Part shown: piece after piece, positions 1 to 64,000 of the stretch
How positions within the stretch are numbered: the stretch's first letter is position 1
How the letters are laid out: every line of letters starts with the position of its first letter
DNA from: Mimachlamys varia
Lineage: Eukaryota > Mollusca > Bivalvia > Pectinida > Pectinidae
Assembly: GCA_947623455.1 (NCBI GenBank)
Contig: OX392535.1
Span: 36,542,688-36,606,687, forward strand
DNA: 64,000 nucleotides
Direction of reading: 5' to 3'
Made by a program: the position numbers and the translations under genes
Notes under the pieces: model-generated
Seen by the model: only the letters and a program-made list of their open reading frames with translations
Told to the model about the DNA's origin: nothing
Databases searched by the model: none

Positions 1-1120
1 AACAAAGAAATCAGTTTTTCACTCCCACGGCTCATTTAAATATTACGTCTCTGTTGGTGGCTGACCTCTCGTGTATACACATACATCCATGCTATATATA
101 TATACTATCTGTGCTTGACACTGGTATACGGCTCGCGGAATTCCTGGCATGGTGTACTTTGCTGTTAAACTTTGATTATATAATCGCGCATAGCCAAATA
201 CACTGATTTTGATTTCAATGTTATATTACCTTATACATGTGCGTAAACCAAAATACTTGATCAATTTGTCGATCGGAAGTATTAATTTGTAAAGTTTTAC
301 AGTGTAAATCGCCCTCTGGATATGATAACGTTATTTACGAGTTACTTCCCCTGATTGTCACTAATGTTGTGATATATACATACTGAATGCACAAACTTGA
401 TCGATTTTCTTACTTAATGTTGTACTGAGTATACAATTTTTAATGAGACATTATCAGAACCTGAATAATGAACATATTAATTGGCAAAACACTTGATTTA
501 TTGAAAATAACACTTATACTTTTCTAAGGCGAGCAAAAGTTCGTGGTTTTATAATTAAGTTCGTTGTGCTTCACATATCAAAATACACTGTAGCAGGGAC
601 ATAACGAAACTTTACCATAACCTGTATAGTGTACATAGCAATTGACACAATATAAGTTATTAAGTAGAAATAACACTTATATTTTTTCTATGGTGTGCAA
701 AAACCTTTATGGCGTACATTCCCGTAATTATGTGTGGCCCTTTATACATAGGCAACAGCCAAAATACATGTAATTTTCCCTGCTTTGTAAATGAACTTGA
801 TAATTGATAAATAGGCCTAGAGATGTAAGTGAATATGACATATTTGCATACCAATATTTTGCTCCACCTTGGCAAAGATATCGTAATAGGCCGTCGTTCT
901 TTTGGAACAACAATTTGACTGTTTATTGTGACATTTTATGACAAATTAGATACAATTTGTAGTTCAAACTATCATTTGTAACGAGAGATATGTTTGCGAA
1001 TCCTTTTATTTTTTATCTCATATCCATTGTGCTAACTACAAGCAGCGTATATTTCAATGATTATTCACCTTCCTCCGAACGATAATGTTAACATGAAAAG
1101 TTTTGTTTTATTGTGTTAAA
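1..1120. other. no feature recognised
   Basis: AT-rich intergenic sequence; only short chance frames on the minus strand, no splice-supported exon or repeat match within the window. Confidence 0.5.
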
Positions 1121-1410
1121 AACTTTTTCAGTCAGTTTTTCACATTGCATATTTAGGTTTCACATTGTGCTTTGTTATGCCCGTTTGATTTCATACTGAT
1201 GAGTAAAATCCAAATGGCGGAAAGGCGGCCATCTTCGATTTGGGCATTGAAAGATTGTTAACTAATTGACAACTACTAGAGGGATCTTTTTCATATTTCA
1301 TATGTAGGTTCCTTGGTCCCTACTGTCGTGCTCTTTTGATTTTGTAACTGATCAGAAAAACAAAATGGCTGAAAAACAGCCATTTAGGACTTTGACATAG
1401 AAAGATTGAA
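1121..1410. repeat. diverged tandem duplication
   Basis: CACATTGCATATTTAGGTTT...AAATGGCGGAAAGGCGGCCAT is followed by a diverged second version ending AAATGGCTGAAAAACAGCCAT. Confidence 0.5.
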
Positions 1411-1470
1411 ATCAGTATAGAATGAAATGAAACGAAAAGTTTAAATTGCTACATTACATCCGTTTTCATT

Positions 1471-1629
1471 TGTAACAGGAAAGAAAATAGTGTACTTCCA
1501 CCGGGAATCGAACCCTCGATCTTCAAGTTTCTAGTAGGACGCTCTACCACACAGCTAAAGGGAAATTCCCTTTAGTTCGAAGCTAGAAAGCGACCTAAAT
1601 CATATGTACAATTAAAATCTTCCACACTA
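1471..1629 (-). repeat. candidate third tRNA-bearing LTR (solo or truncated)
   Basis: On the minus strand it ends CTTTCCTGTTACA like the TRIM 2 LTR. It holds an A-box-like TAGCTGTGTGGTAGAGCG and a B-box GGGTTCGATTCCC. On its minus-strand 5' side is the purine run AAAAAGGGAGGAGGAG (1630-1645), like a polypurine tract. No second copy or PBS was found. It could instead be a plain tRNA-derived SINE head or a decayed tRNA gene. Confidence 0.4.
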
Positions 1630-1645
1630 CTCCTCCTCCCTTTTT

Positions 1646-2442
1646 AAATGTATTCACCCCCAAACACCACACCCCAGATTCTACAACAAAAACATTTAAC
1701 TAGCTGTCGAAATATATATACTATTGTTTGAAGTTTTAGCGTTTCAGTACTTTCAGTACTTTGATTTTATGAGTTGATGCTGTTTAAATTCGTATATGGC
1801 ATAGTTCAAACGTGTACAAAGTAGATACAAGAATTTGCAGTCCAGTATAAGTAATGCTCTTACCCGATAGCAGCAACAGCTTATACTTACTTTCAAGTAC
1901 CAAACTATTCATGGAGATTCGCTTGAAGAAATATTCAGAAAGCTTCTAGTAATATCTGTTCAAAGGTAAACACTAGAAATATCCAGAATATTTTTAACGC
2001 GTGTTTACACCAGTAATTTACTACATAGTAACAATGGCATTGATCGTACAAGTTCACGGAGTTCAAAATCGAAAAAGAACTTTGTACAATTTAGAGGCAT
2101 CGATTAATGATATTTAACCAGAATGTACTTTTTCGGAGTGCTTCAAGCTTCCTTAAATAAATGTCTCTGACCTACATACAAATTGTGATTAACCAGGGGA
2201 TACTATTATAATTTCCATTTCAACAAATTTTATTGTAAACAAAAGGATACTATTATAATAATATTTTGCGGGTAAGTACCTGGGACAGCTGAAATAAAGT
2301 GTCCTAAATAAATATCATTTACTTCCTTTTATGGTAACAGTATTAAAATTGTGAAAAACCTTAAAACAACTTCATCTGTACTTGGACAGTAGAAATACAA
2401 TAGTCGTGTTTGTAACTGGCAATACATGTTTAGGTTGGTCAG
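1646..2442. other. no feature recognised
   Basis: AT-rich sequence without a convincing frame or repeat partner in the window. Confidence 0.5.
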
Positions 2443-2848
2443 CATCGTCGGAAACTGACGGTACACTTCTCTGACGTTTGCATCCCGTGGGCTAAATCGA
2501 AAGAAACTCTCGTTTTCGTACTAAAATAGTAGCCAATCATATCGATGGTTTCATCCGTGACTACATCAAGCCGGGGTATCCCGTTTCATTTGTAGCACCG
2601 CCTGTCAACAAAACCTTTCGATTGTGTTGTAATTGTGCCGATTGTGATTAAAATATAAGGTCCTGCTATACGGCGAATGACATCGGCGTCATGCCTACAG
2701 AAATATGCTAACAGAGTGTCACGAGAAACGACCATTCTGATTGGTTGAAATCTCCGAATAAACTTCTAATTGGGGAAACGAAGGTTTATACCGATTCTGG
2801 CCCACGGGATGCAAACGTCAGAGAAGTGTACCGTGGGTTTCCGACGAT
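2443..2848. mobile_element. inverted-repeat (foldback) element, ~406 bp
   Basis: Arms of about 50 bp at 2443-2493 and 2799-2848 (CATCGTCGGAAACTGACGGT outward end; inner CATCCCGTGGGC). It abuts a SINE. Confidence 0.7.
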
Positions 2849-3080
2849 GGTTGGTCAGGTGTTGCAGTGGATATCGCAGTTGCCTTTCACTAAGGCGGCT
2901 GCAGGGGCTCGATTCCATGACTTGACGTGAAAAAGTATGGGGTCACCTTGGTACTCCGGTTTCTGCCACAATTAGGCCCCTCGCGCTCTCACATCCGGGC
3001 TAACAAGAGTGATTAATATTAAGGTAGAAAACTTGTTTCATAATTCTTTTAAATAAATGAATTTTATATTTATATAACTG
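2849..3080 (+). mobile_element. tRNA-derived SINE with conserved core, copy 1
   Basis: The head GGTCAGGTGTTGCAGTGGAT and a B-box-like GGGGCTCGATTCC are followed by a core (GGGGTCACC, GGTACTCCGGTTTCTGCCAC, ACATCCGGGCTAACAAGAG) and an AT-rich tail. The same body occurs at 38367-38610 in the opposite orientation. The core resembles conserved metazoan SINE cores; I cannot assign the named family. Confidence 0.75.
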
Positions 3081-3398
3081 ATATTTAGTGCTGTAAGTTT
3101 TCTTAATAAATGACTTCTTTCGAGTTCTTCACGGTAAAACGTATTAAGCACCTGGAAACATTTTTTAATTATGCAAGTGGCTTATAGTGATGATATACTA
3201 GTATGGTAAGTATGTATCTCGCACAGAGTGATCTAAAGTTTCTTTCAAATAAATGACAATTGGAAAAATGACGCAAAATCCCTTAAGTTATGAATTTCAA
3301 ATTTTTGACGAGTGCTTCTACTTGTTCAATTTAATAATTTGTTAAGTGTATATTATGAACTGTGCCCATTTGATATATTACAATGGATATGATGTAAC

Positions 3399-3520
3399 AC
3401 ACACATGTGCTGCACCTTTTAAATTTAGTAATAGATACAGTATGCTGAAAAAATGAATTACACTGCATCATACAGCTGTTTCGTCCTCCTAGGACTCCTC
3501 AGTGATGCTAGGGGCCAAAT
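3399..3520 (-). mobile_element. Hammerhead-ribozyme-bearing retroelement repeat, copy a
   Basis: Minus-strand order: GGCCCCTAGCATCA, hammerhead, then ATGATGCAGTGTAATTCA, a TTTTTTCAGCATACTGTATC-like stretch and GTGCAGCACATGTGTGTG. The same block occurs at 17640, 22840, 42625 and 51055. Confidence 0.8.
3465..3508 (-). ncRNA. hammerhead ribozyme, type I with minimal stem III (copy a)
   Basis: On the minus strand: stem I GCATCA/TGATGC; core CTGAGGA; stem II GTCCT-AGG-AGGAC; GAAA; a two-pair stem III around loop AGCT; then the UA cleavage site. All core bases required by the hammerhead consensus are present. Confidence 0.85.
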
Positions 3521-4029
3521 ATTCTAAACTGATGTAGAAGCCGAAGGGTCAGGTGCTTAAAGCCCCTTTAATTTATGAATTTAGAAGTAAAATTAAACTA
3601 GTTTACAATCTAAAGTATCCTATATATATTGAGTTGTTGTGGAGTGTCTAAGCTACACTGTAAGCTAAACACAATTTATTTGAAAGCCGACAAGCCGACA
3701 TAAACAACTTGCTGAAAGTTATGGTTTCCGTTACGATTTACGTCAAGATTATTTTGTTTACATTTCTAAGTAAAGAAGACATTTCATATTTAGTTGTTCC
3801 ATCTTTTTTTGTGTGTATAAAACAATATTTGAAGCATATTTGGAGCATGCGGCCATCGAGTTCACAGTACACTCATTTCTCCGAGTAAAACAGTTCTTAG
3901 ATAAAAGTGTGGCGATACTCTTGTATTGTATAGGCGAAAAGAAGAAAATCATTTTCTCTTACTATCTTGCTTGGTTCATAGATTTTACAAGTTAAGGTAA
4001 GTCATTTTCACCAACGTTTATTTTTTATA
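3521..4029. other. no feature recognised
   Basis: Continues the flank of the hammerhead block (a GAAGGGTCAGGTGC stretch shared with 17790-17815), then AT-rich DNA. Confidence 0.45.
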
Positions 4030-4445
4030 TAGAAAAATAATGTAAAACCTCTTTATTAATACCACCTTAGGAACCACACCAAAGTGGTCTTAATAGCGGG
4101 GTGGTCTGAATACCGAAGCCATGCAGACAGATTTCTCGAAAATTTACTTTTTGACAAGTTATCATGGACCATAAAATATATGCTTTATAGTCTTACATAC
4201 ACAGTATTTAACTGATCAGCCAATTTGACACCAAAATACAGGTTACTGATCTGACACTTGTTTGTGTTTGGTCGGTGGTCTGAGTAATCAGGTGAAACTT
4301 TGTGAAAAAAAATGGTATTTGGGACTTTTCAAAACTGGTTTAAACACCGAGTTGGTCTTAATAGTGAAGCTTAAATACAAAGATATAGAGAAGACTTTTT
4401 GGGACTGAAATGAATGTGTGTCTTTAAGCGAGGTTTCACTGTTTA
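4030..4445. mobile_element. MITE, GTGAAACCTC family, copy 1
   Basis: The ends are GTAAAACCTCTTTATTAATA and AAGCGAGGTTTCACTGT, an imperfect TIR pair. The interior has ACCACACCAAAGTGGTCTTA, shared with 14362-14680. Confidence 0.65.
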
Positions 4446-4615
4446 TCTAAATGAGGTTCTCTGTCAATATCTGGATGGTATTTTGATACTACAAGTAAAT
4501 CTCTTATTAAGTGCGTCTCTTCCCTATCGGCTCTACATGTACCACAGGTGCTAGCCATGTTTGTCCGACACATATCTGAACGCATTGACAGACGAGGCTA
4601 ACACCTTTGGATCTA

Positions 4616-4793
4616 CAGTCAAACCTGTCTTCAAAGGACACCCAAGGGACAGAGCAAAAGTGTCCTTAATAGACAGATGTCCTTTATACAGAAGTCAATT
4701 ATATAGTAAATTACACTGTGTTGGAATAATGAGTGTGTCCTTTATAGACAGGTTTCCTTTATATAAAGGTGTCTTTTATGACAGGTTTGACCG
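4616..4793. mobile_element. Tc1/mariner-like MITE (178 bp)
   Basis: Terminal inverted repeats GTCAAACCTGTC near both ends (CAGTCAAACC / GGTTTGACCG), flanked by TA at 4614-4615 and 4794-4795. Internal GTGTCCTTTATAGACAG repeats. Confidence 0.75.
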
Positions 4794-4804
4794 TATTATA
4801 ATTG

Positions 4805-4895
4805 GTATATAACATATTTATCCAACATTCAGCACGTTTATACAATGGTCTGAGAGTGGAATAACACAGGGTATTGTGGTAGAATGTCTTTTATC
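4805..4895 (-). repeat. fragment of the 46.9-kb repeat family
   Basis: CATATTTATCCAACATTCAG, ACAATGGTCTGAGAGTGGAA and TAACACAGGGTATTGTGG match the reverse complement of the 46870-47280 units. Confidence 0.6.
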
Positions 4896-4952
4896 CGCTG
4901 CTGGAAATGTTTTTGAGCGAGTGATCTTAAAACATCCACATGATTACGTTAA

Positions 4953-6711
4953 AGGGGCATCCCGCGAAAGCCTAAATGTCTGTTCTTGAATATGCATGGC
5001 GTCTGCACTACTAATTATACTTTCCTGTTATTCCCATATTCAAAGTGGACTCTAAATGTCTATTATGACCACTTGCAAAATCGCATTCCTCGGGAAAGCC
5101 CAGATAAAAATAACGGGAAGGACGCAACGTGACGGTGTGCCGCAAGTTCTCTGATCGGTTTGACGGAAGGGGCCACACGGGAGGGGACGCGTAATGTATA
5201 CGGCTGATGAAACAGAGACAAAGTCCGTGTATAAACTTATTGAATCACATTCACATTAAAAATAGACATCAATTGCACACATACCGATATTCAAATGAAG
5301 AATAATTGTCGGCATATCGACACCAGGAATTATCTATATTATATTTACCTGACCGAGGCCGGTACCCATGGGTACGGAATACGACCATGGTACAAACCTT
5401 AATTTTTGTAAAAGGTAATATTCACGAACCCAACTTTTCAGATGATTTCATAAATTGAAAAGTACGAAAATAAAATGACATAAAATGTTTGTGATTTTTT
5501 TTACAACTCAATGTCTTGAGGATTTTTTTTCAAACTTTCTTTATATATACAAGATACATTCATATTCATTTAAAATCTAGCCAACTTTCAGCGTCTTCAC
5601 ACGTTAACACGTATCACGGAGTGCGAACATTTAAGTCCATACACTCATATAACGCACCACACACTAAGCATGACTACATGTATATCAGATTGGGAACTGT
5701 TAAAACACTTGAAACTAACCGTTATGAACATGTTATGATAATTTCGCTTTCTTTTTACATATCTTTTGTCGTCTTGTAAAGGGACGGTGACCTTTTAAAA
5801 AAAAGCCTGCAGGAATGGAATATACATATAGGTATATGTTGTATAACTTTGGGTTGGGTTTTTTTATTCCCCCCCCCCCCCCCCCCCCCGTTATGTATAT
5901 ATTTTCGTATCAAATTCAATACCGGGGTCGCAACCCAATGATATTTGTACCTTCACTAATTAAAAGATTAAGTATGAATATCACCTTTTTTACGCGTAAA
6001 ACATATTTTTTTTATTCTTTTTGTCCAAATTGAAGCCGTATGTACCTCGGTCGCAATTCCCGTTTTACAACGTAATCAAACGACTTTTTCTGTTATGGTA
6101 TATATTGTATTTGAAAATGTCTTTCTATCCAGCAATATAATTAGATCATACTGTTTTCCTGGAACATAAGATTTTATAAAGGGAATATTATAAACACACT
6201 TTTAAGTTTCATATTACACACGCATTTTATGCAACAGAAGACTGAAACATTTTCCCCTTGGATAGCCTCAAAACCAAATCAAAGCTTTATTTGTGCATGT
6301 TACCGTTACCCAGAAGAAATATGTAACATACACACAATAGAGCAGGTAGTTTCTCCTTTGAACACTTCCCATCTCTCAATATGATTCCGTAACGCAGTCT
6401 TGCGTCATATTTTGACCATTCGGCAACTTTTCGCTTAGTAGTTAGGCCTTATCGTGGTGTAACGGTAATAGCAGATAGAGTGTTTACAATGGAAGCGGCG
6501 CTCGCTGCGCATGCGTTGGTAGGTGGAAATCCCAAACCAAATTGTCTAGCCAGACGTTCTGAAATTCCACGAGTTATTTTGAAATTATTTATTTTATGAA
6601 TACATATATGCAAAATCCGATCGTCGCAGTCCATAAGAATACCCACTCGATATGTGTATGTAATATTTTGAAAAAAATTATGAAAAAAGCTTACTTTCGC
6701 GGGATGCCCCT
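4953..6711. mobile_element. TTAA-flanked non-autonomous DNA transposon, copy 1 (1759 bp)
   Basis: Terminal inverted repeats of about 18 bp start AGGGGCATCCCGCGAAAG at both ends. TTAA stands at 4949-4952 and 6712-6715, the target preference of piggyBac-type transposases. It is very similar along its length to 29243-30997. It contains no long ORF, so it would depend on a transposase elsewhere. A 21-base C run at about 5869-5889 is absent from the other copy. Confidence 0.85.
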
Positions 6712-6715
6712 TTAA

Positions 6716-7850
6716 AAACCCATTTTGTTTTATTGGTTAAAAAAAGTCTGATTTATATAAAGATGATTTTACACAACCAGTGAATGTTTTTATGTGACGT
6801 TTCGATGACTAGTGCGATATGTGTACCTTGTCACCTTCATAACACAAATGACCAGCACATCATATTCAAATATAGGTATAAATTATGTACGAGTTGGTAA
6901 CGAAAAAATCGTCATTTCGCCTAGTACGCTGTTAGACGTATGTACAATAGCGAAATTATTGTACCAAAACTACTCGATTCAGCTACACTTTGTTTAAGAG
7001 TTGGTTATAGATCTGCGAGAGCATGTGAGCCCCTCATCTCGATTTAATTTCGGCCCGCTGCGGCGTATCCATATGGCTTCTTTGATATGCCGCCTTAGCA
7101 TATTGCTCTCTTTGTCTAGCACTTTGGAGTTTTCCCAGTAAATCACATGATTTTTCTGTGTGACATGATCTGTGATTGACGATTTGTTTATCTGGGACTC
7201 CGTCTGTTTCTTTTCTGATCGGATGAATTTCTTTTTTCTTGTGTTTCAGTATCTTTACGGTGTTCACCTTGGTGAACACCAAATCGTCTTCCTGTTTCTC
7301 CAATATTTTATTCGTCGCAGTTTTGGCATACAGATTTAAGAGCGAAAAAAAAGGTAAAAATGTCATACCTATATCAAAAGTTATACCGTAGTCATGGCGT
7401 AGTTACGGCAATGAAGCCCCACTAAACACTTATATCTTTTTCTCTCATTTCTTAGAGTGTAATACTGGCCTATCCAGGGCAATACACCTGTGATCGCTGT
7501 TGTTGTATTACACATCTACCCATGCAATACAGCCACGGCGTGACGTCACAATGGTGCAACAATGACGTGACGTCACGAGTTCGGTAAAATCTGATGCCAA
7601 CAAGGAAAAATGGCGACGTGATGAAATTAAAACCTTCCACAATATTTTAACCGTGTACAAAAGAAAGCTGGGATTGTTTTTTCTGTGCAAACTAAGTTTG
7701 CAAATATGGGGTATGCTTAATCTTGCTGTATCATTTGTTTTCGTCAAAAAAGCTCAAGGAAAAAGTTGATTTTTTCAAAATGGTGGCCAGTCAAAAGTAT
7801 TTTCATGGTTTTTGAACTTATTCAGGTAGTTGAAATGAGAGAAAAATACC
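6716..7850. other. no confirmed feature; one unrecognised 110-codon frame
   Basis: The minus strand 7366-7034 is open for 110 codons with a plausible charged composition (lysine- and glutamate-rich). No family, splice context or repeat explains it. An exon cannot be excluded. Confidence 0.35.
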
Positions 7851-8097
7851 CTTTCATGGCCAGGGGTGTAAGATAGGGAAATTCCACCCTCGGGATTTTC
7901 AAATTTGGCAAAAACCTCGGCAAAGCCTCGGGTTTTATCAAATTTGAAAACCCCTCGGGTGGAATTTCCCTAAGATAGGGAAATTCCACCCTCGGGATTT
8001 TCAAATTTGGCAAAACCCTCGGCAAAGCCTCGGGTTTTATCAAATTTGAAAACCCCTCGGGTGGAATTTCCCTATCTTACACCCCTGGCCATGAAAG
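7851..8097. repeat. 247-bp near-perfect palindrome made of two tandem ~103-bp inverted-repeat units
   Basis: The ends CTTTCATGGCCAGGGGTGTA are mirrored at the other side. Inside, the CCACCCTCGGGATTTTCAAA unit occurs twice, and each copy is itself self-complementary. Confidence 0.9.
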
Positions 8098-8294
8098 AGT
8101 CTTATAGTAAACCCTAAGGATAAAATATTATTCTTTTTTTTGTGTGTGCGGAAACAGTAGCTACATATACTCCTCGTTTTATGCGCTGTGAATTTTATTG
8201 CTGGCTGTTGACCTCTCCCAAAAATGGCACGGTTTGTGTAAAGGAAAAATACCGAGCCATGTACGGAGACTCCACAACGTTTGAACATTGAGCA

Positions 8295-9833
8295 GATTAC
8301 ACAGCTTACAGTGACCGTCACCAAGGGATATCTACGGGAGAAAGACATAGGACAGCATTTAACGTCAATCGGCTAGATTACACAGCTTACAGTGACCGTC
8401 ACCAAGGGATACCTACGGGAGAAAGACATAGGACAGCATTTAACGTCAATCGGCTAGATTACACAGCTTACAGTGACCGTCACCAAGGGATACCTACGGG
8501 AGAAAGACATAGGACAGCATTTAACGTCAATCGGCTAGATTACACAGCTTACAGTGACCGTCACCAAGGGATACCCACAGGAGTAAGACATAGGACAGCA
8601 TTTAACGTCAATCGGCTAGATTACACAGCTTACAGTGACCGTCACCAAGGGATATATACAGGAGAAAGACATAGGACAGCATTTAACGTCAATCGGCTAG
8701 ATTACACAGCTTACAGTGACCGTCACCAAGGGATATCTACAGGAGTAAGACATAGGACAGCATTTAACGTCAATCGGCTAGATTACACAGCTTACAGTGA
8801 CCGTCACCAAGGGATACCTACAGTAGTAAGACATAGGGCAGCATTTAACGTCAATCGGCTAGATTACACAGCTTACAGTGACCGTCACCAAGGGATATAT
8901 ACAGGAGTAAGACATAGGACAGCATTTAACGTCAATCGGCTAGATTACACAGCTTACAGTGGCCGTCACCAAGGGATATCTACGGGAGAAAGACATAGGA
9001 CAGCATTTAACGTCAATCGGCTAGATTACACAGCTTACAGTGACCGTCACCAAGGGATATCTACAGGAGTAAGACATAGGACAGCATTTAACGTCAATCG
9101 GCTAGATTACACAGCTTACAGTGACCGCCACCAAGGGATACCTACGGGAGAAAGACATAGGACAGCATTTAACGTCAATCGGCTAGATTACACAGCTTAC
9201 AGTGACCGTCACCAAGGGATACCCACAGGAGTAAGACATAGGACAGCATTTAACGTCAATCGGCTAGATTACACAGCTTACAGTGACCGTCACCAAGGGA
9301 TACCTACGGGAGAAAGACATAGGACAGCATTTAACGTCAATCGGCTAGATTACACAGCTTACAGTGACCGTCACCAAGGGATACCCACAGGAGAAAGACA
9401 TAGGACAGCATTTAACGTCAATCGGCTAGATTACACAGCTTACAGTGACCGTCACCAAGGGATACCCACAGGAGTAAGACATAGGACAGCATTTAACGTC
9501 AATCGGCTAGATCACACAGCTTACAGTGACCGTCACCAAGGGATATATACAGGAGTAAGACATAGGACAGCATTTAACGTCAATCGGCTAGATTACACAG
9601 CTTACAGTGACCGTCACCAAGGGATACCTACAAGAGTAAGACATAGGACAGCATTTAACGTCAATCGGCTAGATTACACAGCTTGCAGTGACCGTCACCA
9701 AGGGATATCTACAGGAGCAAGACATAGGACAGCATTTAACGTCAATCGGCTAGATTACACAGCTTACAGTGACCGTCACCAAGGGATACCCACAGGAGTA
9801 AGACATAGGACAGCATTTAACGTCAATCGGCTA
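8295..9833 (+). repeat. 81-bp tandem repeat, 19 copies (satellite/minisatellite)
   Basis: Nineteen units in exact 81-bp register; the unit starts GATTACACAGCTTACAGTGA. Variation concentrates at unit positions about 35-50. The + frame starting at each GAT is open through all units, giving 27-residue repeats beginning DYTAYSDRHQG; the open stretch runs from the TGA at 8289 to a TAA at 9855-9857. It contains no ATG, and the differences between units (P/S/Y, G/V/R) are largely amino-acid changing. So noncoding satellite is the default reading. Confidence 0.95.
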
Positions 9834-9857
9834 AACGGTAACAAGTTAAAATAAATC

Positions 9858-11765
9858 AGTTGTTGTTCAAACATTGCTTTTTTCATCTATATTATGAATG
9901 AATTTCAAGTTTTTTTCCGTAAATGGTTAAAAGAAAGTCATGTGATGTACTTACTTATTTATGTTCTTTTCCCTTGGGAATAGTTCACTCATAGTGTTGT
10001 CTGGAGAGATATATAATGCCATCATCTGACGGTTTGGGCACTGTATCTCCCCAGACAACGCTATGTAAAAGACAGTAACCTCGGGGAATGGCCATACTAG
10101 CTAGATTAGTAAAGTAACAAGCATCATTACATCTGTAGCAATGTCTCGCCGACTAGTGATATATTTAAAGTTACTTCTTACAATATTAACAGAAACCATA
10201 TCATCCACCAACGACATTTAAATACCATTTATACACAAAACCTATGTTATTTCATTTGCAGGTATATATAATAAAAACGTGTTTTACACAATTTGTTCTA
10301 CCAGTATTATCTGGAAAACAAAAACTTTTTCTTGAAGAGTAAGAGTTATCGCCCTTACACCATTCTGGAAATTATTTTTTCGTCAAAGGTTCATACATGT
10401 GTAAATACATATAATAAAGACGTTTTTAACTTTAAGAAGTTATTACTTTGTATATGAACGCTGTTTTCACCACGTGCACTTTGTATAAATCTGCAGAGCG
10501 GTTTATGCATTTATCAAAGGATCCTGAATTCTCTCTTGCCTGATGACAGGCAGACATTTTTAACAGACATAGCACGCACCAGAACACTATCCGTCAACAT
10601 GTCCTAGTCTGGTGAAAGGGGCAGAGGGAAAAAGGCCAAACACATCATATATGTTTACCGTTTTTGTGATATATAACATAAAAAAACCTTTAAATGGCCT
10701 TTTTTATTATCTACACCTTACTTTTATCTGATGAGACAGACCAATTTTATGAGTTCATGTCATTGAGATTATGTAACGGATTTCAGTATATGACTTATCG
10801 CTTAACTCATCTCTATTTAGTTTTTTTTTAATATATTTTAAAGTTAATTACCCGACCGCAACGATCGAGTGTGTAAGCATATCATAGCTAAACACTAAAG
10901 CTGTATATAACGGACATTTATATAGCAATCACAAGTTTATTTATTTTTATTGTATTTTACATATAATGGCTAAATATGGTATCAAAATTCTAATTGCGTC
11001 GATACAATACCGGTATCATCGATGTCCGCTCATAAAACTATCCAAGCATATCATATCTATTCATGAGAATGATTTTGAAATATATATATCTTTATATATG
11101 TTTAAGAATTTTACGCCATTGCACTGAGTAAAATAGTACTAATCTAAGCTCAGAAAATGATGACCGTACTTTGTCATTATCCTTGACTTGTTGGACAGAA
11201 TCAAGTGTATGTTTGACCTTGCACGTGTAAGGTACATCTAGGTGAAGGAGAATAGTAAGAAGGACGTATAAGGTAAGACATGTAGTTCCTTTGTATTATT
11301 TACGTACAATGTTAATCTATATCATGTATCACCATTCGGTCGTCGCAAAAATCACGTGTATGTATGGTAATATCTGTGTATGACAGGCACACGTGCATTA
11401 CGCATGAACACTGCACGTGTTTTTACATATTGTTTTGGGCAAATTTTAATGGATGATTTGTCTTTGAATTTGTCAGTACATTAGGGTGGGTGAGCGCACG
11501 CGCTCGATTTTATTGTTTCACACGCACGGGAATAGAGAGACTACCTACGTGTTGCTACATTCCCACAGGGGCTAGCAAAACAGCGTATTTTTACATAATT
11601 TTAGCTATCCTTATAATATATATTACTTTTCTAAAAAAAATAACGCTCAAAAATGTGTTTTCCGTTGGAATTTTAAATATTAGTCAACCTTTACTGTTGG
11701 GGTTCGTTGCTCATTTTGAATAAAACGGGACACACAATAATCTGTTTTGTATGGTAGCTGATTGG
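9858..11765. other. no gene recognised
   Basis: Apart from the short inverted repeat at 9989-10066, nothing beyond AT-rich sequence was identified. Confidence 0.5.
9989..10066. repeat. short inverted repeat
   Basis: CATAGTGTTGTCTGGAGAGATA and its near complement TATCTCCCCAGACAACGCTATG, separated by about 35 bp. Possible remnant of a small foldback. Confidence 0.5.
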
Positions 11766-12200
11766 GGACATCGTAATATCGCTTCGTTTAATGCAACGCG
11801 ATATTATGATACGAAATCACGATACTCCGATACGATACTACGATACGATATGACGATACTACGATACGATATGACGATACTATGGTACGATATAATGATA
11901 TGATAAGACGATAATACGATATGATATCACGATATTACGATACGATATTGCGACATAACGGTACGATATATAACTATTTCACGATATTGCTATACGAAAT
12001 CACGAAACTATGATAGGATATCACGATACGATATGACGATACTATGATGCGATATTAAGATACGATATCACGATTGCATGATACGATATTACAATATGAA
12101 ATCACGATACGATATCACAATAGTACTACTGTATAACTTGTATAACTATACGATATCGCGATACGGTATAAGGATATTACAATATGACGATATTAAGATA
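11766..12200. repeat. degenerate ACGATACGATAT simple-sequence array
   Basis: Irregular CGATA/CGATATGACGATACTA units throughout, low complexity, no fixed period. Confidence 0.9.
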
Positions 12201-13343
12201 TTTATTTGTACAGATAAGGTGTAATTGTAAAATACTTCATCTTAACACTATAAAGGCTATACCTCTTTCCCAAACAGAACTAAATGCTACTGAGAATATA
12301 GGTTTAACTTTTTAGCAAGTTTGTTTGAAGTCATCCATTTATTTATACCATTGCTGCAATGTTGGCTCCATGCATTGTGAGCCAGTGGTGTAAAATTGAG
12401 GTAAGGAATTTTTGATTTAGAAATTTTATTGTTTATTTAAACAAATATTCAAAATAGAAATTGTGCTGGGTTTTTTTTTCAGTCGATAATATAGGTAAAC
12501 GTTTTTATACCAAACTATTGGGACTTCCTTTTCAAAGATAAACAGTTCTACACTGCTAATATCTAGCTTCTATGTCACTCTGAGGTCTAATATGTGGTTA
12601 GGATTTGATAATGTAAAATTTAATGATACCATTTTTGACTTGTTATATAGGTTAAAGTGTTGAAATAAAGCAGGTTTATTTGTAGAGGTCGAAATAAAGG
12701 GTCTTTAATGAAGGTCGAAATAAAGGGTCAGTTATGGAGGTCGAAATAAAGGGGGTGTTGGGGCATTTATGTTGAGCCAACATATTTAGAGTTAACATGC
12801 ACTGCTGCCAACATTTCTTGCAGAACCATAACTCTAAAATGACTGTCAGATAATTTGCAGTTATCAAATTTTGACTGAACATTCATGGTTATGAACGAAC
12901 ACCTCGCGTGCATCAAACCGTCGACGTGAAAACTTCACGCAAACATTTTTTTTCTCGATTTTTCAGTATTTTTAAATGAATAAATGTTTTTAATGAATTG
13001 TTTGTAATGAAACAAGAACGCTTTTATAAAGTTGTCGTGATATAGTTTATTTATTAATTTTGAAGATATCTCTTCCGTTTATTTTCTTCGCAGAAAGTAG
13101 CCTTTATTCCTAGGTTGTAGACACTGCTGACGGACTTTAAGTTCCCGAGGTTTACTGTAATCTGCATGCCACATTTTAATTCATTCGAGCAGTCGTACTG
13201 TCTCAGAATATTCACATATACATTATATTTATTGAAAACTACACAATTTATTGAATTAACGAGCTAGTGCACCTCCCTATCTGAATATGTATATATATCT
13301 CTCTTCCGGCCAGTTTTGTTTACCCAGTCGCCTCCCTTGCTTA
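12201..13343. other. no gene recognised
   Basis: Only the short GGTCGAAATAAAGGG array at 12660-12755 stands out. Confidence 0.5.
12660..12755. repeat. short tandem repeat of GGTCGAAATAAAGGG
   Basis: Three to four copies at about 28-bp spacing. Confidence 0.75.
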
Positions 13344-13375
13344 GCATCACTGACGAGTCCTAGAAGGACTATACA
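13344..13375 (+). pseudogene. 5' half of a hammerhead ribozyme (copy f)
   Basis: GCATCACTGACGA and stem II GTCCTAGAAGGAC are present, but GAAA and the rest are replaced by unrelated sequence. Confidence 0.6.
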
Positions 13376-14361
13376 GTGTACCCGTGACCTTTCGCCACCC
13401 TAATCTACCGCCACCCTCGCATACCGCCACCTAAACCTCTAGGACGGATTTCCCTCCTATATAATTCCCTCGTTAAATTCGCCACCCAGCTCGCATACCG
13501 CAATTCGCGGCCGCTACATCCTTTAAAATACAAACGTCCCAAATCGCTATAAATTTCCCTCGACGATATCGCCATATTGTTGTTTTTGGAGATGGAGGAA
13601 CTCTTTAGTGGTCTATTTTTGGATATAAGATGGAAACTCCAAGACAAAAGCGTGCCCGAATATTTTCACAGAAAGTTCGACAGAATTATTAACGGATGGC
13701 ATGCGGCAAAAGCAGATCAATAATTATTTTCAGATATAAATTTGTGCCATTATAGATCTACAAATGCATATGCCGACATAATACTAAGCTTGTATTTAAT
13801 AAAATGTTGGAAATGCAATCTATTATGCAATTTCATGGTTATAACTTTCATAATTCGATACCATCGCCACCCTCGTTATACTGCCTTAATTAAATATTTC
13901 GCTCGACTGCATCTTATCCTATGTTATAAAGGAGTTATCTCCCCTGTGTGTCCCTTTAGCGTTTGTACAATATCTTTTTAAGTGGCGAGATTTTCTTAAG
14001 TACTTTCAACTCCTCGAGATAAAAAAAATAATCATTTTCCGATCCTTGATTTGTCATCTTTGTCGGTTGTTGTCTGTAACCATATTGCGTAGATCCGCCG
14101 ATCGACAGTATGATTCGTCATTAACTTCCAGGAAAACACATGTTTATTTTTTTAGCGGGGGTAAATAGAACTCTTCTGAAGCTGGGGAATCTTTTGGCCC
14201 AGTTGTTCAATAGACGGTTAGCTTAATCACCCAGTGTGTTATTACAGCGTTCAACTTTTGACAATTTCGTCAATAAACAATAAAAACACAAATCACAATT
14301 TCGCATGTAAATTAACTTTACTAAATAATTGATACCTGGAAAGGTGTAGCTACTATTAACT
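13376..14361. other. no feature recognised
   Basis: Locally GC-richer at 13380-13520, with iterated CGCCACC and CGCATACCGC words of unknown meaning. Confidence 0.45.
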
Positions 14362-14680
14362 AGTGTGAAAACTCTCTATTAAGACCACCTTAGGGACCAC
14401 ACCAAAGTGATCTTAATAGCGGTGTAGTCTTGATACTGACGGTGACCATGCAGACAGATTTCTCTTAAATCCACATTTTGTCATGTTTTCACGGCCAATT
14501 AACTAATGTATAGGCTTTATATCGTTAAACACAAGGTAACCACAACTAATTAGCTAAGTTGAACACCAAAATACAGCTTAATGATCTGACCCTTGACAGG
14601 TGTACACACTGGAATACACACCAGGTGACTTTGTGTTTGGTCGGTGGTCTAAGCAGTGAGGTGCAAAAGTGGTATTAAGG
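14362..14680. mobile_element. MITE, GTGAAACCTC family, copy 2 (3' truncated)
   Basis: Shares GACCACCTTAGGGACCACAC, CATGCAGACAGATTTCTC and TTTGTGTTTGGTCGGTGGTC with 4030-4445. It lacks the right terminus and runs into a tRNA-like sequence. Confidence 0.65.
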
Positions 14681-14703
14681 AAATTACAAACCAGGTGAAC
14701 TGG

Positions 14704-14779
14704 CTCGGACCTTTTGGCCTGGTGGTTACGTCCTGGCTCCATAACGTAGAGGTCTCGGGTTCGCGCCCGGCTCGTCTCA
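14704..14779 (+). other. tRNA-like sequence (SINE head or tRNA pseudogene)
   Basis: A-box-like TGGCCTGGTGGTTACG and B box GGGTTCGCGCCC at tRNA spacing. It directly follows a MITE fragment, and no full cloverleaf was confirmed. Confidence 0.4.
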
Positions 14780-15005
14780 CTAGTTTCATTTATGCTCCTT
14801 GTTGTAAAATATTGTTTATTTCCCACGTCGGGATGTTTGTATTAATAGTAACCTATTTCGTCACAACAGACAAAAAAAAACTTTTTTTGCGACGAAATGA
14901 CTTAACGCACCAGTAGATTTATGCAAGATTGTTTGCTCACCAACAATCGCTTTAAAGATATACTGTAAGCGGCCATTAGAAGTCCACTAGAACATGACCC
15001 GTTAA

Positions 15006-15388
15006 AGGCCCAATATACGTATCTTTCGACAAAACTTGAAGCGAAAATCAAGCCTAATAACTTATTATATTTATAGAGTTAGTTAAGACTAGCTGATATC
15101 AGCAATATTCAAGATGAATCTTACGCGGTTACCGGTACAGCAGTAGTTGAAATTCGGTATTTGTAAACACACGTCCATTTTGAACCGTCTTCTACCTTCG
15201 GTTTGTTGTTGAAGTGGGCCACACCTGAATTATTTTCAGTTCTTTGGATTTTTCTGTCAAGAGTTTCTTGTTAGTTACCGCTCAGGTCTACTTCGTTTTA
15301 GACTTATTTTTGCATGGTTATTTACTGGATTTTTTTCAGAATGTTTCAGAATCACGAAAAAAATCTTGAAGTTACGTATATTGGGCCT
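15006..15388. mobile_element. TTAA-flanked MITE, AGGCCC family, copy 1
   Basis: Terminal inverted repeats AGGCCCAATATACGTA, flanked by TTAA at 15002-15005 and 15389-15392. 383 bp, noncoding. Confidence 0.85.
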
Positions 15389-15392
15389 TTAA

Positions 15393-16689
15393 GGGAAGTT
15401 GTCAAAGAGTAAGCGGAGGGTGACGAAGTGAAACTTCACATATGCAATACAATCAGATTGTATCAAATCTACAGTATAATTGCATCGAAAAGACCAAATT
15501 CAACATTTAATTAAAATTTTGACAAAGGAGAACACTTACATAAAACCCTGCCAATTCCAAGTTACACCGAGTTTTAGTCAGTAATGTGGATATTAACAAA
15601 TTGACATAACTTTCATTTATTGTGTGACTTATAAATACATAATAGTACAGTTGTGTACATTGCTTGCCTTAGGTTCTTTTAACGCATCGACAAAATACTG
15701 TATAGATACTGCAAACATTGAACGTGTGAATTGGATTTCGGTAACTTATAAGTACTGTGCAAATGAAACGTACTGTATAACGCTACCTAATTAATTTGAA
15801 TAAAGAAGAAGCCAAAAAAATCTAAAATACGATTGAATTTCTTTAACACTGGTTACCTCGACAGCAAACCCCGTTCGCTCAATAAACATCTATTAGGTTT
15901 TAATTACAGTATTGAAGTTGTGGAAATGACGTCACTGGGAGAGCTGAATGATCGCAAATGTCTTCCAAGCCGGGTGACGGTGTTAATAATGAAGTAATTA
16001 GATACAAAAAGTCATTACGGAAGGGTTTTATTTAACATGCAATTTAATTAACATACAATGATATACCTGTAGTGGATTCGTATTGATATCCTTCCCACAA
16101 GCCTTGAGAATGACTGGTTATTGTATGCAAGACCGTGCTCTTCTTAACGCTACGTAGTTCGCGTTTTTCTTACGAAGAGATAGTCAATCACTTTGTCAGT
16201 GTTACCTTTCTGTACCACGCCAAAAGAAATGTTAAGTAAAGACTGGTATGTATGATTCTAATGAGTCAGTCTGGGCTGTTAAAGTCTCTAATAATGTTCT
16301 CTTCTCCGAATTTATCATCTGGTCAGCAAAGTTACATTGGCACACTCCAGCCACGCTCTAATAACTGTACACCTGAAAAAAACTATGTATCACCAAGGTG
16401 ACTTTCACTAATGACGCTTTTTACCGTGTCTAATGTTAACTAGGCCAATATTAGCATACATTAATTGTATGCAAGTACAGTTACATGTAGGACAAATATT
16501 AATTGTATGCAAGTGCAGTTACTATCTGTTTTAATTCACACTAAGAGAGCGAGGCCCATTTTAACTTATGAGGTACATGACAATTCGTCATCATTAGCAT
16601 ATATCTCAAAATGTAATCCCATATGCAGCTGAAAACTGCTTTTTACATAAATAGTCAATGACCTTTCTTTTAATATTATCGAAATATAG
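15393..16689. other. no feature recognised
   Basis: AT-rich; a short direct repeat ATTAATTGTATGCAAGT occurs at about 16460 and 16498. Confidence 0.5.
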
Positions 16690-17115
16690 CTCGTATATGA
16701 AACAATATTTCAAACGAACGGCACAGGGATTCGAGAGATGCAGGTTGATGAAGACTGTGGGTAAGATTTATCGTCGCCATCTTGATCTCATCGATAAATA
16801 TTCTGTATCTTTGTGTGATATGAAGATGGACGTTTTTTTAGTTTGCTTGTTAGTGTGCTTACTTGTTGTGGTGACAATGACGACTCAGTTCTCATTTGGA
16901 GGATTGATGCTTACTTGAATGTGACCAAGATTTACATGGCGGGTGTCGTTGATGAATTAGAAGACGCTTACTCTTCCGGAACACCTGGTCTTATTCTCTT
17001 GTGCTTTTACGAGAGTCTCCATGTAAATCTTTCATTTGTTCCTATTTTGCCTCTAGGTTAATCGATTTTGAGTTCGCATTATGGTTTTGTTCACGCTTTG
17101 GTATTCTATGATTTT
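16690..17115 (+). pseudogene. Penelope-like retroelement 3' fragment
   Basis: Encodes the RT C-terminal segment GFERCRLMKTVGKIYRRHLD (in an open stretch from 16658) and then the shared 3' tail (ACACCTGGTCTTATTCTCTT to CACGCTTTGGTATTC). Confidence 0.7.
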
Positions 17116-17639
17116 TTTTGGTACAATAGGGGCGTGATAATTGATAGTAGCTTACCGAGTAACTCAATTTTGCAGAAAACTAGAATCATTTATGAATCCA
17201 AAATTCCTTTATATTGTATATCGAACTCGTTTTTATCGCGTTCCTTGCCGCTGTTTTTTTTCGCAAACTTGCATTAACACGGGATTGCTTCCCCTTTAAC
17301 AATCCTAGATATCCATGGGTTACACTCACTTACGCTCTCTATACCCCTGGAATATTTCCTGGCAATATTGAATGTTCTGTGTGTGTCACCTTGCCGATGA
17401 GGCAAGAATATTAGTTTCACCCTTTGATGTACATCAAAATGATCACGCGGCCACATAACGGTAAACGTTGACCGGCTTGAAGTCGGTTGAAGCTCCTTAA
17501 AGTTTGCAATCTTCAAAAGACAGATATTTGGCTTAGGGAATGGGCAGGTGTTTTTTTCCCTGAAACCAATTAACTTGCTATCATCGTGCCTTCCAATTTG
17601 TCATGACATATCCCAAGAGTTGTAGAAAAATGACGTTAC
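17116..17639. other. no gene recognised
   Basis: Includes GGTTACACTCACTTACGCTC (about 17318), a word also seen near 55710 in GTTATACTCACCTACGCTCT, suggesting another dispersed repeat. Confidence 0.4.
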
Positions 17640-17760
17640 ACACACATATGCTGCATCTTTTTAATTTAGTAATAGATACAGCATACCGAAAAATTAAACT
17701 AAACTGTATCATACAGCTGTTTCGTCCTCCTAGGACTCTTCAGTGATGCTAGGGGCCAAA
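17640..17760 (-). mobile_element. Hammerhead-bearing retroelement repeat, copy b
   Basis: Same block as at 3399-3520, in the same orientation. Confidence 0.8.
17706..17749 (-). ncRNA. hammerhead ribozyme (copy b)
   Basis: Core CTGAAGA and GAAA intact, stem II GTCCT/AGGAC perfect, stem III loop AGCT. Stem I has one mismatch (GCATCA/TGATAC). Confidence 0.8.
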
Positions 17761-18116
17761 AGGTGGAAATCCAAAATTTATCAACTACTGTAGAAGCAGA
17801 AGGGTCAGGTGCGTAAAACCCTTTAAGTTATGAATTAAAAAATTGAAGAAGTAAAATTAAACTAGTTCTGTATAATTTCAAATCGTGTACTATGAAATGT
17901 GTATATTATGTACCATAGGAAGGAGAGCGTAACCCCTGGATATCAATGATGTCTCCTACCAGCCATTATAGTAACCAGTCACCTTTAGATGTTTTATTGA
18001 TTATAGTAATGGGTATTTGAGTAAAGGAAAATATGGCAAACAGATGGATTTTTTTTAAATCTCACTGTCGTTAAATTTGATGAAAAGGAATTTGTCAAAA
18101 TGTTAAGGAACATAAC

Positions 18117-19731
18117 GCTAATAAACTACGCATTCCAATAAAAAATTAGATTTTTTACATGTGTATACGTTTAACAATCCTTAATTATTTTTGGACCAAA
18201 TGACCCTGTTCGTTTTGACAAATAATTCTTATAAGATACATATACCGGAAGTGACAGGCCTCAGTTTCGTGGGAAATGGAAGCGAATTTGCTTAGTCATT
18301 TACTATCGTCGGTATCTTAACCTTGAAAACTGTGTGTCCTATCTCTATAAAGCCATTACTTACAACATGATTGTGTAGACGCTGATTTCAGGCCATACAT
18401 ATCCCTATTATTGTCAGATTATAGACATTGACCGCCTTATAATGTACAGGTCTCCGTTACGATCAACATTTGAGCTGTTCACCAGAGCCCCGTGAATTAA
18501 TATCATTACTGTACATATTTCTATCTTTCTGTAGCCCTTGCTTTTCCTTAAATGGTAATATTTCTGTTAGACGTTGAAGGATTTTGATATTTATTGTAAT
18601 CTTTGTCCTCATTATTGAAGTTAGAGTGACATGAATATTTTCTCCAGAAAAAACCTATGAGTAGAAAAGCTGTATTCACCCGAAGTCTTGGTATGTCGAA
18701 TAAATTCTGTGGTTTGGAATAATAATGGTATTCAGATGTGAAGGTCAGATGTTGCATTATAAACATTTGCTTGATTATCAGACATGAAACGTTAGCTAGA
18801 AGATGAATTTGCTAAACAAGATTTGCATGCAAATAGGGTTATATAAAATGACATGTGCGAGCATATTCATCGATATTTGTTTATGCACATCAAATTGACA
18901 ACAGGTTTAATCTGTATATATTATTGATCACAACGGTGCTTAAAAAGAGAGTTTTATATCATTTATTTAGAAAAGCCTAAGAGGCCGGTTTTGGTATGAA
19001 ATATTTCCAGCCAAACATCGAGTAATGATGCGACTCCCGAAAACAAAACTCCTAAATAAATGATATTAAAGCGCTTTTACTCCTCCTCGCCGAAGAACAT
19101 TATGTTATGGTCTGTACATCCCTGGAATATGTCACGGGGAAAACTGAGGTAATGGTATTGACCAACTTCGCAAGCCAAGGGTGTACAATACGCTACTCTA
19201 TATATAGCGTATTGTACACCCTTGGCTTGCGAAGTTGGGTATTGACATGTACACAGGTAAGTTGAAAACATCGTGAACCAATAAACATATATCTGCAACA
19301 TATTTTTGTCTTGTACCATATCCTTTTTACACTGCATTTCCCCTAAACCTTTTCTAACTTCCCCTGTAATTATTCCTATTCACATCATTGTCCCTAAGCT
19401 ATAGTTGTATTGTTGGTTAAGATAGACGGTAACACATTTATATAAGTGTATTAACACTTGTTTCTGTCTCCCATTCATATTTTCACTATTATGCTTGTAT
19501 CATGAATTACTTGTAAAGAATTGTGAATAAAACAAGGTTTAAACAATATACATAGTTACGAGTCGTACCTTCCTTTCCCCACAAAACTGAGGCCTGCTAC
19601 TTCCGGTATATGTATCTTACGGAATTATTTGTCAAAACGAACAAGATTATTTAGTCCAAAATATTTTAGGATTGTTAAACGAGTACACATGCAGAAAATC
19701 TACATTTTATTGGAATGCGTAGTTTATTAGC
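18117..19731. mobile_element. large inverted-repeat element (~1.6 kb)
   Basis: Arms of about 150 bp at 18117-18268 and 19583-19731 (GCTAATAAACTACGCATTCC at the outer end). No transposase remnant was recognised inside. It contains the 75-bp palindrome at 19163 and a short inverted repeat around 18940-19070. Confidence 0.7.
19163..19237. mobile_element. 75-bp palindromic mini-element with 9-bp target duplication
   Basis: Perfect 33-bp arms (CAACTTCGCAAGCCAAGGGT outward) around a 9-nt loop, flanked by GGTATTGAC at 19154-19162 and 19238-19246. Confidence 0.85.
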
Positions 19732-19762
19732 ATAAACAGTTCTATATAATAAGTATATAATT

Positions 19763-20226
19763 AAACGTTATTAACAAACAATGTAATCTTTCAAAAAGAT
19801 TGAAAGTGAAATAAACCTCTTACCATTATTTCACACCATGAAAAAGGTCAACCAGGTCAATTGCGCGACAAGAACGCTCCTGTTTCCCGTGTAGGAAAGT
19901 GAACTGCGCACCTGTTACCAATTACATGTATATGAATGTTCGAACGCAGATTGTAGAATAATTTGACGACAGACATCCTGAAACTTCAGTCATCGTGATT
20001 AAAAAAATAATTGTCAATGCATTTCAATAGTCTTTATTGATTTTTCAATGAAACATATAGTTGGTACAATGTAACAGGTGCGTATTTCACTTTCCTACAA
20101 GGGAAACAGGAGCGTTATTGTCGCGCAATTGACCTAGTTGACCTTTTCCATGGTGCGAAATAATGATAAGAGGTTTATTTCACTTTCGATCTTTTCGAAA
20201 GATTACACTGTTTGTTAATTACGTTT
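19763..20226. mobile_element. MITE with long terminal inverted repeats (464 bp)
   Basis: Arms of about 150 bp start AAACGT(T/A)ATTAACAAACA. Both include GAACGCTCCTGTTTCCC-like and GTGAAATAAACCTCTTA-like stretches. Confidence 0.85.
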
Positions 20227-20663
20227 CTTTATGTACATAGTGTGATACAATATTGCATATTTCATTAATATTTCCGAACACAACTCAGCAAATTAGCACG
20301 ACAAATTGGGAGTTACGTCCTCGAGTTTTTTCAATAGAATTTTGTTTCTCCTCACTCATTTTAATGACATATCTCTTTCAGGTAATATATATAATGCACT
20401 TTCAGTGTATCAGATGATTATTCCTTGATTTAAATATGTTGTTAAGATTCCTGGTTGTATATAACTGGGATAGTCGTGTTATGTTAATGTTAATTTAATA
20501 AGCAATTTTTTTGTGTGTATTCTTATATGGAAAATTGTAGATTGTATTAGTAAATATTTGAAATGACATATGGTGTCATTCAAGTAAGATAGCAATAAGG
20601 TAAAGAAGGTATATCTTGTGATAATTGTATTTCGAGGATAGGTCTTTTGTGAATTTAATAAAA

Positions 20664-20805
20664 TTAAGTCGCTTGCAAAAACACCGTGTTTTACATTGTA
20701 GGTAAACTATTTACTCGCAACGAGTCGATAAAAATAAGTCGCTCGCAAACATAACGCGTTTTACAGTACGGGTTAAATATTTCCCCGCAAAGAGTCGTCG
20801 TTAAA
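20664..20805. repeat. tandem duplication (~72 bp x 2)
   Basis: AAGTCGCTTGCAAA...CGTGTTTTACA followed by AAGTCGCTCGCAAA...CGCGTTTTACA. Confidence 0.7.
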
Positions 20806-21039
20806 GGTGGATGAAACTGTTCTGGGATCACGATTACTATTATTATCTAACTGCCTTTCATCTCTAACAAAAAATGTAAGAAGTTTGCGTGAGAGTTTTA
20901 ACCGTCTGAGATCAAAAACACGACCACTGTTACTATTGATAGAAAGTCGGTTCTGACGAACTTGTCTTCCATCGTTGTTATTCTTCCGACTTTATTATGC
21001 ATTTCCCTTCAAATGAAAGGAGACCCATTGTAGTGGTAC

Positions 21040-21440
21040 CGGTTCTTTTTCTTCCTCTACTTAATAATAATAATAACTTCTAAACCGTTGAAGATATCAT
21101 GACGAAACTCGCAATATACTTGCATCACATAGACCAATGTGCAGTGAACTGCTGTCATGATACTGTGACCTTGACCTTAGGGTCAGATAAGTGTGAAATT
21201 TCCAAAAAAAAAACCATTTTGTCTGGGCGATAAGCTTTGAACCGTTAAAGATATACTGATGAAATTTGTAGAATACCTGCATCACTCAAAGTCGACGTGC
21301 AATGCACTGACATTAGGTCATGATGACCTCCACCTACCGATCAGAGGTCAAACAATACCTGATTTGTTTTTCAATCATTTAAAGGTGTACGCCAAGGTGA
21401 TGCCAATAGTCCTTCACTGTAACAATAAATTTCGGATCAT
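21040..21440. repeat. diverged tandem repeat, AAACCGTTAAAGATA family
   Basis: Two units share ACCGTT(G/A)AAGATAT, TGCATCAC and GTCATGAT. A third relative is at 27480-27690 (GGCGATAAACTTTGAACCGT). Confidence 0.65.
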
Positions 21441-21640
21441 CAATTAAGCTTATATTTTACATCCACTCCCCAAAGTCACCAGATCATACGTCAAGGTCCA
21501 ATTCTATATTTGTTAACTGATTAACACATGTTACATGCTTGAAATGATGAAGCAAAGTTGGTCAGAATCAAACACAGTTTCTACTAACCAACGCCAAAGT
21601 CATCGGATTTTGGTATAGATAAAAGTTCACATCTCTGAAC

Positions 21641-22145
21641 AAATATCCAGAAAGATAATATTCTATAGTATAAAAGTAGTATTTAGTAAATTACTTGGTC
21701 GTATGAGGTGGTATTGGGTAGTATGGGTTAGGCCTAGTATTGGGTAGTACGGGGTCTTGACATCATCGCGGATTTCTGTCGTATTTCTGCACTTAATCGA
21801 TTTTTTTCAGATAAAATATGGCAAATTGAAGAAAAAATATCCAGAAAGATAATATTCTATGGTATAAAAGTAGTATTTAGTAAATTACTTGGTCGTATGA
21901 GGTGGTATTGGGTAGTATGGGGTATTATTGGGTAGTACGGGGTCTTGACATCATCGCGGATTTCTGTCGTATTTCTGCACTAAATCGAATATTTTCCGAT
22001 AAAATACGACGAATTGACGAAAAAATATCCAGAAAGATAATATTCTATAGTATAAAAGTAGTATTTAGTAAATTACTTGGTCGTATGAGGTGGTATTGGG
22101 TAGTTTGGGGTAGTATTGGGTAGTATGGGGTAGTATTGGGTATTT
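21641..22145. repeat. ~190-bp tandem repeat, 2.6 copies
   Basis: Units start AAATATCCAGAAAGATAATA at 21641, 21835 and 22023. An internal GGTAGTATTGGGTAGTATGG motif is itself iterated. Confidence 0.9.
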
Positions 22146-22335
22146 AGACGCGCCGCTCTGAACTACTAAACATTTGTTTTGACATATGAAGCGAAGAGAT
22201 CGGTATCAAACATAGTGTCAAATTTTACATCTCTGCAAACTTTGGATCATTTTACTAAGTAGGTGCCTTCCTGACTTGTTAGTGTTATAGTATTGCTTAA
22301 ACTTTGTATGCTACATGGTGGCATCGAATATTATA

Positions 22336-22497
22336 TAGAGGCTATTCATCGGTTTCCCGTTAAATAATAATATATTTCACGAGTATGGCAGATTTTTTCG
22401 CACTCGTGAAACTAATTTTCAAATCTGCCATACGAGTGAAATAATGTATATTTGATATTAAATGGGAAACCCTGTGCAGAACCTCTAGTCATCTGAC
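22336..22497. mobile_element. MITE/foldback (162 bp)
   Basis: The ends TAGAGG...CCTCTA have matching GGTTTCCC.TTAA segments. An inner inverted repeat ATTTCACGAGTATGGCAGAT pairs with ATCTGCCATACGAGTGAAAT. Confidence 0.75.
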
Positions 22498-22839
22498 CCA
22501 AAGATTTATTGGCAGTTTGCTTCGATGACAAATTTTAATAGTCCAAATAAAATAACAACACAATGTTGTCTTCTGAAAACACAGTGGCCTATTTCCGCAC
22601 TTCTACATGCATTAACTTATTATTGCATTGCCAATATTCTGTAATCCCGCTTGATTCCATTGCCATGAACTTTGGGTTAAGAAATAAATAAAAAAAAATG
22701 TTTGAGCTCAGTTTCTGTTTTTAATTATCATTGGACGACAGCTTTAGCCAATCAATACTTAACAAGAGTGTGAAACGTAAGCAGTACATCCACCAGCAGG
22801 GTCTACCAACCCCTATAATTAAAGATGAGCCTTACAAGC

Positions 22840-22970
22840 ATGTGCTACACCTTTTTAAATTTAGTAGTATATACAGTATGCCGAAAAAATGATTTACACT
22901 GCATCATACATTTGTAAAACTGTTTCGTCCTTCAAGGACTCGTCAGTAATGCTAGGAGCAACTGACTTTT
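22840..22970 (-). mobile_element. Hammerhead-bearing retroelement repeat, copy c
   Basis: Same block with a longer stem III segment in the ribozyme. Confidence 0.75.
22911..22952 (-). ncRNA. hammerhead ribozyme (copy c, enlarged stem III)
   Basis: Core CTGACGA and GAAA intact, stem II GTCCTTGAAGGAC. Stem III is extended to ACA/TGT with a larger loop. Stem I has one substitution (GCATTA). Confidence 0.7.
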
Positions 22971-24869
22971 AAAAGATCCATACTTCAGATTGGTTCTTGT
23001 TGCACTCATGACAAATTTAGTTTTTTTTTCATAACACGAACTCTGATAGTGCAATGTCCTTAGAAATACATGTAGATACGTTTCTAATCTACATAAAGTT
23101 ATCTATATTGAACTCTATGAGTCTGTGGGACAACATTTTGTGGTGAATATGGTTTGGTAAAGGAAAGGGAAATTTCCCTTGGGAGATTGTAATGGCTAGT
23201 GCCCAATTCGTTTTTACAGTTGTGTTTCTATTTAGATATACGAGTATAGAACTAAATTTTATTGATCTCATTTGCTCTCCTGAAGTGCAACCATGTGTAC
23301 CTTTGTGTTTGATGTACCAAAGCGGTGACAAAACTATAAAGACAAAATGTTTATTACCTCGACAAATGGCTTTTGACTTCTCTTTTTAAACCTCTGAAAT
23401 CGGAAACCATCCTGTGTGTTACGGTATATTGAAATGTGATATTGTTGTTATAACCGACATAATTTCTGTTTATATTTACAATTTTCCCTTTTAGAGCTAA
23501 GTAAACTCTGACTGCGAATAAATTAGCGTATACGTAAAGGAAAAAGACTCGGCAGATTGATATTTGTGCAAAGATGGCGCCGTCCCTGCTTCAATCCAAT
23601 AACTAATCGCCGACGGTCATTGTTTGGTTCCTTCAAGATTTTGAAACACGGAACATGTATTGAATCCATTTCGTCTGATTATACAATAAATTGTGTGTGG
23701 CAAACTGTTGATTCCAATGATGTGCATTCGAAATTATTTGACGGAAACGCATACATGGCGGCGCCCTGCAGTTGTGACGTCCGTTGTTCGACCGCGTCAC
23801 AACCAGATCAGTGTGTCAATGCGTGTACATAACGACCGCTATAAATAAAGAAATGAATTCGCAGTGCTAGTAATATTATTTAATACCAAATATACAAATG
23901 CACCACGTGACATCCTCCCGATACGTCCTCACCGAATATTTACGGAAACAAGCGTTAATTTCATTTTTATTTTCACGGAACTGTATGCATTTGATCTAAA
24001 ACAATATCCCCAGCACGAGCTCACATTTAAACTCTGTAGGGTCAAAAACATTCTCCGTTTATATGGAAATGTTACCGTAAGCGTTTTACATTTCATTTTC
24101 AGTTTCATTTTTAAACATCGCCTCTTTTCAAAATTTGCATTAACATCTAAAACATTTATGATTTATTTGCTATCAAGCGTGTCATAGATAGACTATTTCG
24201 TTACATTTCTTATCTGGTGGTCAAAAACTGGTCACGATATCTAACATCCAGGTCGACATTCCTGACTTAGTGGGTTGTATTTAATCCCTCCGATGTCAAA
24301 AATTAGAACATTGTTTAAAACAAGAAAATATTTTAATGTTTTATTTCTGAAAAGTTTGTCCTGAAATTTTAAAATTGTGTTCTGGAACATAATATATGAT
24401 TGAACCTTACGTTTCTGGTATCTTCAAATCCTTTATAAACATATGATAATAAAATAATTATATAATTGACCCTAAGTGACAGTTGTGACCATTTGCTATC
24501 GTGAGAGTATCAGTACCTTCTGGTTAGTCCTGGATCGTTCGATGTAAATTACATTAGTACTTCCTGTTTGCTACTGGCCAATCATATAATGTAGAATATA
24601 TCCATGATTGTTCAATGTTTGTCATGCCCCGACTGTAAATCAAATGACCGGAGCTGGTAAATTTTTTAAGACTATTTCGATTCTTGATAGTTGATAATAA
24701 GTCTATCTATTGGTGATAATTTGATACTATTAAGACCCTAAAATGGAAAATGATAATCGGATTTGTCTTTTGTATTGAAATTTATATACTAAGTTTTTCT
24801 TGTTTTATTTCATTAATGTTCTTCAACGGCTGAGATCATTAAATGATATGCCCTGATATTGGTTTTGTT
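22971..24869. other. no gene recognised
   Basis: Two GC-richer islands with GATGGCGCCG (23574) and ACATGGCGGCGCC (23753). They look like possible promoter or first-exon sequence, but no splice-supported product could be built. Confidence 0.35.
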
Positions 24870-25235
24870 TGTGTGGTTGTTTTTTACGTCCTATTGACAG
24901 CCAGGATAATTTAAGGACGCCCTCTCGGTGTATGCGATGTGTGTGTGTGTGCCTGTTGGTAGCGTGTGTATTTGGTAGGTGCGGTATGCTCGTGTAAGCC
25001 TTCTTGCGATAGACCGGATCTTTTGCCGATTTGAAGTGCTACCGCACTTAAGAATACTGCCGAAGGCCAACAACAGAACAACCCACCCGGTAACATTATA
25101 CTGAAAACTGTATTATATTGGTGTATCAGCTTTCTTGCAATATCATGATCTGATGCCGACTTTGTGGTGCTATTTCAGTGCAATACCCTGCCAAAGCCCC
25201 CACCCCCCTCCCCCCTGTAAAACGTATCCGCCCAA
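24870..25235 (+). repeat. dispersed repeat of unknown class (TTTTTACGTCC family), copy 1
   Basis: TGTTTTTTACGTCCTATTGA, GGTGTATGCGATGTGTGTG, CTTCTTGCGATAGACCGGAT and ACTGCCGAAGGCC. A diverged second part follows at 25110-25235. It matches the host sequence broken up at 28720-31230. Confidence 0.6.
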
Positions 25236-26065
25236 TTCACACCTAACTATAAACTACTGAACGTTAAGCTTGGATTAACACCTACAACTGTGAAGAGATT
25301 TGGTAAGTCCTGCCTTGCGATAAAACCGGGTGTATTCCTCGGCTGTGCCCGTGTCCCTTGTACAGAGCAATAAAGCTAATTCACATTTCTACAAGGGATT
25401 CCAACACAAGTCGCCTCTGATAATAATACAGTAAGTTACTGTTGGTGTAATCTTTTTTTTTTATTCATGTTTGTGAGACCATGGGACCATAAAAAACAGC
25501 TCGTTGCAGTTTTATTATTTTTATACTTCAACTATTTGCTCACGTCGTAGTATCAGTGCTTAATTTGTCTGCACCTACTTGACTGACTCCTAATCTATAC
25601 AGTTTTGTAAACAATTGATAAAATCAAAACCACAAACAACTTTAATCCGAACATGTTTTGTTCTAAGCATACAGAAGCGCACAGTCTGCAATGTAACTCT
25701 AGTTCAATGCGAAATTAGCATATGCCCACGGTGATATTTCTGGTATTAGAGACACAAAACGAACTGATTGTTCTAAATAATACCCCGCGGATTATGTACA
25801 ACACAACCAAGCCCTGATAGTGTGGGTCATAGGTACATAAACACAGCAGATAATAGAGGATAATTTAGAGAATACTTAACCGATAACAGTTCTAACAATA
25901 CCTGAATAGTGCTTTGTGTGTTTAATACAGATATTTTTCTTTTCCGTGTACCTGTCTTTTTTCTGGAACAGTCTTGTATGCTTACGAGCAAAACTCATTA
26001 TTAAAATTTCCTTGCAAGTATTAAAATTAAATGCAGTATTGATTGTAAATGTAAAATTGACAACT
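25236..26065. other. no feature recognised
   Basis: AT-rich intergenic DNA. Confidence 0.5.
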
Positions 26066-26525
26066 GATGGCCGGGGTTCGATCCCCGTTATCGTCATACG
26101 CATGGAACATTCAGAGAAAGTGTTTTTCTCCTGTCCACACAACTCCAACAACCCAGGTGGAGTATAAAATGGTCTTGGGTTGGTGATGCAGTTTCTGGGT
26201 GATGCAGTTTCTGTGCTGTAGCATTCAAATGAGGTGACACTCTAAAATATGCCATTGGAAACACGGCCACACTACCAACAGAACACAATTCATCTCCAGC
26301 ACACACACATACATACACATATGGAGATATTAGCCAGGTCGTATAGGACAATTAGTTAGCCCCGGATAAGGCAGCTCCTGCGAAGTTCGAAGAATTGTAT
26401 ATGATAGAACTTATGTGTTTATTGTATTGACTACATGAGAATTGTATATTTATGTATTGTAAAGCGCTTTAGAGTGGCTTATGTTAGCTAGATAGGGCGC
26501 TATATCAAATGTTGTTGTATATTAT
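26066..26525 (+). mobile_element. long tRNA-derived SINE, 5' truncated
   Basis: Starts within the tRNA head (B box GGGGTTCGATCCCC). The body is shared with 43036-43558. It ends in GTAAAGCGCTTTAGAGTGG and AGGGCGCTATATCAAATGT, a tail type shared with LINE partners. A GGTGATGCAGTTTCTG unit is duplicated at about 26182-26215. Confidence 0.75.
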
Positions 26526-26914
26526 GTGACGAGTCGATGAATATACACATATAAAGGTAAAAAAAAAACGTCACTGCATCCGACAGATGACCGGTCAAGA
26601 TAATATGAACAAATTCGATAAACACGCAATATGGAATCTGCAAATAGTCTTTGCAACGCTTGATACGTTCATGTATTAGCCAATAATATGCAAGTGTCTA
26701 TAAGCCCACTTGTCTCGATTTTAGAACACTGTATATAGTGCAGCCGGTACCATTGTCTATTTGTTTTCATTGATTGAAGAATAGAGTGTCTACTATTGCT
26801 AAATATTTAGATAGATAATGTTTATCACAGCTTCCTGTGTATGAGTTAGGGACATGGCGTTTGCTACATGTGACGCCATTTTTTTCTTATGCGTTCATGA
26901 TGTCGTCCCTTTTA

Positions 26915-27480
26915 TTATATCCCCAGAACGAAATAAGGGGGTATACTGGAATCACTTTGTTTTTCTCAACCTCAGCTAGCAAGCCGAATTTTACGAAACT
27001 TCATTTGGATAAACAGTATATCAATATACAGTTGTGCATCCGTATTTGAATTTCAGATTTCACCCCAATAGTGCTTTTTAATTTGCTGACACCTTGTTCG
27101 AAGTTCTCAACCTTAGCTAAAAGGCATTTTTTCGCTGAAACTTCACTTTAAGGATAATTTTGTTAAGCAGTTGGGAATTGGCATTTAAATTCCAGATGTT
27201 GACCCTTTTTAAGAGAATAACGGACGATTTTGCAAAAATTTGTCCGGAGATCTCAATCTTAACTAATAGGCCGATTTTGGTGACACTTTATTTGAATGAT
27301 CAGTATATTATGTTATTGTGCATCAACATCTTGATTTCAGATTTCAACCCCCTTTAAGTAAGTAACACATCTTTAAGAGGAAAAAATGTGTCAAAAGATC
27401 TCCATCTTCACCAATTGGCAGATTTTGATAAAACTTCACTTGAATAATACATGTATCTATATTATGACCCTGATGTAGTT
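26915..27480. repeat. diverged ~150-190-bp tandem repeat, 3-4 units
   Basis: Recurring order: CTCAACCTTAGCTAA, GCCGATTTT..GA.ACTTCA, GATTTCAACCCC. A fragment of similar sequence is at 32330-32400. Confidence 0.6.
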
Positions 27481-27690
27481 TTTCCAATAATTCTTGTCCG
27501 GGCGATAAACTTTGAACCGTTAAAGATATACTGATGCAACTTGTAATATGCTTACATCGCCTTAAGACAATGTGAAGTACAATGTCATTGCGTCATGATC
27601 GTTTTGATCTTCATTCCCAAGGTCAGAGGTAAAAAATGTCCGATTGTTTCAAACATAAAAGCCTTTCACTGTTTCTAAAAACACATGTAG
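27480..27690. repeat. AAACCGTTAAAGATA family, further copy
   Basis: GGGCGATAAACTTTGAACCG and TTAAAGATATACTGATG match the 21.2-kb repeat. Confidence 0.65.
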
Positions 27691-27751
27691 CTATACTTTA
27701 CCAAACCTTTCATCACAACTCAAGTTCATATTTCATAACATCTTTCCTTAA

Positions 27752-28135
27752 AGGCCCAATATACGTAACTCCAAGAATTTTTTCGTGATTCTGAAAAATT
27801 CTGACAAAAATTCCTGTTAATAACCATGCAAAAATAAGCCTAAAACGAGTTAAACCTGAGCGGTAACTAACAAGAAAATTTGACAGAAAAATCCAAAGAA
27901 CTGAAAATAATTCAGGTTTGGCCCGCTTCAACGACAAACCGAAGGTAGAAGACGGTTTAAAAGGGACGGGTGTTTACAAATACCGAGTTTCAACTACTGC
28001 CGTACCGGTAACCGCGTAAGAATTCATCTTGAATATTGCTGATATCAGCTAGTCTTAAGTAAATCTATAAATATAATAAGTTATTAGGCTTGATTTTCGC
28101 TTCAAGTTTTGCCGAAAGTTACGTATGTTGGGCCT
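27752..28135. mobile_element. TTAA-flanked MITE, AGGCCC family, copy 2
   Basis: Inverted orientation relative to the copy at 15006-15388; 384 bp; TTAA at 27748-27751 and 28136-28139. Confidence 0.85.
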
Positions 28136-28297
28136 TTAAGGTCATTGGATCAAAGGTCAGGGTCAGCTTTTATATTTCTTTACCGCTAAATATTTTGTAA
28201 TTTTGTTATGACATTATGAAGTGAAATTATCAAACGAGAAGTCCGTTTGTTCATCTCTACTAAACTTTGGGTCATATAGCATAATAGTTCTTCATGA

Positions 28298-28445
28298 TGT
28301 AACCCTGGTAAATACTAGCTGCAATATACCGCTCGGCTAGATAGATCTTCTCTTTAGCTCAATCGGCTGAGCGTAAGATTAGTAGCCAGCTGTTCCGGGT
28401 TTGACTCCTAGCGGAGACATTAAAAAAATAATGACCTCTGTTACA
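28298..28445 (+). repeat. 5' LTR of TRIM-like element 1
   Basis: 148 bp, TGTAAC...GTTACA. The tRNA-like segment is about 28348-28418, with D-stem GCTC/GAGC and a partly paired T arm; acceptor pairing is about 5 of 7. Confidence 0.75.
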
Positions 28446-28554
28446 TATGGCGCCCACGTAGGGACCCGGGAATCATACTTAGGGATACTTGCAAAGGAAT
28501 CCCTATGGCCCCCGGAAAAAAACTCGAGACGAGTTCTTTCCTGGAGGGGAAATA

Positions 28555-28702
28555 TGTAACCCTGGTAGATACTAGCTGCAATATCCGCTCGGCTAGAGAG
28601 ATCTTCTTTTTAGCTAAATCGGTTGAGAGTAAGACTAGTAACCAGAGGTTCCGGGTTATACTCCTAGCGGAGGCATTTAAATGAATAATGACCTCTGTTA
28701 CA
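28555..28702 (+). repeat. 3' LTR of TRIM-like element 1
   Basis: 148 bp, same termini as the left copy, with scattered substitutions (B box decayed to GGGTTATACTCC). Preceded by the purine tract at 28542-28553. Confidence 0.75.
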
Positions 28703-28822
28703 AGGACTTTTGTTTGGTTTGGTGTGATTGTTTTTACGTCCTTTTAACACCCTGGGTTATTTTAATAAGACCTCCCGGTGTATGTGATGTGGTGTAAGTG
28801 TAATAGGAGAGGACAAATGCAC

Positions 28823-28894
28823 GGCCAGACCGGGGTTCGAACCCTGGACCTTCCGAACTCTAGACAGACGCTCAACCAATTGAGCTATCTAGTC
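28823..28894 (-). other. tRNA-like cloverleaf inside the TRIM 2 LTR (copy A)
   Basis: On the minus strand this 72-nt segment gives a near-complete tRNA fold: acceptor about 6 of 7 pairs, D stem GCTC/GAGC, anticodon stem 4 of 5 with loop CTAGAGT, and T stem 4 of 5 around TTCGAAC. The B box GGGTTCGAACCCC is perfect. It is part of the LTR, so probably a Pol III promoter module, not a free tRNA gene. Confidence 0.65.
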
Positions 28895-29072
28895 GCCGAA
28901 GATCGACCAGGTCTATATCCACTACATCCCTCCCCCTTCAGCGAAGTCTTTGACCTTGAAGACATCATAATTTGCGACCCAAGTTCGGGTATCCCCTTGC
29001 TAAGTATGCACCCAATATTTGAACCAGATATGGTCACAGGCACCAAATGTAACAGGAGAGGAAAAAATGAAC

Positions 29073-29144
29073 GGCCAGACCGGGGTTCGAACCCGAGACC
29101 TTCCAAACTTTAGACTGACGGTCAGCCCATTGAGCTATATAGTT
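29073..29144 (-). other. tRNA-like segment inside the TRIM 2 LTR (copy B)
   Basis: Equivalent of the copy at 28823-28894 with a few substitutions. A box TAGCTCAATGGG and B box GGGTTCGAACCCC are intact. Confidence 0.6.
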
Positions 29145-29242
29145 GCCAACGATCGACCCGGTCTAGATCCGCTACATAAGTATTGAATTGTGATACGTTC
29201 GTGTAAACCTCCTTCAATAGTCCGGATCTTTTGCAGATTTAA

Positions 29243-30997
29243 AGGGGCATCCCGCGAAAGCCTAAATGCCTGTTCTTGAATATACATGGCGTCTGCACTA
29301 CTAATCATACTTTCCTGTTATTCCCATATTCAAAGTCCACTCAAAATGTCTATAATGACCACTTGCAAAATCGCATTCCTCGGGGAAGCCCAGATAAAAA
29401 AAGCGGGGATGACGCAGCGTGACAGGTGTGCCGCAATTTCCCTGATCGGTTTGACGGAAGGAGCCATACGGGAGGGGACGCGTAATGTATACGGCTGATG
29501 AAACAGAGACAAAGTCCGTGTATAAACTTATTGAATCACATTCACTTTAAAAATAGACATCAATTGCACACATACCGATATTCAAATGAAGAATAATTGT
29601 CGGCATATCGGCACCATATATCGACACCAGTAATTATCTATATTATATTTACCTGACCGAGGCCGGTACACATGGGTACGGAATACGGCCATGGTACAAA
29701 CCTTAATTTATGTAAAAGGTAATATTCACGAACCCAACTTGTCACATGATTTTATGAAATGTATGTAGCATGCATTGAAAAGTACGAAAATAAAATGACA
29801 TGAAATGTTTGCGATTTTTTTTCAACTCAATGTCTTGAGGATTTTTTTTTCAGACTATCTATATATATACAATGTACATTCATATTCATTTAAAATCTAT
29901 CCAACTTTCAGCGTCTTCACACGTTAACACGTATCACGGAATGCGAACATTTAAGTCTATACACTCATATAACGCACCATACTCTTAGCATTACTACGTG
30001 TATATCAGATTTGGAACTGTGGAAATACTTAATTATAACTACCCGTTATGAATATGTTATGATAATTCCACTTTCTTTTTACATTTTTTTGTCGTCTTGT
30101 AAAGGGACGGTGCCTTTTAAAAAAAACCTGCAGGAATGGAATATACATATAGGTATATGTTGTATAACTTTGTTTGTTTTTTTTTTTTTCTCCGCGTTAT
30201 GTATATATTTTCGTATCAAATTCAATACCGGGGTCGCAACCCAGTGATATTTGTACCTTCACTAACTTATAGATTAAGTATGAATATCACTTTTTTTACG
30301 CGTGAAAACATTTTGAAGCCGTATGTACCTCGGTCGCACGTCCCGTTTTACAACGTAATCAAACGACTTTTTCTGTTATGGTATATATTGTATTTGAAAA
30401 TGTCTTTCTATCCAGCAATATAGTTAGCTCATGCTGTTTTACTGGAACATAAGATTTTATAAAGGGAATATTATAAAACACACTTTTAAGTTTAATATTA
30501 CACACGCATTTTATGCAACACAAGACTGAAACAGTTTCCCCTTGGGTAGCCTCAAAACCAAATCAAAGCTTTATTTGTGCATGTTACCGTTACTCAGAAG
30601 AAATATGTAGCATACACACAATAGAGCAGGTAGTTTCTCCTTTGAATACTTCCCATCTCTCAATATGATTCCGTAACGCAGTCTTGCGTCATATTTTGAC
30701 CATTCGGCAACTTTTCGCTTAGTAGTTAGGCCTTATAGCGGTGTAACGGTAATACAATATAGAGTGTTTACAATGGAAACGGCGCTCGCTGCGCATGCGT
30801 TGGTAGGTGGAAATCCTTAAACAGAACGTCTGGCCAGACGTTTTGGATTTCCACTAGTTATTTTGAAATGATTTATTTTATGAATACATATCAGCAAAAT
30901 CCGATCGTCGTAGTCCATAAGAATACCCACTGGATATGTGTATGTAATATTTTGAAAAAAAAATACGAAAAAAAGCTTACTTTCGCGGGATGCCCCT
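29243..30997. mobile_element. TTAA-flanked non-autonomous DNA transposon, copy 2 (1755 bp)
   Basis: Same terminal repeats (AGGGGCATCCCGCGAAAG) as the element at 4953-6711, with TTAA at 29239-29242 and 30998-31001. It interrupts an older dispersed repeat whose two halves flank it. Near its right end it has an internal short inverted repeat around CGTCTGGCCAGACG that is degenerate in copy 1. Confidence 0.85.
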
Positions 30998-31490
30998 TTA
31001 ATGTGTTACCATACTGAGGTATACTACCGAATGCCCCCCCCCGCCCCCCCCCCCCCCAACCCCAGCAGAACACTCCGCAAGGTTACATTATACCCGCCTA
31101 GTCTTTCCACTCCAATACATGTATTGCTTAGCCTGAAGTAGAGAGTAGTAACTACCATTGTTAGAGACTTTGGTATGTTTGGGCTTGGGATAGAACGCTC
31201 AGCCAAAGTCCAAAAGTGAGGTAGTGTCAATGGAGATATTAGGGAGGAGAAAGTTGTTAAGAAAAAGATAAGAGGAAATATACTGAAGACGATTAGTAAG
31301 GATGATTGAATTCCTGGTCGACAATATTTTTCGAAGGAAAGCTTTTCCAGCAGACTGTTGGCATTCCAATGGAAACAAACTGTGCCCAACTCTAAGCTGA
31401 CTTGTTTTTGATTTCATACGAGGCTGAATTTGTGGAAGAGCTAATCAGGACAGGTAACACAAACCTTGCCAAATCTTTTAATTTCACTTT

Positions 31491-32200
31491 AATTTCAGAT
31501 ATATCGACGAAGTGTTGTCTATAAACAACAAGAAGTTTAGTAACCACGTCGATCGTATATACCCTTCTGAACTTGAAATAAAGGACCCAACAGACTCTTC
31601 AACATCAGCTACTTACCTCGATCTCTACTCAAACTAAGACCAACATGGACAGCTTACTACTAAGCTATACTATAAACGTGTTGATTTCAATTTCCCTATT
31701 GTGAACTTTCCATTTCTTGATAGTATCATCCCTGCTTTTCCAACCTATGGTGTTAACATGTTGCAATTGATTCGATATTCTAGGACTTGTTCTAGGTATC
31801 GTGATCTTCGTGATCGCTGTCGACTGCTGACAAATAAACTAACAACACAAGGATTCGGGAGATGCAGGTTGATGAAGACTATGGGCAAGTTTTATGATCG
31901 CCATCGTTGTCTCACTGACAGTTATAATGAAAACTTGATGTTTGCTTGGATATGACAAAGATTTACTTGACGGGTGTCGTCGATGAAGCAGAATAAGCTT
32001 ACTCTTCCGGAACACCTGGTCTTATTCTCTTTTACTTTCCGAGAGTCTCCATGTAAATGTTTTGTTCCTATTTTGCCTCTAGTTAAATCGATTTTGTGTT
32101 CAAATTATGGTTTTGTTGACGCTTTGGTATTCTTTACTGTTTTCCCCAAATTTAGTTTTGAGTTTCTCAGTTTTGAGGACTGATGTTACGTTACAGTCCA
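31491..32200 (+). pseudogene. Penelope-like retroelement: reverse transcriptase 3' part and tail (best copy)
   Basis: This is a relic of a reverse transcriptase, the enzyme that copies element RNA into DNA. Frame one (31491 to about 31640) begins RYIDEVLSIN at the YxDD catalytic motif and continues with KKFSNHVDRIYPSELEI and TYLDLY. It then stops, and homology resumes in another frame with DFNFPIVNFPFLDS, LIRYSRTCSRYRDLRD and GFGRCRLMKTMGKFYDRH. So there is at least one frameshift, and the second catalytic Asp is Glu. The downstream tail (AGAATAAGCTTACTCTTCCG to GACGCTTTGGTATTC) recurs through the window and elsewhere leads into hammerhead repeats. Assignment to Penelope-like elements is an inference from that linkage. 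No GIY-YIG domain was seen. Confidence 0.7.
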
Positions 32201-33274
32201 ACTTGTCTATGTATGCATTTTAACAGGTGGCAGCGAAGATAATCATATGAGACTAAACGATTTTGCAATGTTTTCAACAATATTCTGTCTCGGCCATTTA
32301 ATGCATAAAAGGAGAGACATGCGTTATTGTTCACAAAAACTATTCTGTAGTTTCAGATTTCAATCCTTTTTAAGGGAGTTACGCCTCTGTGCAAAAAAAC
32401 TTGTTTGTTCTGTAATAAAAATGCTGATATAATATTACAAATGTATGTTATAAAAACTTGTTTATTGCAAGTTATGTTAAGCGAGTGTATTAGTTAACCG
32501 GGTCAGTAGCTAACATTTCTAGTTTTCTATTTTACCTGCTAAAATTGTTATACTATAAGGTACTGTAGTCGTTTGTTGATATATATGTTGACTTTCTGAT
32601 ATATATATTTCTTGTTTAACTAGAATCAATTCCATTGATGCTCTTGAATACATTGCGACCTTTTGAACTGGAACATCTGTTTCGAGACAGATCGGGTAAA
32701 CACTTATATGTTTATACCCTGGATAATTCAACTGCCATAGCATAAAACTGATTGACATGTCGCATCCATGGATATTTAGATATCCAGTTACAGTGATAAA
32801 CATTTCAATAGGCTCACATTACAAATTATCATAAACGATAAGGTTATTTAAACGAGATAGCGATATATTTAAACCATAAAGAGTTTTTAAACGGGGGAAA
32901 AATTCAGTATCATTTTGCCAAAACCAGACGGTATTGTGAAAGATGATAACGATTTTCTTAAACCACTAGGAACCACTAAAAATAGACAACTTTTTACAAG
33001 TTCAAGGTGGTCTGACGTATATGATACTTTAAAATCAGTATGGACCATGTGCGTGGTGTCCTTTCAGACATTTGTGTCGTACAGGTGAGAGCTGGGATTA
33101 TCTTATCGTGAAGTTGATCACATTGGCATCTCAAACCGGATAACTATTTGGGACAACTGAACGTAACTGAAGAAGGTATTTAAAATATCCTTGATTGTCT
33201 TCTAATTGATAATATTCAAAGCGTCCATTTACTCTCTTTGAGATATATTTAAATGTTTTATAATGAATAAGTAA
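32201..33274. other. no gene recognised
   Basis: Contains only a fragment similar to the 26.9-kb tandem repeat at about 32330-32400. Confidence 0.45.
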
Positions 33275-33425
33275 CGTTTAAACACAAATAACGAATAACG
33301 GCAATAATTTGACTCGTGCCTTGACCGGGCCTTGAACTCACGAGCTACGGCACTAAATGGCATAGCCATATATACCTGCTGGTGCAGCGACGGCATCAAC
33401 TCGACATCAATTAAAAATGCTGTTA
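33275..33425 (-). repeat. tRNA-like dispersed repeat, copy 1
   Basis: Shares an ordered series of short matches (CCTTGAAC.CACGA, GCxxCTGxTGCxGCxxC, TCGACxTCA) with 51445-51600. On the minus strand CGTGAGTTCAAGGCCCGG resembles a degenerate B box. Function not recognised. Confidence 0.4.
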
Positions 33426-33469
33426 TTGTTTGAAGCTTAGCAAGTCATTAAAACAGGGCGGTGCGGATC

Positions 33470-33812
33470 GACGGTTTTTTCGGGGTTTTTTTCTGGGAAC
33501 AGATTCGTCTCACTCTCGGTCATCTTCCATTCGCACTAAGTCATCTTGGTTCGACCGGCAAACTTCCCCCACCCATTTCTAGGTAGGACAATTTTAGGCA
33601 AAAGGGGTCGTCTTCAAAATTATAGCGTCCCTATGTAGTTTGATAGGCTAGACGACTCCTACACCCACCCTCTCAACCCATTCCCCTTGCCTTTTCCCTA
33701 CATACTTCATCCCTTCTACTCTCTTTCCTATCTTTTCTCGTCCACCGAATGTCGTAAGGCCATGTAAGGACGTCAAACTCTCAGAATAAATAGAATAAAT
33801 AAATTAATTAAA
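33470..33812 (+). mobile_element. probable non-LTR retrotransposon 3' end
   Basis: A pyrimidine-rich stretch leads to GTCGTAAGGCCATGTAAGGA and CGTCAAACTCTCAGAATAAA followed by (AATAAATAG)-type tail units. This looks like a LINE 3' UTR with a short-repeat tail. No coding remnant was recognised. Confidence 0.45.
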
Positions 33813-34899
33813 CCAGTTAAAGAAATAACAGAAAGTGTCCAGTGATTTTACATCATCAATCTTTTTGGTAATCTTAGTGTAAGTGGGATAAGCAAAACAC
33901 TTCCTTAACATGTCACTAACGTAGATTGTTCATATAACAGTCAAAAAGTGGCATAACACTCAAGCATTATTTGTCAAGCTTATGCCACACTAGTTATGAA
34001 TTCATTTCAAGGTATTTACTGGAATATACAGAAAACGTAACCTATTGTAGAATCCAGGTGTTACATATGTACTGCGTACTTCAAATGGAAATTTTAAACA
34101 GGTAAATTTAATTAATACTTAAAAATTGAATGTTAAAAAAAACCTTCAATATGATTAACCCTTTTTTTCTATTAATGATTATATAATAATCTTCGTGATA
34201 ATAATTTTTAATCATGTAGACTCTAATGTAAAATGTATTTTGATGATGGGATTCAAAGATTTCTAAATAATAAAATAGATATATCGACTTACAAATCATA
34301 ATTATATAAATATGACAAGAATTCTCTAATTTAAAAGATTTTTCCCAAACTCTAAAAGTCAGTTCATAAGTATATTTTGAAGCATTGTTTTATGAGCTCC
34401 AATTTTCTTATCAAGAAATGTAAACCGTCGTTGTATATGCAATTATAGGGAAAATGTGTGTCTTTGAAAAGGAATTTTACATTTGATTATTTATCGTATC
34501 ATTTAAGCCGCTAACGCGCATCATAGAATATGTTCGTTTCAAACTGCTGTCATACTACCGTATACCGTATATAGAGAGAAAATATTAACAATAAATCGAG
34601 GTCTGAAAAAAAATGAAAAGGATAGGAAAAGGATCACCCCAAATTCGACCAACAAATAAAAATAGGCATAAATTGAAACTGGGGAATATCTTCATTGAAA
34701 ACGTTAACTTATTTGTTTTCTTAGGTATTTCTAACTACAAATAACTTTCGGCTACTTAGCGGCTGAAGGTAAATATTTGTTTGATAATAATATACAATTT
34801 CAGGATTCAGCTTATTTATCTTTAGTTTTTTTAACATAAAGTTGATTCATATCTTGATGTGTCTTGATGGACGCTTCTGCACTTCACTGGTGCTATTAA
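33813..34899. other. no feature recognised
   Basis: Very AT-rich; chance frames only. Confidence 0.5.
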
Positions 34900-35940
34900 A
34901 GGCCCAATAAACGTAACTTCAGGAACTTTTTCGTGATTCTGAAAACTTATATAAAAACTCAGTTGATAACCATCAAAAATAAGCCTAAAACCAAGTAACC
35001 CTGAGTGGTAACTAACAAGAAACTCTTGACAGAAAAAAAAATGAAAATAATTTCATCATATTTTATTGTGAAAACATTCGGATTGAACAGCAGGCTATGC
35101 CTATATAAGTTCTCTCCTTATAGGTTGACATGAAAAATACAGGACATTGATGAAGCAATTAATTTGAAAATATTGATGCAATTATTATATAATACATGTA
35201 CATGTAACATAGTTTTTTGCATTTGCTAAGTATGTTTAACAAATATGAGTAGGGAAATGATCCCCTGAGTGTTTAAACATAATTAATACTATTCAAAATA
35301 GAAAATAATAAAGTGAAGCGATTCATTTGAAATATATAATATATATAGCCAGTGTTCTTTGTTTCCATCCTTCATCCAATTAAGTTTCAGATAAAAAGTC
35401 ACTAACGGCATCTAACATTTACATATCATCCACTCAAGAAAAATTCAGATTCAACCATAGAACACTAGTGTTAAGAATTGGCACATTTATTCAACGTAGG
35501 TTTTAGTGTGAAAGTACCAAATGGTATAATGGAGATAACTTTATGCATTTTTTTTTATAAAAAATTAATTTGTTCTATGTAATGTTTCATTACAAGTAAT
35601 TTTTTAGCTAAGTAATTAAAGACAAGGAATGCCACAGTAAAACATTAAACAGCTAGACTAGAGGAAATGCTACAATCCCCAAATCATTTCAAGCCATAAC
35701 TGCCCCTCGTTCATACCACGTACATTGTTGTTGTTGTACACAAGAAAAAAATGTGTCATTCATGATCAACAATGGTTACATTCATTGGTTAGAGCATATA
35801 GGTTAATAATAAAAGAAAAAAAATATAATAAAAAGAAGTATCATAAAAATAAAAATAATTCAGGCGTGGCCCACTTTAACAACAATCCGAAGTTAGAAAA
35901 CCGTTCAAAATAGACGCGTGTTTACACATACCGATTTTAT
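34900..35940. mobile_element. AGGCCC-family MITE, interrupted and truncated
   Basis: The left part (34900 to about 35050, preceded by TTAA) and the middle part (about 35855-35940) are homologous to successive segments of the copies at 15006 and 27752. About 800 bp of unrelated AT-rich DNA separates them. The right terminus is missing. Confidence 0.65.
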
Positions 35941-36009
35941 TGCGGAACTCTTTCCCAACAGAAATCATTGCGTTGTTGCATCAACCAATCAAAAGCGTTA
36001 ATGTGACCC

Positions 36010-36480
36010 ATATATCATGACTTACGACTTACTTCTTTGACACGATTTGTGAAGATAACTGACCGGAAGTATCATTTCAAGGTCAATTGAAGTGCTTTCT
36101 TCACCGACTTCAAGACACGATTACAGTGATAACAATTAGTGTTAGAGTCATAGTTCTAAAATATGACATACCCTCAGTAACACTGCAAACACGTGGGTCA
36201 TTGAATAGGACATGGACATACCTTTTGCTCGTTATCTTATTTTCCCACCGACTACATGTGTTATTTCTTTGATACTATCTGTGAAAGCGGCTTGTTCGGG
36301 ATATCTTTTAAGGTCAATGACAATGCTTTCTTCACCGACATTTTAGACATGCAAACAGTGATAGTAATGAGTGTGGGAGTCGTAGTTCTAAAATATGACC
36401 TTTCTAATGCCCCCTGTGTCACGGCAAACATTCGAGGCATTCAATAGGACAAACACATTGTTCGTCATCTAGTTCTCCTA
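36010..36480. repeat. ~225-bp tandem duplication upstream of the EgtD-like gene
   Basis: Shared in order: TTCTTTGA.AC.AT.TGTGAA, TTTCTTCACCGAC, GTAGTTCTAAAATATGAC, CATTCAATAGGACA. The short frames in each unit are not recognisable proteins. Confidence 0.7.
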
Positions 36481-37520
36481 CAGTAACAACTTCAGACTCA
36501 TTTCTCAAAAGACGTTTGGGCGAAAATATTTATAAAACTTTACATAAGTGTTCGTTATAGTAAGAAGGTGGGAAAATGACATTAGGTTTTACGATCGGTA
36601 AATTCTCCTCTGATTGGTCAAAAGTTAACATTGGACAGTTTTGCTCAAATTGTGTACGTACATGTAGATGAAGTTTGATGATGCAAACCTAATTGCTGCG
36701 AGTTGGGGTCAGGGAACCTCTGTAATAGTTCCTGTTTATTTCTTAATTCGTAATGCTGAGTATGTACCCTCGCGGATTCTCATGCAGAAATTGTCAATCG
36801 CTTAAAATTACATGATATGTACTAATCATGGACATTTGTGGAGTTGTGTAACGCACGTTTAATATGACGTTTTTGTGTTGTGAAGGCGACATGTTGTTAC
36901 CTTCCGTTTTGTTTGTTCACATATTGTCAGCACTGTAGCAATGTCGTTCTTGCACATATTTCGATCAAATTTTGTATATTGGTAATGCATGAAAATACAT
37001 AGCGGCGTGTTTTAAGGTTGCGATGATTAAGACAAATCTTACTACATGTTGCATATAATTATTTTGTCATTGCTTTAACGGCTTCTTTCATGCGTATATT
37101 TTGATCAAACGTTTTCTACAGGTCACGCATGAGAAAATATTTAACGATATTAGGTTTCAGTGGTCCGCTGTTTTATTTTCAAATGCTTTTATTTTCGTCC
37201 TTGCTGCTTCATTCCATAGTCAAAATCAAGGTCATCGCTACTACATATATATAAACTCATTGATAATTTACTGGATGGTGTTCAATTTGTCGTCATGGCA
37301 AATGTTAAAGGAAATATAAATACCGTATTTAATCGTTTTAATTGTATACATCTTGATCAAAGAAAACAAACTGCACTGATCATACATATAAAAAAAAAAA
37401 AAAAACAGAAAACAAAAAAGATTATGTAAGTAATTAATGCACTATAAATTAATATCTATAAATATAGAAACTGTGGCACAAGATATGTTTCAACCTATTA
37501 ACTTATATATTTTTGTACAG
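36481..37520. other. upstream region of the EgtD-like gene; promoter or 5' exon not identified
   Basis: The first coding ATG is preceded by an acceptor-like sequence at 37511-37520, so the true promoter and a 5' exon may lie here or further upstream. A weakly repeated TTTCGATCAAA.TTTT..TA..GGT..TGCATGA stretch occurs at about 36960 and 37098. Confidence 0.4.
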
Positions 37521-37523
37521 AAC

Positions 37524-37700
37524 ATGGATGATACAAGTAGACAACTCTTGGTGAAAGGCCTGACATCCTTCCCGAAGTACATACCAACTTGGTACAATTA
37601 TGATGAAGTCGGATCCGAGCTAGAAGACAGATGTACCATTGACAACACAGGCTACTACTTAAGACGTAGCCAAATATGCATTCTGGAAACATCCATACAA
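37524..37700 (+). CDS. EgtD-like gene, coding exon 1
   Basis: Residues 1-59, ending in phase 0. The acceptor-like TTTTGTACAG lies just before (37511-37520) and the donor is CAA|GTAAGA. It holds the N-terminal substrate-side segment with YNYDEVGSELED and GYYLRRSQ. Bacterial relatives have roughly 15 more N-terminal residues, so this exon may not be the first coding one. Confidence 0.85.
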
Positions 37701-40700
37701 GTAAGAAATCATTATATATTTGTTCAAATAAGAACTTCAAACATGCAAACGTTGCGCTATTCCAAATCAGTGTTTGTTGGACCTTTCTTGACTCCGATAT
37801 TCCTCGTTGATGTTGTATGTACGCTGATAGCTTCAGAACTTTCAATAAGAAGAGAGCTAGTAGCTTTAGTCTTATTTAAGCTAGCAATAATGTCAGAAGA
37901 TACACAGAAGGTATTAAGAAAGGTCGAAGGAAAGCGCTTTCCAAAACAGACTTCTTGACAAGAATATGTAAATCATTGTTATTTCGATAGGAGTTTATTA
38001 ACGCCTATTATTTATTTATTAATTAATACAATACATTCCAATAAAATAAGTTATCGCTTTGATGATTGCCTTTGATCGTACGTATGTAAACTATCTTCTT
38101 TATTATTACTCTGATCTCCGGTGTATATTTATAACCCAATACTTACAGTCTACACTGACATTCACTCGATAACCTTTGTCGTGCAAACTATAGTTATTTT
38201 CCAACAACTATACTTGAGAACGTGCCAAATTTTCATGACGTGGACAATACATGTGGGCGGAACTATGCAAATTATTCAGTTCGAGTCACAATTGTCTGAC
38301 GTCATCAACAATGGACATGGGCGGGGTTAACCACGGCTAATGCAAACTTCATGCTGTTACATTTATATATAATATATAAACTTTATTTATTTTACAACAA
38401 TTATGAAACAAGCTATACAACTTATATTAATCACTCTTGTTGGCCCGGATGTTAGCGCGCGAGGGATCTTATTGTGGGAGGAAACCGGAGTACCCGGAGA
38501 AAACCCACGTGATCGGGCAGGTGACCCCATACCTTTTCACGTCCGATCGGGGAATCGAACCCCCACCGCCTTGGTGAAAGGCAAGTGTGCTATCCACTGC
38601 ACCACCCGACCATGCTGTTACATTTATTGAACCGTTTTCACGTTTGTAAGTTTGAAATGAAATTTATGTCCGCAAATGGGCCTATTTTGAAAAGAAATGT
38701 CATGGACCATTTACAGAAAAATACTGTAAATACAAGAATTAACCTTTGATTTTGTTTAGTTTATGAGGTCATAAATCCAATAGAGCAGTCAGTAAATTTA
38801 ATGTAAACGCTTCGCGTTCACGCAATTTACCTTGTGCTCCCTTGGATTTATGATATCATAACCTAAACAAAATCAAAGGTTAATCCTTAAAAGAAACACA
38901 GGAAAAGATCGGGAAATACCTTGGTTTAACGTAAAGTTGTTTGTGGTGGTTTGCTAACAAAGGAAAGTCAACATTTGCCGAACTTTGAGTGTGGTTACAT
39001 TTTGAGCAATTTACCCTTATCTGTCGATTTAAGGCTATTATGACCCATATGGCCTATCTCAATGATTTTGATAAAAGGTAGTTTATCCTTGACATTTTGA
39101 ATGTACAAAAGACAGAGAACAGGAACTTTATAATTTATAAGAAGATACAGTCGAGTCAAATAATGATTTTAAGTGCATCATATAGCTCTTTCGTACTTCT
39201 AGGACTGGTCAATGTAAGCTAGGACCTAAACAGTGAAGCCTATGAGACATACACTCTCCCTTTATTTCAATTTTCATAAAGTTCCAAATATTGAAAGTTT
39301 TCAACTGATTATCAAGACTTGGTACACTTAACGTCCGTATTCTAATCCCTGCCCCTATTAGATTAAATCGATTTATTGTACGTGGCATATAGGTTAACCT
39401 CGGGTGTTAACATACTCAATATGGGTGTATGAATACATTTTTATGGGTATTTTGTGGAAATATCCATTACAGGAGGCACAGTTGTCTAGTGGTAGGACGC
39501 CGGGCATGGGATCGAAAGGCGCGGGACTTGTGTTGTATTCTTGAACAAGATACTTTACTCTGCTTATTACAGTCTACTCAGCTGTAAATGAGTATGTTGT
39601 TTTGGTAGTGCTTGAAATTGTAGAATGCTAGCTATGAACGCCGAAATGGCAGCACCAGTTGTATGTCCCAAGGGAGGTGACGATATTGGCTGGTTACTAA
39701 GGCCCTACAACCTCGGATAATAATTTGTGACGACCTTTAAGATTGTGATAAAGACTGATTATTATCAGTCACTCTGCTCTTTTTGTCTAATGCTCCATTT
39801 CTTCTGTTAGACTATCGGTAACATTTAAAAAATATCAGTGTTCCTTTCAAAGCCGGAGCAAAGGTATACGATTTTTTTTTAAACATTTCGAAAATTGATT
39901 TTTTTTCGAAATGTTTTTTCTGTTTGCGTCAAGATTGCTGATTAAAGGTATAAGATGCATGAATATTATTTTCTGAAACGTTAGTGCATATGACATATTT
40001 ATTATAATTACACTGTTGCTTCATGGATTGGTGGGGCAAAACTTTTGTCTTTGTTATATATGCGAGTTGTCAAATTAATATTACTTGTTTCCAGTATTAC
40101 TGTAATCGGTTTTTTAACATATATATTCCATCTCTTGTATTTATTACAGGAAATTATTCCATCCGTTCCGTACGATCTCTCGTTGGTGGACTTGGGCAGC
40201 GGAAGTTGTTCCAAGACGAGATATTTTCTGGATGAAATGCTGCTTCGACAAAAGCAATTAACGTTTTACCCTGTAGACATCTCAGGAGGTACAGCATGTT
40301 TTCAAATTTCTGTAGTAGAAATTATAACGCCATAAATAGATGATAGTTCTACGACGTAATGTGATTGTCTCAGTTATGAAAATTGCACCACAAAAGTGAA
40401 AACATTGCCTTCCTAATATCAGGATTTAACGTCATATTTGTTTTAACTTTTATAGAAATGACTTTCAATCCATATACAGTATTTACATTTTTACGGATAA
40501 CCAGTACAATTTGACAAAAGGAATCAAATCCAATTTATTGAATATTGAAATTTAGATTTTATACAAAAGATATATTCCATACCTTTCTCGTAAATCATGA
40601 GAATGGCAATTGAATAGTAAATTTCTTGTTCCTTAACACATGTAATGTACCTAGGTTTTTGAAGTTTCCAAATATTTTCACTGTAGATTTTCTGATGAAA

Positions 40701-43700
40701 ACGGTGGAACAGATTTCAAGTGAATACGGACAGAGATTAACGGTATCACCTGTGACAGCCAATTATGAAAGCGGAATAGAAAAACTAAGGTAGGCCAACT
40801 CAGTATGTAAACATGCAATAAACATATTTATTGAACCTTCAATAATTCAAGTAAACATGTATAGTTTACGTTCATCTTGATGCACAACTTAGCTTATTTG
40901 AAAATTACTCACCTTTAACGTTTATGAAAAATGTTCGTCCACCTTTAGATATATTTTTTTTTAATTTTGTGTGAAAAACATTTCAATATCATTTGGTATT
41001 AATTGCGCAATACAATTCATTTTTAGCCTATAGCAAACGGTAATATATTGATTTGATATACAGGATGTAATTGTGATTATAGCAGAGTCATAAGTTGTAT
41101 GATCTCCATGCACTGATCGTCTGCTCAGTTACTGCTGGAATCTTATAGTAACATTTGTATTACTTTCTGTATATATGGATCATCTTGTTACACATTAGTT
41201 TTAACATGTGTCTGAAATAAAAAGTCTTCTAATAATGCATTCCCCCCTCCAGTCGTCCCTCTCCTTCCTTGTCTATTTTTGCCAACCATCTTAATGTTAT
41301 ACCATCCTACTGCCAATTTCAATGGTAAAGAGACGAATTGATATAAGTACTTGTTTTCGACTCCTAAATATTGATTGATGTATTGACTGTATATTTGCCA
41401 TTTATTGACAAAAAACTGTTTAAACTATATTTAAGTGAAAATATGTGATTGTTTTGTAGACATTGTCAGTTTTTGTCCCAATTAAATTACCATTAAATCA
41501 TATCGTACATTAGTTTCTACATTTCTGCATGTCAGCTGTGCCGATATTTTGCTTTACTACTGAATAAACTAGTAATTATCCTATGCTAGCTTAAATTCGT
41601 GTCGATAAATGACGAATTTCATTTTTTTTTTCTGATTACATTTTCAGATGCGAGGATGGTCCAAAGATTATTTTATGGTTTGGTAGCATCATCAATCTGT
41701 CCTACGAAGACCAAGTGGATAAACTGAAGCTGATATCAAGTATGATGACAGGTATGTTGCATCCTTGAAACTACTTGGGTTACGCTCTCTCACTTTCTCT
41801 TTTCCCCTGAATATGCCCTGATGAACTCAAAGGCTTACGACACAAGAACTCGACAGAGACATATTGAGGATGATTATGAGCAAATTAGACTTTTTAGAAA
41901 ATGCTCAATTTGATAAGCCTTCTTGTTGTAAATGAAAAAGCTGCCTCAGTTTTGACTTTGAGGACTTTACATTTGCTTGGAAGTGACCAAAATTAACATG
42001 GCAGGTGTCGTTCATGAAGCGGAAGACTCTTACTCGGCTTTTGATTTTTTACATTTTCGGAGATAACCGTGAACATCTCTACTTTGTTCATATTGTTTCC
42101 CTAGCTTACTCGATTTTGAGTTGGGATTGTTGTTCTGTTGACGCTTTGGTATTCCCTATTTTTGCATTCTCACCAAACAGATTTAAGCATAGCGACTCGA
42201 CATACACGTACATAACTCGAACATTACAAATAAAATGATATATTTATGACGAATATAATAACAAGGGTATTCGTGTTTTTTTTAATTTATCTATTTTGTT
42301 TGTTTTTAGAGTGGGGGGGGGGGGGCACGACATAATTCGTTTTAACCTATATTACAACTCGAATTTAGAAAAATGTTGAATGGAAAAATAATAAACACAA
42401 AAACAACAAAACAAATCACCAATGGATTATTCACGAAATGAAATAGATAAAACCACTATTTAATGAGTACGTTAGTTGAAAAACATAATTTATCTATTTT
42501 CAATTGTTACCGATTTTATTTTAATCTTAGTATAACAGAACTGGTGACATATCGACCAAGAAGGAATTGTTTACGCGTTTGATCCCTCTACTTCTAGATT
42601 AGTTTAGAACTTTCGGATTCGCACCTTTTGGCCCCTAGCATCACTGAATAGTCCTAGGAGGACGAAACAGCTGTATGATGCAATTTAATTAATATTTTTT
42701 GGCGTACTGTATCTATTAATAAATTTAAATGGTTCTGCATATATGTGTGTTACGTCATCTTTTGTATAAGTAGAAATAACATAGAAGCACTTGTCTGAAT
42801 TTTTAACATTTAGATTGAGGTAAATGAAATGTTAAATTAAAGTGTATTCTTTCAGATAGATGTCATCTGGTGTTTAGTGTCGATATAACCCAAGACAAGA
42901 AAACAGTGCTTCAGGCATACAACGACGAAGGCGGTAAGAATGCAATAAATTAAAATTGTGCATGAAATAAAACAAGATATTACGATTTTGGAAAAAAAAT
43001 CACAAATTAAAAACCATATAAACGATTATGTCTTATAAATAAATAAATAAATAAATATAAATATATATATAAATATACAATATTTGATATAGCGCCCTAT
43101 CTAGCTAACATAAGCCACTCTAAAGCGCTTTACAGTACATAGATATACAATTCTTATACAATCAATACAATTAACACATACAGTTCTATCATATACAATT
43201 CTGAGGAGTTCGCAGGAGCTGCCATATCGGGCGCTAACTACTTGTCCTATACCACCTGGCTAATATCTCCATATGTGTGTGTATGCATGCGTGTGTGCTG
43301 GAGATGAATTGTGTTCTGTTTGTAGTGGGACCGTGTTTCCAACGGCATCTTTTATAGTGCCACCACACTTGAATGCTACATCACAGATACTGCAACATCC
43401 ACCCCAGACCATTTTAAACTCCACCTGGGTTGTTGGAGTTGTGTGGGCAGGAGAAAAACACTTTCTCTGAATGTTCCATGCGTATGACGATTACGGGGAT
43501 CGAACCCCGGCCGCCTGCATGGAAGGCCGGAGTGTTACCCACTCGACCAATCCGCCCATTATGATTCATTTATTTATCTAGTTTTGTATTATTATCGAGC
43601 TTAATGAATGATGGAGATTGTAAGACTTTCTGTGTTTGTGCATTAGAAAAAAGACTATTATCCACTACAAATTAATAGAGCTCTATATAAATGTTGAACA

Positions 43701-45240
43701 TTAGTATTATTATATTACGAACAGTTCATTTCTTTACTATTTCGTAAGTTATTCTGCGTAGAATAATTATGTTTCTATATTCCTGTATATTTATACTTTT
43801 GTAGATTGGGTTACATGTAATTTGACAATGACAATTGGCCTGCAACATAGACGTGTATGCTATCAGAGTTATTTTCCTATTATTCATCTAGAATGATTTT
43901 ACATGTTTCATAAAATGCGAGCTCGTTCTACAAAATTCGATTTCACTAGCAGGTACGTCAATGGCGCTCTACATTCTCATCCATAGGTCTTGAGAAGAAG
44001 TTCTTTCAAAATGGGATTCTAAGACTGAACAGAGATGAAGACAGCCAAATCCATCTCGACAAATTCCATTATAAGGTTGATTTTATCTCCGACTCCTCTC
44101 CTGATTACATGAGTTACTTCAGGGCGTACATCCAGGCAAAGGAAAATCTATACTATTCGATTCGTAAGTAGCTTCTTACTTAAACAGACTGTATAGCTGT
44201 ATAATCATGGTATATTTATCAGCTACGTGTCTTACTTGTAGATGATATTTAACCCTCTCATCAATGCAAGCAAATGGACTAGTTTAGATAAATTGTTAGA
44301 GGAATATACGCAAAATTCTCAGGGGTGAAACGGTTCTGTTTCAGTGGGCTACCAGTCCACACCAAACAGGAGGCTGTGACCTTGAAATTGTAAAATACGA
44401 GTTGAAAAGTAATTTACCTGTGTAACGTAATTTAATTTAATTTTCATTATTGTTCTACATATTTTGGACCATAGTCAATAGGTAATGATTTTTATTACAA
44501 TGACTGTTAGTATCACGAACGAATCCCAAATAGGTAAAATTACTATTCGGCAACAAAAGAATACCTCATTTGCCTTGCGACTGTTAAAAAAATGCTTCCA
44601 ACCTTATTCCGTGTGGTTACCGAGGTAAATATTCAGAACGAGGAGAGAAATAAGTTGCATTACAAAGATAAAGTTAAAACTATAATCTTGAACGAACTGA
44701 AATACTTTCACATACACATTGAAGCAATTGCGCTATATATACGCAATGACTCGAACGTGATTTCAAATACTAGTAGGATGCTTTTGGGTTGTTTATCATC
44801 ATTGCTACAGCATCAAAAAGGATTATATCGGGATGTCAAGGCAAAAATTGATACATGGCGATATCATTTAAAAGGAGACTACCGGAATATTGTCGTTTCA
44901 AGAAGGACACATCTCTTGTAGTAATTGGGGAAATAAAGATGGCCGACTTTCTCTTTTGAGGCGTATAAAAATTAAAAAGTTATCTCTTTTACTACGGAAA
45001 CTATAAATAAGTCCATATATAAGTATGTTATGATAATCTCTCTGGTTTACAGCTGGACTTAAAATTGATCTCGAATTTGAGGAAGGCGAGCGCCTATATT
45101 TACATGAAGGGCCCGGAGTAAGCTGTAAATACACAAAGGAGCAAATACATAATCTGACAGAGAGGGCGGGGCTCCTCCTCACAGACACATGGACGGACGA
45201 GAAACAACACGCCATGTTCTGCAGGTGTAAAATTCGATGA
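37524..45240 (+). CDS. EgtD-like histidine N-alpha-methyltransferase family gene (7 coding exons)
   Basis: This is an SAM-dependent methyltransferase of the EgtD family, which in bacteria trimethylates histidine to hercynine, the first step of ergothioneine synthesis. Coding exons are 37524-37700, 40150-40288, 40687-40789, 41648-41751, 42856-42933, 43987-44163 and 45053-45240. All introns are GT-AG and phases join cleanly to 321 residues plus TGA, the same length as I recall for mycobacterial EgtD. Visible family motifs: N-terminal GLTSFPKYIPTWYNYDEVGS; GYYLRRSQ (about 43-50, the region of a substrate-binding Tyr); SAM motif VDLGSGS (72-78); YPVDIS (99-104); WFGSIIN (150-156, substrate-binding Asn region); AYNDEGG (195-201); GVSCKYT (281-287). 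The start at 37524 follows a splice-acceptor-like TTTTGTACAG, so a 5' UTR exon or a short N-terminal coding exon may lie upstream; an in-frame ATG at 37437 is the alternative. Metazoan homologues are usually annotated by similarity only. The family call is firm; histidine as substrate is not. Confidence 0.9.
38367..38610 (-). mobile_element. tRNA-derived SINE with conserved core, copy 2 (intron 1)
   Basis: The minus-strand head GGTCGGGTGGTGCAGTGGAT, B box GGGTTCGATTCCCC, a core with GGGTACTCCGGTTTCCTCCC and an AT-rich tail are complete. It is flanked by a 17-bp direct repeat CATGCTGTTACATTTAT at 38350-38366 and 38611-38627, so it is a young insertion in intron 1 of the EgtD-like gene. Confidence 0.9.
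38734..38888. mobile_element. foldback element in intron 1 (~155 bp)
   Basis: Arms ATTAACCTTTGATTTTGTTT and TCATAAATCCAA are mirrored at the right end. It probably folds into a long hairpin in the pre-mRNA. Confidence 0.75.
39175..39219 (-). pseudogene. decayed hammerhead ribozyme (copy g, intron 1)
   Basis: The minus strand keeps GTCCTAGAAGTAC, CGAAA and TGATGC. The CTGANGA box has become TTGACCA, so core bases are lost. Confidence 0.6.
39473..39786 (+). mobile_element. tRNA-derived SINE (intron 1)
   Basis: The A-box-like TTGTCTAGTGGTAGGACGC is followed by a decayed B box. The body reads CTTGAACAAGATACTTTACT, AGTCTACTCAGCTGTAAATG, GTGCTTGAAATTGTAGAATG, typical of invertebrate tRNA-SINE bodies. 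Single copy in this window. Confidence 0.55.
40150..40288 (+). CDS. EgtD-like gene, coding exon 2
   Basis: Acceptor TTATTACAG|GAA, donor GGAG|GTACAG; ends in phase 1. Encodes the SAM-binding motif LVDLGSGSCSKTR and YPVDIS (residues 60-105). Confidence 0.9.
40687..40789 (+). CDS. EgtD-like gene, coding exon 3
   Basis: Acceptor CACTGTAG|AT, donor CTAAG|GTAGGC; ends in phase 2. Encodes residues 106-139 and part of 140, including VTANYES, the counterpart of the bacterial GDFE/ADYE SAM-side motif. Confidence 0.88.
41648..41751 (+). CDS. EgtD-like gene, coding exon 4
   Basis: Acceptor ATTTTCAG|A, donor ACAG|GTATGT. Encodes residues 140-174 with ILWFGSIINLSYED. Compared with the GSxIGNL pattern I know from the family, this loop looks one residue shorter and lacks the Gly before Asn156. 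Confidence 0.88.
41930..42200 (+). pseudogene. Penelope-like 3' tail fragment (intron 4)
   Basis: Diverged tail: CATGGCAGGTGTCGTTCATG to TTGACGCTTTGGTATTCCC, no RT remnant. A hammerhead relic follows at 42638 on the same strand. Confidence 0.6.
42638..42681 (+). pseudogene. inactivated hammerhead ribozyme (copy d, intron 4)
   Basis: Stems I, II and III are conserved but the core reads CTGAATA where CTGANGA is required. The catalytic G8 is replaced, so self-cleavage should be lost. It lies on the coding strand of the EgtD-like gene, in intron 4. Confidence 0.75.
42856..42933 (+). CDS. EgtD-like gene, coding exon 5
   Basis: Acceptor TTCTTTCAG|AT, donor GGCG|GTAAGA. Encodes residues 175-200 with VFSVDITQDKKTVLQAYNDEG; Tyr196 sits where EgtD has a substrate-binding Tyr in the AYDDxxG motif. 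Confidence 0.88.
43036..43558 (-). mobile_element. long tRNA-derived SINE, full head (intron 5)
   Basis: On the minus strand the head is TGGGCGGATTGGTCGAGTGG with B box GGGGTTCGATCCCC. The body then matches 26066-26525, including AAAGCGCTTTAGAGTGG and the AGGGCGCTATATCAAATAT tail. An ATTT/AT-rich tail occupies 43036-43080. It lies in intron 5 of the EgtD-like gene. Confidence 0.8.
43987..44163 (+). CDS. EgtD-like gene, coding exon 6
   Basis: Acceptor ATCCATAG|GT, donor GATTC|GTAAGT. Encodes residues 201-259, including FFQNGILRLNRDED, the family's F-N-x-N-x-L-x-R-I/L-N-R-E-like segment. Confidence 0.88.
45053..45240 (+). CDS. EgtD-like gene, terminal coding exon 7
   Basis: Acceptor TGGTTTACAG|CT; TGA at 45238-45240. 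Encodes residues 260-321, with LEFEEGERL, GVSCKYTKEQ and the C-terminal GLLLTDTWTDEKQHAMFC, matching the family's GxxxxxxWTDxxxxFxL ending. Gly281 occupies the position where EgtD has an imidazole-contacting Glu in its ExS motif. I see no strong AATAAA close downstream. Confidence 0.88.
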
Positions 45241-45597
45241 TGTAAACTTGCATATAATTCGAACGGCAGGGTAGTGCAACGTATTTACAAGTTGAATACA
45301 TAAGCAAATGTTAATAAGGCTACTGTAGATTGAAACTATTTTTACGTACTGTAATCTCTGTAGTTTCGTAACTTATTCTATCATCTATATACTGCTTTAT
45401 ACCACTTACCGGTAACATGATCAACTTAATATCATGATCTGACAGTGTGAGAACCAGTTGAGAACGACTTGAGAAGAACTTGAGAACGAATTTTCCCATT
45501 TAACAGCGCGTGAGAACGTATTTTCTCAAAAAAGAACGTCTTTTAAACACTTTGATTAAGAAATAGATAAGGTAGTAGGAAATAGATGATGAACAGT

Positions 45598-45727
45598 TTA
45601 TCACCCAATATTTTCAGGGTTTGTCGCTCGAACAATTTTCTCATCGCTCATACTTGGATAAAATCTCGAGTCCACTTGCCGTGCTCGCGATGAGAAAATT
45701 GTTCTCACCTGAAAATACAGTGTGATA
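45598..45727. mobile_element. foldback element (~130 bp) downstream of the EgtD-like gene
   Basis: Arms TTATCAC..TATTTTCAGG and GAACAATTTTCTCATCGC are mirrored. Just upstream (45449-45540) TGAGAACGA-type motifs are repeated. Confidence 0.7.
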
Positions 45728-46869
45728 ATCTATAAATACGTATTTATTTTACATTACACTATGCAATGAATATCGTTTGCGCGATTATTGTATTCGCGAT
45801 CGACATTTGTTTGTATTGTTACAACGATTGTCGGTTTATTGTCATTTTGTTCAAATTTTATCACCACATAAGCGGCTATTTAGACATTTAACTTCTTAAC
45901 TGCTATAAAATAGCTGTTTTAGTATCACGTTAAATGTCATATGGCAGCTGCAAGATTCTGTATAAATGCTTTTATCGTTCTTTCGAGTGAATATCATCGT
46001 GGCGATTATTTGATTTATTGTAATTGCTGGTGACGAATAAGTTTGCATACATATTTCTTAGTGATTACCATTTTCGTTAAAACAGCTACTATTATAATAT
46101 CCTTTTGATCGAAAATTCAAACATGTACGATAAAAGTTGGAAGTATAGTTTCGAAAACGTACCATAACTTATTTTAAGCAATTCGAAAGAAACGTTTAAG
46201 CGTTTTAAGGAATCCTTTTTAATAAATTTTTAAGCACACTTTGATATTTTTTTATTTCTTTATTAAAAATGACAGTTTATTACAAAATAATGTTATACTG
46301 TTTCATCTTGATGGATATCTTTTTTATCAGTATTTGTGTAATTTTCCAATTTAAAGATCGTGTTTATCTGCACGGAATATTAGTTTTACCATACCTTGTT
46401 CTGTACTTGGAAATGACGTCTGCTGTGTATGAAACTATTTATAATGTAGACATATGATATTAACGAAGAACATCTAAAACATGCTTTGCTAGGACGCACT
46501 TAATTATTGCTAGAGGGAACATGTTTTTTTACTCCAGATATTTTCAAATTGCTTTGGAAACAATACATTATATTAATGGGTTTCAAGTTTATATTACTAA
46601 ACACCATGTATATAAATGCAAAACATATTAATATGATATACACAGAACATCTTAGGGTTCCGTGCTTTCAGCGTTAACTAATATATATACACTGTAATCG
46701 TGTTGTACAAGTATTTATATCATTGATCTTTGGATAGAATGTAAAGGATTATATTTAGTAAATACTTAGAAGCGGTTGAAACTGTAATTTACTTTCCTTC
46801 CCTCAACACTACGTCTTATGTTTTCAATACTTGCTCTTAAGCACAAAAATCATCCCAGCCAAAAGATGA
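45728..46869. other. no feature recognised
   Basis: AT-rich. A 62-codon hydrophobic frame at 46269-46457 has no recognisable family. Confidence 0.45.
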
Positions 46870-47280
46870 TATTTACAAATAAAGGCCTTAGTATATATAT
46901 ATTTTTTTACCACAATACTCCGTGTTATTCCACTCTCAGACCATTGTATAAACTGTTGGATAAACATAATTATGTTATATACCATTATTGGTATATATGG
47001 CTTTCCGGACTTTTGATTGGTTGCGAAGGTGACCTTTGACCGGAAAGCACGCGGTTAAAATGTCACGAGCGGATTGGTGTATATATATATATATATTTCT
47101 ACCACAATACTCCGTGTTATTCGACTCTCAGACCATTGTATGACTGTTGGATGAATATAATTATGTTATATACCATTATTGGTATATATGACTTTCCGGA
47201 CTTTTGATTGTATGCGAAGGTGAAATTTGACCGGAAATCACGAGGTTAAAATGTCACGAGCGGATTGTTGATGTCGTCAT
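46870..47280 (+). repeat. ~200-bp tandem duplication
   Basis: Two units (about 46896-47075 and 47098-47272) share CCACAATACTCCGTGTTATT, ATACCATTATTGGTATATAT and AATGTCACGAGCGGATTG. A related fragment in reverse orientation is at 4805-4890 and another at 56205-56370. Confidence 0.75.
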
Positions 47281-47338
47281 CGATTGTTGACGTCGTCACA
47301 ACTTGGCGGGAATATATACGTGTTGTTTTTTTAGAAAC

Positions 47339-47508
47339 AGGTTACACGACTCGTGGTTATTGGATATTAAATGTATTTCACTCGAGTTAATTTTTTTTTT
47401 AAAGTTACAAAAGCCACTCGCTAAAGCTCGTGTCTTTTGTAACTTTTAAAAAATAATTAACTCGAGTGAAATAAATTCTATATCCAACAACCATTCGTTG
47501 TGTAACCT
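47339..47508. mobile_element. foldback MITE (170 bp)
   Basis: AGGTTACAC...GTGTAACCT termini with inner arms ATTTCACTCGAGTTAAT and AAAGTTACAAAAG. The termini recur at 56145. Confidence 0.8.
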
Positions 47509-49609
47509 CTATAACTCTTTTGTTTAAATAATGTCGTTTTAATTAAAATATCAATATCAGTCAATCATTCACTACAATATGTTCAGTTTTTTATGTATAT
47601 GATATAATATATAATGAAAATCTAGAATGCATGTAAAGGATAATATATGTGTTTTCCAGTAGCAAAAGCTCACTGTCAAATTCATAGAAATTGACTAAAT
47701 AACTTAAAGTATGATGATCCTTTTGTAAACTGTATGTCTTTATCAAATGGTACATTACGGATATGTATGTTTATGTTTGTAAATATAAATATATACGTTA
47801 ACTATAATTAAATTGTTATTGAACTATGCAATTGTGTCTGTTATTTGCTAAGTGCTTTGAATTTGAAGATGTATCACTTAACTTTCATTAAATTAACTTT
47901 CAGAAAAAACATGTTTCCAGTTGAAAGCGATATACAGTAGTCTGTTAACACTGTTTGGTTATAGGGAAAGACAGGTACATCTAATGGGATCATATTTATT
48001 GACCAAGAACAAAAGTTTCTTAGAACTAAGTTAGCTAATTACCTCTATGGATCCATGGAGTATTTACTTTTTCATGCTCTCCATTTTGACGAATCAGCAC
48101 GTTTTCTGTTGAACATAAGTAATTCAAGATGACGTCACCTGGATGTTTACCAATGAAGATCAAATCAAAATACTATTCTACCACACTGATACAATTGATA
48201 AATACAAAAACAATATTCATATATTCAATGACTGCTTCAATTGTGTCTTCAATGGTTTGTGTAAAGGTAATGATAACTACACCGTTTACACAATATATAT
48301 TTGAACTTGCAAAACAAAACACAAAAATACACACATACAAAAAAGACAAAACAAAAACAAAAACAAACAAACCAGCGACAAACAAAAACAGAATTTATCT
48401 TTTTAAAAAGTGTCTGTTTTCTGGTTTTCACACTAGAATCAATTTTGAAGATAAAACACATTATTTCTTGCATGCATAGCGCGGTTGCTGAAACATATTT
48501 AATGCATTTGGTTTTCTGTAATAATATTCTAAATTCTTATAAACGTTTTTTTTTATTCTAACGAGTATGTCTCATGCCGTCGCATTATTTACATAAACAC
48601 TATATTTTTAGTATGACTTCAAGAATTCGTGTGTCGTGGAGCTTTATATAATTCGTTATCTTTGAGAATTCTATTTCTTACCTGTAAGGTTTTGCCCCAT
48701 TCACCTATGGTTGGAGTGAATTGACTACATGAACTCCTGTTAGTACATAGAAACTTTAAATGTCTATTCTTGATAACCAATCTGGAAACAACTTTTTTTC
48801 TTAAATGTGTCTTTATTGAACGTGTGAAGCATTTAAAGCATTCACCTGAGATGTAATGGTTGAAAACAACATTATAAATTCAAAATGTTCATTGTATTCT
48901 CCCATTAAATCAATGTTGATCTTCATTGTATTCATAGATATAGTTTGAACCGCTGGACAATAACATGACGCCATTTTGGCTCCATGTTGATCTACATTAC
49001 GTAAACGCTTTAAAACATTTCTAAAAAATTGAAACAAAAATTAAATGATAAGAAATTACATTATATTTCAAATATAACCATTGCATGCAATATGTGGCCG
49101 CCAGATGAATAGAAAATTTATTTAGCACCCGGATTGTATTCATACTTACAATAAATACAATCTGACAGACTTGCAATGGTTAACTGTCATTACATCGTGG
49201 CCTAACACTGTTCTGCCGGGGGCCTTGGGCAGTTTTCTTCCGTATGATAGCACTATAAATTGACATAAGTTCCAGAATATCGCAAGGAGACTGATACAAA
49301 CACACCACAGCAATCTCCCGAATGCACACGCATTCAAACATACACTCACATTGCATACACTTAAAGAACGTCCTTAAAAGAACCTAGTTGGTAATATTTA
49401 TCAAAATAAAACCAAACAACAACCTCTGGGTATCGAAGGTGACCAAAACCGAAAAAAATTATTTTTTTGAATTCAGGTAAACATTTAATTCACGATATTT
49501 TTGACTTCGGGTAAACGTTAGTATTTCCTTTGCCTTGTAAAATGAAACTTAATCTTCCATTTTTCACATGAAAAACAACATAAGGAATTCTATAGGTAAG
49601 TTGTATTTT
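47509..49609. other. no gene recognised
   Basis: AT-rich, with an A/C-biased low-complexity run (AACAAAAACA type) at 48300-48395 that creates several overlapping spurious frames on both strands. Confidence 0.5.
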
Positions 49610-50105
49610 GTATATCGATTTTCCGATCGTGAACTTTCCCTTTCTTGATAGTAACATTCCTGCTTCTCCACTCTATGGTGTTTACATGTCGCAGTTGTTC
49701 TAGGGCTTGCTCTGAATATCGAGATTTTCGTGATAGATGTCAACTGCTGACGAACATACTTACGGGAGTAAGTGTCTCATCGAGAAATATTCTGTATATT
49801 TTGTGTGATAGGAAGATCGACTTTTTTGAGTTTGCTTATTTGTGTGGTAACTTGTTGTAATTGACAATGATGACTCGGTTCTCAATTTGAAGATTGATGC
49901 TTACTTGGATGTGACCAAGATTCACATGGCGGGTGTCGTCGATGAAGCAGAAGACGCTTACTCTTTCGGAACACCTGGTTTTATTATTTTGTACTTTAAC
50001 GAGGGTCTTCATGAAAATATTTCCTTTGTTCCTATTGTGTCTCTAGTTTAATCGATTTTGAGTTCGGATTATGGTTTTGTTGACGCTTTGGTATTCTCTC
50101 ATTTT
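49610..50105 (+). pseudogene. Penelope-like retroelement 3' fragment
   Basis: Starts in the IVNFPFLDS-like segment (GTGAACTTTCCCTTTCTTGA), continues with a broken GACTTGTTC/RYRDL-type stretch, and ends with the common tail. Confidence 0.65.
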
Positions 50106-50929
50106 TTTCTTCATGCATGTACATGACCTTTATTTAAAAATCCATCTTTCCTCTTGACATCTCATAAGTTCGTAGGAGTCAATTTTTTTTGTTCGCGCAG
50201 CCTTTTATTAACAGTTCGTGTGATAAAAGTGTAATGCATCTTTCTAATTCACTCATATGTTCACTTCGTCTTCATGACCAGCATCTTCAGCATCCTCGAT
50301 ACATCATGGATAACGTGCAATCACGCTCTTTGCGCCATTGGTCTCTGTTTCATGACAAGGAAATTCCTTTCCTTAATAAATCCTCATAGGAGGGGATTAC
50401 ATTATTAGGAGGGGGTCTTTACTTAGAAATCTGCTCCTCTAAGTTTTTAATCATGTGCAAGTCTCGATTTGATCGTATAACAATATATTGGGTATCAACG
50501 TATACTGATGAAACAGAAAGAAGGAAGTTGTAAACACATGGGTATTCCTTACGTGAATTTTGAATAAGATATTTGGGTTTTTTTATTTACCATATTGAAG
50601 TTTAAAATTTCAAAAATATCAAACATCGATAACATCCAGGGAAATGATAGAGAGTATTTCCTCGTCAACATTTTTGATGAGATGATAGGTAAAGCTATAA
50701 TGCAATACATGAAGGTCTTTGGGGGAGGTCGAGCTATAAACTGAAACATATTATAGCATTATATAAGCAATTGTAGCGATATGATATTATCTGTCGACTG
50801 TGAACTACTGCTAAACTGATCATTAGAGACAACCTCTAACTTTGTAAATACAATAACCTTCAAATCCATTCATTTTCAAGGTTTATTTCCCCCTTGTTGG
50901 CTATAATTTTGTCATACTCAAATCCACAT
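50106..50929. other. no gene recognised
   Basis: May continue the retroelement flank to about 50400. Otherwise AT-rich. Confidence 0.4.
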
Positions 50930-51200
50930 GTTGTTCTGTTGTGAAGGTTTTGAAGAACTCTGATGAATTTCTTTTGTGTGATGTGACGCATTTCGTCGAT
51001 CAAGCAGAAGACGCTTACTCTTCCAGAACGAACACCTGCTCTTATTCTACGTATACATTTTGGCCCCTAGCATCACTGACGAGTTTGAGCAGGAAGAAAC
51101 AGTTGTATGATGCAGTTTAATTCATTTTCTCGGCATATTGTATTTATTACTAAATTCTAAAGGTGCAACATGTGTGTTACGTCATCTTCTATATCTAAGA
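50930..51200 (+). pseudogene. Penelope-like 3' tail joined to hammerhead block
   Basis: The tail (TCGTCGATCAAGCAGAAGAC, TCTTCCAGAACGAACACCTG) runs within about 30 bp into GGCCCCTAGCATCACTGACG and the ribozyme, on the same strand. This physically links the retroelement tail and the ribozyme repeat. Confidence 0.7.
51070..51113 (+). ncRNA. hammerhead ribozyme relic (copy e, eroded stem II)
   Basis: CTGACGA, GAAA and stem I (GCATCA/TGATGC) are intact. Stem II reads GTTTGAGCAGGAA and pairs poorly. It lies directly downstream of a Penelope-like 3' tail on the same strand. Confidence 0.65.
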
Positions 51201-51279
51201 TATCTATTCAAAAATCCCTTCGCTTATATTTTGCACTTATTTTAATTCTGATTTTGGTTTAGTTAAAGATTTGACAAGA

Positions 51280-51360
51280 TGCCGAAACACACACATATGC
51301 TGCACCTTTTAAATTAATTAATAGATACAGTATGCCGAAAAAATGAATTAAACAATTTAG
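51280..51360 (-). repeat. fragment of the hammerhead block lacking the ribozyme
   Basis: ACACACATATGCTGCACCTT and ATAGATACAGTATGCCGAAA match the 3' flank of the hammerhead blocks. The repeat stops before the ribozyme. Confidence 0.6.
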
Positions 51361-51444
51361 TCTTTCATTTTTTTTTAATTTTTTTTATTAACACACACAA
51401 TGTTTTTCGAGATATGAAAAATATCAATTATATATAACATTTAA

Positions 51445-51600
51445 ACACAAATGATGAAGGCAGATATTAATTGTACTCCTGCTGTGACCAGGCCTTGAAC
51501 GCACGATCGACTAGCTAGAAAATACCTATAGCTGTTGCCGCTGCACTAAGTCGACGTCACGAAAAGAGGATGTTTCGATGTCGCAGTGCTTGCTTTGCCG
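51445..51600 (-). repeat. tRNA-like dispersed repeat, copy 2
   Basis: Diverged partner of the repeat at 33275-33425 (ATTTAAACACAAAT start, GACCAGGCCTTGAACGCACG). Confidence 0.4.
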
Positions 51601-52899
51601 ATAACCTGACATAATAATAGTTGCAAATCGTCTATAAGGTAATATGCACACCTGGATCAGAATATGCGTGCATACAAACTGTAAATACACATGTTCGAAA
51701 CGTTACAATTACGACGGGAACAGCACTTATAAGACGATCCATTGAATCAATTCTAACATGCATTGTAAATGTGAAAGAAATCTCCGTTTCGTATTCTTTA
51801 ATGTCATTATATTCAGGGACCTGCAGTTAATATTTCATTAAAACGCATTAACAACCCAGAATTCGTGATGTTTTTCTCATAAAACATACGATAGTCTCAG
51901 TGTCTATATATATTTTAATAACAACCAAGCTATATGTATGATAGAATAGGGAAAATTAATCTCTTTGTCGTTGTTCGCATACAGAATGCACTCGGTGGAC
52001 AATGACAAGGTCATTCTAAATTCTGCATTTGGCTAACACTAGCCGAGGGGCCTATTGATTTAAAATTTAATCTTATACTTTTAATATTGTTTTTTATGCA
52101 ATTTAATTATTTTATGTGTCTTTGTGTCTTGATAAAGGAGTGGATTTCTCCGAAAATTTGACAGCACCAGTTTGTCACACTGTTGGGATTACTTCTTTGC
52201 CCTTAATGACAAAATAGGAGTATACGATTTGCTGTACTGTTATCGCATGTAGTTGAAAAGAAGCAAGACGACCACAAACAGCAATATTCCACTGTAATGC
52301 ACTGCGATGGCACATGCTGTTATAAGACTGTAACAACATTTCCTATTGTGACGTCATCAATTTCAATGTTGTCTACACTTTCTTTACTGTTTAAAAACTG
52401 CTCGAAGTATCTCTTTAAAGCACAACGATTCTATCAAGATGTAAATTTAGGCAATAAACGTTTAAGCAAATATTGTTACAGTTCTATAAAACACATTGCT
52501 GTTGCTTACCGCGCTTTATTAATTTTGTCATCAATACCAATGTTTGTTATACACAGTCAATGTTTTGCATGTGAATTTCACATGGGAAAACCTTTACGTG
52601 AATTTAATGTGAATTTCCTATGCATTTCACATGAATTCTTTCACGTAAAATTTGCTAGAAAACATAATTATGCAGGTAAAATAAATAATTTTACATTTAC
52701 ATGACATTAGCATGAAATTCAAGTGAAACCCGTATAATGAATTTAACATTTAAAAAATAACTAAAAATGTCGCAGTATTTTCAAGTGAAATTCAAGTGAA
52801 ATTTGTCATCTGAAAATTCATTTTTTTACCACATATCACGTGAAATTCACATGAACACATATTGCCTGTGTAGACAGTTACAACATTTGCTGAAAAAAA
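51601..52899. other. no confirmed gene; TTCACRTGAA-rich segment
   Basis: A 135-codon frame (52297-52704) is unrecognised. Its 3' half and the following 150 bp are filled with CATGTGAAATTCACATG-type words, so at least that part is repeat-derived. Confidence 0.4.
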
Positions 52900-53190
52900 A
52901 TAGAGAATACCGAGGCGTTAACAAAATCATAATCCGGACTCAAAATCGATTAAATCAGGGGCAAAATATGAACAAAGGCAAGATTTACATGGAGACCCTT
53001 GTAAACGTACAAGAGAATAAGACAAAGATGGCAACCATGAAACTTGACCATAGTTCTGATAAACCTGCATCTCTCGAATCCTTGTGCTATTAGTTTGTTT
53101 GTCAGCAGTCAACATCGATCACGAAAATCACGATATTTAGAGCAAGCCCCAGAATATCGAATCAACTTGGACATGTAAACACCTATTCGT
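52900..53190 (-). pseudogene. Penelope-like retroelement 3' fragment
   Basis: The minus strand carries the RT C-terminal remnant (from about 53190) and the tail ending near 52900 (GATTTTGAGTCCGGATTATG). Confidence 0.65.
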
Positions 53191-53462
53191 TGCTTAAATA
53201 TATATAGAAATATACAGGGATGCAGATCAGAGGCATCAGTGAACGATAACTAAGGGAAGACAAAAAAGAGCATACTATTTAGGATTGTCAGCAATCATTC
53301 TCCTTTGAAGAGAACGTAACGTAAATCCTGTGTGTCGGTAGTTTATGATTAAAGGGACCATATTGCACCTGATACAAATGGTTGGAAAATGGTGTGAAAT
53401 TCAGTGCAAAAAAGCTACGTTATATAACTTGTTGATTCGACCTTTACGCTGTTCGCATATAC

Positions 53463-53710
53463 TGAATGCTGGAGATGCTCCGACAGTTCTAAAGAACCTT
53501 GCTGAGAAATAAAATAATTTTAGATAGGTTATATTTAAAAGGTTTCAAAGACATGCACTTGAGACCACAGTTGCCTCAAACGAAAAACTAATTGCTGGAT
53601 ATTTTCCGACAGTTCTACAGTACTCTGCTGAAAAATAAAATAATTTCAAATATGTTATATCTAAAACGTTTCGAAGTCATATGCAATTGAGACCACAGTT
53701 GCCTTTAACA
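53463..53710. repeat. tandem duplication (~125 bp x 2)
   Basis: CCGACAGTTCTA...GAGACCACAGTTGCCT occurs twice with AAAATAATTT between. Confidence 0.75.
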
Positions 53711-53963
53711 AAAACTTAAATGGTTGTAAAGAACCATTACAAGTCTCGTTAAACGTTTGTTTTACCAGTTATCTTGGCTCTAAACATATTTTATTGTCCA
53801 TAACTGGTACACCAGATTTTGCACAAATGGTGACATACTGAGAATAAAAGTTGAAGCTAAACGTTCTGCTACGTTTTAAACAAATCCATATGCGTCTTCC
53901 CAATGTTTCTTTTCTGAAAAGGGACTTCTATTCTTTCGAAGTTAAGTACAAATGACAAGGCGA

Positions 53964-54495
53964 AAGGAGGGGTGCCAATTTGGACCAGTGTGCGGCCTAT
54001 CAGTGATAAGGCTAATATTTGCCCCACCACAAGGCCCCATAAAACACTGCGGGGTCAGTAACTTGCCAAATATATATTATGATATTCATGTAGGGGTGAT
54101 AATTGTTGTTAATGCATTTTAGAGTCGGTTAATGGAAGTTTGCTTCATTTTCTTAAAGTACTTGATATCATAAAAGGCCAGTGAGAAATAATGTGAACTT
54201 GACCTATTTTATCTACTTTGCACTATATTTTTTTAAATCTTACAATCTGATATCTATTAAGAAGAAACTATAAAAAGTAAAATTGTTACTAAAATTGCCA
54301 GTTCATAAGAACTTCCACAACAAATTTTGGATTTTACACCCTCCCCAATTTGACCTCGCAATTTTCTATGAGCCCGCACAAAATAAGATGTTTTGAACAT
54401 AATACAATATACAACTGACCTCAAATAATCTCCCTGCAAAATATTAGCCTTATCACTGATAGGCCGCAGAAAAGCCTAGATTGGCACCCCTCCTT
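53964..54495. mobile_element. inverted-repeat element (532 bp)
   Basis: Arms AAGGAGGGGTGCCAAT and GCGGCCTATCAGTGATAAGG (with AATATT beyond) are mirrored at the right end. No target duplication is evident. Confidence 0.8.
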
Positions 54496-54884
54496 AGAAG
54501 AATATATCATTTTGTGTTGTTAAAATGTATGTTCTGCTTGGTTTTCTAACTAGAGGTTAACATACATTTAGGTTATTCCTTTAACTTTGATTTTATTTTC
54601 TTTTAGTACGAATGTTTCATGAAACTTCATTAGAAAAGAATGATATTGGACTTACCCATTGCATATCAGTATCATTCAAATTCAATCTATCCTCGATATA
54701 AACATTCAACTTCGTTTATAACGATTTTTCAGGGACCTTGAAAAACATTTCGTAAAATCAGGAATTTGTTATTCCCGATAACAACTTTTCAAGTTAAAGA
54801 AATGACATACAGAAGTTACGATATGAATTTAATTCAAAACATTCATTGTACACAGAATGTAGATGTAGAGAGGAAAACCCTACA

Positions 54885-55580
54885 GACCGATAGACAATAT
54901 AGACAGGGTGAAGTTATTGGCTTTATAGAGAGGGGATCACTATAGACAGGGAGTAGTTATTGTCAATATAGAGAGTGAATCACTATAGACAGGGAGTAGT
55001 TATTGTCAATATAGGGAGGGAGTCAGAATGGACTGAGCAACTGTAGACAGGGAGAGGTTATTGTCAATATAGAGAGGGAGTCGTCACTACAGACAGGGAG
55101 TAGTTATTGTCAATATAGAGAGGGAGTCCCTATAGACAGGGAGTAGTTATTGTCAATATAGAGAGGGAATCCCTATAGACTGAGCGACAATATAGACAGG
55201 GTGATGTTATTGTTGATATAGAGAGGGAATCACTACAGACAGGGTGAAGTTATTGTCAATATAGAGAGTGAATCACTATAAACAGGGAGTAGTTATTGTC
55301 AATATAGAGAGGGAGTCACTATAGGCAGGGTGACGTCATTGTCAATTTAGAGCGGGAAATCCTATAGACTGCGCGACAATATAGACAGGGTGAAGTTATT
55401 GTTTTCATAGAGAGGGAATCACTATAGACAGGGAGTAGTTATTGTCAATATAGAGAGGGAATCCCTATATACTGAGCGACAATATAGACAGGGTGAAGTT
55501 ATTGTTAATATAGAGAGGGAATCACTATAGACAGGGAGTAGTTACTGTCAATATAGATAAGAAATGAAATCCCTATATAC
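54885..55580. repeat. 43-48-bp tandem array (minisatellite)
   Basis: Units of the type ACTATAGACAGGGAGTAGTT and ATTGTCAATATAGAGAGGGA alternate with a variant containing ACTGAGCGACAATATAGACA, giving a weak higher-order pattern. Confidence 0.9.
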
Positions 55581-56144
55581 TGAGAAATGCTATAGCCATT
55601 TTATGTTTATTTTTTTCACATATAGGCCTAAGCGATCTTTTAGAGATTATCCAAGGTACTTATACTAGCACAATACTTATCATCACTGTCAACACAAGTG
55701 TTTATTTAAAACCTCACGTGTTATACTCACCTACGCTCTCTATGTCCTTAGAGGTCGTAAGGGAAGCACGGAGATAGCAGTTTAATTGACCTCAGATAAA
55801 ACAAACTCAGACCAAGGTCTCGACTGATACCTGTCCTTTGGAGATTACAAATGAACGACAATTAACTTCAAAATTACCTTTATGCAACCACAGGACAATC
55901 ATAAAAACAGCTTCATATAGACAAACGATTTTGAAGACAAATGTGCTGGTTTTTACAAACAGCCGTCATCGAAATATTGAAGAAACATGAATATGATTGA
56001 CATTTATATCTTTATTATCTTTTGAGTTCAATAATCACTTCGTAGGAAGGAAATGCCAATACCTATTATCGAACACCTTTATGAAATATCCTTTGTTAAA
56101 GAAGCAATAGATGTCGGTGCCAGTGATTGATGATCGAGTATATA
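55581..56144. other. no gene recognised
   Basis: Includes the GTTATACTCACCTACGCTCT word shared with about 17318. Confidence 0.4.
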
Positions 56145-56535
56145 GAGGTTACACAACGAGTGTGACGACGTAAACAATCGCTGACGTTGTCAACAATCAG
56201 CACGTTGCATTGGACCACGTGATATCCGGTCAAAGTTCAACTTCTCAACCAATTAAAAGTCCGGGAGGTCATATTCCACTAGTGGTGTATAACATTTATT
56301 TATCCAACAGTCAGCACGTTTATACAATGGCATGAGAGAGGAATAACACAGGGTATTGAGGAGAAATAGAAGTTACACAACAGGAGATTTGTTGGATATG
56401 GTATGTATTTTAACCTAAGTAAGTTAATTTCCAAAAGTTACAAAAGATACGAGCTATCGGTAGTAGGTTTGTTCTGTAATTTAAAAAGAAACTGATGAGA
56501 GTGAAATAAATACGATATCCATGAGTCGTATGAAC
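56145..56535 (-). mobile_element. compound copy of the GTTACACAACGAGTG repeat family
   Basis: Starts AGGTTACACAACGAGTG. It contains the ~200-bp unit of 46870-47280 in reverse, then a degraded copy of the 47339-47508 foldback. Confidence 0.6.
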
Positions 56536-56759
56536 TGTTTCTAATAGAATCTCATTAAAAACTACTGGAGTATGACCTGTTTTGAATACAAATAAACACG
56601 AACCAGTGGACAAGGCTAAAGTACTGTTTTGGCCAATGTGTATAATGTCACTGATTTGTGATAAAAAAATGACTCCATTGTACACATTTTATCATTTTCA
56701 AAGTTTAGCAACAACTTCATGACCAAATCGGTATAGGAAAGCATTTAAATACTAAAACT

Positions 56760-57060
56760 TTAACAATATCACAATCCGAACACAACGTCGATTAAACTAG
56801 GGGCACAATATAATCAAAGGAAATATTTTCATGGAGACTGTTGTAAAAGAGAATAAGACCAGGTGTTTCGGAAGAGGAATCGTCTCTTGCTTCATCGACG
56901 ACACCCTTCAGGTGAAAGCCCATAGTTCTGATCAATTTGCCTCTCTCGAATCCATGTATTGTTAGTTTGTTTGTCAGCAGTCAACATCGATCATGAAAAT
57001 CACGATATTTAGAGCAAGCCCTAGAATAACGAATCAACTGCGACATGTAAACACCATATA
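56760..57060 (-). pseudogene. Penelope-like retroelement 3' fragment
   Basis: Near-parallel to the 52900-53190 fragment, with the same order of RT remnant and tail on the minus strand. Confidence 0.65.
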
Positions 57061-58924
57061 TTTTTGTACGCTGGCATATCCCTATTCTTAATGTGTTTCT
57101 ACGTTATTTGAAAGCCCAACATGAATTTATTTCATACAAGTTTCACAGATGCTCGTAAAATCCCTACCGACTTTGATCTAAAACAGAATATCGCCACGTC
57201 GATGTTATCAAATGGTCTGTTAACATTTCAACAAGATTTAAAACTTAGATGAATGGAATCGTCTTCTATTTTAGTGTTATGTACGTACAGTGGTCACAGA
57301 CAATAAGAAAATTATCACGCGAGAATATGACTACCGGCGAGACTTGATGTAAGCGATAAGTACGATATCTAACGTGTAAAAGGGAGGAGGAAGAGTGGGG
57401 GGGGGGGGGTGTTGCCGTAAACGGTATAAAATGAGAAATAATCTGAGATTAATTTTAGTAAATATATATTGTCAATGAAATCTGCCATTGACATCGATGT
57501 GAAAAGTATCAAATATGTAATGCTTTGTGTAATAGTACATGCTTATAAGACGGCTATAATTCAGTTATATAAAAGTATATCTGTATCCTGCCAATCGGAT
57601 GATTTGTTTTTTATTCGAACAGTGCTTTTGAACCCAACATACGAGTTACGTGATATTTTTAAAAAATGAAAAAAATGATTATGATCACAAACATATCATC
57701 ATTGAAATGATAGATCAGCAATTACTTAAAAAATATATGCAATTTAAATTCAATAAATTGAATAAAATATAGTAAAAATAATTCCCTTTTCCTTGCATCA
57801 TATGATTTTCGCTTATTTTGCTGTACATGTATATATCGATATGTTTATTTGTGATTTACGATCGCATTTATGTAAACCAGTATTCATCGATTATCAGATA
57901 TCCATCTGGGGAAACCAACAGAACATAAAAATAAGAATATATAAAATATATTATAATGATAAAAACAAAAGATAAAAAAATTCATTCTTTAGTTTAAGTT
58001 TATCTTTACACTTTAGTGTTGGGCTCTTATTTTCTGTTCACGTAGTGTAAAGTCTGGTATTTTTAGTTACAGAAGAATATCAATCATCTTTACATGAGAA
58101 ACCGCGACCGGCAAATAGTACTTGCAATCTGCATTTATTTTAGTAAATCTGAAAGGGGGTGAATAAAATGTAAATTTGTCAGCAGATATAGACACTGTCG
58201 TTGGAATGTTTCCCCTCCTCTCCCTCTGATAACGTGGAAATAAAGCTGTGTGAGGCTTATCTTATATAACTTACGTAAAGACAGAGTTATCTTTCTCCTA
58301 CAACAAATAGAAAAGCACTCGTGAAGAGTCGGAAAAAGTGTTGTTACGAAACACGTTTAGATATATTCTCAAAGGATTTTAAATGTATTTGGTATCCTTG
58401 ATGAATTAACTATCATGCCGCCCGGTAACTTAATAAATGTCCGATGTCTTTCCAAAAAGAGTAACTAATTGAGTCAAGTAACACTATTCTAGAACCGTAC
58501 CTGCAGAAGCATCGCACAGAGCTCTCCCTGCATTCATCCAACGTCGCCATTGGGGAACTTGAACAACACAATTGTAAAATTGGATTTGCTAAAGTAGTAT
58601 ATTGTCATTGCACGCGGTTTCCCATTGTGTCTCGTTGCCTAGGCCAATTTAAGCTTTATGCCACAGACTGTGTGCCACTAGGTTAACTGCCCACCAGTGA
58701 AGACTTCGGTTATTGATTTGCCTGGAACATCGGAAGACTAGATTCTTCATTGAAATCGACATCAATCAACTCTGAACCTTCTGGTAATTCGGTTGATGCC
58801 ACCAAGTTAATAGAAGTTTATAAATCATAAGAAATGAACATTGATTGCTTCTATTTGAAGTAATTGTCGTAATTTCTTTGTTAGATGTATGTGTTACAAA
58901 ATGGTGTGCGCGACAAATTATTAA
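57061..58924. other. no gene recognised
   Basis: AT-rich, with a G run at about 57398-57408. Frames at 57469-57669 and 57793-57975 are unrecognised and probably fortuitous. Confidence 0.45.
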
Positions 58925-59110
58925 ACTTTGGCGGGTGTCGTCGATGAAGCAAAAGACGTTTACTTCTGGTACACCTTGTCTAATATCTTGTACTTTTACA
59001 AGAGTCTCCATGTAAATCTTTCCTTTTGTTCATATTTTGCCCCTGGATTAATCGATTTTGAGTTTGGATTATTATGTGTCAACGCTCCGGTATTCTCTTA
59101 TATATCTTCT
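58925..59110 (+). pseudogene. Penelope-like 3' tail fragment
   Basis: GGCGGGTGTCGTCGATGAAG to CCGGTATTCTC; tail only. Confidence 0.6.
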
Positions 59111-59639
59111 GACAATGTAATTGTTTCAGAGTATATCTTATCCTTACCCGTATATCTCGGAAGAAAGTAACTACATTTTTTTCAATATTGTGTTAGCTTT
59201 AACCCATCAATAATTTATCGTCAAGCAACGTCTTTGTTTTGACATTTCTGTAGTTAAAACCTGTTTTATGTGTACAACATTTCCATTTTAATAAGTCGAT
59301 GTATGTTTACGTATGCCTGACTTATAATGTACATTATGTGTCTGCTGATAAAGCAAATCTCTCTGCTTGAAAATAGTGTGTATCACTTGACTTGGTGATT
59401 ATTTTGAAAATGTAGTTCCTGTCATTACAGGATGCGGGCAAACATTATGTTATAGATAATTTAGACTCTCAAACTATGTGTTGTATTTATGACCTCTTAA
59501 ACTAAAAAAAACTAGAAGTGAAATCAAACATCTACATTTGTAATTTCTATTCCACTAAATTAGTTTTGCGTTTAATCTTACCGAGGTCACCGGCAAATAC
59601 CTAAGTTATCTTTACTTTTTAACGGTTTGACGATCGCCA
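59111..59639. other. no feature recognised
   Basis: AT-rich spacer between retroelement fragments. Confidence 0.5.
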
Positions 59640-60000
59640 TCTTAGACTATGGGCAATATTTATGGTCGCCATCTTGATATCATCGAGAAATATTCTGTAT
59701 CTTAGTGTGATATGAAGATGGACGTTTTTGAGTTTGCTTGTTAGTGTGTTTACTTGTTGTGATGACAATGATGACTCGGTTCTCATTCTGAGGATTGATG
59801 CTTACTTGGATGTGACCAAGATTTACATGGCAGGTGTTGTCGATTAGCAGAAGACGCTTACTCTTCAGGAACACCTGGTCTTATTCTCTTGTGCTTTAAC
59901 GAGAGTAAATATTTCCTTTGTTCCTATTTTGCCCCTACTTTAATCGATTTTGAGTTCGGATTATGGTTTTGTTGACGCTTTGGTATTCTCTGATTTTTTT
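59640..60000 (+). pseudogene. Penelope-like retroelement 3' fragment
   Basis: Begins at GACTATGGGCAATATTTATG (GKFYxRH region) and continues through ATGATGACTCGGTTCTCATT to the tail GACGCTTTGGTATTCTCTG. Confidence 0.65.
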
Positions 60001-60049
60001 TCTCATTGAAAAATATTGACGCTTTTGTATATACTCATAAGTATGCTAA

Positions 60050-60300
60050 TGAACTTGCTTTGGATGAAAATGATGCAATGTTCTCTCTTTGAGGACGTGA
60101 CATTTATTTGGTTGTGAGCTGAATATACACGGCGGTGTCGTCAATGAAGCAGAATACGTTTACTATTTCGGAACTCCTGGTCATGTACCTACACCAGGGT
60201 CTCAATGTAAATCTTTCCTTTGCTCATAGTTTGCCGCTTGTTTACGCGATTGAACTCCGATTATGGTTTTGTTGATGCTTCCTTTTCTCTGGTAATTATA
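60050..60300 (+). pseudogene. Penelope-like 3' tail fragment, tandem to the previous
   Basis: A second, more diverged tail (GGTGTCGTCAATGAAGCAGA to GGTTTTGTTGATGCTTCC) immediately downstream of the 59640-60000 copy. Confidence 0.5.
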
Positions 60301-62044
60301 AATATTATTATTGAAGCCTGTTTCATGTTTAAAATACTTTCGACTAAAATGACATGATATAATATTATGTTCATGAACGGCGGAATAAAGCATACGTCTC
60401 TGCTTTGCCTCACTACGCTTAATGATTATTTTCTGCTTTTAGATGATGCGGGTAAATATACTATAAAGGCAATCTACACTCAAAAACCTCTACGATTTAT
60501 TATCTCATAAACTTAGCACTGTAAAAGAAATGATTAAATAACTTGATATTCCGCTACAATCGCGTGACGTTCACTTACCGAAACTGGACACTGCCATATC
60601 AAAAAATTGTCTGTGACTTCACATGTTTTGTAAACGTTGCTATTGGATAGAATATGATTTGGTTATAACGGTCAGAAAACAAATAAAAAAATTGATTGTG
60701 GATTTTATTTAAAAAATGATTGCACCGGCTCGATCTGCTTTGGGGAATATGGTAGCATTGTGTGATGTGTCAGAAATGCTTAAATGCTAACGGCCTACAG
60801 TGTAGTACTTCAACTCCCAATTATTCCTGATAAGCTCAAAAATCAAATTCAGTTTGCTTAGAGGGATACAGATTAGAGTACACAGGCGTGATGCCTAATT
60901 TTCCGGTCGGTGATGCTTGGAACACTTCTAGTTTAAATGTCCGCTAGGGGGTGTCTGTACCTTTGTCTTTCTGTTAATTGATTTAATATGTTATTCAGCT
61001 TTACGAAACGCATCGTTTTTAAGGACTTGGATAAAAATATTAACTGCAAATAAAAAAAAATCAATTTTGGGTTTGAAAGTTTTGATTTCTCTGACGTTAC
61101 TGATGTGTTGTGGAGACCTGCCGTATCAAATGTTATTCGTGAACTAAATTGACGAAATAATGACATGATGTAACAAAGAGAATGGAGCGAGAAATTTAAT
61201 CCTGGAAAGTACAGTGACGCTGAGAATCATTGATGCGTTTTTGCATGCACACTCTACGTTCAACAAGAGTTGATGTCAATGTCTTAATTTTCATCAAGAG
61301 TGGTTAGCTTCAAATGAGTTTTGATTAAATGAATGCTTCATGTGTTTTTTGTTTTTGCTTTTAATCCCCATGATCTATGAATTTGTTGTAATACAATACT
61401 GATATTGTGACATAGTTGTGAACAGAAATTTATTAAGCAATCAATATAAGGTTGTATTTTTTAAAACATCTCCTTCTTGTTTAATTTCCCCCTTGTTTGT
61501 ATGTGAAATGCTGCTCTCTGATTGGTCATATTTGTCTTTTCATTTATGTTTAGCTCCGCCCACTGGATCATGATTGGTGGGTCTATAGCAACACGCCATC
61601 TTTTGGCGGAGCTGTCAAGACTACTTTTCCTTATGAATGAAATTACTGTACACTATAGCGTAATGAAGATGTCTACATACACAAATATTTACATTCTGTG
61701 TTGCCTTTGCCTATATATCATTACTAAACCAAATTGTAGTATATCACACTGTATACTACAATTTGCAATCCACATCACATGACATTATTTCTGACGCCAT
61801 GTTGGACTATGTTATATCAAAGCTTTGCACTCCGCCTCAGATAACATGTATGATGGCTTTGAATCAATCGCTTAGATGACACTGATGGCTTTGAGTCAAT
61901 AGCTCAAATGATATTGATTTAAAGCTGACTCTTCCGGTAAAGAAACACACATGGACAAATGGAGAAGGTTTTCCTACTATATCCAAAAGAAATAAATACA
62001 GGCATATTTCTAAATTACTGGAAATGTAGATATAAGCATTAAAC
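60301..62044. other. no gene recognised
   Basis: Only the small inverted repeat at 61733-61766 stands out. Confidence 0.45.
61733..61766. repeat. small inverted repeat
   Basis: AAATTGTAGTATA and its complement around an 8-nt centre. Confidence 0.6.
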
Positions 62045-62185
62045 TTTTACCAGATGTAGTATACAGTCGATATGAATACAATTTGGGTGACAGATAATTA
62101 ATCATGTCGCCCTAACGGGCGACATTCTATTTATCTGTCACCCAAATTGTATTCATATCGACTGTATACTACATCTGGTAAGAGT
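62045..62185. mobile_element. perfect-arm foldback (~140 bp)
   Basis: Arms of about 50 bp (CCAGATGTAGTATACAGTCG, ATACAATTTGGGTGACAGAT) around a short centre containing GTCGCCC/GGGCGAC. Confidence 0.85.
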
Positions 62186-63109
62186 TCAATGCTTCAATGT
62201 CACCACAGCTTTCACACGTAGTGGGAACAGTACCTTACTAGACATCTAGAAATTGCTATGTGCTGGATTGCTGCCACGTCACGTCACGCGGTTATACGGA
62301 TACAGGTGGGTAGTAATTTGTTTGAATTACGATCAGTCGTTTTACCGTCTAATTGCAGCGTTTATAAACCACATTTAAAAAAAAAAATTTAAACGTATTC
62401 AGAAAAAAACTAAAAGCTTTGATTAAAATATGTTTAGTTTCATGCAGGTATGAAAGAAAACCCGAATTGCAAACTTATTATGAAGCGCTAAGCGCATTCA
62501 TGAAGGTTGCAATTCAGTTTTTCTTGTTTACATCCAAGAAACTAAAACGCACCATAATGTTTTCTTTTAATATTCTTTTAAAATCAAAGCTTGAACAAGG
62601 GTGGGCATTCTTTTTTTTAATGATAATGAATATAGACGAATGATTTAATTGTTGGTTGGTATAAAAGCAATAAAGCAATTGGAACGCCTACAAAATTATA
62701 CTCTCGTTGCATATTCATACGCCGATTTGCATAGATTAAGAAGAAATGCGTGCAACAACGTCCGAAATGATATAACCGTAGAAATAAGGTTCTGATCCGA
62801 CTTATTTTGATCAGTTCTGTCCATGTCAAAAACGATTATTCCATAGTGTTATTGTAGTGCATGCACATAATTCCTGGTTTTTACTGTTAAGTCTTAGAGC
62901 TTTCGTCACGATTTAGTGCTATTAAGCAAGCGTGAACACCCACAAAATCATCTTAACATTTTGATTCCTATTTAACTTAATCATACGACTTTGCATTACT
63001 TCTCTAGAATTAACTGTGATTCTTCAGAGGTAATCATGGTGGAAGATTATCAAAAGCGCCACACGTGATTGCAACTACCTAATATGGTATGCAAGGAGAG
63101 TTGTAATAA
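62186..63109. other. no gene recognised
   Basis: A short stretch bounded by TTTCATGCAG (62438-62447) and AAG|GTTGC (62507) could be a small exon, but no protein family is recognised. Confidence 0.4.
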
Positions 63110-63475
63110 TATGATAAATAAGTTCATGACCCTTGTAAAAGTACAAGATAATAAGACCAGGTATTTCGAAAGAGTAAGTGTCTTCTGTTTCATCGATGAC
63201 ACCCGCCATGTAAATCTTTGTCACATCCTATTAAACATCATGTTCTCAAAATGAGAACCGAGTATCATTGTCAATCACAACAAGAAAACACACCAATATG
63301 AGCATACTCAATAAAGTCCATCTTCATATTACTTAAAGATACAGAATATTTCTCAATGAGACAAAGATGGCGACCATAAATCTTGACCATTGTTCTGATC
63401 AACCTGCATCTCTCGAATCCATGTGTTGTTAGTTAGTTTGTCAGCAGTCGACATCGATCACGAAAATCACGATAA
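63110..63475 (-). pseudogene. Penelope-like retroelement 3' fragment
   Basis: On the minus strand it runs from the RYRDL-type remnant near 63475 through TCATTGAGAAATATTCTGTA to the tail near 63110. Confidence 0.65.
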
Positions 63476-64000
63476 CTTATAATAAAAATTTTGCTTATCT
63501 TGGAAACAGCCTGCATGCTTCAGTTTTCATTTAAAATGTTTATTGGCGTTTCTCGCTATTTAAGTTTCAGTGACAGCTGTGCCCAAACCAACATATTTCG
63601 ACATTCTTTCCTGCTTTGTTTTCAAGACCTCCATATCATTTAGGCACCAGAATTTATTTTTGTAGTTCTTATGATTTATAATAAGCAACATTGTCACAAC
63701 GATATTTGGATATATGTATTCATACTTTAAAATAATTTAAACGCCCTCAACAATTTGTATTAATTCGCCGATATTTCTAATTTGATGTCCGTCACCAAAT
63801 TTGCAATCAGGAACCTTTTATGGAAAGGATTTTTTTTCTTATGATATTAATAATATTGAAACCTTAACCTACATTATTCTGGTGTGGTCGCCGATTTGTT
63901 TCACAAGAGCAAAAGCCATACAACACATCGTGAACTACAAATAGACTGCATTAACAACGCAAAGTTCGTTAACAGTCGGATAATCCGAAGTCATTTTGCA
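63476..64000. other. no feature recognised
   Basis: AT-rich sequence running to the window edge. Confidence 0.5.

Follow-up and report, generated by a model that had tools for sequence, protein, structure and literature searches.

What is the 378-bp structure on the minus strand at 28799-29176, in which two direct repeats, each with a tRNA-like block, enclose a short interior, and by which route could such a structure have spread? The locus belongs to the scallop Mimachlamys varia (Pectinida, Pectinidae) and lies in a stretch of 64,000 nucleotides of chromosome 9 (36542688-36606687), which was analysed as a whole and is referred to here as the window. The structure is denoted element 2 and its relatives elsewhere in the genome family 2. 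Element 2, which is old and decayed, is very probably a Helenus-type TRIM, that is, a short LTR retrotransposon that has no proteins of its own and carries a tRNA-gene-like Pol III promoter in its LTRs.

Read along the minus strand, the element has the order CTTA, 5' LTR (129 bp), interior (121 bp), 3' LTR (128 bp), CTTA. The 5' LTR occupies 29048-29176 (-) and is followed after 2 nt by the PBS-like site TGGTGCCTGTGACCA (29031-29045, -). The interior (28927-29047, -) lies between the LTRs and ends in a polypurine tract, AAGGGGGAGGGA (28927-28938, -), directly upstream of the 3' LTR (28799-28926, -; TGTAG...TTACA). The two copies of the 4-bp target-site duplication (TSD), TAAG on the plus strand and CTTA on the minus strand, adjoin the 3' LTR at 28795-28798 (+) and the 5' LTR at 29177-29180 (+). 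The original prediction had named this LTR-interior-LTR organization, the PBS-like site, the purine tract and the TAAG duplication, and all of them hold almost to the base.

The LTRs of element 2 are identical at 110 of 128 aligned positions, with one gap, 8 transitions and 10 transversions; the resulting K2P distance of 0.156 points to an old insertion. When element 2 is compared with the window by blastn, each LTR retrieves its partner at E ~1e-37, so that the repeat is not a chance one. The LTRs are identical over at most 24 consecutive nt, at box B, a length that 27% of shuffles reach and that is thus at chance level. The interior is without sign of coding, with 5 stops in the single minus-strand frame read across the whole element; the opposite strand contains a 114-aa stop-to-stop frame at 28769-29113 (+).

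Element 2 has numerous relatives in the genome. A search with its sequence gave 2904 candidates, the best 40 of which were scored and 30 loci fetched, namely the window copy and 29 others; the query itself is LTR-interior-LTR and the best-scoring copies were taken, so the sample is biased. The LTR-interior-LTR unit is present in all 29 other loci (among the best 40 of 2904), and in most copies the repeats are 128-129 bp and the interior 121-123 bp long. An exact 4-bp TSD flanks 15 of these 29 best-scoring copies, compared with 7 of 812 mispaired-flank controls, and at least three of the four TSD bases match in 18 of the 29; 14 copies have no exact TSD, at least four of them being members of tandem LTR arrays (L014, L018, L020, L024). 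The LTRs are identical in 7 of the 29 other best-scoring copies, with a median LTR identity of 0.984, and a shared 14-mer occurs in 5 of 812 flank comparisons. With identical LTRs and 4-bp target duplications in some of its copies, family 2 has been recently active. The genome thus holds further copies, and the 29 fetched are of the two-LTR form, about half of them with exact 4-bp TSDs, and not SINE-like, as the original prediction had it.

The 25-mer at the 3' end of the LTR has 1625 genomic matches at up to 2 mismatches, with a sister subfamily counted in, and the reversed control has 0. Two single LTR ends were inspected: one (L097) is a 5' LTR followed by a PBS-like site, and the other (L098) has no PBS-like site after the LTR and lies between CAAT and CAAG, with no exact TSD. 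In the sister subfamily (L095, L096), the LTR spacing is 218 bp, the LTRs share 124 of 128 positions with those of L003, a family 2 copy, and the exact TSD TATG is found at both loci. Its 3' interior and purine tract are those of family 2, its interior measures 90 nt and its PBS, TTTG(G/A)TGCCCAATGA, is different; with the LTR and the purine tract preserved, the primer site has thus been exchanged. The main text of PMC10886601 describes switches of primer in the Helenus elements of fungi and infers them in other groups.

The tRNA-like module that gives the LTRs their character is most readily seen in the 3' LTR of element 2 (28822-28894, -), where it has the anticodon AGA and a short variable loop. 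ARAGORN calls a tRNA at 28821-28895 (-), and the Rfam model RF00005 matches 28822-28894 (-) with 40.7 bits (gathering score 29; E 3.5e-5), in each case within the window's 3' LTR copy only. The stem pairing anticipated from the letters (about 6/7 acceptor, 4/4 D, 4/5 anticodon and 4/5 T pairs) fits this same module. Its boxes A and B lie at 28876-28887 and 28833-28843 (-), as placed by what we take to be the consensus of the two boxes, the one used for scoring both element 2 modules. The 5' LTR module (29083-29137, -) is too decayed for a tRNA call by ARAGORN or Rfam; its box A (29127-29137) and box B (29083-29093), found by consensus scan, have 0 mismatches to the same presumed consensus. Neither module of element 2 folds into a cloverleaf at minimum energy (z -2.99 for the 3' LTR and -0.54 for the 5' LTR). 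Past the 5' LTR module lies a Pol III terminator-like run of six T (29062-29067, -), represented by T5 in most other copies, and the T-run has been lost from the 3' LTR of the window copy. The window includes a further tRNA-like block at 43485-43556 (-), with 26.7 bits, below the gathering score.

In the other copies scanned, the module scores higher than in the window copy. In both LTRs of 10 other copies, the Rfam tRNA score ranges from 42.5 to 60.9 bits and reaches at least 54.3 in 17 of the 20 modules; the 30 best-scoring loci have 60 LTR modules, and ARAGORN recognizes a tRNA in 54 of these, with the anticodon AGA in 52 and AAA and CGA in one each. A T5 run sits four bases (TGCA) past the module in the 3' LTR of all 29 other best-scoring copies, and T4 or T5 follows the 5' LTR module in 28 of the 29. 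Judged by sequence, the module together with T5 has the make-up of a tRNA-gene-like cassette, a near-complete tRNA gene with a Pol III-type terminator. The conservation of the boxes counts against the Pol III model: the mean minority fraction across family 2 copies is 0.0125 for box A and 0.0288 for box B, as compared with 0.0221 for the whole LTR, so that box B is no more conserved than the LTR at large and box A only somewhat more. The interiors of all 30 best-scoring copies are free of T4, a feature that was considered as a sign of Pol III and dismissed, 41-61% of the shuffles of four interiors being equally T4-free.

A tRNA-like head at the start of a repeat is also the mark of tRNA-derived SINEs, which have no LTRs and depend on a tail for their insertion by non-LTR elements, with long TSDs, so that element 2 might be a pair of tRNA-headed SINEs in chance tandem that mimic LTRs. 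The window does contain a SINE-like element in contrast to the TRIMs (38350-38627, -), which has a body of 244 bp flanked on either side by the 17-bp direct repeat ATAAATGTAACAGCATG, and a tRNA-like head at 38544-38611 (-) whose 25.7 bits fall short of the gathering score of 29. A chance pair is scarcely credible, the genome-wide copies contradicting it: all 29 other best-scoring copies repeat the complete LTR-interior-LTR unit, their TSDs are 4 bp as against the long TSDs of target-primed insertion, just 1 of the 29 has an A6 run 15 nt or less from the 3' end, and the termini TGTA...TTACA are combined with a PBS-like site and a purine tract. It is likewise very improbable, though a shade less so, that the LTR unit is a working tRNA-Ser-AGA gene dispersed by a TRIM, for all that the ARAGORN calls are nearly uniform in anticodon and the module with its T5 resembles a full tRNA gene. 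A tRNA-Ser requires a long variable arm, whereas the variable loop of the family 2 module has 5 nt, and even the young copy L002 retains an A-C mismatch in the acceptor stem and a T-T mismatch in the anticodon stem. A true tRNA-Ser is therefore unlikely, and a functional one is rejected on structure, with no long arm and with mismatched acceptor and anticodon stems. Isotype conflicts are, moreover, noted for many Helenus families in the main text of Kojima (PMC10886601).

More weight, if still not much, attaches to a TRIM of the same structure that is transcribed by Pol II, with the tRNA block as a frozen passenger, left by an old SINE insertion, that has no promoter role. Pol II would not be hindered by the T5 terminator, boxes A and B do not stand clearly above the conservation of the whole LTR, and the family of the neighbouring element 1, discussed below, retains only a degenerate module. 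A passenger would, however, need neither the high tRNA scores of most of the scanned modules nor the preserved T5, and the published Helenus families retain boxes A and B, according to the main text of PMC10886601. A Pol II-transcribed element of this kind is accordingly an unlikely, if not negligible, alternative to the Helenus-type TRIM with a Pol III promoter.

The primer-binding site of family 2 gives an indication of how the element would be reverse transcribed. The PBS of element 2, TGGTGCCTGTGACCA, presumably represents the complement of the 3' end of tRNA-His, which we take to be TGGTGCCGTGACCA, with one extra base. In the 30 best-scoring family 2 loci, the 5' LTR is followed by TT and then by TGGTGCATGTGACCA in 13, TGGTGCCTGTGACCA in 8 and other variants in 9. 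Most of the sampled sites carry an extra base relative to the tRNA-His complement that we assume, and many also a substitution; the exact form occurs at one of the 30 loci (L023) and further at L085 and L089. The exact 13-mer of the tRNA-His PBS has 124 matches in the genome, against 4 for the control. Among 10 such sites that were fetched, five resemble autonomous LTR elements (L081, L086, L087, L088, L090), three belong to family 2 (L083, L085, L089) and two are neither (L082, L084). One of the five (L088) is placed in this group solely because it resembles L086 at the PBS and in the sequence preceding it; the longest of its downstream frames has 50 aa. A retrotransposon gag domain is recognized by Pfam in L081, L086 and L087, and no domain in L090. 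Pieces 2.5-3 kb downstream on the same strand, tied to L086, L081 and L090 by distance, contain reverse transcriptase (RT) and RNase H in 3 of 3 cases; an integrase zinc-binding domain is found in those of L086 and L081, and the integrase core follows RT in that of L086. An RT ahead of integrase is the arrangement of Ty3/Gypsy elements, and these gag/RT elements with a tRNA-His PBS are possible helpers of family 2.

The sequence ahead of the PBS in two Gypsy-type families, CTACTACA and CTATTACA, resembles the LTR ends of family 2, CTGTTACA/CTATTACA. A Gypsy family with the interior or the LTR of family 2 was not found among the tRNA-His-PBS elements examined. Two PBS sites 8.7 kb apart, considered as marks of an LTR pair of one Gypsy-type element, belong to two different families. 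At one locus (L083), TT and then 25 bases identical to what we take to be the tRNA-His 3' region come after a single family 2 LTR, and the 1.2 kb of sequence examined contains no second LTR; the same 25-base stretch is found in the L081-type PBS. Such a locus could have arisen when reverse transcription ran on into the primer, or by recombination with an element that has an L081-type PBS. At C11:33895641-33924371, at least 9 matches to the tRNA-His PBS 13-mer recur at a spacing of ~3191 bp, probably from an LTR element repeated there in tandem, and L088 is part of one unit.

Element 2 lies close to another element of its kind, element 1 (28298-28702, +), with LTRs at 28298-28445 and 28555-28702, a PBS-like site at 28448-28464 and flanks ATGA/AGGA that form an imperfect TSD. 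The genome search for its relatives gave 1296 candidates, the best 40 of which were scored and 30 loci examined. An exact TSD is found in 18 of the 29 other best-scoring loci, against 32 of 812 mispaired comparisons, several of the TSDs being TATA, and the LTRs are identical in 12 of the 29; these loci are not all independent, because L040-L042 have flanking bases in common within 11 kb and L051/L052 overlap. The element 1 PBS, TGGCGCCCACGTAGGGA, presumably corresponds to tRNA-Lys. The 30 loci have no T4 in the 5' LTR or interior, and the module has no Rfam match in the 6 loci scanned.

The two families were aligned through one young copy of each, with 1000 shuffles for comparison. The original prediction had called them unrelated, which is true of the part of the LTR before the module, where 519 of 1000 shuffles are as good. 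It does not extend to the modules, for which none of 1000 shuffles scores as well, a likeness that any two tRNAs might show, or to the LTR terminus CTGTTACA: the last 8 bases of the tails are common, and 25 of 1000 shuffles align as well. A weak likeness between the interiors is matched by 14 of 1000 shuffles. To judge from these alignments, element 1 and element 2 are separate families of one design, whose modules may have been recruited independently, one of the two readings offered in the original prediction; the family 2 LTR carries a near-complete tRNA gene and T5, whereas element 1 shows neither. In 3 kb of flank at each of the 29 other element 1 loci, a clear family 2 neighbour is seen at L033 and weak or partial ones at L037, L050 and L056, and the checked flanks of the 29 other family 2 loci have no element 1 neighbour, counts too small for any claim that one family targets the other.

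The window contains a third LTR-like relic (1471-1609, -), which ends in TTTCTTTCCTGTTACA and has the A and B boxes of a tRNA. It sits within a young dispersed repeat that extends from the window start, or earlier, to ~1766; the best 40 of 1266 candidates cover the 201-bp query in full, at 99-100%. Two matches to the type I hammerhead ribozyme, at 17706-17749 (-; 34.4 bits) and 3465-3508 (-; 31.8 bits), pass permissive filters only, the gathering score being 34. A 97-bp near-palindrome at 62066-62162, to which microRNA models align on either strand with scores under their gathering thresholds, is perhaps a MITE. At 37434-40332 (+), two frames match consecutive parts of Methyltransf_33 (histidine-specific methyltransferase) and are probably exons of one gene.

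For family 2 as a Helenus-type TRIM, we infer Pol III transcription, priming by tRNA-His and mobilisation in trans. Pol III would start just upstream of the 5' LTR module. Pol III should be halted by the T5 past this module and not reach the interior; full-length RNA therefore has to come from read-through or from another promoter. In the route envisaged here, the T-run would be passed in a minority of rounds, and the read-through RNA would cross the interior and end at the T-run past the 3' LTR module; R would then be approximately the module itself, with ~14 nt of U5 after it. The sequence of the PBS suggests that minus-strand synthesis starts from a tRNA of the cell, most likely tRNA-His, and the purine tract would prime the plus strand. 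Reverse transcriptase, RNase H and integrase would be supplied in trans by a Ty3/Gypsy-type element of the same genome, as the common PBS suggests. The genomic footprint shows that integration yields 4-bp target duplications and took place recently enough for the LTRs of some copies to be identical.

A bolder and rather improbable proposal is that the complete tRNA-gene cassette is kept in the LTRs of young copies, that every LTR would give rise to a tRNA-like RNA, short and terminated, along with rare read-through genomic RNA, and that the terminated RNA or the terminal tRNA folds may act in the cycle. Candidate roles are that they may define R, protect the ends of the RNA or set the ratio of short to full-length transcripts.

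TRIMs with tRNA-like LTRs have been described as Helenus (Kojima 2024, PMC10886601), with Argopecten, Mizuhopecten and Pecten among the hosts; the main text gives a length range of 311-1263 bp, 4-bp TSDs in animals, and bivalve families with tRNA-His or tRNA-Lys primers and Gypsy partners. In Helenus the PBS after the 5' LTR pairs with the 3' end of a tRNA or, among fungi, with its anticodon loop, and the LTR module is not complementary to the PBS of its own element. The broad class of 'tRNA-TRIMs' suggested in the original prediction was thus rightly conceived and already in print, as Helenus/TRIMp3, in that same article. Like the bivalve families of Helenus, element 2 is of TRIM size (378 bp), has no interior proteins and has a PBS-like site, a polypurine tract, a 4-bp TSD and a host from Pectinidae; both LTRs of family 2 contain a block with the box A TAGCT...TGG and the box B GGTTC, and the family 2 PBS resembles the tRNA-His type, as in Gypsy, where Helenus has tRNA-His or tRNA-Lys. 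Mimachlamys varia is absent from Table 1 of PMC10886601, and family 2, compared by description, is probably a new family of the published Helenus design. A literature search found no description of Helenus/TRIMp3 beyond PMC10886601. The main text of that article mentions terminators only for Cassandra, and a term search of it found no contrast between families with terminator-bearing and terminator-free modules.

Two other groups invite comparison. Cassandra of plants and Ajax of nemerteans, TRIMp3 elements with 5S rRNA sequence in the LTRs (main text of PMC10886601), resemble family 2 in having the promoter of a small-RNA gene within TRIM LTRs and differ in the gene, 5S rRNA instead of tRNA, in the hosts and, for Ajax, in the TSD of 5 bp. 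The biv-TRIM elements (Satovic 2019) are, like family 2, short protein-free LTR elements of bivalves and occur in tandem arrays; the available text of PMC6934838 gives repeats of 202-218 bp, an interior of 77-80 bp, the polypurine tract GGGGAGA and no clear PBS, and reports no tRNA block in the LTRs. The repeats and interior of family 2 fall outside these sizes, and membership in biv-TRIM was rejected.

For the annotation of this genome, the consequence is that family 2 copies inflate tRNA gene counts, because ARAGORN takes 54 of 60 of their LTR modules for tRNAs. The contrast between family 2, with a tRNA gene and a terminator, and element 1, with neither, makes it testable how a Pol III-driven LTR element passes its own 5' terminator. 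By an independent route, from raw sequence and in a scallop outside the published table, the analysis confirms that TRIMs with tRNA-like LTRs are real and recently active, and that a single genome holds more than one family of them.
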